Assembly: GCF_013409205.1 (NCBI RefSeq)
Contig: NZ_JACCAE010000001.1
Span: 2,914,001 to 2,978,000 of the forward strand
DNA length: 64,000 bases
Reading direction: 5' to 3'
Origin: Janibacter cremeus
GTDB lineage: Bacteria > Actinomycetota > Actinomycetes > Actinomycetales > Dermatophilaceae
Under the pieces are notes generated by a model. It saw nothing but the letters and a program-made list of their open reading frames with translations. It was not told the origin of the DNA and ran no database searches. The position numbers and the translations under genes are program-made. Below are positions 1 through 64,000 of the stretch, piece after piece (the first letter of the stretch is position 1; each line of letters opens with the position of its first letter).

Positions 1-404
1 TGCACGAGGCCCTCACCTACGAGCCGGGCATCACCGGCTGGCAGTCGACGGCCGCCGAGGTGTGGGGGCAGCGCCGTGGCGTCTGCCAGGACTTCGCCCA
101 CATCACCCTCGGCGGGCTGCGCTCCATCGGCATCCCGGCTCGGTACGTCAGCGGCTACGTCACGGACGAGTCCGGGGAGATCGAGCGGGGGAGCAGTGTC
201 GTGGCCCGCAACCACGCCTGGGTCGAGGTGTGGGACGGCGACTGGTACCCGATCGACCCGACCAACCCGGGCCCGGTCGGCCTCGACCACGTCGTCATCG
301 GCCGTGGCCGGGACTACGACGACGTCTCGCCCTTCCGGGGCATGTTCGTCGGGTCACCGCTGGCGGAGCTCGATCTCGAGATCACCTACACGCGCGTGGG
401 CTGA
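1..404 (+). CDS. Transglutaminase-family protein, C-terminal part
   Basis: The gene enters from before the window; the open frame runs from base 3 to a TGA at 402-404, so about 133 C-terminal residues are visible. They carry the papain-like transglutaminase core: a Cys in GVCQDFAHI, a His in ARNHAWVEVW and an Asp in WYPIDPTNP, which together make the catalytic triad. In actinobacteria such proteins often sit with an alpha-E protein and a circularly permuted ATP-grasp protein, but that context lies outside the window. The substrate is unknown. It converges on the glutamate transporter operon, with a hairpin between them. Confidence 0.85.
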   Translation, partial: HEALTYEPGITGWQSTAAEVWGQRRGVCQDFAHITLGGLRSIGIPARYVSGYVTDESGEIERGSSVVARNHAWVEVWDGDWYPIDPTNPGPVGLDHVVIGRGRDYDDVSPFRGMFVGSPLAELDLEITYTRVG

Positions 405-414
405 AACGCCCGAC

Positions 415-433
415 AGGTGGCTAGCCGCCACCT
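415..433. terminator. Hairpin between convergent genes
   Basis: Perfect 7-bp inverted repeat (AGGTGGC / GCCACCT) with a 5-nt loop. It spans the TAG stop of the gluD-like gene and lies 10 bp past the transglutaminase stop. There is no clear T-run, as is common for actinobacterial terminators. A bidirectional terminator is plausible. Confidence 0.5.
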
Positions 434-1260
434 CCCCCGGCGTCGACGAGGTGGAGCGCCTTGGTGCCCTGTTGACGCATCCGGCTCTCGAGGTACACGG
501 CGAGCTTCGAGAGGCTGTAGTTGATGATGATGAAGACGGCTGCCAGCACGATGCCCACCGCGAACGGGTTGTTGTACACCCTGGCGAGGTAGATCCGTTC
601 CCCGACGTCGACGATGCCGGGCGCGCCGATGGCGAAGCCGAGGGTCGTGTCCTTCAGTGCGACGACGCACTGGCTGATGATGGCCGGCAGCATCGACCGC
701 ACGGCCTGGGGGGCGAGGATCTGCACCATGACCTGGGACTTCGTCATCCCGATGGCGTACGCGGCCTCGCTCTGCCCCGTGGGGACGGCCTGGATCCCGG
801 CGCGGAAGATCTCCGCCAGCACCGACCCGTTGTAGAGCGTGAGGGCGAGGACGAGGGACCAAAAAAGTCCGAGCGTGCTGCCGAAGCCGAAGTACGCGAC
901 AAAGATCATCAGCAGCACCGGCACGGCCCGGAAGAACTCGACGATCGCCCGGGACGGCAGACGGATCCACGCCCGGTCGGACAGGCGCCCTGCAGCGAAG
1001 ACGGCCCCGAACGTGACCGCGAACAGGATGGCGACGACTGCCGCGGCGAGGGTGCCCAGGATCAGTTCCTCGAGCAGCGCCATGAGGATCCGAGGCTCGC
1101 CGAAGGCCTCCCACTGGTCGGGGGTGATCATCTCCTTGGTCCACAGCTGTCGCAGCGCCGCGGCGAGGAGGGCAGCGATGACCAGCACCGCGATCACGGT
1201 GTAGATCCGCTGCCGTGCCAGTGTCCGTGGGCCCGGCGTGTCGAAGAGGACGGTGCTCAT
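421..1260 (-). CDS. gluD: Glutamate-type amino acid ABC transporter permease (GluD-like)
   Basis: Integral membrane permease of 279 residues, one of two permeases in a polar amino acid importer. The N-terminal cytoplasmic stretch is followed by about five hydrophobic segments; the EAA-type coupling loop lies around GQSEAAYAIGM...ILAPQAVR, which contacts the ATPase. The ATG at 1260 overlaps the GluC stop as ATGA, so translation is probably coupled. It is last in the order gluA-gluB-gluC-gluD, matching the Corynebacterium glutamate importer operon. Glutamate as substrate is inferred from this order and from similarity to GluB; glutamine or aspartate are possible. Confidence 0.88.
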   Translation of the reverse strand: MSTVLFDTPGPRTLARQRIYTVIAVLVIAALLAAALRQLWTKEMITPDQWEAFGEPRILMALLEELILGTLAAAVVAILFAVTFGAVFAAGRLSDRAWIRLPSRAIVEFFRAVPVLLMIFVAYFGFGSTLGLFWSLVLALTLYNGSVLAEIFRAGIQAVPTGQSEAAYAIGMTKSQVMVQILAPQAVRSMLPAIISQCVVALKDTTLGFAIGAPGIVDVGERIYLARVYNNPFAVGIVLAAVFIIINYSLSKLAVYLESRMRQQGTKALHLVDAGGGGG

Positions 1261-1910
1261 GCGGCCACCCCCACGCGACGCTCGAACCAGCTCGCGATGG
1301 TGGACAGCACCGCCACGATGAGGATGTAGCCCAGGGCGATGCCGAAGAAGTTGAGCCACAGGGACCCGGGGAAGTCCCTGATCAGGTTGCTCAGCTGGTA
1401 GGTCGCCTCGGTGATGCCGAAGACGGCTGCCACGGAGGTGTTCTTCGTCAGGGCGATGTAGACGCTCACGAGTGGGGGGATGATCGCCCGGAAGGCCTGG
1501 GGTAGGACCACGAAGCGCAGTGAGGCACCGAAGCCCATGCCGATGGACCGGGCGGCCTCGGCCTGCCCCGGGTCGACCGTGTTCACTCCCGAACGCACGC
1601 ACTCGCACACGAAGGCCGCCGTGTACGTCGACAGTGCGATGACCGCGCGCCAGAAGAAGTCCGGGAGGAAACCGATCCCGGGCAGACCGACGACCACGAT
1701 GAGGAAGAGCACCACGAGCGGCGTGTTGCGGAAGATGTTGACGTAGCTCGTCCCAACGAAGCGCAACGGCGCGAGGGGGGAGACGCGCATCGCGCCGAGC
1801 ACCGTGCCGAGGACGGTGGAGAAGAGCAGCGACCAGCCGAGCAGGCGGAGAGTCACCAAGAAGCCATCAGCGAGTCTGGCGATCAGCTCGGAGAAGTAAT
1901 CAGGACCCAC
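1257..1910 (-). CDS. gluC: Glutamate-type amino acid ABC transporter permease (GluC-like)
   Basis: Membrane permease of 217 residues, partner of the GluD-like protein. The coupling loop reads PGQAEAARSIGMGF and is followed by LPQAFRAIIPPLVS, typical of the His/Glu/Gln permease group. The GTG start at 1910 was chosen because a GAGAGGAC ribosome site lies just upstream and the protein then begins directly before the first membrane segment. A 109-bp gap with a strong hairpin separates it from gluB. The length is slightly short of the roughly 228 residues usual for GluC. Confidence 0.87.
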   Translation of the reverse strand: MGPDYFSELIARLADGFLVTLRLLGWSLLFSTVLGTVLGAMRVSPLAPLRFVGTSYVNIFRNTPLVVLFLIVVVGLPGIGFLPDFFWRAVIALSTYTAAFVCECVRSGVNTVDPGQAEAARSIGMGFGASLRFVVLPQAFRAIIPPLVSVYIALTKNTSVAAVFGITEATYQLSNLIRDFPGSLWLNFFGIALGYILIVAVLSTIASWFERRVGVAA

Positions 1911-1964
1911 GGACGTCCTCTCGTGGCCTCGGGATGGGATGGGGCGAGGTCTCTGTGCGGCTAG

Positions 1965-1999
1965 CCGGGACCGACGGGTGGTGTGTCCGTCGGCCCCGG
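1965..1999 (-). terminator. Intra-operon hairpin between gluB and gluC
   Basis: 13-bp stem with one G-U type mismatch (arms 1965-1977 and 1987-1999) and a 9-nt loop, in the 109-bp gap after the binding-protein gene. Hairpins here commonly stabilise the upstream mRNA or partly terminate transcription, so the abundant binding protein is made in excess over the permeases. That role is inferred. Confidence 0.55.
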
Positions 2000-2019
2000 G
2001 AGCCGGATGCGTCGACCGG

Positions 2020-2898
2020 TCAGGCCTTGCAGCCCTCGTCCAGCTTCGGCGGCTCCGGCGTGTCCACACCCGACTTGCCGAGGGTGGACTCGAATGCCTT
2101 GGCCCACGACCCGTCTTCGAAGGACTCCTGGATGGTGTCGTGGAGGAAAGTGCACATGTCGTTGTCACCCTTCGAGAAGCCCACGCCGTAGCGCTCCTCG
2201 CTGAAGGTGTCGCCGACGACCTCCAGCTCGTCCGGCGCCTCGGCGGCATAGCCGAGCAGGATCGAACCATCGGTGGTGACCACGTCGACCGACCCGTTCT
2301 CCAGCTGGGTCACGCAGGCGGAGTAGGTGTCGAAGGGTACCGGCTCCGCACCGTACTCCTCGGTAACGGTCTTGATGGACGTCGAGCCGGTCACGGAGCA
2401 CGTCTTGACGCCCTCGAGGTCGTCGGGACCGGTGATCTTGTCCTTGTCCTCCTCGCGCACGAGCAGCTGCTGCCCGGTCACGTAGTAGGGACCGGCCTGG
2501 CCGACGACGCCGCGGCGATCGTCGGTGATCGAGTAGGACGCGACGACGATGTCGACGGTGCCGTTCTCCAGGAAGGGCTCGCGGTTGTCGGAGACCGTCT
2601 CCTTCCAGGTGACGTCCTCCGGCGCGATGCCGAGCTTGCCGGCGACGATCTTGGCCATCTCGATGTCGAAGCCCTCGGGGATATCGGCGCCCGGCGGCAT
2701 GAAACCGATCCCGGGCTGGTCGAACTTCACGCCGATGGTGATGTTCCCGGAGTCGGCGAGCTCGGCCATGGTCGTGCCCGAGTCGAACTCCGGGCTGTCT
2801 GCCACGTCGACGTCACCGCCGCTGTCTCCACCGCAGGCGGCCAACGTCAGCGCCAGGGCGGCCATCGTGGCGAAGGCCTTGGTCTTCTTCAGTGCCAT
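2020..2898 (-). CDS. gluB: Glutamate-binding lipoprotein of ABC transporter
   Basis: Extracytoplasmic solute-binding protein of 292 residues (family 3, PBPb fold). The N-terminus is MALKKTK, a hydrophobic stretch and the lipobox LAAC, so it should be a lipoprotein cleaved before Cys about 21. The mature part holds family motifs such as GFDIEMAKIVAGKLG and, near the C-terminus, GVGFSKGDNDMCTFL. The ATG at 2898 follows an AAAGAGGAC ribosome site. It lies 70 bp after gluA, and the downstream hairpin suggests overexpression relative to the permeases. The ligand is glutamate or a close relative by family resemblance. Confidence 0.9.
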   Translation of the reverse strand: MALKKTKAFATMAALALTLAACGGDSGGDVDVADSPEFDSGTTMAELADSGNITIGVKFDQPGIGFMPPGADIPEGFDIEMAKIVAGKLGIAPEDVTWKETVSDNREPFLENGTVDIVVASYSITDDRRGVVGQAGPYYVTGQQLLVREEDKDKITGPDDLEGVKTCSVTGSTSIKTVTEEYGAEPVPFDTYSACVTQLENGSVDVVTTDGSILLGYAAEAPDELEVVGDTFSEERYGVGFSKGDNDMCTFLHDTIQESFEDGSWAKAFESTLGKSGVDTPEPPKLDEGCKA

Positions 2899-2968
2899 GG
2901 GTTGTCCTCTTTCCCTACGGGCTCGACGTTCGAGCTGTGTGGCGTTGTGGTGGTGGGTGGGGTGAGTA

Positions 2969-3739
2969 CTAGAGGATCTTGCCGAGGAAGTCCTGGGCGC
3001 GATCCGACTGGGGGTTGGTGAAGAACTCGTTCGGCGTGTTCTCCTCGACGATGCGCCCGTCGGCCATGAAGATGACCCGGTCACCGGCCGTGCGAGCGAA
3101 GCCCATCTCGTGGGTGACGACGACCATGGTCATGCCCTGCTCGGCGAGGTCGACCATGACGTCGAGGACCTCCTTGATCATCTCCGGGTCCAGCGCCGAG
3201 GTCGGCTCGTCGAAGAGCATCACCTTCGGGTCCATGGCCAGGGCCCGCGCGATGGCGACGCGTTGCTGCTGGCCACCGGAGAGCTGGGCCGGGTACTTCT
3301 CGGCCTGCTCGGCGATGCCGACGCGGGTGAGCAGCTCCTTGGCCCGCCTCTCGGCATCCGCCTTGCTCTTGCCCAGGACCTTGATCGGTCCGAGGGTGAC
3401 GTTCTGCAGGATCGTCTTGTGGGCGAAGAGGTTGAAGCCCTGGAAGACCATCCCGACCTCGGCGCGCAGCTGCGCCAGGGCCTTGCCCTCCTGGGGCAGC
3501 TTCTCACCATCGAGGGCGATCGTGCCCGCCTCGATCGGCTCGAGGCGGTTGATCGTGCGGCACAGGGTGGACTTGCCCGACCCCGAGGGGCCGATGACGA
3601 CGACGACCTCGCCGCGTTTGATCGTCAGGTCGATGTCCTGCAGGACGTGGAGGTCCCCGAACCATTTCTGCACGTCGTCGAGCACCACGAGCGGCTGGCC
3701 TCGGGCAGCGGTCATGCTGTCGGGAGAGGTGACGGTCAT
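2969..3739 (-). CDS. gluA: Glutamate-type amino acid ABC transporter ATPase
   Basis: ATP-binding subunit of 256 residues. It has Walker A (GPSGSGKST), a Q-loop ([10 protein letters not shown]), the signature [15 protein letters not shown], Walker B ([12 protein letters not shown]) and the switch His (VVTHEM). It is first in the operon. On the minus strand TAGGTT (3751-3746) ends 6 nt before the ATG at 3739, and no ribosome site is visible, so a leaderless mRNA is likely. An ATG eight codons further in (MTAARG) is an alternative start. It is divergent from miaB. Confidence 0.92.
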
Positions 3740-3907
3740 GCGGTCAACCTAACGTGGCGCAGGTCATGCGTGGGGACCTGCCGGGCCTTCGTGATGAATC
3801 CTTTTCATTCGGCGTCGTCCGGGCGAAGCGTCGTCCTGAGGCGTGAGGGAGGAACCTCGAAGGAGGGGTGTGGTCGCCCCCTTCGCCCGACGTACCCTTG
3901 ATCTGCC

Positions 3908-5446
3908 ATGACTGCGACGCCCAAGACCTACGACGTGCGCACCCACGGGTGCCAGATGAACGTCCACGACTCCGAACGCCTCGCCGGCCTCCTCGAGACC
4001 GCCGGGTACACCGACATCGCCAGCCTGCCCAGCGACGAGCGCGGCGAGGTCGCCGATGTCGTCGTCTTCAACACCTGCGCGGTGCGGGAGAACGCCGACA
4101 ACAAGCTCTACGGCAACCTCGGCATGCTCCGCCCGCTGAAGCAGCGCAACCCCGACCTGCAGATCGCCGTCGGTGGCTGCATGGCGCAGAAGGACCGCGC
4201 GACGATCGTCGAGAAGGCCCCGTGGGTCGACGTCGTCTTCGGCACGCACAACATCGGCTCGTTGCCCGCGCTGCTCGACCGCGCCCGCCACAACGAGGAG
4301 GCACAGGTCGAGATCCTCGAGTCCCTGGAGACCTTCCCCTCGACGCTGCCGACGCGCCGCGACTCCGCCTACTCGGGCTGGACGTCGATCTCCGTGGGCT
4401 GCAACAACACGTGCACGTTCTGCATCGTCCCGGCCCTGCGCGGCAAGGAGAAGGACCGCCGTCCCGGAGAGATCCTCGCCGAGCTCGAGGCGCTGGTCGC
4501 CCAGGGCGTCGTCGAGGTGACCCTGCTGGGGCAGAACGTCAACAGCTACGGCGTGGAGTTCGGCGACAAGTACGCCTTCGGCAAGTTGCTGCGCTCCTGC
4601 GGCGAGATCGAGGGGCTGGAGCGGGTGCGCTTCACCAGCCCGCACCCGGCCGCCTTCACCGACGACGTCATCGACGCGATGGCGCAGACGCCCAACGTCA
4701 TGCCGAGCCTGCACATGCCGTTGCAGTCGGGCTCGGACCGGGTGCTGAAGGCGATGCGTCGCAGCTACCGCTCGAAGAAGTTCCTCGGGATCCTCGACCG
4801 GGTGCGCGAGCAGATCCCGGACGCGGCGATCACCACCGACATCATCGTCGGCTTCCCGGGGGAGACGGAGGAGGACTTCCAGGAGACGTTGCGCGTGGTG
4901 CGCGAGTCGCGATTCTCCTCCGCCTTCACCTTCCAGTACTCCATCCGTCCCGGCACGCCGGCGGCGACGATGGCAGACCAGGTGCCCAAGGAGGTCGTCC
5001 AGGAGCGCTACGAGCGCCTGATCCAGGTGCAGGAGGAGATCTCCTGGGCCGGCAACCGGGCACAGGAGGGACGCGACCTCGAGGTGCTCGTCGCCACGGG
5101 GGAGGGGCGCAAGGACTCCGAGACCGCCCGCCTGAGTGGTCGATCCCGGGACAACCGGCTCGTGCACTTCGCGCTGCCGGAGGGGCTGCCCGAGGCCGAG
5201 CGCCCCCGTCCGGGCGACATGGTCACCGTCGGCGTCACCTACGGCGCACCGCACCACCTCGTCGCCGACTCCGCGCTGGAGGGTGGCGCCTTCTCGGTGC
5301 GCCGGACGAGGGGCGGCGATGCCTGGGCGGCATTGCAGGACCAGGGAGGCGAGGGCGCCGTCGCCAAGCCGAACGTCTCCCTGGGGATGCCGCGCATCGG
5401 CGCTCCCGAACCGGTTGAGGCGTCGGAGCCTGCCTGCGGCGCGTAG
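3908..5446 (+). CDS. miaB: tRNA-2-methylthio-N6-dimethylallyladenosine synthase
   Basis: Radical-SAM methylthiotransferase that acts on isopentenyl-A37 of tRNAs, after MiaA. The 512 residues hold the N-terminal UPF0004 domain with its cluster cysteines (C15 in THGCQMN, then FNTCAVREN and VGGCMAQ), the radical-SAM motif CNNTCTFC (C165, C169, C172) and a C-terminal TRAM domain, followed by an acidic/Gly-rich tail. TACCCT (3893-3898) ends 9 nt before the ATG and no Shine-Dalgarno is visible. miaA lies 1.7 kb downstream. A strong terminator follows. Confidence 0.95.
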
Positions 5447-5473
5447 CCGCTCATCCCACCCGAGCACGACGAA

Positions 5474-5506
5474 GGGGGCGGATCACCCATGTGGTGATCC
5501 GCCCCC
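5474..5506 (+). terminator. Terminator after miaB
   Basis: Perfect 14-bp stem (5474-5487 with 5493-5506) and a 5-nt loop. The stem extends loosely through GAAG/CTTC, followed by a T-poor tail. It serves miaB and probably also the convergent small gene at 5563. Confidence 0.8.
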
Positions 5507-5562
5507 ACTTCGAGGCTCCTTCGTCGCAGCTCAGTGCGACGCTTCGAGCGTTGCGGGAGGGC

Positions 5563-5763
5563 TCAGTTGTCGCCGTCCCCGCCGTCGTCGCCGCCACCGA
5601 CCTTGTCGTCAGCGAAGTCGCGAGCCTTGTCGACCTTGTCCCCGTCGACGCCCTTGCCTTCGGCGAACTCACCGGCCTTGTCGAGGCCCTGGTCGCTCAG
5701 CTCCTCGCCCTTCTCGCTGTTCAGCGCGTCGCCGGCCTTGCCTGCGAGGTCATCGAAACCCAT
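5563..5763 (-). CDS. Small acidic protein, MT0933/Rv0909 antitoxin-like
   Basis: 66 residues, strongly charged, with short helical repeats of the form DKAGEFAEGK and DKARDFADDK and a Gly/Asp tail. It resembles the actinobacterial MT0933-type antitoxin family (PF14013), recognised by eye only. The ATG at 5763 has a good ribosome site (AAGGAG, 7 nt upstream). No toxin partner (for example an SRPBCC protein like Rv0910) is adjacent, so an antitoxin role here is unproven; a stress-related small protein is equally possible. Confidence 0.65.
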   Translation of the reverse strand: MGFDDLAGKAGDALNSEKGEELSDQGLDKAGEFAEGKGVDGDKVDKARDFADDKVGGGDDGGDGDN

Positions 5764-5870
5764 TGTCGACTCCTTACTCGTCGGGATACCTGTTGTGGGG
5801 CTGAATCCACTCAAACACGATGTGCACGGTCGGCTCAACCGAAACGGGTGACGCGTCGACGAACGAATGT

Positions 5871-5902
5871 AGTTGACAATTCAATTAAGGTTCAACTAGT
5901 GT
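5871..5902 (+). promoter_or_regulatory. yceI promoter with overlapping palindrome (MarR-type operator candidate)
   Basis: TTGACA at 5873-5878 and TAGTGT at 5897-5902, spaced 18 bp, make a plausible promoter. The inverted repeat AGTTGA (5871-5876) / TCAACT (5892-5897), enclosing AATTCAATT, overlaps both elements. The AT-rich, TTGAA-like palindrome looks like MarR-family operators, but no marR gene is in the window. Confidence 0.5.
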
Positions 5903-5950
5903 CGTGCTCACAACGCCACGCGCACCCGATTCCCCACAAGGAGCACCCCC

Positions 5951-6499
5951 ATGACAGACCTGAACACCTTCGCCGCCGGCACCTACGTCCTCGACCCGAG
6001 CCACACCGAGATCGGCTTCGTCGCCCGCCACGCGATGGTCACCAAGGTCCGCGGCTACTTCCGCGACCTCGAGGGCACCATCACCATCGGCGATGACCTC
6101 GCCTCGTCCAGCGCCACCGCGACGATGAAGACCGCCTCCGTCGACACCGGCAGTGCCGACCGTGACGCCCACCTGAAGTCCGCCGACTTCTTCGATGTCG
6201 ACACTCACCCGGAGATCACTTTCGTATCGACCGGAGTCTCCAACGTCTCGGGCAGGTCCTTCGACCTCACCGGCGACCTGACGATCATGGGCACCACCAA
6301 GCCGGTCACCCTCGCGGTCGAGTACGACGGCACCGCGCAGGACCCCTTCGGCAACGTCCGCGCCGGGTTCACCGCCACCACGACGGTCGAGCGCGAGGAC
6401 TGGGACCTCAGCTGGAACGCCGCCCTGGAGACCGGCGGCGTCCTCGTCTCGAGGAAGGTCACCCTCAATCTCGAGGTCTCGGCCATCAAGCAGGCCTGA
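5951..6499 (+). CDS. YceI-family polyisoprenoid-binding-like protein
   Basis: 182 residues forming the lipocalin-like YceI barrel: DPSHTEIGFVARHAMVTKVRG near the N-terminus, then DAHLKSADFFDVDTHPEITF and DLTIMGTTKPVTL. There is no signal peptide, so unlike E. coli YceI it should be cytosolic. Relatives bind long isoprenoid chains such as quinone precursors; the ligand here is unknown. It is a single-gene unit with its own promoter/operator and a perfect terminator. Confidence 0.88.
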   Translation: MTDLNTFAAGTYVLDPSHTEIGFVARHAMVTKVRGYFRDLEGTITIGDDLASSSATATMKTASVDTGSADRDAHLKSADFFDVDTHPEITFVSTGVSNVSGRSFDLTGDLTIMGTTKPVTLAVEYDGTAQDPFGNVRAGFTATTTVEREDWDLSWNAALETGGVLVSRKVTLNLEVSAIKQA

Positions 6500-6514
6500 G
6501 ACTCGGTACCCCGC

Positions 6515-6552
6515 GAAGCCGGGGCCGGCACCGCTGAGCCGGCCCCGGCTTC
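6515..6552 (+). terminator. Terminator after yceI
   Basis: Perfect 15-bp G+C-rich stem (6515-6529 with 6538-6552) and an 8-nt loop, starting 16 bp past the stop codon. No long T-run follows. Confidence 0.75.
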
Positions 6553-6585
6553 GTCACGTCCGGGCGGTGCGGGAAGATACCGCTC

Positions 6586-7182
6586 ATGACCATCCACCCG
6601 ATCACCATCTGTGGTGAGCCGGTCCTGCACACCCGAGCGGAGCCGGTCGCCGAGTACGACGACTCGTTACGCACCCTCATCCAGGACATGTACGCCACCC
6701 AGGAGGCCGCCCACGGTGTCGGCCTGGCCGCCCCCCAGATCGGGGTCGGCCTACGCATCTTCACGTGGAACATGGACAACGAGGACGGTGTGCCCACCCT
6801 CGGCCACCTCATCAACCCGTACGTCAAGCCCACCAAGCCGGCCGTGGGGGAGCCCGACCGCGACCATGAGTCGGAGGGGTGCTTGTCCGTGCCCGGGTAC
6901 TCCTTCCCCCTTCGCCGGGGCGAGCGGGCAGAGGTCACCGGTTACGACATGGACGGCAACGAGATCGCCTTCAGTGCGACCGGGTGGTTCGCGCGGTGCA
7001 TGCAGCACGAGTACGACCACCTCAACGGCTTCCTCTACATCGACCGGCTGAACGAGAAGTGGAAGAAGAAGGCCAAGAAGGTCGTGCGGGCGCAGGAGTG
7101 GGGTGTGCCCGGCCTGACCTGGCTGCCCGGCGAGGGACCGGACCCCTTCGGCCACGACGAGGAGTCCGACGAGAGCCTGTGA
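6586..7182 (+). CDS. def: Peptide deformylase
   Basis: Metalloenzyme that removes the N-formyl group from nascent proteins. 198 residues with the three metal/active-site motifs: GVGLAAPQIGV, EGCLSVPGY (metal Cys, stabilised anion) and QHEYDHLNG (two His ligands and the catalytic Glu). The lysine-rich segment near residue 160 and the acidic C-terminal tail are typical of actinobacterial type I enzymes. miaA follows with a 4-bp GTGA overlap, so the genes are probably co-translated. Confidence 0.95.
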   Translation: MTIHPITICGEPVLHTRAEPVAEYDDSLRTLIQDMYATQEAAHGVGLAAPQIGVGLRIFTWNMDNEDGVPTLGHLINPYVKPTKPAVGEPDRDHESEGCLSVPGYSFPLRRGERAEVTGYDMDGNEIAFSATGWFARCMQHEYDHLNGFLYIDRLNEKWKKKAKKVVRAQEWGVPGLTWLPGEGPDPFGHDEESDESL

Positions 7183-8093
7183 TCCCGCAGGTCATCGCCG
7201 TCGTCGGCGCCACGGCCACCGGCAAGTCCGACCTGGCGCTCGACCTCGCCGAGACGCTCGGGGGTGAGGTCGTCAATGCCGATGCCATGCAGCTCTACCG
7301 CGGCATGGACATCGGTACCAACAAGCTGCCTCCCCAGGAGCGTCGCGGCATCCCGCACCACGTGCTCGACGTGCTCGAGGTCACCGACGAGGCGACCCTG
7401 GCCGACTACCAGGAGCGCGCCGAGGCGGCCATCGTCGACATCCGAGGGCGTGGGCTCGTGCCGGTGCTCGCCGGAGGGTCGGGCCTGTACGCAAGAGCCG
7501 CGCTGGACCACCTCCAGATCCCGCCGACCGATCCCGCCGTGCGGGCGCGGCTCGAGTCCGAGGCGCAGGACGAAGGGGGTCCGGAGGCCCTCCGCGCCCG
7601 GCTGCAGGGGGTGGACCCGGCTGCCGCAGAGGCTATCCAGGCCAACAACCTCCGTCGGATCATCCGGGCGCTGGAGGTCGTGGAGATCACCGGCCGCCCG
7701 TTCTCGGCGACGGCACCGACGAAGCGGTACCGGCGCCCTTCGCTCGTGATCGGGCTGCGCGACGACTGGGACGCGCTGACCACGCGGATCGAGCGTCGTG
7801 CCCGGGCGATGTGGGACGACGGGCTGCTCGACGAGGTGGCCACGCTCGATGCAGTTGGGCTGCGCGACGGGCGGACCGCCTCACGGGCCATCGGCTACTC
7901 GCAGGCCCTGGCCGATCTCGACGGTCGGATCACCCGCGAGCAGGCGATCGCGCAGACCGCGCAGGCGACGCGACGGTACGCCCGGCGGCAGGAGTCGTGG
8001 TGGCGCCCCGACCACCGGGTGGAGTGGCTGGACGCCGCGGACGCCGGACTGCGAGCCGCAGCGCTGGAGCTCGCCCGACGTCCGACACAATGA
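7179..8093 (+). CDS. miaA: tRNA dimethylallyltransferase
   Basis: Adds dimethylallyl to A37 of UNN-reading tRNAs, the substrate step for MiaB. 304 residues: P-loop GATATGKSDLA, then NADAMQLYRGMDIGTNK, the HHVLDV motif, and LAGGSGLYARA. The GTG at 7179 was chosen because it makes a 4-bp overlap with the def stop and places the P-loop at the normal distance from the N-terminus. dapF overlaps or closely follows. Confidence 0.94.
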   Translation: MIPQVIAVVGATATGKSDLALDLAETLGGEVVNADAMQLYRGMDIGTNKLPPQERRGIPHHVLDVLEVTDEATLADYQERAEAAIVDIRGRGLVPVLAGGSGLYARAALDHLQIPPTDPAVRARLESEAQDEGGPEALRARLQGVDPAAAEAIQANNLRRIIRALEVVEITGRPFSATAPTKRYRRPSLVIGLRDDWDALTTRIERRARAMWDDGLLDEVATLDAVGLRDGRTASRAIGYSQALADLDGRITREQAIAQTAQATRRYARRQESWWRPDHRVEWLDAADAGLRAAALELARRPTQ

Positions 8094-8098
8094 GCCCC

Positions 8099-8968
8099 AT
8101 GACGCTGCGTTTCACCAAGGGCCACGGGACCGAGAACGACTTCGTCCTCATCCCCGACCTCGAGGCCGAGCTGGACCTGACCCCCGAGCAGGTCGTCCTG
8201 CTCGCCAACCGGCACGCCGGCATCGGTGGCGACGGGGTGATCCGGATCGTGCCGACCGCTGCCGCCGACGAGGAGTCGGTGCGTGCGATGGCCGGGGAGG
8301 CCGAGTGGTTCATGGACTACCGCAACGCCGACGGGTCGCCGGCGCAGATGTGCGGCAACGGCACGCGGGTCTTCGCGGTCTGGTTGCGGCGGGAGGGGCT
8401 CGTCGGGGACGAGTTCGCGATCGCGACGAGGGCGGGGCTGAAGCGGATCCGGTTCGAAGGGGACCACGTCGTCACCCACATGGGCACGTGGCGCTTCGTC
8501 GACGAGGCGACCGCCCACGCCGACGGGTTCGATGCGCTCGTCCACGTCGAGGAGGCCGAGGAGGTCACCGAGCCGTACTCGGCGCTCTCCCTCGACCTGG
8601 GCAACCCGCACACCGTCGTGGCCCTGCCGGAGACGGTCTCGCTCAACGGTCTTCGGCTGCGCACGCCGCCCGTGGTCAACCCGACCCCGCCGGAGGGGAG
8701 CAACGTCGAGTTCGTCCGCGTGCTCGGACCGGGCCACATCTCGATGCGCGTTCACGAGCGCGGCGTGGGGGAGACCCGCTCCTGCGGGACCGGTGTGTGC
8801 GCCGCCGCGATCGGCCTGGCGTTCTGGTCCGGTGACGTCGACGCGGCCGGGCAGGTGAAGGTCGAGGTGCCCGGTGGCACGCTGCAGGTGCGGTTGCTGC
8901 CCGGGCGCGAGGTGGCGCTCTCCGGCCCCGCGGCCCTCGTGGCCGACGGGACGACGACGCTGGTGTGA
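8099..8968 (+). CDS. dapF: Diaminopimelate epimerase
   Basis: Interconverts LL- and meso-diaminopimelate for peptidoglycan and lysine synthesis. 289 residues in two mirrored halves with the catalytic pair of cysteines: C85 in MCGNGTR and C229 in RSCGTG. Start choice: ATG 8099; the ATG at 8090 in the same frame overlaps the miaA stop as ATGA and would add MSP. The neighbours (miaA, def) are a common actinobacterial arrangement. Confidence 0.94.
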   Translation: MTLRFTKGHGTENDFVLIPDLEAELDLTPEQVVLLANRHAGIGGDGVIRIVPTAAADEESVRAMAGEAEWFMDYRNADGSPAQMCGNGTRVFAVWLRREGLVGDEFAIATRAGLKRIRFEGDHVVTHMGTWRFVDEATAHADGFDALVHVEEAEEVTEPYSALSLDLGNPHTVVALPETVSLNGLRLRTPPVVNPTPPEGSNVEFVRVLGPGHISMRVHERGVGETRSCGTGVCAAAIGLAFWSGDVDAAGQVKVEVPGGTLQVRLLPGREVALSGPAALVADGTTTLV

Positions 8969-8969
8969 C

Positions 8970-9857
8970 GTGCAGCTGCTGACTGACATCACGTCCGGCG
9001 ACTGGCTGCTGGCCCGAGTCGGTGACTGGGCGCGGGTCGGTGGAGTCGCGGGCACCGGCTTCGAGGCCTACGCGCGACTCCTGCACCCCGTACCCGCAAG
9101 GCTGGAGGATCTCAGCGTCACGGACGAGTGGGGGATGCACCCGGTGCTGGAGGAGACCCGCTGGCAATGGTCGCAGGTGGCCGAGCGGGTCGGAGCGACC
9201 ATGCACCCGCTCGTGCAGTGGAACCGGTTGGCGGACATCCATCAGGGCGTGGACTTCGATGATGGTTGGCGGGTCGGCCAGACGCAGGAGGGGTACTTCG
9301 ATCTCGACCTGCTTGGTGCGCTGACGGAGCACCTGGCCGCAGCGACCAGGTCACCCGGCGACCTCGTGGCCGGGATCTGGACCGGTTGGGGCGAGCTGAG
9401 CGGTCACGGGTGGTCCGTGTACGTCGAGGAAGGCCGTGGCCTGCGGGGCTGGCTCGCCCGGCGGGTGTGGCGCAATGAGATGGATGCCAGCCACCGGTGG
9501 TCGGTGGCGCCGGAGGTCCGCGCAGCGGCTGCTCGGGGCCCGTGGCTGGAGTGGCCGGAGCGGGAGATGCTCCCCTTCGCCACGTCGACGGCCGAACTGG
9601 CCGACCCGACGTGGGCGGAGCACGCGGGGATCGGGGTGCAGCCGGGCCTGTCCGGCATCAGCCCGCAACTGCTCTGGCCGACCGACCGGGCGTGGGTCGT
9701 GGCGAGCGAGATCGACTGGGACAGCACGGTCGTGGCGGGGCCCCGCTCACTGGTCGACGTGGTGCTCGCGGACGAACGGTTCGAGGCCTTCGAGGTCCGC
9801 GAGGACGACGACCTGACCTACGAGGGCGACACGATCAACCCGCCCCGGGGCGACTGA
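8970..9857 (+). CDS. Uncharacterised protein following dapF
   Basis: 295 residues from a GTG 1 bp after the dapF stop. The sequence is tryptophan-rich and acidic, without signal peptide or membrane segments, starting near WLLARVGDWARVGGVAGTGFEAYARL. I recognise no catalytic motif; a soluble protein conserved among related actinobacteria is likely. The tight spacing implies the def-miaA-dapF transcript. The last 23 bp overlap the 3' end of the convergent methyltransferase gene. Confidence 0.75.
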   Translation: MQLLTDITSGDWLLARVGDWARVGGVAGTGFEAYARLLHPVPARLEDLSVTDEWGMHPVLEETRWQWSQVAERVGATMHPLVQWNRLADIHQGVDFDDGWRVGQTQEGYFDLDLLGALTEHLAAATRSPGDLVAGIWTGWGELSGHGWSVYVEEGRGLRGWLARRVWRNEMDASHRWSVAPEVRAAAARGPWLEWPEREMLPFATSTAELADPTWAEHAGIGVQPGLSGISPQLLWPTDRAWVVASEIDWDSTVVAGPRSLVDVVLADERFEAFEVREDDDLTYEGDTINPPRGD

Positions 9858-10455
9858 CCCGCAGCACGCGGAATCCCTTGCTCGTCGTCACCCGCTGCGT
9901 CGGAAGGCCCAGTTCGTCCGTGACCCAGCGGCCATAGCCGTCCGCGCCGAGGTTCTTGCCGATGACGAGGTGCGCGTCGGCCCCCTTCGCCAAGCGGGGG
10001 AGCCAGATGCGCAGCAGCTCGTGGACGGCCGGCTTGCCGATGCGGATCGGGGGGTTGGACCAGATGGCGGCGAAGGGGAGGTCCGCCGGCACGCCCTCGG
10101 GGCGCACTGCTCGCACGTTGGTCAGGCCGAGGGAGGCGGCGTTGCGGCGGGTGAGGTCGAGGGCGCGCTCGGTGACGTCGACCGCCCACACCGTGGCGTC
10201 GGGGGAGCGCATGGCCAGGGTGAGGGCGACCGGGCCCCAGCCGCAGCCGAGGTCGAGCAGGTCCCCGGACGAAGGGGGCGGTGGCACCTCGTCGAGGAGG
10301 ATCGCCGTCGCCTTGTCCAGACCGCCGGGGGAGAAGACCTTGCCGGCCGTCTCCACGGTCACGTCCTGCCCCGCGAGGTGGGTGTGCAGCGTGCGGCGCT
10401 CGGTGTCGCTCGCTGCGGGGCTGTCCGTGAAGTAGTGGTCGGTCGGCTCTGTCAC
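9835..10455 (-). CDS. RsmC-like class I SAM methyltransferase
   Basis: 206 residues. The SAM-binding motif LLDLGCGWGPVAL is followed by the acidic loop AVDVTERALDL and the catalytic NPPIRIGK motif of N-methyltransferases that act on exocyclic amines. The layout matches the C-terminal catalytic half of RsmC (16S rRNA m2G1207), the common short actinobacterial form. The GTG at 10455 has TAAGGT ending 6 nt upstream, so it is probably leaderless. The exact base methylated is not provable here. Confidence 0.85.
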   Translation of the reverse strand: MTEPTDHYFTDSPAASDTERRTLHTHLAGQDVTVETAGKVFSPGGLDKATAILLDEVPPPPSSGDLLDLGCGWGPVALTLAMRSPDATVWAVDVTERALDLTRRNAASLGLTNVRAVRPEGVPADLPFAAIWSNPPIRIGKPAVHELLRIWLPRLAKGADAHLVIGKNLGADGYGRWVTDELGLPTQRVTTSKGFRVLRVSRPGAG

Positions 10456-10582
10456 GGGGACACCTTAGGGCGAGTTGTCGGTGCTGCGCGCCACACTGCC
10501 GGAGAAGGTGGGATGTGGGGCCGGCGCCGCTGGGCAACTGTCACCGATGTCCTGACACATCACAGGTTCTTCCCGCAAACCC

Positions 10583-10611
10583 TTGACGTATTCGAACATA
10601 TGTTCGATAAT
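10583..10611 (+). promoter_or_regulatory. LexA (SOS) box inside the promoter of the DUF222/HNH gene
   Basis: TTGACG at 10583-10588 and GATAAT at 10606-10611, spaced 17 bp, form a strong promoter. Between them lies TCGAACATATGTTCGA (10592-10607), a perfect palindrome that fits the mycobacterial/actinobacterial LexA consensus TCGAAC-N4-GTTCGA exactly. LexA binding here would block RNA polymerase, so the downstream gene should be induced by DNA damage. Confidence 0.88.
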
Positions 10612-10636
10612 GAAAGAGTAGCCACAGGAGGCGTCG

Positions 10637-12100
10637 ATGATCGAGCAGACGGCAGAGGGAGCACCCGAGATCGAGGATGCTGCCATGCTGCCGGACCAGC
10701 TCGATGACGTCCTTAGGGCGCTGAGCGCGGCAGCGGTCGACGGCTTGTCCGAGGCCGACCTCCTGCGCGTCATCACCGCGCTCGAGTCGACGAAGGGAGC
10801 GGCTGCCGCTCTGCAGGCGCGCGCCACCTCGCGCTTCGTCGAGGACCGGGACTCACGGGCTGCTGAGGCGGTCGTGCGGGAGGAGATCGCCAGGCGGGAC
10901 GCCTCGTGTCGCCGCAGCGCCACTCGCGCGGAGGTCGCGCTGGCCCGTCGTTGCTCGCCGTGGCAGGCGGACCGGCACGTGGGGGCAGCCAAGGCGCTCG
11001 TCCACGAGCTGACGTGCACGATGTCCGCGTTGACCGCCGGTGAGATCAGCGAGTCACGAGCCGTGATCGTCGTGCGCGAGACGGCCTGCCTCTCGCATGC
11101 GGACCGCATCGAGGCAGACCGGCGTCTCGCGGGGGACCTCTCGACGTTGGGTGACCGGGCGCTCACAGCCGCTGCGCAGCGGGTCGCCATCGACCTCGAC
11201 CAGGAGGCGATCGTGGAGCGGCGTCGTCGTGCCGCCGGCTCCCGTCATGTCGGTGTGCGGCCTGCGCCGGATGGCATGGCCCGTCTGAGCATCCTTGGGC
11301 CGCTCCCCGAGGTCGTGGGTGCCTACGCAGCACTCACAGCAGCCGAGCAGGCTCGCTTCGTCGCGACGGGGGACCCCGAGGTCGACGCGGCTCGAGCCGC
11401 TGATGAGCGCGGGCGGGGTGCGTGGATGGTAGACACCGCGCTGGAGCTGCTGTCCGGCCGCGACGAGGGGCAGGTGCAGCCCGTCGAGGTCGGGCTCGTC
11501 ATGCGCGAGGACGCGATCGTCCCGCGGGCAGAGGCACGCACTGGTCGGGCGGCTGCCGCCGACGACCTGGACGACGAGGTCGAAATTCCCGGCTGGGGTG
11601 CCGTGCCCGGTGACATGGCCAGGGAGCATCTGCTTCGCCTGTGCGACACGGGGACCGAGGTGTGGCTGCGCCGGTTGTGGACGGCTCCCGGTGATCGTGA
11701 CCTGGTCGCGATGGACTCCAGCCGCCGACTCTTCAGCGGGGTGCTGCGGCAGCTGATCGGGTTGCGTGACGCGACCTGCCGGGTGCCCTGGTGCGATGCG
11801 CCGGCACGACAGGTCGATCACGTCACCCCGCACGCCCGCGGGGGAGGGACCTCAGCAGCCAACGCTATGGGCGCCTGCCAACGACACAACCTCGTGAAGG
11901 AGGAACCCGGATGGCGGACGGAGGTCGTCTCGACCGGTCTGGACCCGGGCGGCGGGGGGCCGCACACGGTTCGACTGACCACGCCGACAGGTTCCGAGTT
12001 CACCTCCGAGGCTGCACCCCTGCTCGGCCATGGCCGAGCGCCACTGGGCGATGACCGGTCCCGACTGGAGATCTACTACGAGGGGTTGCGCGCAGCGTGA
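10637..12100 (+). CDS. DUF222 domain / HNH nuclease-like protein, SOS-controlled
   Basis: 487 residues. The helical DUF222 region spans about residues 15-330; the C-terminal HNH fold has CRVPWCDAP, the HNH core QVDHVTPHARGG and a final His in ACQRHN. The family corresponds to the 13E12-repeat proteins of mycobacteria, several of which are LexA targets; the function is unproven. The start is ATG 10637, 7 nt after AGGAGG. No intein, phage or transposase features adjoin it. The gene is multicopy and mobile-looking in many actinobacteria. Confidence 0.88.
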   Translation: MIEQTAEGAPEIEDAAMLPDQLDDVLRALSAAAVDGLSEADLLRVITALESTKGAAAALQARATSRFVEDRDSRAAEAVVREEIARRDASCRRSATRAEVALARRCSPWQADRHVGAAKALVHELTCTMSALTAGEISESRAVIVVRETACLSHADRIEADRRLAGDLSTLGDRALTAAAQRVAIDLDQEAIVERRRRAAGSRHVGVRPAPDGMARLSILGPLPEVVGAYAALTAAEQARFVATGDPEVDAARAADERGRGAWMVDTALELLSGRDEGQVQPVEVGLVMREDAIVPRAEARTGRAAAADDLDDEVEIPGWGAVPGDMAREHLLRLCDTGTEVWLRRLWTAPGDRDLVAMDSSRRLFSGVLRQLIGLRDATCRVPWCDAPARQVDHVTPHARGGGTSAANAMGACQRHNLVKEEPGWRTEVVSTGLDPGGGGPHTVRLTTPTGSEFTSEAAPLLGHGRAPLGDDRSRLEIYYEGLRAA

Positions 12101-12185
12101 TCCACCACACCTCTTCGCCGACTCATCACTCGAGGCCTACGACCCCGAGGCGGCCGCGCTGCTCATCGACTCCGTCTGACGCTGC

Positions 12186-13718
12186 TCAGACCACGTCCTC
12201 GTCGACCCAGTCGAGGGTCTTGGTGATCGCCTTGGACCAGTTGCGCAGCAGCCGCTCCACCTCAGCGGAATCCATCTGCGGGCTCCAGCGTGCGTCCTCG
12301 GACCAGTTCGCCGTGATCTCGTCGGTCGACTCCCAGTACCCGACGGCCAGGCCGGCCGCGTAGGCAGCACCCAAGGCCGTCGTCTCGGCGATCGTCGGCC
12401 GCACGACGTCCACGCCGAGGATGTCCGCCTGGAACTGCATCAACGTCTCGTTGGCGACCATGCCGCCGTCGACCTTCAACTCGCTCAACCGGCCACCGGC
12501 CCGCTCGGCGTCACCCTGCATCGCGTCGAGGACGTCCCGCGTCTGGTACGCCGTGGACTCCAGCGCCGCCCGGGCGATGTGCCCCTTGTTCGCAAACCGT
12601 GTCAGGCCCAGGATCGCGCCACGCGCGTCCGGGCGCCAGTGCGGCGCGAACAGGCCGGAGAACGCCGGCACGAAGTACACCCCGCCGTTGTCCTCCACGC
12701 TCGTGGCCAGCTCCTCGACCTGCGGTGATGAGCTGATCAGGCCCAGGTTGTCGCGCAGCCACTGCACGAGAGACCCGGTCACCGCGATCGACCCCTCGAG
12801 GGCGTACACCGCGTCGGCGTCTCCGAGCTTGTAGCAGAGCGTCGTCAGCAGTCCGTTCTCGCTCGTGACGATCTCGGTGCCCGTGTTGAGCAGCATGAAG
12901 TTGCCCGTGCCGTACGTGTTCTTCGCCGTCCCCGGAGTCAGGCACGCCTGCCCGAAGGTCGCCGCGTGCTGGTCACCAAGGATCCCGGCGACGGGCGTGC
13001 CGTTGAGCACACCCGGCTGGCACTGCCCGTACACCTCGGAGGAGGAGCGGATCTGCGGCAACAGTTGCATCGGCACCCCGATCGCCGCGCACGTCGACTC
13101 GTCCCACTCGAGTGTGCGCAGGTCCATCAGCATCGTCCGGGACGCGTTGGTCACGTCGGTGACGTGCACCCCGTCGTTGTCCGCGCCACCGGTGAGGTTC
13201 CACAGCACCCAGGTGTCCATCGTCCCGGCGAGCAGCTCGCCGGCCTCGGCGCGCTCGCGGGCTCCCTCGACGCGGTCGAGGATCCAGGCGATCTTCGGCC
13301 CCGCGAAGTACGTCGCGAGCGGCAGCCCGCACACGTCCTTGAAGCGCTCGGTCCCCCCGTCCTGCGCCAACGAGTCCACGAGCGCCTGTGTCCGGGTGTC
13401 CTGCCAGACGACGGCATTGTGGATCGGCTGCCCGGTGGCCTTCTCCCACACCACGGTCGTCTCGCGCTGGTTGGTGATACCTACGGACTCGATGTGACCG
13501 GAGTTGAGATTGCCCTTGCCCAGAGCCCCGCCGATGACCCGTCGCGTGTTGTCCCAGATCTCCAGGGCATCGTGCTCGACCCACCCGGCCCGCGGGAAGA
13601 TCTGCTCGTGCTCCATCTGGTCGGTCGCGACGACGCTTCCCTCCCGGTCGAAGACGATGGCGCGGGTGCTCGTCGTCCCCTGGTCGATGGCCAGCACGTA
13701 CGTCGTGGAGCTGCTCAT
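12186..13718 (-). CDS. glpK: Glycerol kinase
   Basis: Phosphorylates glycerol to sn-glycerol-3-phosphate with ATP. 510 residues of the FGGY family: N-terminal phosphate-1 motif [38 protein letters not shown], and the C-terminal domain with [22 protein letters not shown]. Full length. It is divergent from glpD, which uses the product. On the minus strand GAAGAT ends 6 nt before the ATG, consistent with a leaderless start. No glpF facilitator is nearby. Confidence 0.96.
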
Positions 13719-13775
13719 GTCAGCATCTTCTCAGGTCTGCATCGCGAGCCGGGCGAATCGGCACGTACCGTTGGC

Positions 13776-13802
13776 GGGCAAGGGGAGTCACTCCCTTCGC
13801 CC
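13776..13802. promoter_or_regulatory. Inverted repeat in glpK-glpD intergenic region
   Basis: Arms GGGCAAGGGGAGT and ACTCCCTTCGCCC, 11 of 13 positions pairing around a single base, lie 18 bp before the glpD start. It could be an operator shared by the divergent genes or an mRNA leader hairpin. No glp regulator gene is in the window. Confidence 0.3.
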
Positions 13803-13820
13803 ACATCCTCCGGAGGAACC

Positions 13821-15527
13821 ATGCCCGTCGCCACCCCCTTGGACGCCGACCAGCGCGCAGCGGCCTGGCGTCGGATCGCGCAGGAGGACCTCGACGTCCT
13901 GGTGGTCGGTGGCGGCGTCACCGGCGCCGGGGTCGCCCTCGACGCGGCCACCCGGGGCCTGAAGGTGGCGCTGGTGGAGCAGCGCGACTTCGCCTCCGGG
14001 ACCTCCTCGCGTTCGAGCAAGCTCTTCCACGGCGGGGTGCGTTACCTCGAGCAGCTGAACTTCTCTCTCGTGCGTGAGGCACTGCAGGAGCGCGAGCTGA
14101 TGCTCACCCGGATCGCGCCCCACCTGGTCAAGCCGGTCTCCTTCCTCTACCCGCTCTCGCACCCGGTCTGGGAGCGTCCCTACGTCACCGCCGGGCTGAC
14201 CCTCTACGACACGATGGGCGGCGCCCGGTCGGTCCCGCGCACCAAGCAGCTGACGAAGGGGGGAGTGCGCCGCATCGCGCCCGGCCTGAAACCCTCCGCG
14301 CACCACGGCGGGCTGATGTACCACGACGCGCAGTGCGACGACGCCCGCCACACGTTGACCGTGGTCCGCACGGCAGCGGCCTACGGCGCGACCGTCCTGA
14401 ACTCCGCGAAGGTCACCGGCCTGCTCCACGCGGGCGAGCGGGTGGTCGGCGCGAAGGTCCTCGACGTGGAGACCGGGGACGAGGCCGAGGTCCGCGCGTC
14501 CGTCGTCATCAACTGCACCGGCGTGTGGACCGACGACATCCAGACGATGGCCGGCGGTCGTGGCCGCTTCCACGTCCGGGCGAGCAAGGGGGTGCACCTC
14601 GTCGTCGCCCGTGACCGGATCAACTCCGAGACCGGGCTGATCCTGCGCACCGAGTCCTCCGTCCTCTTCTGCATCCCGTGGAACACCCACTGGATCATCG
14701 GTACCACCGACACCGACTGGAATCTCTCCAGGGCCCACCCCTCCGCGACCGCCGCGGACATCGACTACCTGCTCGACCAGATCAACGGCGTCCTGCTCAC
14801 GCCGCTGACCCGCGAGGACATCCAGGGCGTCTACGCCGGGCTGCGGCCGCTGCTCGCGGGGGAGAGCGAGGAGACCTCGCAGCTGAGCCGCGAGCACGCC
14901 GTGGCCCGTCCACAGCCGGGGCTGATCTCCATCGCCGGCGGCAAGTACACGACCTACAGGGTGATGGCCGCCGATGCCGTCGACGCCGCCCGTGAGGACC
15001 TGTCCGCCGGCGTCCCCGACAGCGTCACCGAGCACATCCCGTTGGTGGGCGCCGAGGGCTACCAGGCGCTGGTCAACCAGCTCGACACCCTCAGCCGTCG
15101 CCATGACCTGCCGCCGTGGCGCATCACCCACCTGCTCGACCGGTACGGGTCGCTGGCCGTCGACCTCTTCTCGCTCATTGACCAGGACCGCTCCCTCGCC
15201 ACGCCCCTGCCCGGCGCCGAGGAGTACCTCACGGTCGAGGTCGTCCACGCCGCCCGCAACGAAGCCACGATCCACCTCCACGACCTGCTCACCCGCCGCA
15301 CCCGCATCTCCATCGAGACGACGGACCGGGGTGTGGAGGCCGCACAGTCGGCCGGTCGGATTCTGGCCCGCGAGCTCGGCTGGGACGACGATCGCACCCG
15401 CTCCGAGATCGACCACTACCTGCGACGCGTGCAGGCCGAGATCGACAGCCAGCAGATGACCGAGGACGAGCGGGCGGACGCGGAGCGCACCGAGGCGACG
15501 GACATCCGGACCCTGGCGAAGGGGTGA
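13821..15527 (+). CDS. glpD: Glycerol-3-phosphate dehydrogenase (FAD, aerobic)
   Basis: Membrane-associated flavoenzyme oxidising glycerol-3-phosphate to dihydroxyacetone phosphate with electron transfer to quinone. 568 residues: FAD-binding VVGGGVTGAGVALDAATRG at about 30-48, the substrate/FAD motif SSRSSKLFHGGVRYLE, and the C-terminal helical domain. The ATG at 13821 has an ideal ribosome site (CGGAGG). It forms the glycerol-use pair with divergent glpK. The next gene overlaps the stop by 4 bp. Confidence 0.95.
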   Translation: MPVATPLDADQRAAAWRRIAQEDLDVLVVGGGVTGAGVALDAATRGLKVALVEQRDFASGTSSRSSKLFHGGVRYLEQLNFSLVREALQERELMLTRIAPHLVKPVSFLYPLSHPVWERPYVTAGLTLYDTMGGARSVPRTKQLTKGGVRRIAPGLKPSAHHGGLMYHDAQCDDARHTLTVVRTAAAYGATVLNSAKVTGLLHAGERVVGAKVLDVETGDEAEVRASVVINCTGVWTDDIQTMAGGRGRFHVRASKGVHLVVARDRINSETGLILRTESSVLFCIPWNTHWIIGTTDTDWNLSRAHPSATAADIDYLLDQINGVLLTPLTREDIQGVYAGLRPLLAGESEETSQLSREHAVARPQPGLISIAGGKYTTYRVMAADAVDAAREDLSAGVPDSVTEHIPLVGAEGYQALVNQLDTLSRRHDLPPWRITHLLDRYGSLAVDLFSLIDQDRSLATPLPGAEEYLTVEVVHAARNEATIHLHDLLTRRTRISIETTDRGVEAAQSAGRILARELGWDDDRTRSEIDHYLRRVQAEIDSQQMTEDERADAERTEATDIRTLAKG

Positions 15528-16096
15528 GCCCGGCTCGATCCGCCCGCGACCGGCTGGCGTCGATCCGGTCCCTGACGGGAACGCCGCCGGCGTTGGATAC
15601 CGCGACCTTGCCGGCGGACCCGGTGGAGCTCTTCCTCACCTGGCTCGACGAAGCCGTGACCGCGGGTGCGCCGGAGCCGCGTGCGATGACGCTGTCCACG
15701 GTGGACGGCGACGGGTTGCCCGATTCTCGGGTGCTCATCCTCAAGGACGTCTCGGAGCAAGGGTGGACCTTCGCCAGCACGGCCTCCAGCCGCAAGGGCC
15801 TGCAGCTCGCCGACTCACCAGCGGCCGCGCTCGGCTTCTGGTGGCAGCCGGTCATGCGTGCAGTCCGCGTCCGGGGTGAGGTGGTCGAGGCCCCACGCGA
15901 GGAAGCCGAGGCGGACCTGGCCGCGCGCGGTCCGGACGCCCGCGCAGCCGTCGCGCCGGGGGATTGGCGACTGTGGCACCTGCGGCCAGCCCGTGTCGAG
16001 CACTGGCAGGGGTCGCCCGACCGTCGTCACACCCGAGTCGTCGACGTCCGCGGCGGCCAGGGCTGGGTGCGCGAGGTCACAGTCGGCTCGGAGTAA
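15524..16096 (+). CDS. Pyridoxamine 5'-phosphate oxidase-family protein
   Basis: 190 residues with a split-barrel FMN-binding fold: RAMTLSTVDGDGLPDSRVLILKD, FASTASSRKGLQL and a C-terminal WHLRPARVEHWQGSPDRRH, which resembles the PNPOx C-terminal dimerisation segment VEFWQG..RLHDR. True PdxH is about 210-220 residues, so this is a slightly short homologue; vitamin B6 salvage is possible but another flavin-dependent role cannot be excluded. The GTG start overlaps the glpD stop (GTGA). Confidence 0.8.
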   Translation: MSPARSARDRLASIRSLTGTPPALDTATLPADPVELFLTWLDEAVTAGAPEPRAMTLSTVDGDGLPDSRVLILKDVSEQGWTFASTASSRKGLQLADSPAAALGFWWQPVMRAVRVRGEVVEAPREEAEADLAARGPDARAAVAPGDWRLWHLRPARVEHWQGSPDRRHTRVVDVRGGQGWVREVTVGSE

Positions 16097-16163
16097 CCTC
16101 GGCGCGCTCCGCGGGAGTAATCAGTGGCCCTCAGGCGTTCCATGGTGAGACCCTGAGGAGAAC

Positions 16164-17690
16164 ATGACAGAACCACTGAACAGCGACCAGAGCCCTGATG
16201 AGGGTATGAGCCACGTCGAGCCGGATCTCGACCCGACGATCGATCGGGTCCTCTCCCGACGCGCCGACGCGCTCGCCGACCCCACCCATGACGCCGATGG
16301 CTTCGTCGACGGCGGCTTCGACGGCGACCAGCTCGACCGCGAGGAGCGGACCGCCCTTCGCCGGGTGGCCGGCCTCTCGACCGAACTCGAGGACATCACC
16401 GAGGTCGAGTACCGCCAGCTGCGTCTGGAACGGGTCGTCCTGGCCGCCGTGTGGACCGACGGGAGCGTCGAGGTCGCGGAGAACTCGCTGCGCGAGCTCG
16501 CCGCCCTCGCCGAGACCGCCGGCTCCGAGGTGCTCGACGGCGTCCTGCAGCACCGGCAGAACCCCGACCCGAGCACCTACCTCGGCTCGGGCAAGGCCGC
16601 CGAGCTGCGCGAGATCGTCCTCGCGGAGGGCGCCGACACGGTCATCTGCGACACCGAGCTCGCCCCGAGCCAGCGCCGGGCCCTCGAGGACGTCGTCAAG
16701 GTCAAGGTCATCGATCGGACGGCGCTGATCCTCGACATCTTCGCCCAGCACGCCAAGTCCCGGGAGGGCAAGGCGCAGGTCGAGCTCGCCCAGCTGCAGT
16801 ACCTGCTGCCGCGCCTGCGTGGCTGGGGTGAGTCGATGTCCCGGCAGGCCGGCGGCCAGGCCGCCGGCGGACTCGGCATGGGTTCGCGCGGACCCGGTGA
16901 GACCAAGATCGAGCTCGACCGCCGTCGGATCAACTCCCGCATCGCCAAGCTCAAGCGCGACCTCGCGGGGATGAAGACCCACCGCGACACCCGCCGCTCC
17001 CGGCGGATCAGCAAGGCGGTACCCGCGGTGGCCATCGCCGGCTACACCAATGCCGGCAAGTCGACGCTGCTCAACCGGCTCACGCACGCCGGTGTGCTCG
17101 TCGACAACCAGCTCTTCGCCACCCTGGACACCACCGTGCGCCGCGCCGAGACCGTCGACGGGCGCGAGTACACGCTCACTGACACCGTCGGCTTCGTGCG
17201 TGCGCTGCCGCACCAGCTCGTCGAGGCCTTCCGCTCCACGCTCGAGGAGGTGGCCGACGCCGACCTGCTGCTGCACGTCGTCGACGGCTCCCACCCCGAC
17301 CCGGAGGGGCAGATCTCTGCGGTCCGCGGCGTCCTGGCGGATGTCGACGCCACGGACGTCAAGGAGGTCATCGTCGTCAACAAGGCCGACCTGGCCGATC
17401 CGGAGGTCGTCGACCGGATCCTGCGTCACGAGAAGTACTCGATCGCCGTGTCGGCGCGCACCGGTGAGGGCGTGCCCGCGCTGCTCGACCTCATCGCCGA
17501 GGAGCTGCCCAAGCCGGACATCGACGTCGAGGTGCTCCTGCCATACTCCCGCGGTGACCTCGTCAGCCGACTCCACGACGAGGCGGAGCTCATCACCGAG
17601 GAGCACATCGCGCAGGGCACCCGGGTCCGCGCGAAGGTGATGCCCGACCTCGCCGCCGAGCTCGCCCCCTTCGCCACCACCACCGCCTGA
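16164..17690 (+). CDS. hflX: GTPase HflX
   Basis: Ribosome-binding GTPase linked to rescue or splitting of stalled ribosomes. 508 residues: an acidic N-terminal extension of about 70, the HflX N-domain (HRQNPDPSTYLGSGKAAELR), the Gly-rich linker GGLGMGSRGPGETKIE, and the G domain with AGYTNAGKST (G1), DTVGFV (G3) and NKADL (G4). The ATG at 16164 follows GAGGAG. It converges on lysE with only 2 bp between the stops. Confidence 0.95.
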   Translation: MTEPLNSDQSPDEGMSHVEPDLDPTIDRVLSRRADALADPTHDADGFVDGGFDGDQLDREERTALRRVAGLSTELEDITEVEYRQLRLERVVLAAVWTDGSVEVAENSLRELAALAETAGSEVLDGVLQHRQNPDPSTYLGSGKAAELREIVLAEGADTVICDTELAPSQRRALEDVVKVKVIDRTALILDIFAQHAKSREGKAQVELAQLQYLLPRLRGWGESMSRQAGGQAAGGLGMGSRGPGETKIELDRRRINSRIAKLKRDLAGMKTHRDTRRSRRISKAVPAVAIAGYTNAGKSTLLNRLTHAGVLVDNQLFATLDTTVRRAETVDGREYTLTDTVGFVRALPHQLVEAFRSTLEEVADADLLLHVVDGSHPDPEGQISAVRGVLADVDATDVKEVIVVNKADLADPEVVDRILRHEKYSIAVSARTGEGVPALLDLIAEELPKPDIDVEVLLPYSRGDLVSRLHDEAELITEEHIAQGTRVRAKVMPDLAAELAPFATTTA

Positions 17691-17700
17691 CCTCAGGCGG
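17683..17700. terminator. Palindrome over the hflX and lysE stop codons
   Basis: CCGCCTGA-CC-TCAGGCGG: the two 8-nt arms each contain one of the convergent stop codons. It is short and has no T-run, but its position suits a compact bidirectional terminator. Confidence 0.4.
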
Positions 17701-18289
17701 TCGTCAGCCGCACCGCCAGGGCGATCATCATCACCCCGATGACCCCGTCGACCACTCGCCACGTGCGGGGATGGCCGAGTGGGCCGGCCAGGGCGCGCGC
17801 ACCGAGGCCGAGGCCGGTGAACCACACGATGCTGCCCACCACCGCACCGCCGGCGAAGGCCCAGCGCTGGTCGCCGAAGCCGTTGGCGATCGACCCCAGC
17901 ATGAGCACCGTGTCGAGGTAGACGTGCGGGTTGAGGAAGGTCAGCGCGAGCGTTGTCAGCACGACCGACCCTCGCGAGGCCGGGGCGGCGCCGACGGAGA
18001 GGCGCCCGGGGGCGGCCGCCCGGCGCAGCGCGAGCAGGCCGTAGCCGACGAGGTAGGCGGCGCCGAGCCAGGTCACCCCCTGCACGAGGCCGGGGTGGGA
18101 CGAGACCACGACACCGACCCCCGCCGTCCCGAGCAGGATGAGCGTCGCGTCGGCCGCGATGCAGATGAGCACGACCTGCGCCACGTGCTCCCGACGTAGG
18201 CCCTGCCGCATGACGAAGGCGTTCTGCGCGCCGATGGCGACGATGAGGGCGAGGCCGGTGAGCATCCCGGCGAGGGCAGTGGTCGGCAC
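17693..18289 (-). CDS. lysE: LysE/ArgO-family amino acid exporter
   Basis: 198 residues with about six membrane segments and the family hallmarks GAQNAFVMRQGLRREHV near the N-terminus and TFLNPHVYLDTV in the middle. It exports basic amino acids (lysine, arginine) when they build up in the cell. The GTG at 18289 is preceded by TAGCGT ending 6 nt upstream, so the mRNA is probably leaderless. Divergent from lysG, its usual activator gene; the shared 69-bp region holds two palindromes. Confidence 0.9.
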   Translation of the reverse strand: MPTTALAGMLTGLALIVAIGAQNAFVMRQGLRREHVAQVVLICIAADATLILLGTAGVGVVVSSHPGLVQGVTWLGAAYLVGYGLLALRRAAAPGRLSVGAAPASRGSVVLTTLALTFLNPHVYLDTVLMLGSIANGFGDQRWAFAGGAVVGSIVWFTGLGLGARALAGPLGHPRTWRVVDGVIGVMMIALAVRLTTA

Positions 18290-18306
18290 CCCTTCACGCT
18301 AGGCGG

Positions 18307-18347
18307 TTCGCTGTGTGAAGCACAGCGAATGATCTTGCATGATCATT
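18307..18347. promoter_or_regulatory. LysG/LysE operator palindromes
   Basis: Two perfect inverted repeats lie between divergent lysE and lysG: TTCGCTGTG (18307-18315) with CACAGCGAA (18321-18329), and AATGATC (18328-18334) with GATCATT (18341-18347). The second abuts the TAGTAT -10 box of lysG. LysR-type regulators usually bind such paired sites, one for recognition and one for activation or autorepression. Confidence 0.65.
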
Positions 18348-18358
18348 AGTATTGCTTC

Positions 18359-19270
18359 ATGCAGATCGATCAGCTGCGCGCCCTCCTGGCCGTTGTCGAC
18401 CACGGCACCTTCGACGCCGCGGCCCGTGCCCTCCACGTCACTCCGTCCGCGGTGAGCCAGCGCATCAAGGCACTGGAGCGCGACACTGGGCGGGTTCTCG
18501 TCGAGCGCGCGACGCCCTGCCGCGCCACGACCGCGGGTGAGGCGTTGATGCGAGCTGCCCGTCAGATGGTCGTCCTCGAGGAGGACGCCCGCGCGGCGAT
18601 GGGCGAAGGGGGTGGCGCCGCCGTCGACCTTCCGGTCGCAGTCAACGCGGACTCCCTCGCGACGTGGTTCGAGCCGGTCCTGCGGGTCGCCGCGGCCTGG
18701 GACGACGTCCGGCTCCAGCTGGAGGTCGAGGACGAGGAGTACAGCGCCGACCACCTGCGCCGGGGGTCGGTCGTCGGGGCCATCACAGCCGACCCGACCC
18801 CGGTGGCCGGCTGCCGCACCGAGCCCCTCGGCGCGATGCGTTACCTGCCCGTCGCCTCGCCCCTGCTGGCGCAGCGGTTCATCCGGGGAAGAAGAGTCGA
18901 CTGGGCCTCGATGCCGGTGCTGCGCTTCAACGCCAAGGACGAGCTGCAGCGGGGTGTCCTGCGCACCCTCGGCGTCACCACCGACCCGCCGTGCTCGCAG
19001 GTTCCTTCCTCCGAGGGTTTCGTGGCGGCAGTGCGCGCCGGGCTCGGCTGGGCGATGGTCCCGGAGGCACAACTGGCTGATGACCTCGAGACCGGTGCGC
19101 TCGTCCTGCTGCGCCGGCGCGCCCATCGGGACGTGCCCTTGTACTGGCAGGTGTGGACCCTCGCGACCCCGCGGATGACCCGCCTGGGGGAGACCGTCCA
19201 CGACGCCGCCCGACGCCTGCGACCCGCCCGACGGGGGGCTGTTCCACCACCAGTGGTTGCGGCGGACTAG
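18359..19270 (+). CDS. lysG: LysR-family regulator of LysE (LysG/ArgP type)
   Basis: 303 residues: an N-terminal winged helix-turn-helix (QLRALLAVVDHGTFDAAARALHVTPSAVSQRI) followed by a periplasmic-binding-protein-like effector domain. The ArgP/LysG subgroup senses lysine/arginine and activates the divergent exporter. TAGTAT (18347-18352) ends 6 nt before the ATG, implying a leaderless, probably autoregulated transcript. Confidence 0.9.
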   Translation: MQIDQLRALLAVVDHGTFDAAARALHVTPSAVSQRIKALERDTGRVLVERATPCRATTAGEALMRAARQMVVLEEDARAAMGEGGGAAVDLPVAVNADSLATWFEPVLRVAAAWDDVRLQLEVEDEEYSADHLRRGSVVGAITADPTPVAGCRTEPLGAMRYLPVASPLLAQRFIRGRRVDWASMPVLRFNAKDELQRGVLRTLGVTTDPPCSQVPSSEGFVAAVRAGLGWAMVPEAQLADDLETGALVLLRRRAHRDVPLYWQVWTLATPRMTRLGETVHDAARRLRPARRGAVPPPVVAAD

Positions 19271-19280
19271 CGTTCTGTGC

Positions 19281-19940
19281 GTGGAGACCCTCCGGAGCAG
19301 GTGGCTCGCCGACGTCAGTGCCCTGGGCGCCGAGGCCGGGCGAGAACTCCTGCTCGCGGAGGGTACGGACCTGCTCGACCGCTGGCTGGAGGACCACCGC
19401 AGCTACCACGACGCGGTGCACCTGGCGGAGGTGCTCGCCGCCCTGGACGAGCTGCACGACGCGGGGGAGCTGCCATCGCGCGATCGTCACCTGGCCGGGT
19501 TGGCGGCGTGGTTCCACGACGCCGTCTACGACGCCGCTGCGTCCGCAGGAGCCAACGAGGAATCCTCGGCGGTGCTCGCCGAGGACCACCTGCCGCGGCT
19601 GGGCCTGGCGGAGGACGACGTCGGGCGGGTCGCCCGGCTGGTTCGCGAGAGCGCGACCCACGAGATGACGACGGATGACCCGGCGACCAAGGCCTTCCAC
19701 GACGCGGACCTGTGGATCCTCGCAGCGCCCGCCCAGCGCTTCGACGCCTACTGCCACCAGGTGCGCTTGGAGTACCGGCAGGTGCGGGCCATGGACTACG
19801 CGAGGGGGCGGACCGCTGTGCTGACCCCCTTCGCCACACGCGAGCGGCTGTACCTCACCGACCACGCCCACGAGCAGTGGACGAGGCGCGCGCGGGTCAA
19901 CCTCACCCGCGAGATCGACCGGCTCGCTGCGCCTGCGTGA
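19281..19940 (+). CDS. HD-domain predicted phosphohydrolase
   Basis: 219 residues. The metal-binding pattern H..YHDAVHLAEVL and AAWFHDAVYD is typical of small HD-superfamily proteins; a later SATHEMTTDDPATKAFHDADLWIL segment provides further His/Asp ligands. The substrate is unknown. The GTG at 19281 was chosen because TAGCGT ends 7 nt upstream (leaderless). The 3' end overlaps the convergent DUF4031 gene by 38 bp. Confidence 0.8.
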   Translation: METLRSRWLADVSALGAEAGRELLLAEGTDLLDRWLEDHRSYHDAVHLAEVLAALDELHDAGELPSRDRHLAGLAAWFHDAVYDAAASAGANEESSAVLAEDHLPRLGLAEDDVGRVARLVRESATHEMTTDDPATKAFHDADLWILAAPAQRFDAYCHQVRLEYRQVRAMDYARGRTAVLTPFATRERLYLTDHAHEQWTRRARVNLTREIDRLAAPA

Positions 19941-20181
19941 CCCGCAGCCCACTGGCGAGCAGTCGGCGGATCAGCTGCGACCCGCTGACCTCGACCGCCC
20001 CGGCCGCGACGACCTCGTCGTAGCGCTCGACCGGCACGTCGTAGTGGTCCTCGTCGAAGAGCCGGCCGGGGATACCGAGCCGCCCGGCGAAGTCGTGCAG
20101 CTCCTCGATCGAGTCGTCCGAGACCAGATGGCTCCACGTGCGGCCCCAGCCGGGCCACGTGGGTGGGTCGACGAGGATCAC
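19903..20181 (-). CDS. DUF4031 protein
   Basis: 92 residues starting MILVDPPTWPGWGRTWSHLVSD, with SIEELHDFAGRLGIP and FDEDHYDVP, the conserved pattern of DUF4031. Function unknown. Its ATG overlaps the helicase stop (ATGA), so it is probably translated from the helicase mRNA. The Asp/His content suggests metal binding, but that is only a guess. Confidence 0.82.
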   Translation of the reverse strand: MILVDPPTWPGWGRTWSHLVSDDSIEELHDFAGRLGIPGRLFDEDHYDVPVERYDEVVAAGAVEVSGSQLIRRLLASGLRVTQAQRAGRSRG

Positions 20182-22784
20182 AGTCGCCTCAGGGCGGTGG
20201 CCAGCACGACGGCCTCACCGACCCGGTCGGAGGCGTCGAGGTCGACGGTGGCCTCGATGACCCAGTCGTGGTCACCCGCGGGGTCGGCCAGCGTCTGCCG
20301 CACGAACCACAACCGCACGTCCTGCGGGTCCTTCGTGTCGTCGACTCCCGGTGGCGGGCCGGTCTCCTCCTCGATGTGCAGGTGATGGGGTCCGCGGGCG
20401 TCCTGGTCGGTTGCGATCCGATCGTGCTCGTCCCAGTAGTCGCCGAGCGCGACGTCCCAGTCCTCGTATCGCATGACCGGGGTGCGGCCGTCGTCGGCTA
20501 GCCCGGCCGCGGCGCTCTCGATGCCGGCCAAGGCGCTGAGGTCGTCGCGGGAGGCCTGGTCCACCCGCTGCCACATCGCACCGCGGACCATCGCGCGGAA
20601 GGGACCCCGGCGCGCGCTCAGCGGGCGCGGGGGAGGAGCGGCCTCCTCGTGGCTGACCAGACCCGCAGTGTGCTCGTCCGGGTTGGCCAGCGCCTCCCAC
20701 TCGTCCAGCAGCGAGGAGTCGGTCTGGCGCACGGTCTCGCCGAGCCACTCGATGATCTCCTCCAGCTCGGGGGAGGAGTGGGCCTCGGGCACCGTGCGCG
20801 TCAGGGTCCGGTAGGCGTCGGTGAGGTAGCGCAGCACGAGTCCCTCGCGCGGGCCGAGCTCGAATCGGCGCACGAAGTCCGCGAAGGACATGCCCTCCTG
20901 CCACATCAGCCGCACGACCGACTTGGGGACCAGAGCCTCCTCCGGCAGCCAGGGGTGAGTCTGCCGGTAGGTCTCGAAGGCGGCCGCGAGCTCCTCCGCG
21001 AGCGGTTGCGGCCAGGTGATCTCGTCGAGCAGGCGCATCCGTTCGTCGTACTCGATGCCGTCGGCCTTCATCTCCCCGATCGCCTCACCGCGGGCCGCGT
21101 GCTGCTGGGCCATGAGGATCGCCCGTGGTGCCTCCAGGACCGACTCGATCGTCGAGACGACGTCCAGGGCGCGTCCCGGGTCGTCCGGGTCGAGCAGGTC
21201 CAGAGCGGCCAGGGCGAAGGGGGCGAGAGGCTGGTTGAGCGCGAAGTCCTTCGGCAGGTCGAGCGTCAGGTCCACCGTGCGACCCGTCCCGTCCGGCTCG
21301 GCCAGGCGCTCGAGCACACCGGAGTCGAGGAGGCTGCGCCCCAGACGGATGGCGCGACGGGCGAGGCGAGCCCTCCCCTTCGCCTCCTCGTGGTTGTCCC
21401 TGGTGAGGCGGGAGAGGGCCGCGACCGCGTCGCCGGGACGGGCGACGACGTTGAGGATCATCGCGTTGTCGACCTTCATTCGCGAGCGCAGCGTCTCCGG
21501 CTGTGCCGTCGTCAGCTTGGTGAAGGTGTCCTCGGTCCACACGACGAAGCCCTCCGGCGCCTTCTTGCGCTGGACCTTCTTGCGCTTCTTCTCGTCGTCC
21601 CCGGCCTTGGCGAGGGCGCGGTGGTTGTCGATGACGTGCTCGGGTGCCTGGACGACGACGTAGCCCTGGGTGTCGTACCCCGCACGACCGGCGCGCCCGG
21701 CGATCTGGAGGAACTCGCGCACGCGCAGCACGCGGTGGCGGGTGCCGTCGAACTTCGTCAGCGAGGTGAACAGCACGGTGCGGATCGGCACGTTGATGCC
21801 GACGCCGAGGGTGTCGGTGCCGCAGATGACCTTCAGCAGTCCCGCCTGGGCCATCTGCTCGACGAGCCGCCGGTAGCGCGGCAGCATCCCCGCGTGGTGC
21901 ACACCGACCCCGCGGCGCAGCATGGCCGAGAGGGTGCGGCCGAAGCCGGCCGAGAAGCGGAAGGTCGCAAGGCGGTCGGCGATGGCCTCCTTCTCGTCCT
22001 TGCTGAGCAGCTTGAGCGTCTGGAGGAGCCGGGCGTGCTCCGAGGCTTTCGCCTGGGTCTGGTGGACGACGTAGACCGGCGCCCGGCGCCAGTCGATGAT
22101 CTCCTCGATCGTCTCCTGCAGCGGCGTCATCGCCCACGAGAAGGTCAGCGGCACAGGACGCTCGGCGTCGTTGACCACGACCACGCCGCGGCCGGTGCGC
22201 TCGGCCAGGTCCTCCTCGATGGCGCGGGTGTCGCCGAGCGTGGCCGACATCAGCAACATCTGCGCCTGCGGCAGCTCCAGCAGCGGTACCTGCCACGCCC
22301 AGCCACGCTCGGGCTCTGCGTAGTAGTGGAACTCGTCCATGACCACGAGCCCGACATCGGCCGTGCTGCCCTCGCGCAGGGCGAGGTTGGCCAGCACCTC
22401 TGCGGTGCACACGATGATCGGGGCGTCGGCGTTGACCGAGGCGTCCCCGGTGAGCATGCCGACGTTGTCGGCGCCGAAGGTGGCACACAGGTCGAAGAAC
22501 TTCTCGCTGACCAGGGCCTTGATCGGTGCGGTGTAGAAGGCGACCTGGTCCTGGGCGAGCGCGTGCGCGATGGCACCGGTGGCCACGAGTGACTTGCCCG
22601 AGCCGGTGGGCGTCGCCAGCACGACGTGGTCGTCCCCCAGGAGCGCGAGCAGTGCCTCCTCCTGGTGAGGGTAGAGAGTCAGCCCGCGATCGCCTGACCA
22701 CTGCGTGAAGCGCTCGAAGACGTCATCGGCGTCCGTCCCGGTCGGGATGGACAGGTGCTCGGGGGCTGTGTGTGTCGACGTCAT
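20178..22784 (-). CDS. DEAD/DEAH-box helicase with DUF3516 C-terminus
   Basis: 868 residues. Helicase motifs: I ATPTGSGKSLVATG, II VMDEFHYY (DEFH variant), III LMSATL, and VI-like QIAGRAGRAGYD, with GVGVHHAGMLPRYRR as in Ski2/Mtr4-like enzymes. The C-terminal 400 residues correspond to DUF3516. It is likely an RNA helicase of actinobacteria; the substrate is untested. The ATG at 22784 is taken; a GTG at 22793 would add three residues. Confidence 0.88.
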   Translation of the reverse strand: MTSTHTAPEHLSIPTGTDADDVFERFTQWSGDRGLTLYPHQEEALLALLGDDHVVLATPTGSGKSLVATGAIAHALAQDQVAFYTAPIKALVSEKFFDLCATFGADNVGMLTGDASVNADAPIIVCTAEVLANLALREGSTADVGLVVMDEFHYYAEPERGWAWQVPLLELPQAQMLLMSATLGDTRAIEEDLAERTGRGVVVVNDAERPVPLTFSWAMTPLQETIEEIIDWRRAPVYVVHQTQAKASEHARLLQTLKLLSKDEKEAIADRLATFRFSAGFGRTLSAMLRRGVGVHHAGMLPRYRRLVEQMAQAGLLKVICGTDTLGVGINVPIRTVLFTSLTKFDGTRHRVLRVREFLQIAGRAGRAGYDTQGYVVVQAPEHVIDNHRALAKAGDDEKKRKKVQRKKAPEGFVVWTEDTFTKLTTAQPETLRSRMKVDNAMILNVVARPGDAVAALSRLTRDNHEEAKGRARLARRAIRLGRSLLDSGVLERLAEPDGTGRTVDLTLDLPKDFALNQPLAPFALAALDLLDPDDPGRALDVVSTIESVLEAPRAILMAQQHAARGEAIGEMKADGIEYDERMRLLDEITWPQPLAEELAAAFETYRQTHPWLPEEALVPKSVVRLMWQEGMSFADFVRRFELGPREGLVLRYLTDAYRTLTRTVPEAHSSPELEEIIEWLGETVRQTDSSLLDEWEALANPDEHTAGLVSHEEAAPPPRPLSARRGPFRAMVRGAMWQRVDQASRDDLSALAGIESAAAGLADDGRTPVMRYEDWDVALGDYWDEHDRIATDQDARGPHHLHIEEETGPPPGVDDTKDPQDVRLWFVRQTLADPAGDHDWVIEATVDLDASDRVGEAVVLATALRRL

Positions 22785-22831
22785 CGTGACCACATGGTCC
22801 CAGTGACGCAGCGGTGGTGCACCATGGGGCT

Positions 22832-23845
22832 GTGAGTTACTCGCAGTTCACCACGGACGAGCACGGGCACTCCTTGCCCCGTGCCATCACCACCGACACG
22901 ATCACGATGCACGCGCCCGCCGTCGCCGACATCTCACTCGTGGCCGAGCTGATGGGCGTCCCCGCCGAGGCGGAGCGACCGGCGGAGATCATCGCCACGT
23001 GGCAGGAACACTGGGACGAGCACGGGTACGGCACCTTGGTCATTCGCGACGTCGAGGGCGATGCGGTCGGCTTCGTCGGTCTGCGCGCCCATGCCCAGTT
23101 CATCCGGCTCACCCTGCGCACGGTCGAGACGGCCGGCAGCCGGGCCCTCGAGGCTCGGGCCCTGCGGCTGGCCACCGCCTACGCGATCGAGTGGTTGCCC
23201 GACCTTCCGGTCCGCATGCGGATCGCTCCGGAGGATGCCGCGACCCGCTCGACCCTCGAGTCGGCCGGGATGGTGCACGTGACGGATCTCGACCACACCA
23301 CCGACGAGGGGGACTGGCAGGTCCTGGAGCTGCCGTACGTCCGTGTCGCCCAACGCATCCCCTCGCGTGCCCGTGAGGCGATGCTCGCCATGTGGGTCGA
23401 GGTGAACGACGCCGGTGGGGCGGTCGGGTTCCTGCCCGGAGCCTCTGCCCAGGAGGTCGCGCCGGTGCTCGACGGCTACGCGACGCGCACGGAGGCGGGC
23501 GAGACGGCATGCGTGTCCCTGAACTCCCCGGTGGGCGATCTGCTCGGCTTCGGCTTCGTGGTCGGCTCCACCGGGCAGCTCACGCGTCACGGAGCCACGT
23601 TCGAGCGGATCATGACCGACCCGGCCCGGCGAGGAACCAACCACGGCGCACTCCTCATGGCCGGCCTGCACCGGGCGGCCCGTGAGCGGGACGTGGAGCT
23701 GGTGACCTTGGACTACCGGGGTGGCACCGGCCTGGGCGAGTTCTACACGCGCTACGGCTACGCCGAGGTCGGTCGGGTGCCGGGGGCGTTGCGCGTGGCG
23801 GCCGACGACGACCGCGACGGCGTCATCATGGCGAGGTCGCTGTGA
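22832..23845 (+). CDS. Tandem GNAT-family acetyltransferase
   Basis: 337 residues with two GNAT-like halves: the N-terminal half (RPAEIIATWQEHWDEHGYGTLVIR) is degenerate, while the C-terminal half has an acetyl-CoA-loop-like DPARRGTNHGALLMAGLHRAA and FYTRYGYAEVGR. Mycothiol synthase also has tandem GNATs but differs in length and motifs, so I do not assign that. The GTG at 22832 is the best start; in-frame GTGs at 22814 and 22817 are alternatives. The next gene overlaps by 4 bp. Confidence 0.75.
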   Translation: MSYSQFTTDEHGHSLPRAITTDTITMHAPAVADISLVAELMGVPAEAERPAEIIATWQEHWDEHGYGTLVIRDVEGDAVGFVGLRAHAQFIRLTLRTVETAGSRALEARALRLATAYAIEWLPDLPVRMRIAPEDAATRSTLESAGMVHVTDLDHTTDEGDWQVLELPYVRVAQRIPSRAREAMLAMWVEVNDAGGAVGFLPGASAQEVAPVLDGYATRTEAGETACVSLNSPVGDLLGFGFVVGSTGQLTRHGATFERIMTDPARRGTNHGALLMAGLHRAARERDVELVTLDYRGGTGLGEFYTRYGYAEVGRVPGALRVAADDDRDGVIMARSL

Positions 23846-24381
23846 GCGAGTTGGTGCCCTTCGGCCACGAGCAGACCTGGCTGGCCGTGCGGGACCAGGC
23901 GCAGCACAGCGTCGTCGAGGCGCTCGGCCTCACCGACGGTCGGGTCACCGAGGTCGACGAGGCCGTCCGCGAGGCGCTCGGCAGCGCGACGGCCGTGTTG
24001 CCTCCCATCCCGGGAGCAGGCGGTAGGTGGACGCTCGTCGTCGGTCAGGACATGGCCAGTCCCTCCACGGCCCGGATCACGACGCTGTCGGCCATGCTCG
24101 GGACCGGAGTACAGCTCTTCGGGACAGCCGAGCACGGAGCGCGTCACTGCCTCCTCGTCGAGCGCGGCGCCGTACAGCGCGAGGTCGACGTCGTCGAGGG
24201 AGGTCTGCCGGGCGTTGCGGCGGAGTGGAGCCTCGACCCGACGACACTGGCCGGTCCCGCGCCCGGGTCGGCACTGCTCGTCGGCGCCCTGCGAGCAGAA
24301 CCACCCACCCCGGACACCGAGCCAGGGCTGGCGCAGCTGCCCCCCCGTGGCGGGTTCTGGGGGAAGATCCTCGGTCGCTGA
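23842..24381 (+). CDS. Uncharacterised protein coupled to GNAT gene
   Basis: 179 residues from a GTG overlapping the previous stop (GTGA). It starts SELVPFGHEQTWLAVRDQAQHSVVEALGL, is mostly soluble, Ala/Gly-rich, and ends with a Pro-rich segment and GFWGKILGR. No known motif was recognised. Coupling to the acetyltransferase suggests a shared task. A T-rich terminator follows. Confidence 0.65.
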   Translation: MSELVPFGHEQTWLAVRDQAQHSVVEALGLTDGRVTEVDEAVREALGSATAVLPPIPGAGGRWTLVVGQDMASPSTARITTLSAMLGTGVQLFGTAEHGARHCLLVERGAVQREVDVVEGGLPGVAAEWSLDPTTLAGPAPGSALLVGALRAEPPTPDTEPGLAQLPPRGGFWGKILGR

Positions 24382-24420
24382 GTCCTCCCGCCTCGATCTC
24401 GACCCACCTGAGCGTGGTTG

Positions 24421-24444
24421 ATGAGGATCTCCTCATGTGTTTTT
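24421..24444 (+). terminator. Intrinsic terminator after the GNAT pair
   Basis: ATGAGG / CCTCAT stem with a 4-nt loop followed by GTGTTTTT. It is one of few in the window with a clear T-run. It separates the GNAT pair from the poly-Asp/two-component operon. Confidence 0.65.
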
Positions 24445-24548
24445 CACGCACGGCTCATGGCTCTTCTCTATGGTCGAGTGCATCGACTCACCGACCGAGG
24501 AACCGTCCTGATGACCCGTCCAGACCGCACCAGCACCGGAGTCCCGTC

Positions 24549-24937
<389 letters not shown>

Positions 24938-24938
<1 letters not shown>

Positions 24939-26428
24939 TGTCCGCTGAGGTGGTCCCGCGGCGGCGCCGGCCCCGGCTGTCCCGCGAGACGATCGTCGCG
25001 TGGATCGTGCTCATCCTCTTCGTCACCCTGCTCTCGGTCGTCATCGTCGTGCACGAGACCCTGCACCTGACCGTGACCGAGCGCGCCAACGCCGATGTCA
25101 CGCAGGAGGTCCAGGAGTTTCGTGCCTTCAGCCGGGACGGTGTTGACCCGAAGACCTCGCGTCCCTTCACCTCGGCCGAACGGCTCCTGCAGTCCTACCT
25201 CTCCCGGCAGCAGCCCGGCGCCGACGAGATGCTCGTCGGCTACGTCGGCACCGAGGGCGCCGTGACCATCTCCCGAGGGGCCGAGGCGCCGACGGCCCAG
25301 GAGTACGACCTCACCCGGGACCAGGAGCTGCTCGAGCAGACAGCCCGGTCCTCCTCCGGGATCCACGAGACCCCGGCCGGTGAGATGCGGTGGGCCAGAG
25401 CCATCGTCGATGTCGCCGATGGCGAGGACGCCGTCTTCCTCGTGACGTCCTTCACCGGTCCGGCGATGGTGGAGGTTGATCGCTCGACCCGCATGCTCGT
25501 GATCGCCTCGGTGTCCGCCCTCCTCTTCGCGGGGGTGGTCTCCTGGATCGTCGCCGGTCGGCTGCTGCGCCCCGTGCGCCTCGTCCACGCGGCGGCCGAG
25601 GAGATCACCGAGCAGGACCTCACCCGTCGCATCGACGTCGGGCACGATGACGTGTCGGGCCTGGCCTCGACCTTCAACCGGATGCTCGACCGGCTCGAGG
25701 AGGCGTTCCGGACGGAGCAGCGTTTCGTCGACGATGCGGGCCACGAGTTGCGCACACCGATCACCGTCATCCGGGGGCATCTCGAGCTGATGGACGACGA
25801 CCCCGCCTCGCGAGCGGTGACGATGCGCGTGGTCACCCAGGAGCTGGACCGGATGAGCCGGATCGTCACCGACCTGATCGCCCTGGCCAAGGCCGATCGT
25901 CCCGACTTCATCCGCCCTGTCGAGGGCGTGGACGTCTCCATGCTCACCGTCGCCCTCGAGGCCAAGATCTCGGCGCTGGCCGACCGGCGCTGGCGGGTGG
26001 ACCTGATCGCCGAGGGCGAGGCCCGGCTGGATGCCGATCGGGTGACCCAGGCGGTGCTGCAGCTTGCGCAGAACGCCGTCCAGCACACCGCCGACGGCGA
26101 CGCGATCACCCTGACCTCGCAGTTCACCGACGACCCGGAGCTGGGGCCCTGCCTGGCCATCAGCATCACCGACACCGGACCCGGTGTCGACGCGGCCGAC
26201 CGGGAGCGCATCTTCCAGCGGTTCACCCACGGTGAGCCACTCGACGGCCGCCGCCACAGCGGTGCCGGCCTCGGGCTGGCCATCGTCAGCGCCATCGCGG
26301 ACGGACATGATGGCGGTGTCCGGGTGGGCGGCGTGCCCGGGGAGGGCGCGGTCTTCACCCTCCTCATCCCGGACGAGCAGGACCACAGCAGCCAGGACGA
26401 CCTGGCGCCGAGCACATCGGAGGACTAG
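24938..26428 (+). CDS. Sensor histidine kinase (HAMP, HisKA, HATPase)
   Basis: 496 residues. Membrane segments at about 20-40 and 186-208 flank an extracytoplasmic sensor of about 145 residues; HAMP follows, then the H-box FVDDAGHELRTPI with the phospho-acceptor H269, N-box LAQNAVQH, G1 DTGPGVD and G2 GAGLGLAIV. The start ATG overlaps the poly-Asp gene's stop. Its partner regulator begins right after the stop. The signal is unknown; the coupled poly-Asp protein is a candidate accessory sensor. Confidence 0.92.
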
Positions 26429-27100
26429 ATGAGCGCCATCCTCATCGCGGAGGACCACCCGGAGATCTCCAGCTTCATCGACAAGGGGCTGCGGGCCAGC
26501 GGCTACGTCACGACGCTGACGGCCGACGGACGACAGGCGTGGGCGCTGGCCTCCACCGGGGCCTTCGACCTGCTGGTCCTCGACGTGGGGCTGCCGGGTC
26601 TCGACGGCTTCGAGGTGCTGCGCCGCCTGCGCGGGGACGGCGTGGAGATCCCGGTCATCATCCTCACCGCCCGGGACGGCGTCGACGACACGGTCACCGG
26701 CCTGGAGGGCGGGGCCAACGACTACATGACCAAGCCCTTCCAGTTCGCCGAGCTGCTCGCCCGGGTGCGACTACGACTGCGCGAAGGGGGTGCCGCCCCC
26801 GCCGAGGAGGCGACCCTGACCGCCGGTGACCTCAGTCTCGACGTCCGCCGGCGCACCGTGCTCATCGGTGGGAGCGAGGTCGAGCTGACCGCCCGGGAGT
26901 TCGCGCTGCTGGAGGCCTTCGTCGAGCACGCCGACCAGGTGCTCTCCCGCGAGCAGCTGCTCGGCATGGTCTGGGACATGGACTTCGACCCCGGGTCGAA
27001 CGTCGTCGACGTCTTCGTGCGCTCCCTTCGCTCCAAGATCGGCGCCGAGCGCATCCTGACGGTGCGGGGAGTGGGCTACCGGCTCAAGCCGCTCAGCTGA
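26429..27100 (+). CDS. OmpR-family response regulator
   Basis: 223 residues: receiver domain with the phospho-acceptor D52 (LLVLDVGLPG) and the TKPF lysine near 101, then a winged-helix DNA-binding domain ending VRGVGYRLKPLS. The ATG abuts the kinase stop, forming one operon with it and the poly-Asp gene. The 3' end overlaps the convergent NarL-type gene by 8 bp within the palindrome GCTCAGCTGAGC. Confidence 0.93.
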   Translation: MSAILIAEDHPEISSFIDKGLRASGYVTTLTADGRQAWALASTGAFDLLVLDVGLPGLDGFEVLRRLRGDGVEIPVIILTARDGVDDTVTGLEGGANDYMTKPFQFAELLARVRLRLREGGAAPAEEATLTAGDLSLDVRRRTVLIGGSEVELTAREFALLEAFVEHADQVLSREQLLGMVWDMDFDPGSNVVDVFVRSLRSKIGAERILTVRGVGYRLKPLS

Positions 27101-27716
27101 GCAGACCGTCCTCGCGTGCGCGGGCGACAGCGGCGGTGCGCGAGTCGACGTCGAGCTTGGTGAAGACGTGCACGAGGTGGGTCTTCACGGTCGCCTCGGA
27201 GATGACCAGCTCCTTGGCGATCTGCCGGTTGGGCAGTCCACGGGCGACGGCGGCGAGGATCTCCACCTCACGCGTGGACAGGTCGGCCTGCGGCCGTGAG
27301 ATGCGGGCGACGACCCGCTGTGCCAGAGCGGGGGAGAGCACCGTCTCACCGGCGGCTGCCCGCACGACGGCGGAGGTGATCTCTGCAGGGTCGGCGTCCT
27401 TGAGCAGGTAGCCGGCGGCCCCGGCCTCGACCGCACGCACGATGTCACGGTCGGTGTCGTAGGTGGTCAGGACGAGGACCGCGGGCGCGCTCGCTCGGGA
27501 GCGAAGGGCGGTGGTCACCCCGACCCCGTCGAGGCCCTCGCCCAGACGCAGGTCAGTGACGACGACGTCAGGCGTCTCCCGGGCGGCGACGGCGATCGCA
27601 TCCTCACCGGTCCCGGCTTCGCCGACGACCTCGATCTGCTCGCTCTGCCGGAGCAGGGCGATGATCCCCATCCGGGTGACCGGGTGGTCCTCGACGACGA
27701 CGACGCGAGCGCTCAT
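27093..27716 (-). CDS. NarL/LuxR-family response regulator
   Basis: 207 residues: receiver with D55 (VVVTDLRLGE) and the LLKDADP lysine loop, then a LuxR helix-turn-helix (LSTREVEILAAVARGLPNRQIAKELVISEATVKTHL). It overlaps the kinase gene by 4 bp (ATGA) and is last in the operon with an MMPL transporter, which may be its target. Confidence 0.92.
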   Translation of the reverse strand: MSARVVVVEDHPVTRMGIIALLRQSEQIEVVGEAGTGEDAIAVAARETPDVVVTDLRLGEGLDGVGVTTALRSRASAPAVLVLTTYDTDRDIVRAVEAGAAGYLLKDADPAEITSAVVRAAAGETVLSPALAQRVVARISRPQADLSTREVEILAAVARGLPNRQIAKELVISEATVKTHLVHVFTKLDVDSRTAAVARAREDGLLS

Positions 27717-29005
27717 CGCTGCCCCTCCTCGGGTGCGTGGGTGTGCACGGGTAGCCAGGCCGAGATCGCCGTCCCCTCACCCGGGCCCGACTCGACGGCC
27801 AGGCCGCCGCCCAGCTCGCGCAGACGGGCCCGCGTGGCGCGCAGCCCGTAGCCGCCGTCGCCGGCGGGCGAGCGGGTGGTCCAGTCGCTGGCATCGAAGC
27901 CGCACCCGTCGTCGACGACGTCCACGCGCAGGGCGTCGCCGGTGACGTCGAGGCTGACGACGACGCTCGAGGCCCGGGCGTGCGAGCGGACATTGGCCAG
28001 GGTGCCCTGAACGCACCGCAGGAGAGCCACCTCGGTGGTGGTGGCCACGGGCGGGACGTTGCCGCTGACGACGACACGCGCCTGCACGCCGCTCTCGACC
28101 TCGAAGCGGTCGGTGACCCGGTGCAGAGCGGCGGTCAGACCCCCTTCGTCCAGATCGGCGGGGGCCAGGGCGCCGACGACCCGGCGTGACTCCTCCAGTC
28201 CCTCGGCAGCACCGTTCTCGAGGTGCTCCAGCAGCTCGCGCACCCGAGCGGGGTCCTCCTCGGCGCGGGCGGCGCGGGCCAGGAGCAGGATCGAGGAGAA
28301 CCCCTGGGCGAGGCCGTCGTGGATGTCGCGGGAGAGTCGGGTGCGCTCGCTCGTCGCTCCGGCCGCCCGTTGCACACGGGCGAGCTCGTCGTTCAGGGCG
28401 GCGGTCTCCTCCTGGGCGCTGTAGAGCGAGGCGATGAGCCGCTGGCGCTCGATGCCGTCCCGCACGAGGGCCATCTGCGCCCGCGAGATCCCCAGCGCGA
28501 CGACCATGCCGATGAAGGGTCCGATGACGGCGGCGAAGCTCGTCGCGCTCGCCTGCCGGATCGGCTCGGCGACGACCACGACGAGGATCGCCAGCGAGAG
28601 GAGGATGCCGCTGCCGAGCGGTAGCAGGTGGCCGGCGAGCAACCACAGGGGGAAGGCGAGCCAGACGTTCTCCGGGGAGACCAGGACGAGGCCTCCCCAC
28701 ACGAGGGCGAGCACGACGAACCAGGCCGCGCCACCCACCCCGCGCCGGCCGAGGGGGATCCCTACGAGGTACCAACCGACGAAGGCCGCCAGGGCACCGA
28801 CCTCGGCGACCGGGTGCGCCCCGGCGCCGATGGCCCGGGTCGCGCAGATCACGACGAGGGCGGCCAGGAGGGCGTGCTGTCCCCACCTCAACCAGCGGGT
28901 CGTACCCGAGGCCACGGAGTCCTCGCCGGGAACGCCGATGGGACCGGCCACGCGGGCGTGCTGGGTGTGGGGCGTGGCCGGTTCCGCGACGTCTGGAGCG
29001 TTCAC
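27713..29005 (-). CDS. NarL-type sensor histidine kinase (HisKA_3)
   Basis: 430 residues: five to six membrane segments over residues 40-185 with no large outer domain, a coiled-coil stretch, then the HisKA_3 phosphorylation motif SRDIHDGLAQGFSSILLLARAARA and an HATPase with DDGCGFD and GGYGLRATRARLRELGG. The GTG at 29005 makes a GTGA overlap with the MMPL stop; an upstream ATG would lie inside the MMPL gene. Intramembrane-sensing kinases of this sort often respond to envelope stress, and the transporter context fits. Confidence 0.88.
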   Translation of the reverse strand: MNAPDVAEPATPHTQHARVAGPIGVPGEDSVASGTTRWLRWGQHALLAALVVICATRAIGAGAHPVAEVGALAAFVGWYLVGIPLGRRGVGGAAWFVVLALVWGGLVLVSPENVWLAFPLWLLAGHLLPLGSGILLSLAILVVVVAEPIRQASATSFAAVIGPFIGMVVALGISRAQMALVRDGIERQRLIASLYSAQEETAALNDELARVQRAAGATSERTRLSRDIHDGLAQGFSSILLLARAARAEEDPARVRELLEHLENGAAEGLEESRRVVGALAPADLDEGGLTAALHRVTDRFEVESGVQARVVVSGNVPPVATTTEVALLRCVQGTLANVRSHARASSVVVSLDVTGDALRVDVVDDGCGFDASDWTTRSPAGDGGYGLRATRARLRELGGGLAVESGPGEGTAISAWLPVHTHAPEEGQR

Positions 29006-31095
29006 GAACGCGACGCTACCCGGCTGGGGCGAGAGGGCCACCAGAAGCGGTCCCCGATCAGAGCAGTCGCCGCCGGGACGATGACCGTGCGCACGATCAG
29101 GGTGTCGAGCAGCACTCCGAGTCCGACGATCAGGCCCAGCTGGCCCAGGACGACCAGCGGGAGTACCCCCAGTGCGGCGAAGACCGCGGCGAGGACGATG
29201 CCGGCGCTGGTGATGACGGCGCCGGTTCGGGCCACCGCTCGGGCGACGCCCTCCCGGGTGCCGTGCTCGGCCGACTCCGCCCGGGCCCGGTGCATGAGGA
29301 AGATCGTGTAGTCGATCCCCAGGGCGACGAGGAAGAGGAAGGCCACGAGCGGGACCTGCACGTCCAGGGCCGGGTGGCCCAGGAGGTGCTCGTCGAGCCA
29401 GGCGCCCAGACCCAGCGCGGCCAGAGCGCTGGCGGCGTTGAGGGCGAGCAGTACCAGCGGGCCGATCACGGCGCGCAGCAGGAGCGCCAGCACGGCGAGG
29501 CTGACGAGGAGCACGAGCGGGACGACCGTGCTCAGGTCGCTCTCGGCCGCGGTGCGGGCGTCGAGCAGCTCGGCCGAGCCGCCACCGACCCGGGCGTTGG
29601 CGTCGGTGACGCCGTGGGCTGCCTCGCGCAGCTCCATGGCGAGGTCGAGGCTCGCGGGGGAGCCCGGTGCGGGCTCACCGGTGAGCGTCAGCTGCGTCAG
29701 GCCGGCACCGTTGGTGCCGGTGGGGTGCACGCTGGTCACGCCGTCGACGTCCTCGAGGGCGGTGATGGTCGCGTCCGTGGCGGTGGTGTCCGTCGTGATG
29801 GTGAAGGGAGCCGCTGCCCCGGCGGGAAAGTGCTCGCCGACGGTGACGAGACCGTCTGCGGACTCGGAGGCGGTCCGGAACGAGTCCGCTTGGCTCAGGC
29901 CGATGCTCGCGCCGAAGAGCCCGGAGGCGAGCACGGCGAGCAGAACCAGGCCGCTGACGAGGTGCGCGGCCGGTCGGGCGACGACGCGGCGGGCGACCTT
30001 GGCCCACAGGCCCTCGTGGTCGAGGTCGTCACCGGGACGCGGGATGAAGGGCCAGAAGACCTTGCGACCGACGAGCGCGAGCGCGGCGGGCAGGACGAAG
30101 GTGATCGCCAGCAGGGCGATGACCAGACCGACGGCCGAGGCCAGGCCGAGTCCACGGGTGCCGGGGACGCTCGCGAGGAGGAGCGTGCCCAGGGCGAGGA
30201 CGACGGTGGCGTTGCTGGCGAGGATCGCGGGGACGGTGGCGCGCCAGGCGGCGGCCAGAGCGGCACGGTGGTCCTCGTGCTCGTGCAACTCCTCGCGGTA
30301 GCGGGAGATGAGCAGCAGGGCGTAGTTGGCGCCGGCCCCGAAGACGAGCACCGAGACGATTCCGGCGTCGAAGGGCAGGCCACTGAAGTCACCGACGGCA
30401 GTGGTGATGGTGCCCGCGAGCTGGTCGGCTATCCCGACCACGAGCAGCGGCACCAGCCAGAGCACGGGCGAGCGGTAGGTGAGCAGGAGCAGGAGGGCGA
30501 CGACCCCGATGGTCACGGCGAGCAGGGTGAAGTTCGCCCCGTCGAAGGAGGAGGTGATGTCGGCGCCGAAGGCAGGACCACCGGTCACCTCGACCGTCAT
30601 GCCGGAGGGGGTGTGGTCGGCGACGTCGCTGCGCAGCGTCGCGATCTTCTCCACGGTGGTGTCGGAGTCCGCGGAGGTCGTCACGGGCAGCGTGATGACT
30701 GCGGCCTCGCCGTCCTGGGAGACCCGAGCCGGGGAGGGTGCGTCGGCGGAGGGGAGCTGGCCGGCCATGGCGTCCAAGGCGGACACGTCCTGATCGGAGA
30801 GCGTGTTGCCCCCCTTCGTCGCTACGAGCAGAACCGGTACCTGGTCGCTGTCGGGGAAGCTGTCCAGCTGCTCCGCCACCAGCGCCGACTCGGCGGTCGA
30901 GGGATAGTTGTCGCCCCGCGGAGGCGCCTGGGTGGAGCCGAGCAGCGTGCTGGCCAGGCCGATGACGACGAGGGCCAGGACGAGCACGATGGCGGCGCCG
31001 CGGCGGCCGGTCAGGCGGGCTGCCGGACTTCGTGCAGGGCCGGGTGGAGGGCTGTCGGGACGATGGGGCCGCAGGGTCGCTGTCATGCCATCCAT
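29002..31095 (-). CDS. MMPL/RND-family transporter
   Basis: 697 residues with the twin layout of MMPL proteins: TM1, a large outer domain, a five-segment membrane block, a second outer domain (MELREAAHGVTDANARVGGG) and a final membrane block containing VALGIDYTIFLMHRARAE, the proton-relay Asp/Tyr motif. Such proteins export lipids or drugs. The start is ATG 31095, or ATG 31086 three codons on. It lies 51 bp after the PadR gene and is translationally coupled to the kinase gene. Confidence 0.9.
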   Translation of the reverse strand: MDGMTATLRPHRPDSPPPGPARSPAARLTGRRGAAIVLVLALVVIGLASTLLGSTQAPPRGDNYPSTAESALVAEQLDSFPDSDQVPVLLVATKGGNTLSDQDVSALDAMAGQLPSADAPSPARVSQDGEAAVITLPVTTSADSDTTVEKIATLRSDVADHTPSGMTVEVTGGPAFGADITSSFDGANFTLLAVTIGVVALLLLLTYRSPVLWLVPLLVVGIADQLAGTITTAVGDFSGLPFDAGIVSVLVFGAGANYALLLISRYREELHEHEDHRAALAAAWRATVPAILASNATVVLALGTLLLASVPGTRGLGLASAVGLVIALLAITFVLPAALALVGRKVFWPFIPRPGDDLDHEGLWAKVARRVVARPAAHLVSGLVLLAVLASGLFGASIGLSQADSFRTASESADGLVTVGEHFPAGAAAPFTITTDTTATDATITALEDVDGVTSVHPTGTNGAGLTQLTLTGEPAPGSPASLDLAMELREAAHGVTDANARVGGGSAELLDARTAAESDLSTVVPLVLLVSLAVLALLLRAVIGPLVLLALNAASALAALGLGAWLDEHLLGHPALDVQVPLVAFLFLVALGIDYTIFLMHRARAESAEHGTREGVARAVARTGAVITSAGIVLAAVFAALGVLPLVVLGQLGLIVGLGVLLDTLIVRTVIVPAATALIGDRFWWPSRPSRVASRS

Positions 31096-31146
31096 TCCAG
31101 CCGCGGAGGGGGCCTGGCCACATCGCGCTGGAGGTTGGTCCTGCGA

Positions 31147-31503
31147 TCAACCTTTCGATGGATCCACCGCCGCGGTGGTCGACTGGAGCCGGGCGAGGAA
31201 GTCCAGTCCGAGGTCCGTGAGCGAGTAGTCCTTGCGGGGCCGGCCCGTGCGCTCGACGGGGACCGCCTCGACGCTGAGCAGGCCGCTGCCTGCCAGACGC
31301 TTGAGGGTGCGGTAGAGGCCGCGCTCGGTGATCTGCCAGCTGGTGCGGTCGGTGAACTCGGTGCGGATCGTCGCGGCGGGGACTGCCGACAGCTCGTCGA
31401 TGATCTGGAGCAGGACGAGCGTGGTCATGGACTTCTTGTAGACCTCGACCCACCCGGTGACCAGCTCGTCGAGCCACTCCTGCGCCTCGGTGGGCTCCTT
31501 CAC
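31147..31503 (-). CDS. PadR-family transcriptional regulator
   Basis: 118 residues: an N-terminal helix, then a winged helix (TTLVLLQIIDELSAVPAATIRTEF ... ERGLYRTLKRLAGSGLLSVE) with GRPRKDYSLTDLG in the wing, the PadR signature. The GTG at 31503 overlaps the preceding membrane-protein stop (GTGA). It probably represses its own operon through the palindrome at 31974-32008; PadR proteins often release DNA upon binding drugs or phenolics. Confidence 0.85.
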   Translation of the reverse strand: MKEPTEAQEWLDELVTGWVEVYKKSMTTLVLLQIIDELSAVPAATIRTEFTDRTSWQITERGLYRTLKRLAGSGLLSVEAVPVERTGRPRKDYSLTDLGLDFLARLQSTTAAVDPSKG

Positions 31504-31952
31504 CGGGGGGCCTCGAAGCCCCGACCGAGGATCGCGCCGAGGGAGTGGGCGAGCAGACCCATCAGCCAGAAGGTCGGCATGCCCACCACGACCCCGAACC
31601 ACCCCGGGTCCATGACGAAGTCCTCGCCGGCCGACGGGGCCGCCACCGCAGCGTTGCCGGAGACGGCGAGCAGGAAGAAGTGCCCGAGGTAGCCGCCGAC
31701 GACCGCGGCGAACGTGACCACGTGGGCCGCGAGGAGGCCGAAGCGCACCTTGCCCAGTCGGTCGCGGTTGCGCAGCAGGAAGCCGGCGTACCCGAGGGCG
31801 ATGAGGGCCGTGAGGACGCCGGCGAGGATGCCGACGGCGTGTCCGCACGCGGCGAGGACGAGCTGCATGGCCAGGCTCGCGGCGATGACGGCGAGCGCGT
31901 AGTGCTGCAGCGAGGTGGTGGTCCCGGCGAGGCGCTCGGTGGTGGTGGTCAT
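31500..31952 (-). CDS. Small four-helix membrane protein, first gene of PadR-MMPL operon
   Basis: 150 residues with about four membrane segments. The ATG at 31952 follows a GGGGGA ribosome site; the promoter region upstream carries the long inverted repeat. It is coupled to padR by a 4-bp overlap. No family was recognised; PadR genes are often paired with a membrane protein of this size that they regulate. Confidence 0.75.
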   Translation of the reverse strand: MTTTTERLAGTTTSLQHYALAVIAASLAMQLVLAACGHAVGILAGVLTALIALGYAGFLLRNRDRLGKVRFGLLAAHVVTFAAVVGGYLGHFFLLAVSGNAAVAAPSAGEDFVMDPGWFGVVVGMPTFWLMGLLAHSLGAILGRGFEAPR

Positions 31953-31973
31953 GATCGGTCCCCCCAATTGGAT

Positions 31974-32008
31974 CCCAAGGTTGTGAACCCAAGGTACACA
32001 ACCTTGGG
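31974..32008. promoter_or_regulatory. Long palindromic operator before the PadR operon
   Basis: Perfect 12-bp inverted repeat CCCAAGGTTGTG / CACAACCTTGGG with an 11-bp spacer that itself holds another CCCAAGGT. It lies 22 bp upstream of the first start codon and 71 bp from the divergent helicase gene. Size and position suit binding of PadR dimers to repress the operon. Confidence 0.75.
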
Positions 32009-32078
32009 GCGTTTTGGGTGCGGGCAAGTGTGTGGATGGCCGGTGCGGGGGGTCGGCTCGGGCACCTAGGGTGGTGCG

Positions 32079-34307
32079 GTGTCCTCGTCAGTTGAGTCCC
32101 TGCTCGCCGCCGCCGTCGGGGGAGTGGGCGGCACCACCCGCCCGGGGCAGGTCGAGATGGCCAACGCCGTCGCCCGCGCCATCGACACCGAGGAGCACCT
32201 GCTCGTCCAGGCAGGCACCGGCACCGGCAAGTCACTGGCCTACCTCGTGCCCGCGGTCGAGCACGCCCAGCGGACCGGACACCCCGCTGTCGTGGCCACG
32301 GCGACTCTCGCCCTGCAGGCGCAGATCGTCGATCGGGACATGCCCCGGCTCGCCGACTCCCTGGCCGGTCACCTCACGCGCCGCCCGACGTACGCGATCG
32401 TCAAGGGCCGCCGCAACTACGTGTGCAAGCACAAGGTCGAGGGCGGCTTCCCCGACGAGGACGAGGGCATGTTCGACGTCGGCGAGGTCGATGCTGTCGC
32501 CGGTCGCCTGGGCAAGGAGGTCGTGCGGGTCCGGGAGTGGGCGGCCGAGACCGAGTCCGGTGATCGGGACGAGCTCGTCCCCGGCGTCTCGGAGAAGGCG
32601 TGGCGCCAGGTCTCCGTCTCCGCGCAGGAGTGCCTCGGCTCGAAGTGTCCGATGGTCGCCGAGTGCTTCGTCGAGCGCTCGCGCGAGGCGGCGAAGGAGG
32701 TCGACGTCATCGTCACCAACCACTCCTTCATGGCCATCGACGCCTTCGAGGGGCGGCCGATGCTGCCCGAGCACGACGTCCTGGTCATCGACGAGGCCCA
32801 CGAGCTCGTCGACCGGGTCACCTCGACGGTCACCGACGAGCTGACCCCCGGCTCGATCCGCGCCGCGGCCAAGCGGGCGCGCAAGTACGCAGAGTCCACC
32901 GACGACCTCGATGACCTCGCCGGCGACCTCGAGGCGGTGCTGGAGCAGGCCCCCGAGGGGCGCCTGACGGCCGGCATCCCCGACTCCCTGGCGAGCATCC
33001 TCGGTCGGTGCCGCGACGTCGCCCGCACCCTGCTCACCCAGATGAAGCCACCGAAGGGGGAGAACGTCGACGGGCCCCGCCAGATCGCCCTCGCCGCGGT
33101 CGACGAGTTGCACGAGACCGCAGCGCGGATGCTCGAAGAGCACGAGCTGGACGTCATGTGGGTCAGCCGCGACCCGCGACGCGGACCGCTGCTGCGGGTG
33201 GCACCGATGAGTGTTGCCATGCGCATGCGGGAGCGGATCTTCGGTACCGGTGCCACCGACGACGACGACTCCGTGCGCGACCGCACAGTCATCCTCACCT
33301 CGGCCACCCTCGAGCTCGGCGGGACCTTTGACGCCGTCGCGGGCACGCTCGGCCTGCGCGGCCCCGGTGCTCCCGAGTGGACCGGTCTGGACGTCGGATC
33401 CCCTTTCGACTATGCCCAGCAGGGGATCGCCTACGTCGCCGAGCACCTGCCCGCTCCCGGCCGGGACGGGCTGGCTTCGCAGACCCTCGACGAGATCGAG
33501 GCACTCGTGCGTGCGGCGGGCGGTCGCACCCTGGGGCTCTTCTCCTCCATGCGCGCTGCCAAGGAGGCGAGCGAGGCCATGCGCGAGCGCCTCGACGACG
33601 AGTTCACAGTGCTCTGCCAGGGCGAGGAGATGATCGGCACCCTCGTGCGCGACTTCGCGCGGGACCCGAAGACGATCCTGTTCGGGACACTCACCCTCTG
33701 GCAGGGCGTCGACGTGCCCGGCAGCGCCTGCCAGCTCGTGCTCATCGACCGCATTCCCTTCCCCCGACCCGACGATCCGCTCTCGTCGGCGCGCACCCAG
33801 GAGATCGCCCGCCGTGGCGGCAACGGCTTCATGGCGGTCTCCGCCACGCACGCCGCCCTGCGCCTCGCCCAGGGCGCCGGCCGACTCATTCGCAAGGGCG
33901 ACGACCGCGGCGTGGTCGCCTTCCTCGACAACCGGATGATCAAGGCGCGCTACGCCGGCTTCCTGCAGCGCTCGCTGCCTCCCTTCTGGCCGACGACCGA
34001 CCGTGGGCTCGTCCTCGGCGCGCTGCGACGCCTCGACCAGATCGCCCCCGAGGTGCAGCCCGTCGCCGACCCGGCGAAGCGCGGGATGACCGGACAGCCG
34101 GTCGCCGCCGACCCCGGTCCGGCCGACGGGGTGCGCACGGCCGTCACGCAGGGCGAAGGGTGGTCCAGCCAGGACGACGACGAGCTACGGGACGGCGTCG
34201 ACCTCGGACTGCCGCTGACCGAGCTCGCCGCCTCACTCGCGCGCGATGAGTCGGCGGTCGCGGCCCGCGCGAAGGCGCTCGGACTCGCTGTCCCCTCCCG
34301 GGGCTAG
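32079..34307 (+). CDS. DinG/XPD-type ATP-dependent DNA helicase with Fe-S cluster
   Basis: 742 residues. Walker A QAGTGTGKSLAYL, and DEAH in VIDEAHELVD. Between them are the four cysteines of the XPD-type 4Fe-4S cluster (YVCKHK, then ECLGSKCPMVAEC). C-terminal helicase motifs include LFGTLTLWQGVDVPG and QGAGRLIR. It probably unwinds DNA 5'-3' in repair or R-loop removal. The GTG start has TAGGGT ending 6 nt upstream (leaderless). A short Arg/Ala C-terminal segment resembles a helix-turn-helix. Confidence 0.9.
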   Translation: MSSSVESLLAAAVGGVGGTTRPGQVEMANAVARAIDTEEHLLVQAGTGTGKSLAYLVPAVEHAQRTGHPAVVATATLALQAQIVDRDMPRLADSLAGHLTRRPTYAIVKGRRNYVCKHKVEGGFPDEDEGMFDVGEVDAVAGRLGKEVVRVREWAAETESGDRDELVPGVSEKAWRQVSVSAQECLGSKCPMVAECFVERSREAAKEVDVIVTNHSFMAIDAFEGRPMLPEHDVLVIDEAHELVDRVTSTVTDELTPGSIRAAAKRARKYAESTDDLDDLAGDLEAVLEQAPEGRLTAGIPDSLASILGRCRDVARTLLTQMKPPKGENVDGPRQIALAAVDELHETAARMLEEHELDVMWVSRDPRRGPLLRVAPMSVAMRMRERIFGTGATDDDDSVRDRTVILTSATLELGGTFDAVAGTLGLRGPGAPEWTGLDVGSPFDYAQQGIAYVAEHLPAPGRDGLASQTLDEIEALVRAAGGRTLGLFSSMRAAKEASEAMRERLDDEFTVLCQGEEMIGTLVRDFARDPKTILFGTLTLWQGVDVPGSACQLVLIDRIPFPRPDDPLSSARTQEIARRGGNGFMAVSATHAALRLAQGAGRLIRKGDDRGVVAFLDNRMIKARYAGFLQRSLPPFWPTTDRGLVLGALRRLDQIAPEVQPVADPAKRGMTGQPVAADPGPADGVRTAVTQGEGWSSQDDDELRDGVDLGLPLTELAASLARDESAVAARAKALGLAVPSRG

Positions 34308-34317
34308 CCTGTCGCCC

Positions 34318-35289
34318 ATGGAACTTCGCCGTATCGGACGCTCCGGCCTGACCGTCTCCGCCGTCGGCCTGGGGTGCAACAACCTTGGTCGTCGCGGAGC
34401 CGCCACCCAGAACCAGGAGGGCAGCGACGCCGTCGTGCACGCCGCGCTCGACGCCGGCATCACCCTCTTCGACACCGCCGACACCTATGGCGCCGAGCCC
34501 GGCCTGTCCGAGGCGATGCTCGGCGCGTCCCTGGGCAGCCGCCGCGACGAGGTGGTCATCGCGACGAAGTTCGGCATGGATGTCAGGGGAACGAACGGCC
34601 CCGACTTCGGCGCTCGCGGCTCGCGGCGCTACATCATGACGGCGGTCGAGGCCTCGCTGCGGCGCCTGGGCACCGATCACATCGACCTCTACCAGTTCCA
34701 CAGCCCGGACCCGTTGACGCCGATAGAGGAAACCTTGGCGGCCCTCGATGACTTGGTCCGCGACGGCAAGGTCCGCTACATCGGCCACTCCAACCGCGCC
34801 GGGTGGCAGATCGCGGAGGCGGAGTTCGTCGCCCGTGCGCGTGGTGGGTCACGGTTCATCTCCAGCCAGAGTCACTACAACCTCCTCGACCGCCGCGCCG
34901 AGCTCGAGGTCATGCCCGCGGCGCAGGCCTACGGACTGGGCGTCCTGCCCTATTTCCCGCTCGCCAGCGGGCTGCTCACCGGCAAGTACTCCTCGGGGAC
35001 CGCGCCCGAGGAGAGCCGACTGGCGCAGTCGCAGCACGTCCTCGACCGCACCGACCTCGACCAGTTGCGCGCCTTCGGCGACTTCGCCCGCGAGCGCGAC
35101 CTGACCGAGCTGCAGGTCGCCTTCTCCTGGCTGGCCTCCCGCCCGAGCGTCCCCAGCGTCATCGCTGGAGCCACCCGTCCCGAGCAGGTCGTGCAGAACG
35201 CCGACGCGATCAGGTGGGTACCCACCGCCGAGGACGAGGCCGCTCTCGACGAGATCTTCCCGCCGGAGCCGAGGGTGGCGCTCTTTTGA
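34318..35289 (+). CDS. Aldo/keto reductase
   Basis: 323-residue TIM-barrel oxidoreductase: DTADTYG with the catalytic Asp/Tyr, the Lys in VIATKFG, the His in DLYQFHSPDP, and the NADP site with SVIAGATRPEQV. The substrate is unknown. TAGCCT (34305-34310) ends 7 nt before the ATG (leaderless). The holA start overlaps its stop. Confidence 0.9.
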   Translation: MELRRIGRSGLTVSAVGLGCNNLGRRGAATQNQEGSDAVVHAALDAGITLFDTADTYGAEPGLSEAMLGASLGSRRDEVVIATKFGMDVRGTNGPDFGARGSRRYIMTAVEASLRRLGTDHIDLYQFHSPDPLTPIEETLAALDDLVRDGKVRYIGHSNRAGWQIAEAEFVARARGGSRFISSQSHYNLLDRRAELEVMPAAQAYGLGVLPYFPLASGLLTGKYSSGTAPEESRLAQSQHVLDRTDLDQLRAFGDFARERDLTELQVAFSWLASRPSVPSVIAGATRPEQVVQNADAIRWVPTAEDEAALDEIFPPEPRVALF

Positions 35290-36248
35290 GCAAGGGCGCC
35301 CCGCCCTTCGTCCTCGTCTCGGGACCGGAGGAGGTGCTCGCCGACCGCGCCGTCGAGCAGGTCATCGCCGACGTGCGCGTGACCGCACCTGAGGTCGACG
35401 TCGTCACGCTCACCGCGGAGGGCTACCAGGAGGGCGAGCTGACCGTGCAGGCCAGTCCCTCCCTCTTCGGCGAGGACAAGCTGATCGTCGTGCGCGACCT
35501 GCACCAGGCACCCGACGCGCTCCAGGTCGACCTGCTGACCTACCTCTCCGACCCGGCGGACTCGGTGACCCTCGTCGTCACGCACGCCTCGGGCAACAAG
35601 GGCAAGAAGGTCCTCGACACGCTGAAGAAGGCCAAGGCCCTCGTCATCCCGGCTCCGGCGATCAAGAGCGACCGCGACAAGGCTGAGTTCGTCACCAACG
35701 AGTTCCGCACGGCCCGGCGCAAGGCGAGCCCGGAGGCGGTCCAGGCCCTTGTCGAGGCCGTCGGCAAGGACGTGCGCGAGCTGGCCTCGGCCTGCCAGCA
35801 GCTCGTCGACGACACCACCGGCACGATCGACGCCGACGTCGTCGAGCGGTATCACGGAGGGCGGGTCGAGGCGACCGGCTTCAAGGTGGCCGACGCCGCG
35901 GTGGCCGGCCGTACGGGTGAGGCCCTGCGGCTGCTGCGGCACGCGGTCGACGTCGGTGTCGACCCGGTGCCGATCGTCGCCGTCATCGCCATGCAGCTGC
36001 GGCAGCTGGCGAAGGTCGGGGGAGCGGGGCGTGGCCGCAGCGCCGATCTCGCCCGCGACCTCGGGATGGCGCCGTGGCAGATCGACAAGGCCCGCCGAGC
36101 GCTGCAGGGATGGAGCGGCGACGCGCTCGGACGCAGCATCCAGGCCATTGCCGCGGCCGACGTCGAGGTCAAGGGCGGCGGTCGCGACCCCGTGTACTCG
36201 GTGGAGAAGGCGATCCTGACGATCTCGCGGGAGCGCAACGGCTCCTGA
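35286..36248 (+). CDS. holA: DNA polymerase III delta subunit (clamp loader)
   Basis: 320 residues. Delta opens the sliding clamp within the clamp loader. N-terminal domain ([19 protein letters not shown]), the middle lid region, and a C-terminal collar domain ending [11 protein letters not shown]. There is no Walker A, as expected. The TTG start at 35286 overlaps the reductase stop (TTGA), the only start that keeps the conserved N-terminus. rpsT follows, a conserved actinobacterial order. Confidence 0.9.
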
Positions 36249-36249
36249 C

Positions 36250-36286
36250 CGCCAAGTTTGGCGGGGGTGGGCGGCGCTGCTAGATT
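36250..36286 (+). promoter_or_regulatory. holA end hairpin and probable rpsT promoter
   Basis: A small hairpin (CGCCAA/TTGGCG, 36250-36263) follows holA. Its right arm doubles as a -35 (TTGGCG, 36258-36263), 17 bp from TAGATT (36281-36286). This would start the rpsT mRNA with a leader of about 135 nt, long enough for S20 autoregulation. Confidence 0.45.
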
Positions 36287-36426
36287 TGCTCCTTGCGTGC
36301 GCGCATGGTCGTGTGCGTACAGCGAGCACCACCCAGGGTGTCTCTCCCACGGTGTCCCCACGCCGGTCCCGAGACGCCTTGCCGCCCTCTAACGGCAACC
36401 ATCGACCGAGCAAAGAAAGTACACCT

Positions 36427-36687
36427 GTGGCAAACATCAAGTCCCAGATCAAGCGCGTGAAGACCAACAACGAGCGCACCGAGCGCAACCGTGCGATCAA
36501 GTCGGAGCTGCGCACCTGGATCCGCAAGGTCCGCAAGGCCGTCGAGGCCGGCGACGCCGAGACTGCCAAGTCGGCTCTCGTCACCGCGAGCACGAAGCTC
36601 GACAAGGCCGTGACCAAGGGCGCCATCCACGCCAACCAGGCCGCCAACAAGAAGTCGGCCATGGCGAAGAAGGTCAACACGCTCTGA
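36427..36687 (+). CDS. rpsT: 30S ribosomal protein S20
   Basis: 86 residues, Lys/Arg/Ala-rich: [19 protein letters not shown] at the N-terminus and [17 protein letters not shown] near the end, the three-helix S20 pattern. The GTG at 36427 has AAAGAAAG upstream and an initiating VANIKSQ that matches actinobacterial S20 proteins. A long leader precedes and a perfect terminator follows. Confidence 0.97.
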
Positions 36688-36713
36688 GCCGAGCACCACT
36701 GAACCTCGATGGG

Positions 36714-36742
36714 GGGCCGGTCACCGCAGTGGTGACCGGCCC
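36714..36742. terminator. Bidirectional terminator between rpsT and the PemK-like gene
   Basis: Perfect 12-bp stem (36714-36725 with 36731-36742) and a 5-nt loop, 27 bp after the rpsT stop and 12 bp before the end of the convergent gene. TCTTCG follows on the + side. Confidence 0.8.
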
Positions 36743-36753
36743 TCTTCGTGCGC

Positions 36754-37194
36754 TCAGACCGGGTCGTCGTCGTACTCCCGTCCCCGCGCGACGGCCCGCA
36801 CGGCCTCGGCGACGGCGACGAAGAGCTGCTCGTCCAGGACCGCGCCGTCACGGCGGACCGCGGCGGGATCGACCCGGACGACCCGGTTGACGCGCACCTC
36901 GCTGCGCCGACCGCGGTGGTCCCAGCCACCGGAGCCGATGTCGATCCAGTAGCGTCCGACGGAGGCCTCCTGGGCCTCGTCGAGGTCATGGTCGACGCTC
37001 GTCAGCTGCAGTGCCAGCAACCACGGGCCGTCGCGACCGATGAGCAGGACCGGGCGGTCCTTGCCCTGGGTGTGGTCCTCCTCGTAGGGCACGCGGGCCC
37101 ACACGATCTCGCCCGGGGACGGCGTGGGTTCCCTCGGCGTGGGGGCCCACTCCAACGGTGGGTCGCCGTCGTAGTCACCGGGGTAGCCGTCCAT
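36754..37194 (-). CDS. PemK/MazF-family protein without antitoxin
   Basis: 146 residues. After an acidic Pro-rich N-terminus of about 27 comes the SH3-like PemK barrel: [29 protein letters not shown] (the KDRP motif is typical), then [15 protein letters not shown]. MazF relatives are mRNA endonucleases. No antitoxin gene is adjacent, and this gene next to lepA is a fixed actinobacterial feature, so a housekeeping role is possible. TACGGT ends 6 nt before the ATG. Confidence 0.85.
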
Positions 37195-37302
37195 GGGGCC
37201 ACCGTAGCCCGGCCGCGTCGCGGTGTCGTTCGGCTCGGTGGGCCGGCCGTGGGAGGATGGGTGACCGACCCCTGTCCCGACGAACCCCGAGGTCCGCCAC
37301 CC

Positions 37303-39159
<1,857 letters not shown>

Positions 39160-39172
39160 TAGCGACCCCCAC

Positions 39173-39221
39173 GGGTGGAGGTGCACGCGCGGACGAAACG
39201 TCGGCGTGTGCACGTCCACCC
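39173..39221. repeat. 49-bp palindromic element, copy A
   Basis: Imperfect palindrome with arms GGGTGGA...TCCACCC; 15 of the outer 17 positions pair and an inner CGGACG/CGTCGG pairs around AAA. About 38 of 49 positions match copy B at 40852-40900. It lies between the lepA stop and the AraC promoter, so it can also act as the lepA terminator. Confidence 0.7.
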
Positions 39222-39237
39222 GGCTATCGTTGGACAT

Positions 39238-40056
39238 GTGCAGTCCTTCGTCGAGGCACGACTCCCCGGCGCCCTGACCCCCTTCGTCGGGTCGATGGCC
39301 GGCTACCGCATCGACGGGGCGTCACCGGGGACCCACATCGGCATGCCGTCCGGCACGGTCACCCTCGTGCTCGCCCTCGACGAGCCGCTGCACCTCGTCG
39401 GTGCAGATGGACGAAGGGGGCGCTTCGACACCCTGATCGCGGGGATGCACGCGTCGCCGGCGCACATCCTCCACGACGGCTGCCAGCACGGCATCCAGCT
39501 CGACCTGACGCCGCACGGAGCCTCTCTGCTGCTGGGCGGGCCGCCGGGCGAGATCTCGGGCACCTCGGTCGACCTGGGGGAGCTCGTCGGGCCGTCCGCA
39601 CGGAGGCTGCACGAGCGGCTCAGCGAAACACCTGACTGGAGTCGTCGTTTCGACCTCGTGGTCGAGGCCCTCTTCGCTCGTCGTGAGGCACGGTGGTTGC
39701 CGCGGCCGGAGGTAGATCACGCCTGGCAGCTCCTCGCCCGCAGTCGTGGCCGGGCCCCCGTCCGGGAGGTGGCCCGCGAGGTGGGCTGGTCACCACGACA
39801 CCTGGGGGAGCGCTTCCGGCAGGAGTTCGGGCAGGCGCCCAAGACGACGGCGCGCGTCCTGCGGTTCCAAGAGAGCCACCGGCTGATCGCGGCCGGTCGC
39901 CCGCTCGCGGAGGCTGCGGCCCGGGCCGGGTATGCCGACCAGAGCCACCTCAACCGTGACTGGCTCGCCTTCGCGGGCACGTCGCCGACCAGGTGGCGCC
40001 GCGAGGACGAGATCGCATTCGTCCAAGACGAGGTGGCCACCGGTGCGCGATCCTGA
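39238..40056 (+). CDS. AraC-family transcriptional regulator
   Basis: 272 residues: an N-terminal sensor-like domain (GALTPFVGSMAGYRIDG, HASPAHILHDGCQHGIQL) and a C-terminal double helix-turn-helix (VREVAREVGWSPRHLGERFRQEFG; LAEAAARAGYADQSHLNRDW). TATCGT (39225-39230) ends 7 nt before the GTG at 39238, supporting this start. In related genomes this regulator type is often followed by a VOC gene; here only a wreck of one follows, 4 bp downstream. Confidence 0.88.
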   Translation: MQSFVEARLPGALTPFVGSMAGYRIDGASPGTHIGMPSGTVTLVLALDEPLHLVGADGRRGRFDTLIAGMHASPAHILHDGCQHGIQLDLTPHGASLLLGGPPGEISGTSVDLGELVGPSARRLHERLSETPDWSRRFDLVVEALFARREARWLPRPEVDHAWQLLARSRGRAPVREVAREVGWSPRHLGERFRQEFGQAPKTTARVLRFQESHRLIAAGRPLAEAAARAGYADQSHLNRDWLAFAGTSPTRWRREDEIAFVQDEVATGARS

Positions 40057-40060
40057 GGTC

Positions 40061-40304
40061 ATGGACACCACACAGCAGACCATGATCTCCAGCGCCCGCC
40101 CTGACGACCCGCACTTCACCACGCCGATCGGTGGGGTCATGCTCTATGTCGTCACCGACGACCCGGACGCCGTGCACACGCGCGCGAAGGGGGCCGGCGC
40201 GGCCGTCACCCGGCCCATGGAGGACGCCGACTACCGGGTCACGCGGCTTCAGCATCCTCGACCCGGAGGGCAACTCGTGGAGCTTCGGCACGTACGCCGG
40301 GTGA
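40061..40304 (+). pseudogene. VOC/glyoxalase-family gene, internally deleted and frameshifted
   Basis: ATG 40061 reads MDTTQQT and jumps straight into the middle of a VOC domain: MISSARPDDPHFTTPIGGV, then LYVVTDDPDAVHTRAKGAGA. After GACTAC at 40229-40234 one extra C (40235) breaks the frame; dropping it restores GSRGFSILDPEGNSWSFGTY up to a TGA at 40302-40304. So about 50 N-terminal residues (a whole beta-alpha-beta module) are missing and a 1-nt insertion ends the frame. It was probably the partner of the AraC gene. Confidence 0.8.
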
Positions 40305-40367
40305 CGTGACCAAGGCGACGCCGGTGGGCGGTACGCCCGGGGTGGGGTGGGACATAGGGTCGCACTC

Positions 40368-40844
40368 GTGGCACAGCAGACCTTCACCCTGTACAAGCGC
40401 ATCTCCCGACTCCCGCGAGGCAAGCAGATCTTCTCGCTGCTCTACGCCAGGAAGGCGCCCTACTTCGCGACTGTGCGGCCCAAGGTGCGTCAGGTCCGGG
40501 AGAACTACGCCGAGCTGTCCATCGCCAACCGCAAGGCCGTGCACAACCACATCGGCACCCTGCACGCCATCGCCGTGTGCAACGGCCTGGAGGCAGCGAT
40601 GGGACTGCTCGCCGAGGCCACCTGCCCGGCGGACAAGCGGTGGCTGCCGCGCGGTCTGCGGGTGGACTACCTGGCGAAGTCGACCACCGACCTGCTCTGC
40701 ATCGCCGAGACCGACGCGGTCGACTGGGCCGGCACCCCCGGTGACGTCGACATCCGCGTCAAGGCGGTGCGCACCGACGGCGTGGTCGTCGTCGAGGGCG
40801 TCATCCCGGTCTACGTGTCGATGAAGCCGACGAAGCACACCTGA
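40368..40844 (+). CDS. DUF4442 hotdog-fold protein
   Basis: 158 residues: SIANRKAVHNHIGTLHAIAVCNGLEAAMG and KRWLPRGLRVDYLAKSTTDL, matching the DUF4442 branch of thioesterase-like hotdog proteins; the NHIGTLHA segment would hold the active-site region. An acyl-CoA thioesterase role is inferred. TAGGGT (40355-40360) ends 7 nt before the GTG at 40368 (leaderless). Confidence 0.83.
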   Translation: MAQQTFTLYKRISRLPRGKQIFSLLYARKAPYFATVRPKVRQVRENYAELSIANRKAVHNHIGTLHAIAVCNGLEAAMGLLAEATCPADKRWLPRGLRVDYLAKSTTDLLCIAETDAVDWAGTPGDVDIRVKAVRTDGVVVVEGVIPVYVSMKPTKHT

Positions 40845-40851
40845 TCCACCT

Positions 40852-40900
40852 GGGTGGACGTCGACTCGCCGGTGAATCGTCGGCGCGTTCACCTCCACCG
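40852..40900. repeat. 49-bp palindromic element, copy B
   Basis: Same element as at 39173-39221, here with 16 of 23 arm positions pairing around AAT. It sits between two convergent genes, 8 bp after the DUF4442 stop and 17 bp before the phosphatase stop, a position suited to a bidirectional terminator. Confidence 0.7.
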
Positions 40901-40916
40901 ACGGGAATGCCTGCTC

Positions 40917-41702
40917 CTAGCCCAGGAGCCGGCCGCGCAGCAGGTCCAGCCGGTCGTCGTCCCAGCCCTGCCCGCGCAGCCACCCGGTGGCCCCACCGTG
41001 CTCATCCTCGAGGGTGCGCAGGATCATCTCCATCGTCTCCGGCTGCGGTGTCTGCTCGTCGAGCGAGCGCCCCTGCAGCCCCCACTTGTACGGCTCGATG
41101 TCGATCAGCCGGTCGATGATCTGCCGGATCCGCTCACCGCTGGCGGCGTAGTCGGCGATGATCTCCTCGTCGGGTACCCCGGCGACCGACAGCGCCATCG
41201 CCGTGACCGTCCCGGTGCGGTCCTTGCCCGCGGCGCAGTGCACGACGGCGCCGCCACGGCTGTCCGCGATGACGCTGAGCGCACCTGCGACGGAGTCGGG
41301 ACGCTGGTGCAGGTACCCCAGATAGTGGCGCGTCCAGAAGTCGGGGGTGCCGCGGTCCGGGTCGCCCTCGGAGAGCACCAGGGCCTCCTTGCCGCTGTCG
41401 GCGCTGCTGCGGGCCGCGCCCGGGTGGCGGTCCTCGGCGATGAAGCTGAGGTTGTGGTGCGCCAACGACGTCTCGCTCAGGGGGCCGGGCCCGGTGAGCT
41501 CGCGCTCGACGTCGGTGCGCAGGTCGATGATGTCGGTGACGCCCACCTCGCCGACGAGGCGTAGTACGTCCTGACGCGTGAGGTCCTGGAGGTTGTCGCT
41601 GCGCACGAGACGGCCGTCGCGGGTCCGCCCGCCGCGGAGGGTGGGCAGCCCTCCGAGGTCGCGCATGTTGACGACGCCGTCGAGCTCGATCCAGTGGGTC
41701 AT
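40917..41702 (-). CDS. Tyrosine-protein phosphatase
   Basis: 261 residues of the bacterial PtpB/Y_phosphatase3 type: VVNMRDLGGLPT and VRSDNLQDLT near the N-terminus, IIDLRTDVER, and the catalytic P-loop VHCAAGKDRTG with C156 and R162. Relatives dephosphorylate protein tyrosines and phosphoinositides. The ATG at 41702 has TACGGT ending 7 nt upstream, and GAGGAG between. Confidence 0.9.
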   Translation of the reverse strand: MTHWIELDGVVNMRDLGGLPTLRGGRTRDGRLVRSDNLQDLTRQDVLRLVGEVGVTDIIDLRTDVERELTGPGPLSETSLAHHNLSFIAEDRHPGAARSSADSGKEALVLSEGDPDRGTPDFWTRHYLGYLHQRPDSVAGALSVIADSRGGAVVHCAAGKDRTGTVTAMALSVAGVPDEEIIADYAASGERIRQIIDRLIDIEPYKWGLQGRSLDEQTPQPETMEMILRTLEDEHGGATGWLRGQGWDDDRLDLLRGRLLG

Positions 41703-41785
41703 GCTCCTCACCGTAGCCAGCGAGGCTGACAGGAGGGCCACCGGTTGGTGTCGGGACGGCGTCCTGTGGGTGGGAGGATGGGGCA

Positions 41786-43048
41786 GTGCCTGCCCTGCCC
41801 GACGGAGACGAGGCGCCGCGCGACGGTGCCCTGCCCGCCACCGCCCGTGACACGGTCGGACAGCGACCCTTCGGGATCTACCTGCACGTGCCCTTCTGCA
41901 CCGTCCGGTGCGGCTACTGTGACTTCAACACCTACACGGCCACCGAGCTGGGCCCCGTCGGGGGAGCGAAAGGGGCGAGTGTCGCCACCTTCGTCGACGC
42001 GGCGATCACCGAGCTCGAGCTCGCCCAGCAGGTCCTGGGGGACCCACCGGTCGTGTCCACCGTCTTCGTCGGCGGCGGCACCCCGACGCTCCTGCCTGCG
42101 CAGGACCTCGTGCGCTTCCTCGCAGCCGTCCGCGAGCGCTGGGGACTGGCCGACGACGTCGAGGTGACCACCGAGGCCAATCCCGACTCGGTGGACGTCG
42201 ACTCCCTGCGCGTCCTCGCCGAGGGCGGGTTCACCCGTGTCAGCCTGGGCATGCAGTCGGCCGTTCCGGGGGTCCTGGCGACACTGGACCGCACCCACGA
42301 CCCCGCCAACGTCGCCAAGGCCGTCGCGGCCGCCCGCGAGGTGGGTCTGGCGGTGAGCCTCGACCTCATCTACGGCACGCCGGGGGAAACCCTCGAGCAG
42401 TGGCGCACCTCGCTCGAGACCGCGATCGCGCTCGAGCCGGACCATGTCTCGGCGTATGCCCTCACCGTCGAGGAGGGCACGAAGCTCGCCGCCCGCGTCC
42501 GCCGGGGCGAGCTGCCCCGGCCCACGGATGATGACGAGGCCGACAAGTACGAGCTCGCGGACGAACTGCTCGCCGACGCGGGGTTCGACTGGTACGAGAT
42601 CAGCAACTGGTCACGCACGCCCGCCGGCCGGTGCCGGCACAACGAGGCCTACTGGCGCAGCGACGACTGGTGGGGTGTCGGTCCCGGTGCGCACAGCCAC
42701 GTCGCCGGTGTGCGGTGGTGGAACGTCAAGCACCCCGCTGCCTGGGCCCAGCGCCTGGCGCAGGGTTCCCCGGCGGCCGCGCGGGAGCTCCTCACCCACG
42801 AGCAGCGCAGCGACGAGCAGATCCTGCTGGGCGTCCGGCTGCGGCGGGGCATGCCCACCGCCTGGCTGGCGCCGGAGGGACGAAGGGCGGTGGCCGGCCT
42901 GGTCGCCGACGGTCTCGTCGATGGTCGTGCCGCCGTCGGCGGCGACGTCGTGCTCACCCGTCGGGGACGCCTGCTCGCCGACACCGTCGTCCACCACCTC
43001 ATCGCCGGGGGACCGGATCCCGCTCAGGTGAGCGCGACCCATGACTGA
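41786..43048 (+). CDS. hemW: Radical-SAM heme chaperone HemW
   Basis: 420 residues: radical-SAM cluster cysteines C38, C42, C45 (FCTVRCGYCDF), GGGTPTLL, TTEANPDSV, GMQSAVPGVL and the C-terminal HemN-like domain with WWGVGPGAHSH. The CxxxCxxC without the fourth Cys of true coproporphyrinogen dehydrogenases marks HemW, which delivers heme rather than oxidising substrate. The GTG at 41786 has GAGGAT ending 6 nt upstream. The next gene overlaps by 8 bp. Confidence 0.92.
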   Translation: MPALPDGDEAPRDGALPATARDTVGQRPFGIYLHVPFCTVRCGYCDFNTYTATELGPVGGAKGASVATFVDAAITELELAQQVLGDPPVVSTVFVGGGTPTLLPAQDLVRFLAAVRERWGLADDVEVTTEANPDSVDVDSLRVLAEGGFTRVSLGMQSAVPGVLATLDRTHDPANVAKAVAAAREVGLAVSLDLIYGTPGETLEQWRTSLETAIALEPDHVSAYALTVEEGTKLAARVRRGELPRPTDDDEADKYELADELLADAGFDWYEISNWSRTPAGRCRHNEAYWRSDDWWGVGPGAHSHVAGVRWWNVKHPAAWAQRLAQGSPAAARELLTHEQRSDEQILLGVRLRRGMPTAWLAPEGRRAVAGLVADGLVDGRAAVGGDVVLTRRGRLLADTVVHHLIAGGPDPAQVSATHD

Positions 43049-43691
43049 CTCGCCTGCAGTCGTCCCGGACATCATCCGCTTCCTGGACCTGCTCGGCGTG
43101 CTCGCCAACGGCCTGCTCGGCGGAGCCGTCGCCCGCCGCTTCAACCTCGACCCGGTCGGGTTCACCGTCCTGGCGATCATCTCGGCCCTGGGCGGCGGGG
43201 CGATCCGCGACGTGCTGCTCGACCTGACGCCCATCGCCCTGACGGACCTGGACTACCTGACGGTCGCCCTCGTCGCCGCCGGCGTCGCCTTCCTGGTCCC
43301 GCTCGAGGGGCGACGCTGGCGCCAGTGGTTCCCCTGGGTCGACGCGATCGCCCTGGGTACCTGGGCCGTCGTCGGCACGCAGAAGGCCCTGCTCAACGAC
43401 ATCCACTGGCTGCCGGCGATACTGCTGGGCGTGCTCACCGCGTGCGGTGGCGGCGCCGTGCGGGACATGATGCTCGGCCGCGTGCCGGTGATCCTGCAGC
43501 AGTCCGAGCTCTACGCGAGCGCAGCCTTCGTCGCGGGCGCGATCTTCGTCGTCCTCGACATCGTCATTCCCGGCACGGGCGCCTCGCTCATCGCCGCAGC
43601 CGTGGGTGGTGGCATCTGCGTGCTGGCCCGCAAGCGCGGCTGGCGGCTGCCGACCGAGCCCCGGTGGATCACCGCGCATCCCAAGGACTGA
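43041..43691 (+). CDS. TRIC-type trimeric cation channel family protein
   Basis: 216 residues in two repeats of three membrane helices each, with the paired Gly-rich motifs ALGGGAIRDVLLD and ACGGGAVRDMMLGRVP (UPF0126). Bacterial members form trimeric K+/monovalent cation channels. The ATG at 43041 lies inside the end of hemW, so translation is coupled. The C-terminus is basic and cytosolic. Confidence 0.9.
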   Translation: MTDSPAVVPDIIRFLDLLGVLANGLLGGAVARRFNLDPVGFTVLAIISALGGGAIRDVLLDLTPIALTDLDYLTVALVAAGVAFLVPLEGRRWRQWFPWVDAIALGTWAVVGTQKALLNDIHWLPAILLGVLTACGGGAVRDMMLGRVPVILQQSELYASAAFVAGAIFVVLDIVIPGTGASLIAAAVGGGICVLARKRGWRLPTEPRWITAHPKD

Positions 43692-43778
43692 GCGATCGGG
43701 ACCACCGGGGTGCCACCGGCGGCGTGGATGCACGACGATGGGGAGGAACCCCCCTTCGCGATCATCAGGAGCCGCACC

Positions 43779-44534
43779 ATGAGCACCACCCGCACCGCCG
43801 TCGTCACGGGAGCCGCCCGCGGCATCGGCCGCGCCGTCGCCCACCGACTGGCCACCGACGGGCACCACGTCGCGGTGCTCGACCTCGACGAATCGGCCTG
43901 CCAGGTCGTCGCCGACGAGATCACCGAGGGCGGCGGCACCGCGATCGCGGTCGGCGTCGACGTCTCCGACCCGGAGCAGGTCGAGGCAGGGGTGGCCCGG
44001 ATCGCTGCTGAGCTGGGCGCCCCGACCCTGCTGGTCAACAACGCGGGGATCATCCGCGACAACCTGATCTTCAAGATGGATGTCGAGGACTGGGACGCCG
44101 TGATGTCGGTACACCTGCGCGGCGCCTTCCTGATGACCAAGGCATGCCAGGCGCACATGACTGCCGCGAAGTACGGCCGGATCGTCAACCTCTCCTCGAC
44201 GTCGGCCCTCGGCAACCGCGGCCAGGTCAACTACTCCGCGGCCAAGGCTGGCATGCAGGGCTTCACCAAGACTCTCGCGATCGAGCTGGGCAGGTTCGGG
44301 GTCACGGCCAACGCCATCGCCCCGGGCTTCATCCAGACCGACATGACCGCGGCGACCGCCGAGCGGATCGGCGTGCCCTTCGATGACTTCCTCGCCCATG
44401 CCGCCAAGGAGACCGCGGTCCAGCGCGTCGGACAGCCGGAGGACATCGCGGCGACCGCGTCCTTCCTGCTCTCGCAGGAGGCCGGCTTCGTCTCCGGGCA
44501 GGTCATCTACGTGGCCGGTGGCCCCAAGGACTGA
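43779..44534 (+). CDS. fabG: SDR-family 3-oxoacyl-ACP reductase-like protein
   Basis: 251 residues: TGAARGIGRAV cofactor motif, NNAGI, Ser in NLSSTSALG, and Y152-x3-K156 (NYSAAKAG) complete the SDR active site. The sequence is close to FabG, but SDRs are hard to separate and the gene stands apart from other fatty-acid genes. The ATG at 43779 follows CAGGAG. Confidence 0.85.
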   Translation: MSTTRTAVVTGAARGIGRAVAHRLATDGHHVAVLDLDESACQVVADEITEGGGTAIAVGVDVSDPEQVEAGVARIAAELGAPTLLVNNAGIIRDNLIFKMDVEDWDAVMSVHLRGAFLMTKACQAHMTAAKYGRIVNLSSTSALGNRGQVNYSAAKAGMQGFTKTLAIELGRFGVTANAIAPGFIQTDMTAATAERIGVPFDDFLAHAAKETAVQRVGQPEDIAATASFLLSQEAGFVSGQVIYVAGGPKD

Positions 44535-44537
44535 GGC

Positions 44538-45416
44538 TCAGCCCTCGGCGGTCACGAAGTCGATCAGCTCCTCGACCCGGCCGAGCAGAGACGGCTCGAG
44601 GTCGGCGTAGCTGCGGACGGTGCCTAGGATCTGCTTCCACGCCCGGGCGATGTCGGCCTGGGAGTCGTGCGGCCACCCCAGGTGCGCGCAGATCCCGCGC
44701 TTCCACTCCATGGAGCGTGGGATCTGTGGCCAGGTCTGCATGCCCAGCCGCTGCGGTCGCACGGACTGCCAGACGTCGACATAGGGGTGGCCGACGACGA
44801 GGACGTGCTCGGGGGCGACCCGGTTGGCCTTCTCGACGATCCTCGACTCCTTCGTGCCCGGCACCAGGTGGTCGACGAGCACGCCCATCCGTCGACCGCG
44901 GCCGGGCGAGAAGTCCCGGATGACCGCCGCGAGGTCGTCGACGCCGTCGAGCATCTCGACCACGACTCCCTCGATGCGCAGGTCGTGGCCCCACACCTTC
45001 TCGACGAGCTCGGCGTCGTGCCTCCCCTCGACGAAGATCCGCGACCCGCGGGCGACCCGGGCCCTGGCGTCGCGCACGGCGACGGATCCGCTGGCCGTGC
45101 GCGAGGCGGCCTCCTCGGCCTTCGCCAGGGCGGCCCGCTGCGCCCCCTTCGGTGCGGTGAGCGCCACCGGCGTACCGTCCTGCAGGAACCCGGCACCCAG
45201 GGGGAAGGCGCGTACCTTGCCACGACGGTCCTCGAGGTGGACGACGTGGACACCACCGGCCTTCTCCACGCCGACGACGGCGCCGACCCAGCCGGTCTCG
45301 ACGTCCTCCACGACGGTGCCGTGCCTCGCCTCGATCGGGCGCGAGGTGGGGCGGGCGAGGCGGCCGGAGGAGCGCCAGTCGCCGGAGAGCACGTCATTGC
45401 CGTATCGGTCGTTCAC
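44538..45416 (-). CDS. DUF3097 protein
   Basis: 292 residues, actinobacteria-specific: RYGNDVLSGDWRSSGR at the N-terminus, IFVEGRHDAELVEKVWGHDLR and VLVVGHPYVDVWQSVRP in the middle. EGRHDAELVEKVWG looks like a TOPRIM start (conserved Glu) and LVDHLVPGTKESRI a TOPRIM Asp motif, so a nuclease/primase-type fold is possible. TAGCGT ends 8 nt before the GTG at 45416. It is divergent from hrcA. Confidence 0.82.
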   Translation of the reverse strand: MNDRYGNDVLSGDWRSSGRLARPTSRPIEARHGTVVEDVETGWVGAVVGVEKAGGVHVVHLEDRRGKVRAFPLGAGFLQDGTPVALTAPKGAQRAALAKAEEAASRTASGSVAVRDARARVARGSRIFVEGRHDAELVEKVWGHDLRIEGVVVEMLDGVDDLAAVIRDFSPGRGRRMGVLVDHLVPGTKESRIVEKANRVAPEHVLVVGHPYVDVWQSVRPQRLGMQTWPQIPRSMEWKRGICAHLGWPHDSQADIARAWKQILGTVRSYADLEPSLLGRVEELIDFVTAEG

Positions 45417-45498
45417 GAGGCCTGACGCTAGGCCGAGCGGAGCGCTCCGGGCGGCAGGGCACGCCGGATTCCGGGGAATGCGTCGGTCGGTCGTAGAC

Positions 45499-45525
45499 TT
45501 GGCACTCAGGTGGACCGAGTGCCAA
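45499..45525 (+). promoter_or_regulatory. CIRCE element (HrcA operator)
   Basis: TTGGCACTC-N9-GAGTGCCAA, a perfect inverted repeat with the exact 9-bp spacer of CIRCE (consensus TTAGCACTC-N9-GAGTGCTAA). It begins at the end of a TAGACT -10 box (45494-45499) and lies 35 bp before hrcA, so HrcA should repress its own operon until heat shock. Confidence 0.92.
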
Positions 45526-45560
45526 GGCGGTGCGGTCGGCGATGTCGGAAGGAGGACTCC

Positions 45561-46595
45561 ATGAGTGATGAGCGACGGATGGCGGTGCTCAGCGCCATCG
45601 TGGAGGACTACGTGCAGACCTCGGAGCCCGTGGGCTCGCGGGCCCTGCTGGACCGGCACCGGCTCAACGTCTCGGCCGCGACCGTGCGCAACGACATGGC
45701 CGCGCTCGAGGACGAGGGCCTCATCGTCGCCCCGCACACGTCCGCCGGCCGGATCCCCACGGACGCCGGGTACCGCCTCTTCGTCGATCGGCTGCAGGCC
45801 ATTCGGCCGATGTCGCGGGGCGAGCGGGCAGCCATCACCGACTACCTCGAGGGCGCCGACGAGCTCGACGCCGTCCTGGACCGCACCGTGCGGTTGCTCT
45901 CGACGCTGACCCGCCAGGTCGCCGTCGTGCAGTACCCGTCGCTGACCCGGAGCATCGTCAAGCACATCGAGCTGGTGCCGATGAGCGACACCCGGCTCAT
46001 GGTGGTCGTGATCATGGGGACCGGCCGGGTCGAGCAGCGGGTCGTGCCCACGGGTGTCGACTACACCGACGGGCCCGGCCTCGAGGCACTGGCGCGGGCC
46101 CGTTCCCGGGTGAACGCCGCGACCCGTGACCGGCGCCTGACCGAGGCACTCCATGCGCTCGGCACCCTGCACGCCGAGGACACCGGCACCGAGGACGCAC
46201 TCACCGCCGGAGTCCTGGATGCGCTCGACGACGCCCTCGCCGACGAGCGCGAGACCAAGGTCGCCCTCGCGGGGACGGCCAACCTCGCCCGTAGCCCCAG
46301 CGACTTCCCGATGACGCTGGAGCCCGTCCTCGACGCACTGGAGCAGCACGTCGTGCTGCTGAAGCTCTTGGGCGTCGAGGCCGACCAGGACGAGGCGGGT
46401 GTCTCCGTGCGCATCGGCTCCGAGAACCCCGTGAGCGGCCTGCACACGACCTCGTTGGTCACCTCGGGCTACGGCTCGGGCGACGAGCAGGTCGGGACCG
46501 TCGGGGTGCTCGGACCGACGCGCATGGACTACCCGGCGACGATGGCGCAGGTGCGTGCCGTCGCCACCTATCTCTCGCGGATCATGGACGCCTGA
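45561..46595 (+). CDS. hrcA: Heat-inducible transcription repressor HrcA
   Basis: 344 residues: winged helix at the N-terminus ([35 protein letters not shown], then [19 protein letters not shown]), a dimerisation region and the C-terminal GAF-like domain ending [14 protein letters not shown]. The ATG at 45561 has GGAGGA 6 nt upstream. Operon with dnaJ and rsmE; autoregulated through the CIRCE above. Confidence 0.96.
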
Positions 46596-46650
46596 CCGGC
46601 TCCCGTCCGCATCGACCAGACAGACCCACGACCTACGAGGACGTCACAGC

Positions 46651-47769
46651 GTGAACGACTACTACGAGGACCTCGGCGTCAGCCGCGAGGCCAGCCCCGA
46701 GCAGATCAAGCGGGCCTACCGCAAGCTCGCCCGTACCCTGCACCCGGACGTGAACCCGGGGGAGGACGCCGAGGAGAAGTTCAAGCGCGTCTCCCAGGCG
46801 TATGACGTGCTCTCCGACGAGACCAAGCGTCGCCAGTACGACATGGGCGGCGACCCCTACGGCGGTGCGCACGACGGTTTCGGCGCGGGCTTCAGCTTCA
46901 GCGACATCATGGAGCAGTTCTTCGGCGCCCAGGCCGGGGGCGGCCGCGGGCCGCGCTCGCGCCGCTCGCGGGGGCAGGACGGCCTCGTTGGGCTCGAGAT
47001 CGACCTGGCGACCGCCGTCTTCGGCGGCCAGGAGGACCTGATCATCGACACCGCCACCGCGTGCTCGGCGTGCGACGGCGACGGGGCGCAGCCGGGCACC
47101 GGCCGGCGCACCTGTGACACCTGTGCCGGCCGCGGCGAGATCCAGCAGGTGCAGCGATCCTTCCTCGGCCAGGTGATGACCAGCCGCCCGTGCCCGACCT
47201 GCCAGGGCTTCGGCGAGGTCATCCCCAACCCGTGCCACGAGTGCTCCGGCCAGGGCCGGGTTCGTACCCGCCGCACGATGACGGTCAAGATCCCTGCCGG
47301 CGTGGACTCCGGCACCCGCATCCACCTGGCCGGCGAAGGGGAGGTCGGTCCCGGCGGCGGTCCGGCCGGCGACCTCTACGTCGAGCTGCGGGTCGCCGAG
47401 CACGAGACCTTCACGCGTCGTGGCGATGACCTGCACGCGTCCGTGCCAGTGCCGATGACGGCGGCCGCGCTCGGTGTCGACATGAGCTTCATGACCCTGG
47501 ACGGGGAGCAGGAGATCACCATCAAGCGGGGGACACAGCCCGGCGACACGATCATCCTGCCCGGTCTGGGCGTGACCCACCTGCGCCACGAGGGTCGCGG
47601 CGACCTGATCATCCACATCGATGTGCGCACTCCCACCCGGTTGGACAGCGAGCAGGAGCAACTCCTGCGCCAGCTGGCGAGCGTCCGCGACGAGGAGCAG
47701 CCCGACGGCGAGCTGGACGACGTCGACGATGGCTTCGTCGGGCGGCTGCGCTCGGCCTTCAAGCGGTGA
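46651..47769 (+). CDS. dnaJ: Chaperone DnaJ
   Basis: 372-residue type I J-protein: J domain with HPD ([10 protein letters not shown]), a Gly/Phe region, four zinc repeats ([32 protein letters not shown]) and the C-terminal client-binding domains. It is the DnaJ paralogue linked to HrcA (often dnaJ2); the dnaK-grpE-dnaJ1 locus is elsewhere. The start is GTG 46651, [10 protein letters not shown]. Confidence 0.96.
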
Positions 47770-47788
47770 CCGGACCCGGATCGCGCCG

Positions 47789-48541
47789 GTGACCGCACCT
47801 CTCTTCCTCGTCGACCCCGGGGCCCTCGACGGCCTCGGGGTCGACGACGTCGTCGAGCTCACCGGCTCCGAGGCGCACCACGCCGCCACGGTGATGCGGC
47901 TGCGGGTCGACGAGGAGGTCCTCGTCGCCGATCGCGGTGGTGCCCGCGTGTGCACCGCCGCCGCATCCGTGGCCAGCGACCTCGTGTCCCTGCGCGTGAC
48001 CCGCCGAATGGACGAGCCGGCGCCCTCCCTGCGCCTCGTGCTCGTCCAGTCACTGGCCAAGGACGGGCGCGACGAGGACGCCGTCGAGGCCGCCACCGAG
48101 CTCGGGGTCGACGGCGTCATCCCGTGGCAGGCGGACCGCTCGATCGTGCGGTGGAAGGGTGCCAAGGTCGACAAGGGCCGGCGCAAGTGGGTCAACGTCA
48201 TCGAGCGCGCCGCCAAGCAATCCCGCCGCGGGCGGTGGCCCGGCCTCGGCGAGCTCGTCACGACGACCGGGCTCGCCGAGCGATGCCACGCGAAGGGGGT
48301 CACCCCCTTCGTCCTGCACGAGGACGCGACCACCCCGCTGGCGGGCGTCGAGCTGCCCGACGCCGGGGAGATCCTCCTCATCGTCGGGCCCGAAGGGGGT
48401 ATCTCACCTCACGAGATGGGCCTTCTCACCGACGCCGGCGCGCGGTCGGTGCGGCTGGGGCCGCACGTCCTGCGGGCGTCCACCGCGGGGCCGGCGGCGG
48501 TTGCCACCATCAGCACCCGCGGTCGGTGGGGTTGGGCGTGA
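47789..48541 (+). CDS. rsmE: 16S rRNA (uracil1498-N3)-methyltransferase
   Basis: 250 residues of the SPOUT class: an N-terminal PUA-like domain (LTGSEAHHAATVMRLRVDEEV) and the knotted SAM site LLIVGPEGGISPHEMGLL with RLGPHVLRASTAGPAA. The GTG at 47789 is 19 bp past the dnaJ stop; the hrcA-dnaJ-rsmE order is widespread. Two CGAAGGGGG copies in opposite orientation (48291-48311) form a hairpin inside the gene. Confidence 0.94.
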   Translation: MTAPLFLVDPGALDGLGVDDVVELTGSEAHHAATVMRLRVDEEVLVADRGGARVCTAAASVASDLVSLRVTRRMDEPAPSLRLVLVQSLAKDGRDEDAVEAATELGVDGVIPWQADRSIVRWKGAKVDKGRRKWVNVIERAAKQSRRGRWPGLGELVTTTGLAERCHAKGVTPFVLHEDATTPLAGVELPDAGEILLIVGPEGGISPHEMGLLTDAGARSVRLGPHVLRASTAGPAAVATISTRGRWGWA

Positions 48542-48603
48542 GGCTGGCCGGGTAAGTGACTACGGTCGCTGCATTCCCAAGAGACGAAGGAGCGTTGCCC
48601 TCG

Positions 48604-49452
48604 ATGACGGCCGGACGCCCCACCGTGACGCATCAGTTCTTCGAGTGGCACGGCGGTACCGACGAGGACCAGGCGGAGCTCGCGAGCTGGTCCGACGCCA
48701 GGGCGGCGGACATGGGTCCGTTGCTGGCCCGATTCCGTGGCGGGGTCCACGCGCGGTTGTGGGGCAAGGGGGCCCTGCTCGCCGTGGACCTGGGTCTGGC
48801 CTTCGGGGTCCTGCGGGCGCTGGTCGGTTCCCCGGAGGATCTCGCCCGAGACGTCGTCGCCATCTTCCTCGCTGCCACGGTGCTCGTCGGGATGGCGCTC
48901 GTCCTCCTGCTGCTGGCCGCGAGACGCCGCCGACACGAGGTGCGCAGTGGTGGGCTCGTGCTGCGGGCCACCGCCGACGCACCGGCAGCGGCCGTGCCGT
49001 GGGCGAGCGTCGACCCCGGCCGGGCCTTCATCGCTCCGAGCACCGCCACGGCCACTGGCCGGGTCGCCTCCTTCCTGCAACGAGCCGTCCGGCCTCCGGC
49101 AGTCGTCGTCAACGGGTCGGTCCGAGGAGCCGACGGGCCGGATGGGGCGAACGCCGTCCTGCGTCACGGCCGAGTGGGCGAGGGGTCCTTCGGTTGGTGG
49201 CAGATCGGGGTCGGCGACCCCGTGGCCGTCCTCACGGCCATGGAGACGGCGATGGTGGCCGAGGGCTACCCCGCCGAGGGCATGGCCAGCCGGGCCCTCT
49301 TTCGCGAGTCCACTCTGCGGGCGATGGGCCGGGACGCGGCCAGGGTGCTCGACCGGACCCTGGCTGATCCCGTCATCGGGGTCTCGCCCGCGGGCGCCCG
49401 GAGCCGGGGAGCGGACCCGGCGCACTCGTGGCGGGACCATCGCCCCACGTAG
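48604..49452 (+). CDS. Uncharacterised two-helix membrane protein
   Basis: 282 residues: a soluble N-terminus, a hydrophobic hairpin at about 55-110 ending LLLLAARRRR, then a C-terminal domain with VPWASVDPGRAFI resembling PH-like membrane domains (bPH style). Family not recognised. Start uncertain: ATG 48604 lies 11 nt after AAGGAG, while a TTG at 48595 is closer. It ends 13 bp before phoH, so may share its transcript. Confidence 0.65.
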   Translation: MTAGRPTVTHQFFEWHGGTDEDQAELASWSDARAADMGPLLARFRGGVHARLWGKGALLAVDLGLAFGVLRALVGSPEDLARDVVAIFLAATVLVGMALVLLLLAARRRRHEVRSGGLVLRATADAPAAAVPWASVDPGRAFIAPSTATATGRVASFLQRAVRPPAVVVNGSVRGADGPDGANAVLRHGRVGEGSFGWWQIGVGDPVAVLTAMETAMVAEGYPAEGMASRALFRESTLRAMGRDAARVLDRTLADPVIGVSPAGARSRGADPAHSWRDHRPT

Positions 49453-49465
49453 ACTGGTGCGCACG

Positions 49466-50512
49466 ATGCCTCGACCAGACCAACCCGACCTGCGCGCCCT
49501 CGGCCCGATCTCCGACGACCCGCGACGTGAGGACTCCACGTCCGCGACGCTGCAGCAGACGATCGTGCTGCCCGACAACGTGCCCATGGTCAATCTCCTG
49601 GGGCCCACGGACGAGCTGCTGCGGACGATGGAGCGAGCCTTCCCCCGGACCGAGATCCTCGTGCGCGGCAACGAGTTCCGCCTGCGCGGGCCCGAGCACG
49701 ACCTCGGGGTCATCGATCGTCTCCTCGACGAGCTGATGGAGATCATCGAGGCCGGGCAACCGCTGAACCGGGATGCCGTCGAGCGCTCGATCACCATGCT
49801 CCGCGGGCAGGCGCGCGAGCGCCCCGCCGACGTGCTGACGACCAACATCGTCTCCAACCGCGGCCGCACCATCCGCCCCAAGACACTGGGGCAGAAGCAC
49901 TATGTCGATGTCATCGAGGACAACACGGTGATCTTCGGGATCGGTCCGGCCGGTACCGGCAAGACGTATCTGGCGATGGCCAAGGCCGTCGCGGCCCTGC
50001 AGGCCAAGCAGGTCCAGCGGATCATCCTCACCCGACCGGCCGTGGAGGCAGGGGAGAAACTCGGCTTCCTGCCCGGCACGCTGGGTGACAAGATCGACCC
50101 CTACCTGCGGCCGCTCTACGACGCCCTGCACGACATGCTCGACCCGGAGTCGATCCCGCGGCTCATGGCGGCCGGGACGATCGAAGTCGCCCCGCTGGCC
50201 TTCATGCGCGGGCGTACGTTGAACGACTCCTTCATCATCCTCGACGAGGCGCAGAACACCTCGCCCGAGCAGATGAAGATGTTCCTCACCCGACTGGGCT
50301 TCGGCTCCAAGATGGTCGTCACCGGCGACACCAGCCAGATCGACCTGCCGGGCGGCGTCCAGTCCGGTCTGAAGATCGTCCAGCGCATCCTCGCCGACGT
50401 CGACGGGGTGCAGTTCGCCCATCTCGATGCCACCGACGTCGTGCGGCACCGCCTCGTCGGGGAGATCGTCAACGCCTATGACCGGTACGACGCGACGAAG
50501 GGTCAGCAGTGA
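49466..50512 (+). CDS. phoH: PhoH-family ATPase
   Basis: 348 residues: an N-terminal KH-like domain ([15 protein letters not shown] region, [19 protein letters not shown]), then the ATPase with Walker [12 protein letters not shown] and Walker [11 protein letters not shown], plus [12 protein letters not shown]. It is linked with YbeY in ribosome/RNA metabolism. TAGACT ends 10 nt upstream of the ATG. ybeY overlaps the stop by 4 bp. Confidence 0.94.
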
Positions 50513-50979
50513 GCATCGAGGTCCTCAACGAGACCGACCATGAGATCGACGAGGGCGAGTTCGTCGCCATCTCCCGTTATGTCCTGTCCGAGATGCGGGT
50601 CCACCCACAGGCCGAGCTGTGCATCCGGATGGTCGGCGAGGACACGATGACCGTCCTGCACGAGCAGTGGATGGACCTGCCCGGACCGACCGACGTCATG
50701 AGCTTCCCGATGGACGAGCTCGAGCCCGCAGGTGAGGGCCAGGAGCCCGAGGAGGGCATCCTCGGCGACATCGTCCTGTGTCCCTCCGTCGCCATGAAGC
50801 AGGCCGCCGAGGCCGGTCACGCGACGATCGAGGAGATGCTGCTGCTGACCACGCACGGAATCCTCCACCTGCTGGGTTACGACCACGCGGAGGTCGATGA
50901 GGAGAAGGAGATGTTCGAGCTGCAGCGCCAGCTCCTGCTGACCTTCCTCGCGCAGCGGGGGAGGGAGACCGGGGCGTGA
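50509..50979 (+). CDS. ybeY: Endoribonuclease YbeY
   Basis: 156 residues, a zinc-dependent endonuclease for 16S rRNA 3' maturation and rRNA quality control. The zinc motif HGILHLLGYDH (His-x3-His-x5-His) lies near the C-terminus, with PTDVMSFPMDE and GDIVLCPSVA before it. GTG start overlapping the phoH stop. Operon phoH-ybeY-CBS protein-era, each junction a 4-bp overlap. Confidence 0.95.
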   Translation: MSIEVLNETDHEIDEGEFVAISRYVLSEMRVHPQAELCIRMVGEDTMTVLHEQWMDLPGPTDVMSFPMDELEPAGEGQEPEEGILGDIVLCPSVAMKQAAEAGHATIEEMLLLTTHGILHLLGYDHAEVDEEKEMFELQRQLLLTFLAQRGRETGA

Positions 50980-52268
50980 CCGGTTTCATCGTCGGCGCCG
51001 TCGTCTCGATCGTCGTCGCCTTCGTCCTCACGCTCATCGACGCCGCCATCGGCTCCGCCTCCCGCGTCGCCGCCGAGGACGCCGAGAGCGAGGGCCGGCG
51101 CGGGGCCAAGGAACTGCGCGCCATCCTCGCCGAGAGCGCCGGACCGATCTCGGTCATCGCCTTCCTGCGGGCCATCGCCGAGGCCTCGGCCGCCGTGCTC
51201 ATCGCGCTCGTCGTCGTCGAGCAGGTCGAGCGCACCTGGCTCGCGCTGATCATCTCCGTGGCGATCATGGTCGTGGTGACCTTCGTGCTCGTCGGTGTCT
51301 CGCCACGCACGCTGGGACAGCTGCACAGCACCGCGATCGCCCTGGTCGCGGCCCCCTTCGTCATCTGGCTCCGCCGTATCCTCGGGCCCTTCGCCCGGCT
51401 GCTGGTCACCGTCAGCAACGCCTTCACGCCCGGAGGTGGCTACCGGGACGGACCCTTCCGCTCGGAGGCCGAGCTGCGCGACCTGCTCGACCTCGCGGGA
51501 GAGAACGCGCTCATCGAGGACGAGGAGCGCGACATGCTCCACTCGGTCTTCGAGCTCGGTGACACGCTCGCCCACGAAGTGATGGTCCCGCGCACCGACA
51601 TGATCACCATCGAGTCCGACAAGCCGGCGCGCAAGGGGCTCAACCTCTTCATCCGGTCCGGGTTCTCCCGGGTGCCGGTCGTCGGCGAGTCCAGCGACGA
51701 CATCGTCGGGCTGGTCTACCTCAAGGACGTCGTGCGCTCCCTCCTGGCCGACGAGGGAGCACTGGAGCGGGCGGTCTCGACGTTCATGCGACCGGCCCCC
51801 TTCGTCCCCGAGAGCAAGCCGGTCGACCAGCTGCTGCGCGAGATGCAGGTCGACCAGACGCACGCCGCGATCGTCGTCGACGAGTACGGGGGAACCGCCG
51901 GTCTGGTGACGATCGAGGACATCCTCGAGGAGATCGTCGGTGAGATCGCCGACGAGTACGACCGCGAGGGGCCCGGCGTGGAGGACCTCGGGGACGGTCG
52001 CCACCGGGTCCCGGCCGCCTTCGGCGTGGACGACCTGGCCGAGCTCTACGACGTGGATCTTCAGGACGAGGAGGTCGACACCGTCGCAGGGCTGCTCGGG
52101 AAGGTCACCGGTCGGGTGCCGATCAGCGGTGCCCACTGCGAGGTGGCAGGGTTGTCGCTGACGGCTGAGAAGATGTCCGGACGACGGCACCGTGTCGCGA
52201 CGGTCATCGTCGAGCGCGTCGCGGCGCCGGACGCGGACGAGATGACGGACCAGGAGATCGGGGCATGA
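50976..52268 (+). CDS. CNNM/CorC-type transporter with CBS pair (hemolysin family)
   Basis: 430 residues: an N-terminal CNNM membrane domain with about four helices (to about residue 135), two CBS domains (HEVMVPRTDMITIE ... FSRVPVVGESSDDIVGLVYLKD; HAAIVVDEYGGTAGLVTIEDILEEIVGEI) and the C-terminal CorC_HlyC domain. Relatives export Mg2+ or Co2+; the hemolysin name is historical. Translationally coupled to ybeY and era. Confidence 0.92.
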   Translation: MTGFIVGAVVSIVVAFVLTLIDAAIGSASRVAAEDAESEGRRGAKELRAILAESAGPISVIAFLRAIAEASAAVLIALVVVEQVERTWLALIISVAIMVVVTFVLVGVSPRTLGQLHSTAIALVAAPFVIWLRRILGPFARLLVTVSNAFTPGGGYRDGPFRSEAELRDLLDLAGENALIEDEERDMLHSVFELGDTLAHEVMVPRTDMITIESDKPARKGLNLFIRSGFSRVPVVGESSDDIVGLVYLKDVVRSLLADEGALERAVSTFMRPAPFVPESKPVDQLLREMQVDQTHAAIVVDEYGGTAGLVTIEDILEEIVGEIADEYDREGPGVEDLGDGRHRVPAAFGVDDLAELYDVDLQDEEVDTVAGLLGKVTGRVPISGAHCEVAGLSLTAEKMSGRRHRVATVIVERVAAPDADEMTDQEIGA

Positions 52269-53197
52269 GCGTGGACGGTGCGCAGTGGAAGGCAGGCTTT
52301 GCCGCTCTCGTCGGACGGCCCAACGCCGGCAAGTCGACGCTGACCAACGCCCTTGTCGGGGACAAGGTGGCGATCACCTCGAGCAAGCCACAGACGACCC
52401 GGCACACCATCCGCGGGATCGTCACGCGGCCCGGCGAGCGCGAGCAGCTGATCCTCGTCGACACCCCCGGGCTGCACAAGCCGCGCACGCTGCTGGGGGA
52501 GCGCCTGAACGACCTCGTCCGCGAGACGCTGCTCGAGGTCGACGTCATCGGCTTCTGCCTGCCGGCGGACCAGAAGATCGGCCCGGGTGACGGTTTCATC
52601 GCCGCCGACCTGATCGAGCTGCAGCGAGCGAAGAAGGTGCCGGTCGTGGCCATCGCGACCAAGGCGGACGCCGTGGACAAGGAGCGGATGGCCGAGCACC
52701 TCATCGCGATCGATCGGCTCGGGGACTGGGCGGCCATCGTGCCGTGCTCGGCCGTACGTGGTGACCAGGTCGAGGACGTCCTGACGGTACTCGCCGAGCA
52801 CCTGCCCCCCTCGCCCGCACCGCTCTACCCCGAGGACGCCGTCACCGACGAGCCGCAGGAGCGGATGATCGCCGAGCTCGTGCGCGAGGCGGCGCTCGAG
52901 GGGGTGCGCGACGAGCTGCCGCACAGCATCGCGGTCCTCGTCGAGGAGATCGTGCCGCGCGAGGGGCGTCCGGACGACTCGCCGATGCTCGACGTGCGCG
53001 TCCACGTCTTCGTCGAGCGCGACAGCCAGAAGGCGATCATCATCGGTCGCGGCGGGTCGCGGCTGCGGGAGGTCGGGACGACGGCCCGACGGGGCATCGA
53101 GAAGATCCTCGGGCAGCGGGTCTTCCTGGACCTCCATGTCAAGGTCGCCAAGGACTGGCAGCGGGACCCGAAGCAGATGCAGCGTCTGGGTTTCTGA
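52265..53197 (+). CDS. era: GTPase Era
   Basis: 310 residues: G1 GRPNAGKSTLTN, G3 DTPGLH, G4 TKAD, then a C-terminal KH domain (IIIGRGGSRLREVGTTARRGIEKILG) that binds the 3' end of 16S rRNA for 30S assembly. ATG 52265 overlaps the preceding stop. Last gene of the ribosome-maturation operon. Confidence 0.96.
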   Translation: MSVDGAQWKAGFAALVGRPNAGKSTLTNALVGDKVAITSSKPQTTRHTIRGIVTRPGEREQLILVDTPGLHKPRTLLGERLNDLVRETLLEVDVIGFCLPADQKIGPGDGFIAADLIELQRAKKVPVVAIATKADAVDKERMAEHLIAIDRLGDWAAIVPCSAVRGDQVEDVLTVLAEHLPPSPAPLYPEDAVTDEPQERMIAELVREAALEGVRDELPHSIAVLVEEIVPREGRPDDSPMLDVRVHVFVERDSQKAIIIGRGGSRLREVGTTARRGIEKILGQRVFLDLHVKVAKDWQRDPKQMQRLGF

Positions 53198-53226
53198 GCC
53201 GCGACCCGCGCGGCGGGACGGTGTGA

Positions 53227-54315
<1,089 letters not shown>

Positions 54316-54334
54316 TCCACGGCACCACGTGGTG

Positions 54335-54370
54335 AGAGCGGCCGGTCACCTGGTGGTGGCCGGCCGCTCT
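54335..54370 (+). terminator. Terminator after asd
   Basis: 16-bp stem (54335-54350 with 54355-54370, one G-U type position) and a 4-nt loop, 19 bp past the stop. It separates asd from the leuA leader. Confidence 0.8.
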
Positions 54371-54413
54371 CGTCCAGATCGTGACCAGCGTCTCGGCGCT
54401 GTGTCACAGGGAG

Positions 54414-56285
<1,872 letters not shown>

Positions 56286-56301
56286 TCAGGTAGGACGAAG
56301 G

Positions 56302-56324
56302 GGGTCGGTCATGGTGACCGACCC
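56302..56324 (+). terminator. Terminator after leuA
   Basis: Perfect 10-bp stem (56302-56311 with 56315-56324) and a 3-nt loop, bracketed by CGAAG and CTTCG so that the stem can extend. It contains a copy of the CGAAGGGGG nonamer. Confidence 0.75.
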
Positions 56325-56401
56325 TCTTCGCTCGTCTCCACGGTACGGTGACGCCCGCGACGGGCACCGTCGCTGATCGAGATGCACTGACCGGAGGACC
56401 G

Positions 56402-57175
56402 TTGGGCACGTATGTCGAGGACCCGCAGTTCGAGGCCCTGAAGCGATGGGCGAAGACGTCTGACTTTCCTGATCCGGTCCGTTGGGGTGAGGTCGAGGCC
56501 GTGATCCTGGCGGATCCACCACCTGCGCGGGACCAGATGGACCCGATGCTGAGGAAGAACGACCGGGTGCGCAGTCTGGTCGGATACCTCATCGCGCTCC
56601 CGATGGTGGTGGTGACGTTTGGCTCGCCGCTCGTCGTGCTCGGATTCGTCATATCCCGCGTCGTGCTCGACCGGAGCGTTCCGGAGGACAGCTGGTGGTT
56701 CGTCCTTCTGCGGATCGAGTTCTTCGCTGCGATCGTCATCTCCGTCTTTCCCATCCTGATGTGGTGGACCACCAGGCGGCGGGCACGCATGGATCTCCTC
56801 CTCAGCGGTGGGAGCAGCGCGGCTTCCTTCGCGAGCGTCGGGCTGCTGTTCACGACGCCTCGGGCTGGTGGGTGGTCGGCGTTCGCGTTCTATGCCCTGA
56901 TCGCCGCGGTGGCCGGGCTGGTGGTCTTCGTCTTCATGCTCGTGAAGGCTCGACCAGGGATCAGGCGCCCGTGGCGAGAGCGGTGGCGGGAGATCACGCC
57001 GGAGGAGAAGTGGTACCGGGGATCGCGCGCCGGGGTCCTGGAGGAACTGGCGCAGCGGGGACTGGTCAGCACATCGGACACCACGGCCATGACGGGGATG
57101 CCACTGCGCACGTGGCACGAGCTCGACGAGAACTCACCGCAGGCGTGGGTAGCGAGAGACCGCCCGGGCGCCTGA
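56402..57175 (+). CDS. Uncharacterised four-helix membrane protein
   Basis: 257 residues: a soluble N-terminus (GTYVEDPQFEALKRWAKTSDF), four membrane segments in two pairs between about 60 and 185, and a basic then polar C-terminus ending near LRTWHELDENSPQAW. No family recognised. The TTG at 56402 is chosen because GGAGGA lies 3 nt upstream; a GTG at 56348 would extend it by 18 residues. Its lower G+C than its neighbours hints at more recent acquisition. Confidence 0.62.
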   Translation: MGTYVEDPQFEALKRWAKTSDFPDPVRWGEVEAVILADPPPARDQMDPMLRKNDRVRSLVGYLIALPMVVVTFGSPLVVLGFVISRVVLDRSVPEDSWWFVLLRIEFFAAIVISVFPILMWWTTRRRARMDLLLSGGSSAASFASVGLLFTTPRAGGWSAFAFYALIAAVAGLVVFVFMLVKARPGIRRPWRERWREITPEEKWYRGSRAGVLEELAQRGLVSTSDTTAMTGMPLRTWHELDENSPQAWVARDRPGA

Positions 57176-57202
57176 GACATCTGCCCGACACCGGGCCGGG
57201 AC

Positions 57203-57826
57203 TCACCGCACCCCGGCGACCCGGTACTGGATCGAGATACGTGGACCGACGGCGGCGCTCGTCTTGGGAACGGAGTGGTCCCACGTGCGCTGGCAGGCCC
57301 CACCCATGACGGCCAGGTCACCGTGGCCGAGTGACAGTCGCTGGGAGCGACCACCGTCGCGGGGTCGGAAGGTCAGGTGGCGGGCCGAGCCGAGCGAGAC
57401 GATCGCGACCATGGTGTCGGCGGTGCGACTGCGGCCGATGCGGTCCCCGTGCCAGGCCACCGAGTCGGAGCCGTCGCGGTAGAGGCACAGTCCGGCGGTG
57501 ACGAAGGGCTCGCCGAGCTCCGGCGCGTAGTGCTCGGTCAGCCGCTCGCGCATGTCCACGAGCATCGGGTGGGGCAGCGCCTCGCCCGCGGAGTAGAAGC
57601 AGGTCAGCCGCGGCACGTCGACGACCGAGTCGTACATGGTGCGCCGCTCGGAGCGCCACGGCACCTCGTGCAGCAGCGTCTCGAGGACGTCGTCGGCGCC
57701 GCATGCCCAGCCGGGCACCTGATCGACCCACGCGCTGCCGTCGAGGTAGCGACGATGGCGCGACTGCAGGTCCCCGAGGGTCGGGGCGTCGGCGGTGTCG
57801 AAGAGCGAGGACTGGAGCGCCTGCAT
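57203..57826 (-). CDS. alkB: AlkB-like Fe(II)/2-oxoglutarate dioxygenase
   Basis: 207 residues. Oxidative demethylation of alkylated bases: iron ligands H126 and D128 (AWHGDRIGR) and H184 (TWDHSVP), 2-oxoglutarate arginines R196 and R202 (RISIQYR). The ATG at 57826 has AGGAG 8 nt upstream, and that ribosome site is the last chromosomal sequence before the IS110 element. The LexA box at 59146-59161 would have been its promoter before the insertion, so expression is probably lost or now driven from the IS. Confidence 0.9.
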   Translation of the reverse strand: MQALQSSLFDTADAPTLGDLQSRHRRYLDGSAWVDQVPGWACGADDVLETLLHEVPWRSERRTMYDSVVDVPRLTCFYSAGEALPHPMLVDMRERLTEHYAPELGEPFVTAGLCLYRDGSDSVAWHGDRIGRSRTADTMVAIVSLGSARHLTFRPRDGGRSQRLSLGHGDLAVMGGACQRTWDHSVPKTSAAVGPRISIQYRVAGVR

Positions 57827-57840
57827 GCGTTACTCCTATG

Positions 57841-58893
57841 TCAAGCTGCGGCCGCGAGTCCAGTCGCGGGTGCTGCCTGGTCGGTGGTCAGGTGGTGGAA
57901 GACGATGCGGGCGAGGCGTCGTTTCAGGCAACGCAGAGCTTCGCGGTTGGACATGCCTTCGGCCTTCTTCTTCTCGTAGTACGTCTTGCCCAGGGAGCCG
58001 TCGAGGCGGACCTGGGTGATGGCGATGCGGTGCAGCGCGGCATTGAGCTGACGGTTGCCCGAGCGGGTCATGCGCACCCGCCCAGCGGTATTGCCCGACC
58101 AGACCGGGATCGGCGCCACGCCGGCATGCCGGGCGAACGCGGCCTCGCTGTGGAAGCGGGCCGCGCCGGCGGACTCACCGACGAGCTTCGCGGCGGTCAA
58201 CGGCCCGCAACCGGGCATCGCCATCAGCGTGGGCGCGGCCTGCTCGGTCAGCTCGGTGATGCGCTTGGCATAGGCCTTGGCGCGGGCGGTCATGGTGATG
58301 ATGTCGTCGAGCTCGTCCAACGCGAGCTCGGCCACGACACCCTGCAGGGTGGCCAGCCAGACGCGCAGGGCCTGCTGGTGCTTGGTCAGGTCCAACGAGC
58401 GGGCCTTCGGAGCGTGGTCCGGGTCGAGCTCGTGCACCCGCCACAACAGCGAGTTGATCGTCGCGGTGCGTTGCGCGACAAGCGTTTCCCGGCGATCGAC
58501 CAACAACTTCAGCTCACGTGAAGCCTCGTCATGCGAAGCCGTCGGAAGGCTCGGTTCACGCAGGTATGCACGGGCCACGGCCAGCGCGTCGATCGGGTCG
58601 GACTTGCCGCGGGTACGCGCCACGCGCCGCTGCTCGGCCATCATCTTCGGCGGCACCCGCACCACCTGCTGACCGCTGGCCAGCAGGTCCCGCTCCAGAC
58701 GGGCGGACAGGTGCCGGCAATCCTCGATCGCCCACACGACCTCCTCGCCGAACTCCTCCCGGGCCCACCTGAGCGCCTTGTGGTGACCGGCCGTGACCGC
58801 CTCGACGGTGACCTGCCCGATCTGTTTGCCGACTTGGTCAACGGCGACGAACGTGTGCGTGCGCTTGTGGACATCGGCTCCAACAACAACCAT
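57841..58893 (-). CDS. IS110-family DEDD transposase/recombinase
   Basis: 350 residues, apparently intact. The N-terminal RuvC-like DEDD domain has D7 (GADVHKRTH), E57 (WAIEDCR), D99 and D102 (KSDPIDALAVARA); the C-terminal Tnp_IS116/IS110/IS902 domain has MPGCGPLTAAKLVGE and the serine motif TRSGNRQLN. The ATG at 58893 follows AAGGAGG. These enzymes are guided by a bridge RNA made from the element's non-coding end. Confidence 0.93.
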   Translation of the reverse strand: MVVVGADVHKRTHTFVAVDQVGKQIGQVTVEAVTAGHHKALRWAREEFGEEVVWAIEDCRHLSARLERDLLASGQQVVRVPPKMMAEQRRVARTRGKSDPIDALAVARAYLREPSLPTASHDEASRELKLLVDRRETLVAQRTATINSLLWRVHELDPDHAPKARSLDLTKHQQALRVWLATLQGVVAELALDELDDIITMTARAKAYAKRITELTEQAAPTLMAMPGCGPLTAAKLVGESAGAARFHSEAAFARHAGVAPIPVWSGNTAGRVRMTRSGNRQLNAALHRIAITQVRLDGSLGKTYYEKKKAEGMSNREALRCLKRRLARIVFHHLTTDQAAPATGLAAAA

Positions 58894-59129
58894 GGTGGTT
58901 GCCTCCTTCACTGACGAGTGACTGGACGGTTGGGCCGGTCGGCGGACACATCTCAGTGGGGGCGATGCCACGCTCCTATCAAGTCACGCCGGCCGGTCCT
59001 TCACACCAAGTGTCGACAGAACGCATGCTCATCAGCCCGAAGGCGACAGGGAGCGTAAGAGCCAGACACCCAGTGCTCAGGATCCAACCACCGCCAGCAA
59101 CAGCGGCGCCATCACCCTGACACTGACAT
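58894..59129 (-). ncRNA. Candidate bridge-RNA region of the IS110 element
   Basis: Non-coding stretch directly 5' of the transposase, with lower G+C than the genes around it. IS110-group elements encode a bridge RNA of about 170-180 nt here. Seen on the minus strand: TACGCTC (59057-59051), identical to the flank beyond the insertion (59137-59131), and GATAGGAG (58980-58973), identical to the rebuilt alkB target. Both could be target guides. RNA boundaries and folding were not determined. Confidence 0.35.
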
Positions 59130-59145
59130 CGAGCGTAGCAGCGCA

Positions 59146-59161
59146 TCGAACGGGTGTTCGA
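59146..59161. promoter_or_regulatory. Second LexA (SOS) box, between the IS110 element and recO
   Basis: TCGAACGGGTGTTCGA, an exact match to TCGAAC-N4-GTTCGA with palindromic arms. On the minus strand TACGCT (59137-59132) lies 8 bp downstream and would be the -10 of alkB. On the plus strand it is 60 bp before recO, whose own -10-like GACAAT is at 59210-59215. It probably served alkB; control of recO is possible. Confidence 0.82.
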
Positions 59162-59221
59162 CAAGCGGCGCACCGGCGTGGGGGTGCGTGTCGCGCGAGG
59201 ACGAAGGGGGACAATGCAGGG

Positions 59222-59995
59222 GTGCCCCTCTACCGCGAGTCCGGGGTCGTGCTGCGCACCCACAAGCTGGGTGAGGCCGACCGGATCATCACCGTGCTCA
59301 CACGCGGCCGCGGCAAGATCCGCACGGTGGCGAAGGGAGTGCGCCGGACCAAGTCGAAGTTCGGCGCCCGCCTCGAGCCGGGGATGCACGTCGACCTCCA
59401 GTGCTACGAGGGGCGCAACCTCGACACCGTGACGCAGACGGAGTCGCTGGACGCCTGGGGCGATGCCCTCGCACGCGACTACCGACGCTGGACCAACGCC
59501 AGCGCCATCCTCGAGACCGCCGATCGGCTCACCGAGGAGCACGAGCCGGCCGTGCAGCAGTACCTGCTCCTGGCCGGAGCGCTGCGCTCCCTCGCGCACG
59601 ACGAGCACGCGCCGGAGCTGGTGCTCGATGCCTATCTGCTGCGTGCCCTCGCGGTCGCCGGGTGGGCGCCGAGCTTCCACGACTGCGCCCGCTGCGGCGA
59701 AGAGGGCCCGCACCGGGCCTTCCACGTCGCCTCCGGTGGGGTCCTGTGCCGCAGCTGCCGGATGCCCGGCTCGTCGGCGCCCGCACCGCAGACGCTCGAT
59801 CTGCTCGCCGCGCTGCTCACCGGTGACTGGGCCAGCGCCGATGACTCCCTCGACCGGCACCGCCGCGAGGGCTCGGGGCTGGCGGCTGCCTTCCTCCAGT
59901 GGCACCTCGAGCGCGGGGTGCTCTCCCTCCGCCATGTTGATCGCAGCGTCGATCGAGACCCTGCCGACCGCACCCAACCGCAGAGGACCGGATGA
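59222..59995 (+). CDS. recO: DNA repair protein RecO
   Basis: 257 residues: an N-terminal OB fold ([25 protein letters not shown]), a helical domain, and the zinc site CARCGEEG ... CRSCR. It loads RecA with RecFR. The GTG at 59222 gives the conserved LYRESGVV start; GACAAT ends 6 nt upstream (leaderless). uppS follows with an ATGA overlap, a standard actinobacterial pair. Confidence 0.94.
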
Positions 59996-60774
59996 GTCGC
60001 TACGCCACCCCCTTCGCCCATCCGAGTGGAGCCACCCCACCGCCGGTGCCCGCGGACCTCGTGCCCGGCCATGTCGCCGTCGTGATGGACGGCAACGGCC
60101 GCTGGGCCAACCAGCGCGGACTGGCGCGCACCAAGGGCCACGAGGCGGGGGAGGGCGCGCTCCTCGACGTCGTCGCCGGGGCCCTGGAGATCGGCGTGCA
60201 GCACCTGTCGACCTACGCCTTCTCCACGGAGAACTGGCGGCGCTCGCCCGACGAGGTCCGCTTCCTGATGGGTTTCAACCGCGACGTCATCCGCCGCCGG
60301 CGCGACCAGCTGCACGCATGGGGTGTGCGCATGCGCTGGGTCGGGCGACGGCCGAAGCTGTGGAGTTCGGTGATCAAGGAGCTCGAGACCGCCCAGGAGA
60401 TGACCAAGGACAACGACGCGATGACGCTGTACTTCTGCGTCAACTACGGCGGTCGCGCCGAGATCGCCGATGCCGTGCGGGGGATCGCGCAGGACGTGAA
60501 GTCCGGGCGGCTGAAGGGCTCGCGCATCGACGAGCGGACGATCGCGCGCTACCTCACCGAGCCGGACATGCCGGACGTCGACCTCTTCCTGCGCAGCTCG
60601 GGTGAGCAGCGCACGAGCAACTTCCTGCTGTGGCAGTCCGCCTACGCCGAGATGGTCTTCCAGGACACCCTGTGGCCGGACTACGACCGGCGCCACCTCT
60701 GGGAGGCGATCGAGGTCTATGCGGGTCGTGAACGGCGGTACGGCGGTGCGGTGAACGCGCCCACCGCCTCCTGA
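59992..60774 (+). CDS. uppS: cis-Prenyl (isoprenyl) diphosphate synthase
   Basis: 260 residues: makes the long-chain polyprenyl (decaprenyl/undecaprenyl) diphosphate carrier for cell-wall synthesis. Catalytic D33 in [10 protein letters not shown], then [29 protein letters not shown] and the C-terminal [20 protein letters not shown]. The N-terminal 25 residues are Pro-rich, as in actinobacterial Z-type enzymes. It converges on the zur gene. Confidence 0.95.
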
Positions 60775-60787
60775 GGAGCGAAGGGGG

Positions 60788-61186
60788 TCACTCCCCGGCG
60801 CATCTCCCGCAGCGTCCGAAGAGCTCCAGGGTGTGCGCCACCTGGGTGAATCCGTGCTCGATGGCCACGCGATCGGCCCATCGCTCCACGGTCGGCCCCT
60901 CCACCTCGACGGTGCGACCGCAGTCGCGGCACACCAAGTGGTGGTGGTGGCCCGTGCTGCAGCGACGGAAGATCTGCTCACCCTCATCCGTACGCAGCTG
61001 GTCGACGATGTCCTCCTCGACCATGGTCTGCAGCGTGCGGTAGACGGTCGCCAACCCGATCTTGTCGCCGGCGGCGTGGAGGCTGGCGTGGATCTCCTGC
61101 GCGGTGCGGAACTCCTCGAACTCCTCGAGGTCCGCCTCGATGGCGATGCGCTGCTTCGTCGGGCGTCGGGTGCGGATGTCGGTCAT
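60788..61186 (-). CDS. zur: Fur-family regulator, probably Zur
   Basis: 132 residues: winged helix (FRTAQEIHASLHAAGDKIGLATVYRTLQTMVEEDIVDQLR) and metal sites GHHHHLVCRDCGRTV and FGRCGRC, giving the structural Cys4 zinc site and the regulatory His/Cys ligands. Placement in the znu operon and the Zur-type boxes upstream argue for zinc rather than iron. ATGA overlap with znuB; the last gene of the operon. Confidence 0.9.
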   Translation of the reverse strand: MTDIRTRRPTKQRIAIEADLEEFEEFRTAQEIHASLHAAGDKIGLATVYRTLQTMVEEDIVDQLRTDEGEQIFRRCSTGHHHHLVCRDCGRTVEVEGPTVERWADRVAIEHGFTQVAHTLELFGRCGRCAGE

Positions 61187-62190
61187 CGGTGGGTCCCTTC
61201 GAGGGGCGAGCGTGGCTCCTCGTGCCCGGGCGCGTGCTCGTCCCAGTGGTCACCGTGCTCGGCGTGGCGGTGGCCGTCGTGGAGGTAGTCGACGTGGTCC
61301 CCGTGGAGGACGGCCTCGTGCCCGCAGTCCTCCCAGTGGATGTGCTCGTGGCCCCCGGTGGTCGTGTGCCGACCACGCCCGATGAGGTGGACGAGCCAGG
61401 CACCGACGGCCGAGGTGATGAAGGCCGCGATCGCCAGCAGGACGATCGTCGCGCCGGACGGGGTGTCTGCGTAGAAGCTGGTGACCACCCCGCCGACGCT
61501 CGTGGTCAGTCCCACGGCGACGGCCCACACCAGGCTGCTGCGGAAGGAATGCCCGAGGCGCTGGCCGGTGGCATTGGGCAGGATCATCAGTGCGCTGATG
61601 AGCAGCAGGCCGATGACGCGCATGGAGATGACGACGGTGACGCCGGTGAGCACCGCGAGCAGGACGTTCGTCGCCAGGACCGGCAGGCCCGAGGCCCTGG
61701 CGTACTCCTCGTCCTGGGCGACCGCGAAGAGTCGCTCGCGCAGCAGGAGCACCGTCACGAGCACGACCCCGGCGAGGGCGGCGAAGGCGATCAGGTCGCT
61801 GCGGGAGACGGTGTTCAGCGCGCCGAAGAGATAGCCCTGCAGGTTGGTCGAGGACCCTTGGGGGGCCTTGGCGAGGATGACGACACCGGCCGCGATGCCG
61901 CCGTAGAACATCACGGCCAGGGCAAGGTCCCCGCTGGTGCGGCCGAAGTGCCGCAGCAGCTCGATCGCCACCGCGGAGACGACGACGACGATCAGGGCGG
62001 CCAGGACGGGGGAGCTCTGGGTGAGCACCCCGATGCCGACACCGGCCAGGGCCACGTGCCCCATCCCGTCGCCGATGAGGGACATGCCGCGCTGGACGAG
62101 GAAGACACCGACCAGTGGGGCGGAGGCGCCGACGAGCACGGCCGCGATGAGGGAGTTGCGCATGAACTCCAGGCTGAGCAGGTCGATCAT
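61183..62190 (-). CDS. znuB: Zinc ABC transporter permease with His-rich tail
   Basis: 335 residues: eight or nine membrane segments (MIDLLSLEFMRNSLIAAVLVG; MSLIGDGMGHVALAGVGIG) of the ABC-3 permease family, then a cytoplasmic tail of about 70 residues with some 17 histidines (GHEHIHWEDCGHEA ... HDGHRHAEHGDHWDEHAPGH). The tail is unusual for ZnuB and may buffer or sense zinc. Coupled to znuC and zur by 4-bp overlaps. Confidence 0.92.
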   Translation of the reverse strand: MIDLLSLEFMRNSLIAAVLVGASAPLVGVFLVQRGMSLIGDGMGHVALAGVGIGVLTQSSPVLAALIVVVVSAVAIELLRHFGRTSGDLALAVMFYGGIAAGVVILAKAPQGSSTNLQGYLFGALNTVSRSDLIAFAALAGVVLVTVLLLRERLFAVAQDEEYARASGLPVLATNVLLAVLTGVTVVISMRVIGLLLISALMILPNATGQRLGHSFRSSLVWAVAVGLTTSVGGVVTSFYADTPSGATIVLLAIAAFITSAVGAWLVHLIGRGRHTTTGGHEHIHWEDCGHEAVLHGDHVDYLHDGHRHAEHGDHWDEHAPGHEEPRSPLEGTHR

Positions 62191-62981
62191 CGGGGGCCTC
62201 CCGTCGTCGGCAGGAACGTCGTGGGGACGGGGGAGGGTGGTGGCTCGTCCTCGCCCACGTGGTGGGTGTGGTCCACCGCGTGCGGGGCGATCTCCTCCGG
62301 TGGCCCGTCGTGGCTGATCCGACCGCCGCTGACGACGACCGCTCGGGTGACCAGGTCTGCCAGCGCGTCCAACTCGTGGGTGACGACGACGAGCGTGGCG
62401 CCGCGCTCCACGAGACGGCGCATCACCGCGACGAGCACTTGCTGGTGTCCCCGGTCGACGCCCGCGGTGGGCTCGTCCATGAGGAAGACCTCCGGGCGGC
62501 TGGCCAACGCACGGGCGATGAGCACGCGGCGCTGCTGCCCACCGGAGAGCGTGGCGACGTCGTGGGCGGCCAGGGTGCCCAGACCGACGACGGCCAGCGC
62601 CTCCCGGACGATGGCCCGGTTGCCCGCGGAGCGGATCCGCCAGGGCGCCCACCAGGGCGTGCGTACCGTGCGACCCATCGTGACGATCTCGGCGGCCGTC
62701 GCCTTGACCGCGGAGGCGAGGGTGTGGCGCTGCGGGACGTAGCCGATGCCGTTGTGGGCGGGGCGGGAGCCGATCGGGGACCCCAGCACCCGGGCGCTGC
62801 CCGCCTGCAGCTCGACGAGTCCGAGGAGGCCCTTGACGAGGGTGGACTTGCCCGCGCCGTTGGGGCCGAGCACGGCGACGACCTCACCTTGCCTGACGGT
62901 CAGGTCGATGTCGCTGACGACCGTGCGGTCCTCGTGGCCGAAGGCAGCGCCGCGTAACTCGATCACCGTCGGGTCGCTCAT
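62187..62981 (-). CDS. znuC: Zinc ABC transporter ATPase
   Basis: 264 residues: Walker A GPNGAGKST, Q-loop GYVPQRHT, signature LSGGQQRRVLIARAL, Walker B VFLMDEPTAGVD, switch His VVTHEL. A short His-rich C-terminal stretch (DHTHHVGEDE) again suggests zinc contact. Overlaps both neighbours by 4 bp. Confidence 0.93.
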   Translation of the reverse strand: MSDPTVIELRGAAFGHEDRTVVSDIDLTVRQGEVVAVLGPNGAGKSTLVKGLLGLVELQAGSARVLGSPIGSRPAHNGIGYVPQRHTLASAVKATAAEIVTMGRTVRTPWWAPWRIRSAGNRAIVREALAVVGLGTLAAHDVATLSGGQQRRVLIARALASRPEVFLMDEPTAGVDRGHQQVLVAVMRRLVERGATLVVVTHELDALADLVTRAVVVSGGRISHDGPPEEIAPHAVDHTHHVGEDEPPPSPVPTTFLPTTGGPR

Positions 62982-63910
62982 CGACACCCCTGCCCCTCGC
63001 GGACCGCGTCGCGGTTGCTGCGCATGATCTCGAAGTAGTCCGAGCCCGCCGACTCCTGCGTCACGCCCTCGATCGGGTCGAGCACGGCGACCGTGGCGCC
63101 CGAGTCGCGTGCGATCGTGTCGGCGAGGTCGCGGGGCACGAGGGGTTCGGCGTACACGGTCGAGATGTCCTCGGCCCTGATGTGGGAGATGAGCTCGGCA
63201 ATCGCTGCGGAGCTCGGCTGCGCATCGGGGCTGAGTCCGCTGACCGAGACCTGGTGGAAGTCGTAGCGATCGGCGAAGTACGCAAAGGCCGCGTGCCCGG
63301 TGACCAGGTCGCGTTGGCTGCAGACGGACAGGTCCTGCTCCAGCTCCTGGTCGAGGTCGGTGAGCTCGGCCGTGAAGGCCGTCGCGTTGGCCCGGTAGTC
63401 CTCGGCGTGTGCCGGGTCGTCCTCGGCGAGTAACTCGGCGATCGCGTCGGCGACGTCGGCGTACCGGGTCGGGTCGAGCCAGAAGTGGGGGTCCCGCGCG
63501 CCGTGGTCGTGACCGTGCGACCCCTCGCCGTGGTCGTGCCCCTCGTGCTCGTCCGCGGCGATGTCGAGCCGGGCCGACTCGGAGACATCGAAGGCGGTCT
63601 CCTGGGTCTGTGTGACGGCGTCGTCGACCGAGGGCTGGAACCCGGAGAGATAAATCAGGTGGTCGGCGCGGCTGGCCTGAAGGACCTGCTTGGGGCTCAG
63701 CTCGAGGTCGTGCGGCTCGGCGCCGGGCTGGGTGAGGTTGCTGACCTGGACGTGCTCCCCGCCGACCTGCTCGGTGGCGTACTGAAGGGGATAGAAGGAC
63801 GTGGTGACCGTGACCGTGTCCTCGTGCTCGGCGGACGTGTCCGTGGACCCGCACGCAGTCAGGGCCAGCAGCAGGGCAGATGTGGTCACGGTGACCGCGG
63901 TCCGGTACAT
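62978..63910 (-). CDS. znuA: Zinc-binding lipoprotein of ABC transporter
   Basis: 310 residues: signal and lipobox LLLALTACGS, then a cluster A-I fold with metal His in EPHDLELSP, a His/Asp loop (DEHEGHDHGEGSHGHDHG), DPHFWLDP, VTGHAAFAYFADRY and AEPLVPRDLADTI. The ATG at 63910 is chosen because a -10 (GAGAAT) ends 7 nt upstream, so the mRNA is leaderless; a GTG at 63925 would start inside the Zur box. First gene of the zinc operon. Confidence 0.93.
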   Translation of the reverse strand: MYRTAVTVTTSALLLALTACGSTDTSAEHEDTVTVTTSFYPLQYATEQVGGEHVQVSNLTQPGAEPHDLELSPKQVLQASRADHLIYLSGFQPSVDDAVTQTQETAFDVSESARLDIAADEHEGHDHGEGSHGHDHGARDPHFWLDPTRYADVADAIAELLAEDDPAHAEDYRANATAFTAELTDLDQELEQDLSVCSQRDLVTGHAAFAYFADRYDFHQVSVSGLSPDAQPSSAAIAELISHIRAEDISTVYAEPLVPRDLADTIARDSGATVAVLDPIEGVTQESAGSDYFEIMRSNRDAVREGQGCR

Positions 63911-63947
63911 GAGAATGATTCTCACTCCCGGTGAGAACGATTGTCAA
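63910..63947 (-). promoter_or_regulatory. znu promoter with two Zur boxes
   Basis: TGAGAATGATTCTCA (63910-63924) is a perfect 15-bp palindrome; TGAGAACGATTGTCA (63932-63946) is a second, near-perfect copy 22 bp away. Both fit the actinobacterial Zur pattern TGAnAATGATTnTCA. They cover the -10 (GAGAAT, 63923-63918) and the -35 (TTGACA, 63947-63942, 18-bp spacer) on the minus strand. Confidence 0.88.
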
Positions 63948-63964
63948 TCTCATCGTCCGGGGGC

Positions 63965-64000
63965 TCACGATCGCAGGGCGACCTGCGCCCCCGGATTCCC
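63965..64000 (-). CDS. Possible C-terminus of the next upstream gene
   Basis: On the minus strand an open frame enters from beyond the window and stops at TGA (63967-63965), ending ...AQVALRS. Only 11 codons are visible, so it cannot be identified; it may be non-coding. Confidence 0.25.
   Translation of the reverse strand, partial: GNPGAQVALRS

Follow-up and report, generated by a model that had tools for sequence, protein, structure and literature searches.

The question raised by this locus is what becomes of alkB when a transposable element separates the gene from what appears to be a LexA-controlled promoter. The window, i.e. the whole stretch of 64,000 nucleotides that was analysed, comprises positions 2914001-2978000 of a 3,307,489-base genome assembled in one contig, and domain searches revealed alkB (minus strand) and recO (plus strand) on either side of an IS110-family transposase (Table 1). 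The original prediction, that an IS110 element had inserted between alkB and an SOS-type promoter, was borne out by 15 congener loci in which the insert is missing. The LexA box beyond the element is a perfect palindrome, and the transposase lies, as predicted, between this box and alkB.

Table 1. Features of the alkB-recO region (positions of the window).
Feature	Coordinates	Strand	Remarks
alkB	57203..57826	-	207 aa, 2OG-Fe(II) oxygenase; PF13532 62.2 bits
GC dinucleotide, right end to alkB ATG	57827..57828	-	G013 versus G006 filled/empty comparison (related copy)
IS110-family element, 1,298 bp	57829..59126	-	ends from copies and empty sites
Right end GCTTGACATAGGAGTAAC	57829..57846	-	conserved in copies
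Transposase, 350 aa from inner ATG	57841..58893	-	PF01548 residues 4-149, PF02371 residues 222-307
Left end with predicted bridge RNA	58949..59126	-	RNAalifold, covariation
Right donor guide, probable, CCCCACTGAGATG	58949..58961	-	CACTGA complementary to left-end TCAGTG; sequence reading, no control
Left donor guide, probable, TTGATAGGAGCG	58971..58982	-	resembles right-end TTGACATAGGAG; sequence reading, no control
Right target guide region GAGCATGCG	59022..59030	-	reverse complement CGCATGCTC; GCATGC in common with alkB start
Left target guide TACGCTCCC	59049..59057	-	7/9 match to -10 flank TACGCTCGA
-10 TACGCT, captured alkB promoter	59132..59137	-	TANNNT at corresponding place in 15/15 congeners
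LexA box TCGAACGGGTGTTCGA	59146..59161		palindrome; box conserved in congeners
recO, divergent neighbour	59222..59995	+	PF02565, PF11967, TIGR00613

The transposase matched DEDD_Tnp_IS110 (91.8 bits), Transposase_20 (78.3 bits) and NCBIfam NF033542 (200.9 bits, cut-off 140), i.e. it has the domains of the IS110 family. The open reading frame listed for it begins at GTG 58971, and the inner ATG is probably the true start. Elsewhere in this genome only one 139-base match to the element (72%) was detected. Copies were found (i) by DNA similarity in 186 genomes of the family, (ii) by protein patterns in genome contigs (16 loci), (iii) in plasmids, and (iv) by way of the right-end motif, which matched 19 of 396 genomes at the level of the order and 22 of 394 at that of the class, and in viral contigs. 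They carry close variants of the left end TCAGTGTCAGGGTG and of the right end GCTTGACATAGGAG-NAAC.

Comparison of copies with empty sites placed the true ends at 57829 and 59126, and not at 57838 and 59129, where the element had first been cut out. Since the ends map to these positions, TAGGAGTAAC (57838-57829) is element sequence. A host origin of TAGGAG/AGGAG, implied by the earlier join (CGATAGGAG with ATG 8 nt later), was rejected: these bases are the right end of the element, and the intact site of congeners consists of a LexA box, TANNNT, 6-7 nt and the start codon. In the window, the right end includes the TGA with which the transposase stops (57843-57841), TTGACA (57844-57839) and AGGAG (57837-57833), and the alkB ATG lies 14 nt past the stop codon and 6 nt past AGGAG. 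Joined ends, as read from their sequence, would form TTGACA, 17 nt and CAGGGT, in which TTGACA may serve as the -35 of the circle.

In the one empty/filled pair available (G006/G013, 98.5% protein identity), the empty site is formed by the two G013 flanks joined, without any target duplication; a 5-bp duplication has been reported for a phage IS110-like element (PMC3706429). The GC that separates the right end from the alkB ATG is probably the host target dinucleotide. Right junctions are mostly GC, TC or CC and the left end is TC, the constancy of the latter partly reflecting the construction of the search. The IS621 core is an identical CT in donor and target, whereas here the first base before the start-codon region is T in the donor and mostly G in the target.

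The search of relatives detected alkB in 39 of 58 genomes, all 15 congeners among them, and recO is divergent to alkB in each of the 15 congener loci. The box adjoins alkB in all 15, and neither a box apart from alkB nor the segment 58980-59145 without the transposase was encountered: the transposase is absent from all 15 loci, and the left end of the element from the full intergenic sequence of the 14 short ones. Fourteen congeners have the exact LexA core CGAACNNNNGTTCG and L018 has a form with one mismatch; the distance from box to alkB is 21-23 nt in the 14 with an exact core. The -10 hexamer TACGCT proposed earlier was correct (59137-59132), and the end of the corresponding TANNNT lies 6 nt (13 congener loci) or 7 nt (two loci) before the alkB start. 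The LexA box probably overlaps the -35 region expected for this hexamer.

The spacing between recO and alkB is 94-102 bp in 14 congeners and 1,198 bp in L008. The latter locus (genome G007) has about 1.1 kb of extra DNA between recO and the LexA box; the box, 21 nt from alkB, and the -10 stay with this gene, and G007 gave no match to element DNA. In L019 (G032) the spacing is 845 bp.

A TANNNT situated some 12 bp ahead of the start is described as a signature of leaderless genes that is frequent in Actinobacteria (PMC3160421), and in M. tuberculosis TANNNT is reported centred 7-12 bp upstream at 73% of primary transcription starts (PMC3898074). The same signature was found at alkB of all 15 congeners. 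Because TANNNT stands 6-7 nt before the start in every one of them, the ancestral alkB looks leaderless, and most simply it was a leaderless gene whose promoter was covered by the LexA box. The conservation of this palindrome over the alkB promoter in relatives is a mark of the SOS regulon, to which alkB looks to belong. The pattern TCGAACNNNNGTTCGA occurs at six places in the 3.3-Mb genome and the reversed control pattern at none. Apart from the box of the window, these comprise one upstream of a gene with LexA_DNA_bind and Peptidase_S24 domains, two upstream of DUF222 genes, and one each upstream of a DUF6504 gene and of a frame that matches no Pfam family. The two DUF222 genes (L254, L256) lie directly 3' of perfect LexA boxes.

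Analysis of the copies revealed a close association with gene starts. With the right-end tails AAAC, TAAC or ATAC, an ATG or GTG is situated exactly 6 nt past AGGAG in 56 of 58 distinct right junctions. With CAAT, CATC or AAAT it was found at that place in 0 of 24, not all of which are established as element ends; two of the 24 have TTG there, two come from viral contigs, and in L093 and L094 (AAAT junctions) a GTG lies one base further on. Seven of the other 27 of the 109 junctions have ATG or GTG at this place (including 3 of 10 with the tail CAAC), and 10 of these junctions, which stem from viral contigs, may match the motif by chance. The frame that follows comprises at least 80 codons in 51 of the 56 cases and is shorter in five. 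Nine of ten hand-picked frames contained a Pfam domain (YrdC, dCMP deaminase, AIRS, NYN, isochorismatase, MoCF, enolase-like, PH, nitroreductase).

A left end with its flank was available for 57 of the 109 distinct right-end junctions, and nine of these, with four mismatches in the left end (L118 and L137 included), were set aside. Guides could be read in 45 of the remaining 48 (unread in L040, L051 and L092), of which 41 fell into the start-site class and four into others, the class being assigned by the right-end tail, independently of the start codon. In 39 of the 41 copies a TANNNT starts 9-13 nt before the left end, a rule satisfied by 2 of 451 windows taken farther upstream in these flanks; the exceptions among the copies are L074 (GAGGAT) and L145 (TANNNT 17 nt away). 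Among the copies set aside, L118 has the hexamer and L137 lacks it; the latter has a start codon in place, followed by an 11-codon frame. When the sites were reconstituted, the spacing from hexamer to start was 6 nt in 27 copies, 7 nt in 10, and 5 and 8 nt in one each.

The same arrangement was observed in empty homologous loci of four other insertions, of which 61 of 66 have a TANNNT 6-8 nt ahead of the start (15/15, 11/13, 19/19 and 16/19, with the filled copy taken out of each tally and, for two of the insertions, the best 20 loci where 29 and 40 genomes had matched). Three of the five misses (L239, L241, L246) have TANNNT and ATG slightly upstream of the aligned start, and two (L206, L208) lack any TANNNT. 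The transposase tree (56 rows) requires five changes between start-site and other placements, with classes set by the start codon, which leaves L088 (ATG one base further) among the others. A more distant IS110 group with the right-end tail CATC (L044, L049, L051, L092, L101) has a different right flank, G.[CG]GA.CTCGACC, common to all five loci, and a left flank, TTTCTTCG.G, common to three.

The left end of the element, non-coding and upstream of the transposase, is predicted to encode a structured RNA. RNAalifold analysis of 31 left ends, aligned by sequence, gave 40 pairs with 1,210 of 1,227 cells paired and double changes in 14 pairs, and the fold of the window strand 59129-58955 has a z of -3.32. 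The Rfam search revealed no family at the gathering score; two matches below it were at chance level and were discarded. In the predicted internal loop, one side carries 9 nt that fit the left flank and the other side the right target guide.

Both guides fit the flanks of the elements that carry them. The left guide matched its own flank at a mean of 7.95 of 9 positions in the 41 copies, which are non-independent (in several genomes 2-4 copies share a guide), as against 5.46 after shuffling (sd 0.18, maximum 6.15 in 10,000); with one copy per distinct left guide (29) the values were 8.07 and 5.47. TANNNT is kept by 28 of these 29 guides, while the three middle bases vary widely. The reverse complement of the right guide contains ATG or GTG mid-stretch in 40 of 40 copies, L172 having been left out of this test since its duplicated left end caused the guide to be misread. 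Two bases before ATG, 27 of 40 right guides agree with their own site, compared with 13.9 after shuffling (0 of 5,000 as high), and one base before it 35 do, compared with 28.5 (1 of 5,000); positions 3' of ATG fit no better than shuffled. The elements are probably placed between a -10 and a start codon because their putative guide RNA spells a bacterial promoter and then a start codon.

Several copies deserve separate mention. L034 and L079, both in G013, have sister transposases but different guides on both the left and the right, and the guides of each copy match the site that it occupies. Both guides are changed in L134, L148 and L173 of G811 (left guide TACAGACAC), which occupy a repeated non-start site, a case of natural retargeting. 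In L172 (G783) and L105 (G341) the left end is partly tandem-duplicated, which gives two copies of a portion of the bridge RNA region.

The placement of the copies, the match of guide to site and the empty sites are thus established, at the level of sequence comparison. We consider it likely that the element belongs to a clade of actinobacterial IS110 elements in which the natural programme of the bridge RNA is for leaderless starts, the promoter being captured and the gene re-led. TANNNT and some 3 nt more would make up the left target guide, the complement of NNATG would be carried by the right one, and the element would recombine into the few bases that separate the host -10 from the start codon, with the transposase co-oriented with the gene. 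Counting from the window -10, TCAGTG has its A at the eighth base, where L004 has the A of ATG. Because this element base (A3) occupies the position of the A of ATG, transcription is expected to start at 59124; RNA polymerase on the captured promoter would begin there and transcribe the bridge RNA and the transposase. The host gene would form the last cistron of the element transcript, translated from the right-end AGGAG and no longer leaderless. At the alkB locus the captured promoter would be LexA-controlled, and transposon and alkB would both rise with DNA damage. The likely outcome here is a damage-induced transposon with alkB as its Shine-Dalgarno-led last cistron.

Related elements that insert elsewhere than at start codons carry AGGAG in their right end as well; it has therefore not evolved solely as a Shine-Dalgarno sequence for host genes, and its use by the host gene may be a by-product. 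A promoter scan of 57000-59400 found nothing and missed the alkB promoter too; for this reason its negative outcome says nothing against a promoter inside the element, and the argument that the captured promoter is its only one was dropped, the scan being uninformative. To a more sweeping formulation we would give even odds: an Actinobacteria-wide clade of RNA-guided transposons with a leaderless-promoter guide whose three free -10 bases diversify and so give access to new genes, in which the promoter is captured in phase with the bridge-RNA start of the element, a Shine-Dalgarno sequence is supplied that lets the gene survive and each copy comes under the regulation of its host gene, here the SOS response.

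The strongest alternative is that the element merely cut alkB off from its SOS promoter, with loss of the damage induction of AlkB, as the original prediction had proposed. A distance of 1.3 kb now separates the promoter and the LexA box from alkB, and other kinds of terminator within the element, or strong polarity, may act on the transcript. However, promoter, element and gene are co-directional, and a scan of the minus strand of 57000-59400 for terminators of the intrinsic type found no such site; the intact promoter reads into the element with the orientation of the transposase and alkB. Moreover, AGGAG stands at its 6-nt distance from the ATG, and alkB is still constrained: its dN/dS is 0.076-0.136 against three congeners and 0.057-0.154 among those three, which indicates no relaxation, although a recent insertion would give the same picture. 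We therefore regard a loss of induction as unlikely and the earlier claim of it as unsupported. It is more likely that alkB was re-led rather than silenced, though the 1.3-kb insert may lower its expression via polarity. The accompanying suggestion, that alkB came under transposon control, holds for half of the relationship: the transposon is more likely to be under LexA control.

The observed distribution of copies might also reflect survivorship, i.e. loose insertion followed by retention of those copies which, lying between promoter and gene, are nearly harmless. Coding sequence is indeed spared, and a frame of at least 80 codons is left in most cases. Against this, guide variants match their own sites base by base, the start-codon offset is fixed, and the related elements L134, L148 and L173, whose guides are changed, occupy other sites, which these guides fit; this explanation appears very improbable. 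Equally remote is the proposal that the LexA box belongs to recO, 60 nt upstream of which it lies in the window, and that the regulation of alkB is untouched: it was rejected in view of the constant distance from box to alkB in the congeners with an exact core and of the gap of about 1.1 kb between recO and the box in L008.

Should the programmed capture of leaderless promoters be confirmed, some natural bridge RNAs would prove to be under selection for recognizing the functional grammar of gene starts. Such capture would explain how integrated IS110 copies are expressed despite their split junction promoter, and how the element enters working genes at little cost. The 29 distinct natural left guides, together with their sites, provide material for studying how IS110 guides are rewritten, and the guide rule TANNNT-N6/7-ATG is an idea that can be tested in other actinobacteria.

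IS110 guides and their reprogramming are already known (PMC11208160, PMC11187229). As described for IS621 (PMC11208160), that system likewise combines an IS110 recombinase with a left-end non-coding RNA, predicted in the present element, carrying left and right target guides, the bottom strand being paired by the left guide and the top strand by the right one. It also has donor guides that fit the ends, of which the present element has probable counterparts by sequence reading. It differs in that the target loop of the present elements encodes a -10 and a start codon, with variants that keep TA...T and ATG/GTG; the term "start codon" does not occur in the main text of that paper. The ISEc21/ISEc11 seekRNA (PMC11187229) resembles the predicted RNA in having its guide in a non-coding region, ISEc21 also inserts without target duplication, and ISMch6 offers a further case of natural redirection; however, the target of ISEc21 is a coding region of the IS3 family and not a promoter or start site. 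Among the titles and abstract openings listed from openly available journal papers, none dealt with IS110 elements whose target is a -10 or a leaderless site. The closest precedent encountered is the Mycobacterium avium subsp. paratuberculosis element IS900, of the IS110 family, with the target motif CATGNNNNNNTCTCCTT (PMC8141618), which can be read on the other strand as a Shine-Dalgarno sequence and start codon, i.e. as aimed at gene starts. In IS900 the left half of the target is the Shine-Dalgarno sequence and not a -10, whereas the present clade appears to target leaderless starts and to carry its own AGGAG. What appears to be new here, as far as these titles and abstract openings show, is a natural guide clade aimed at the -10 and start codon of leaderless genes.
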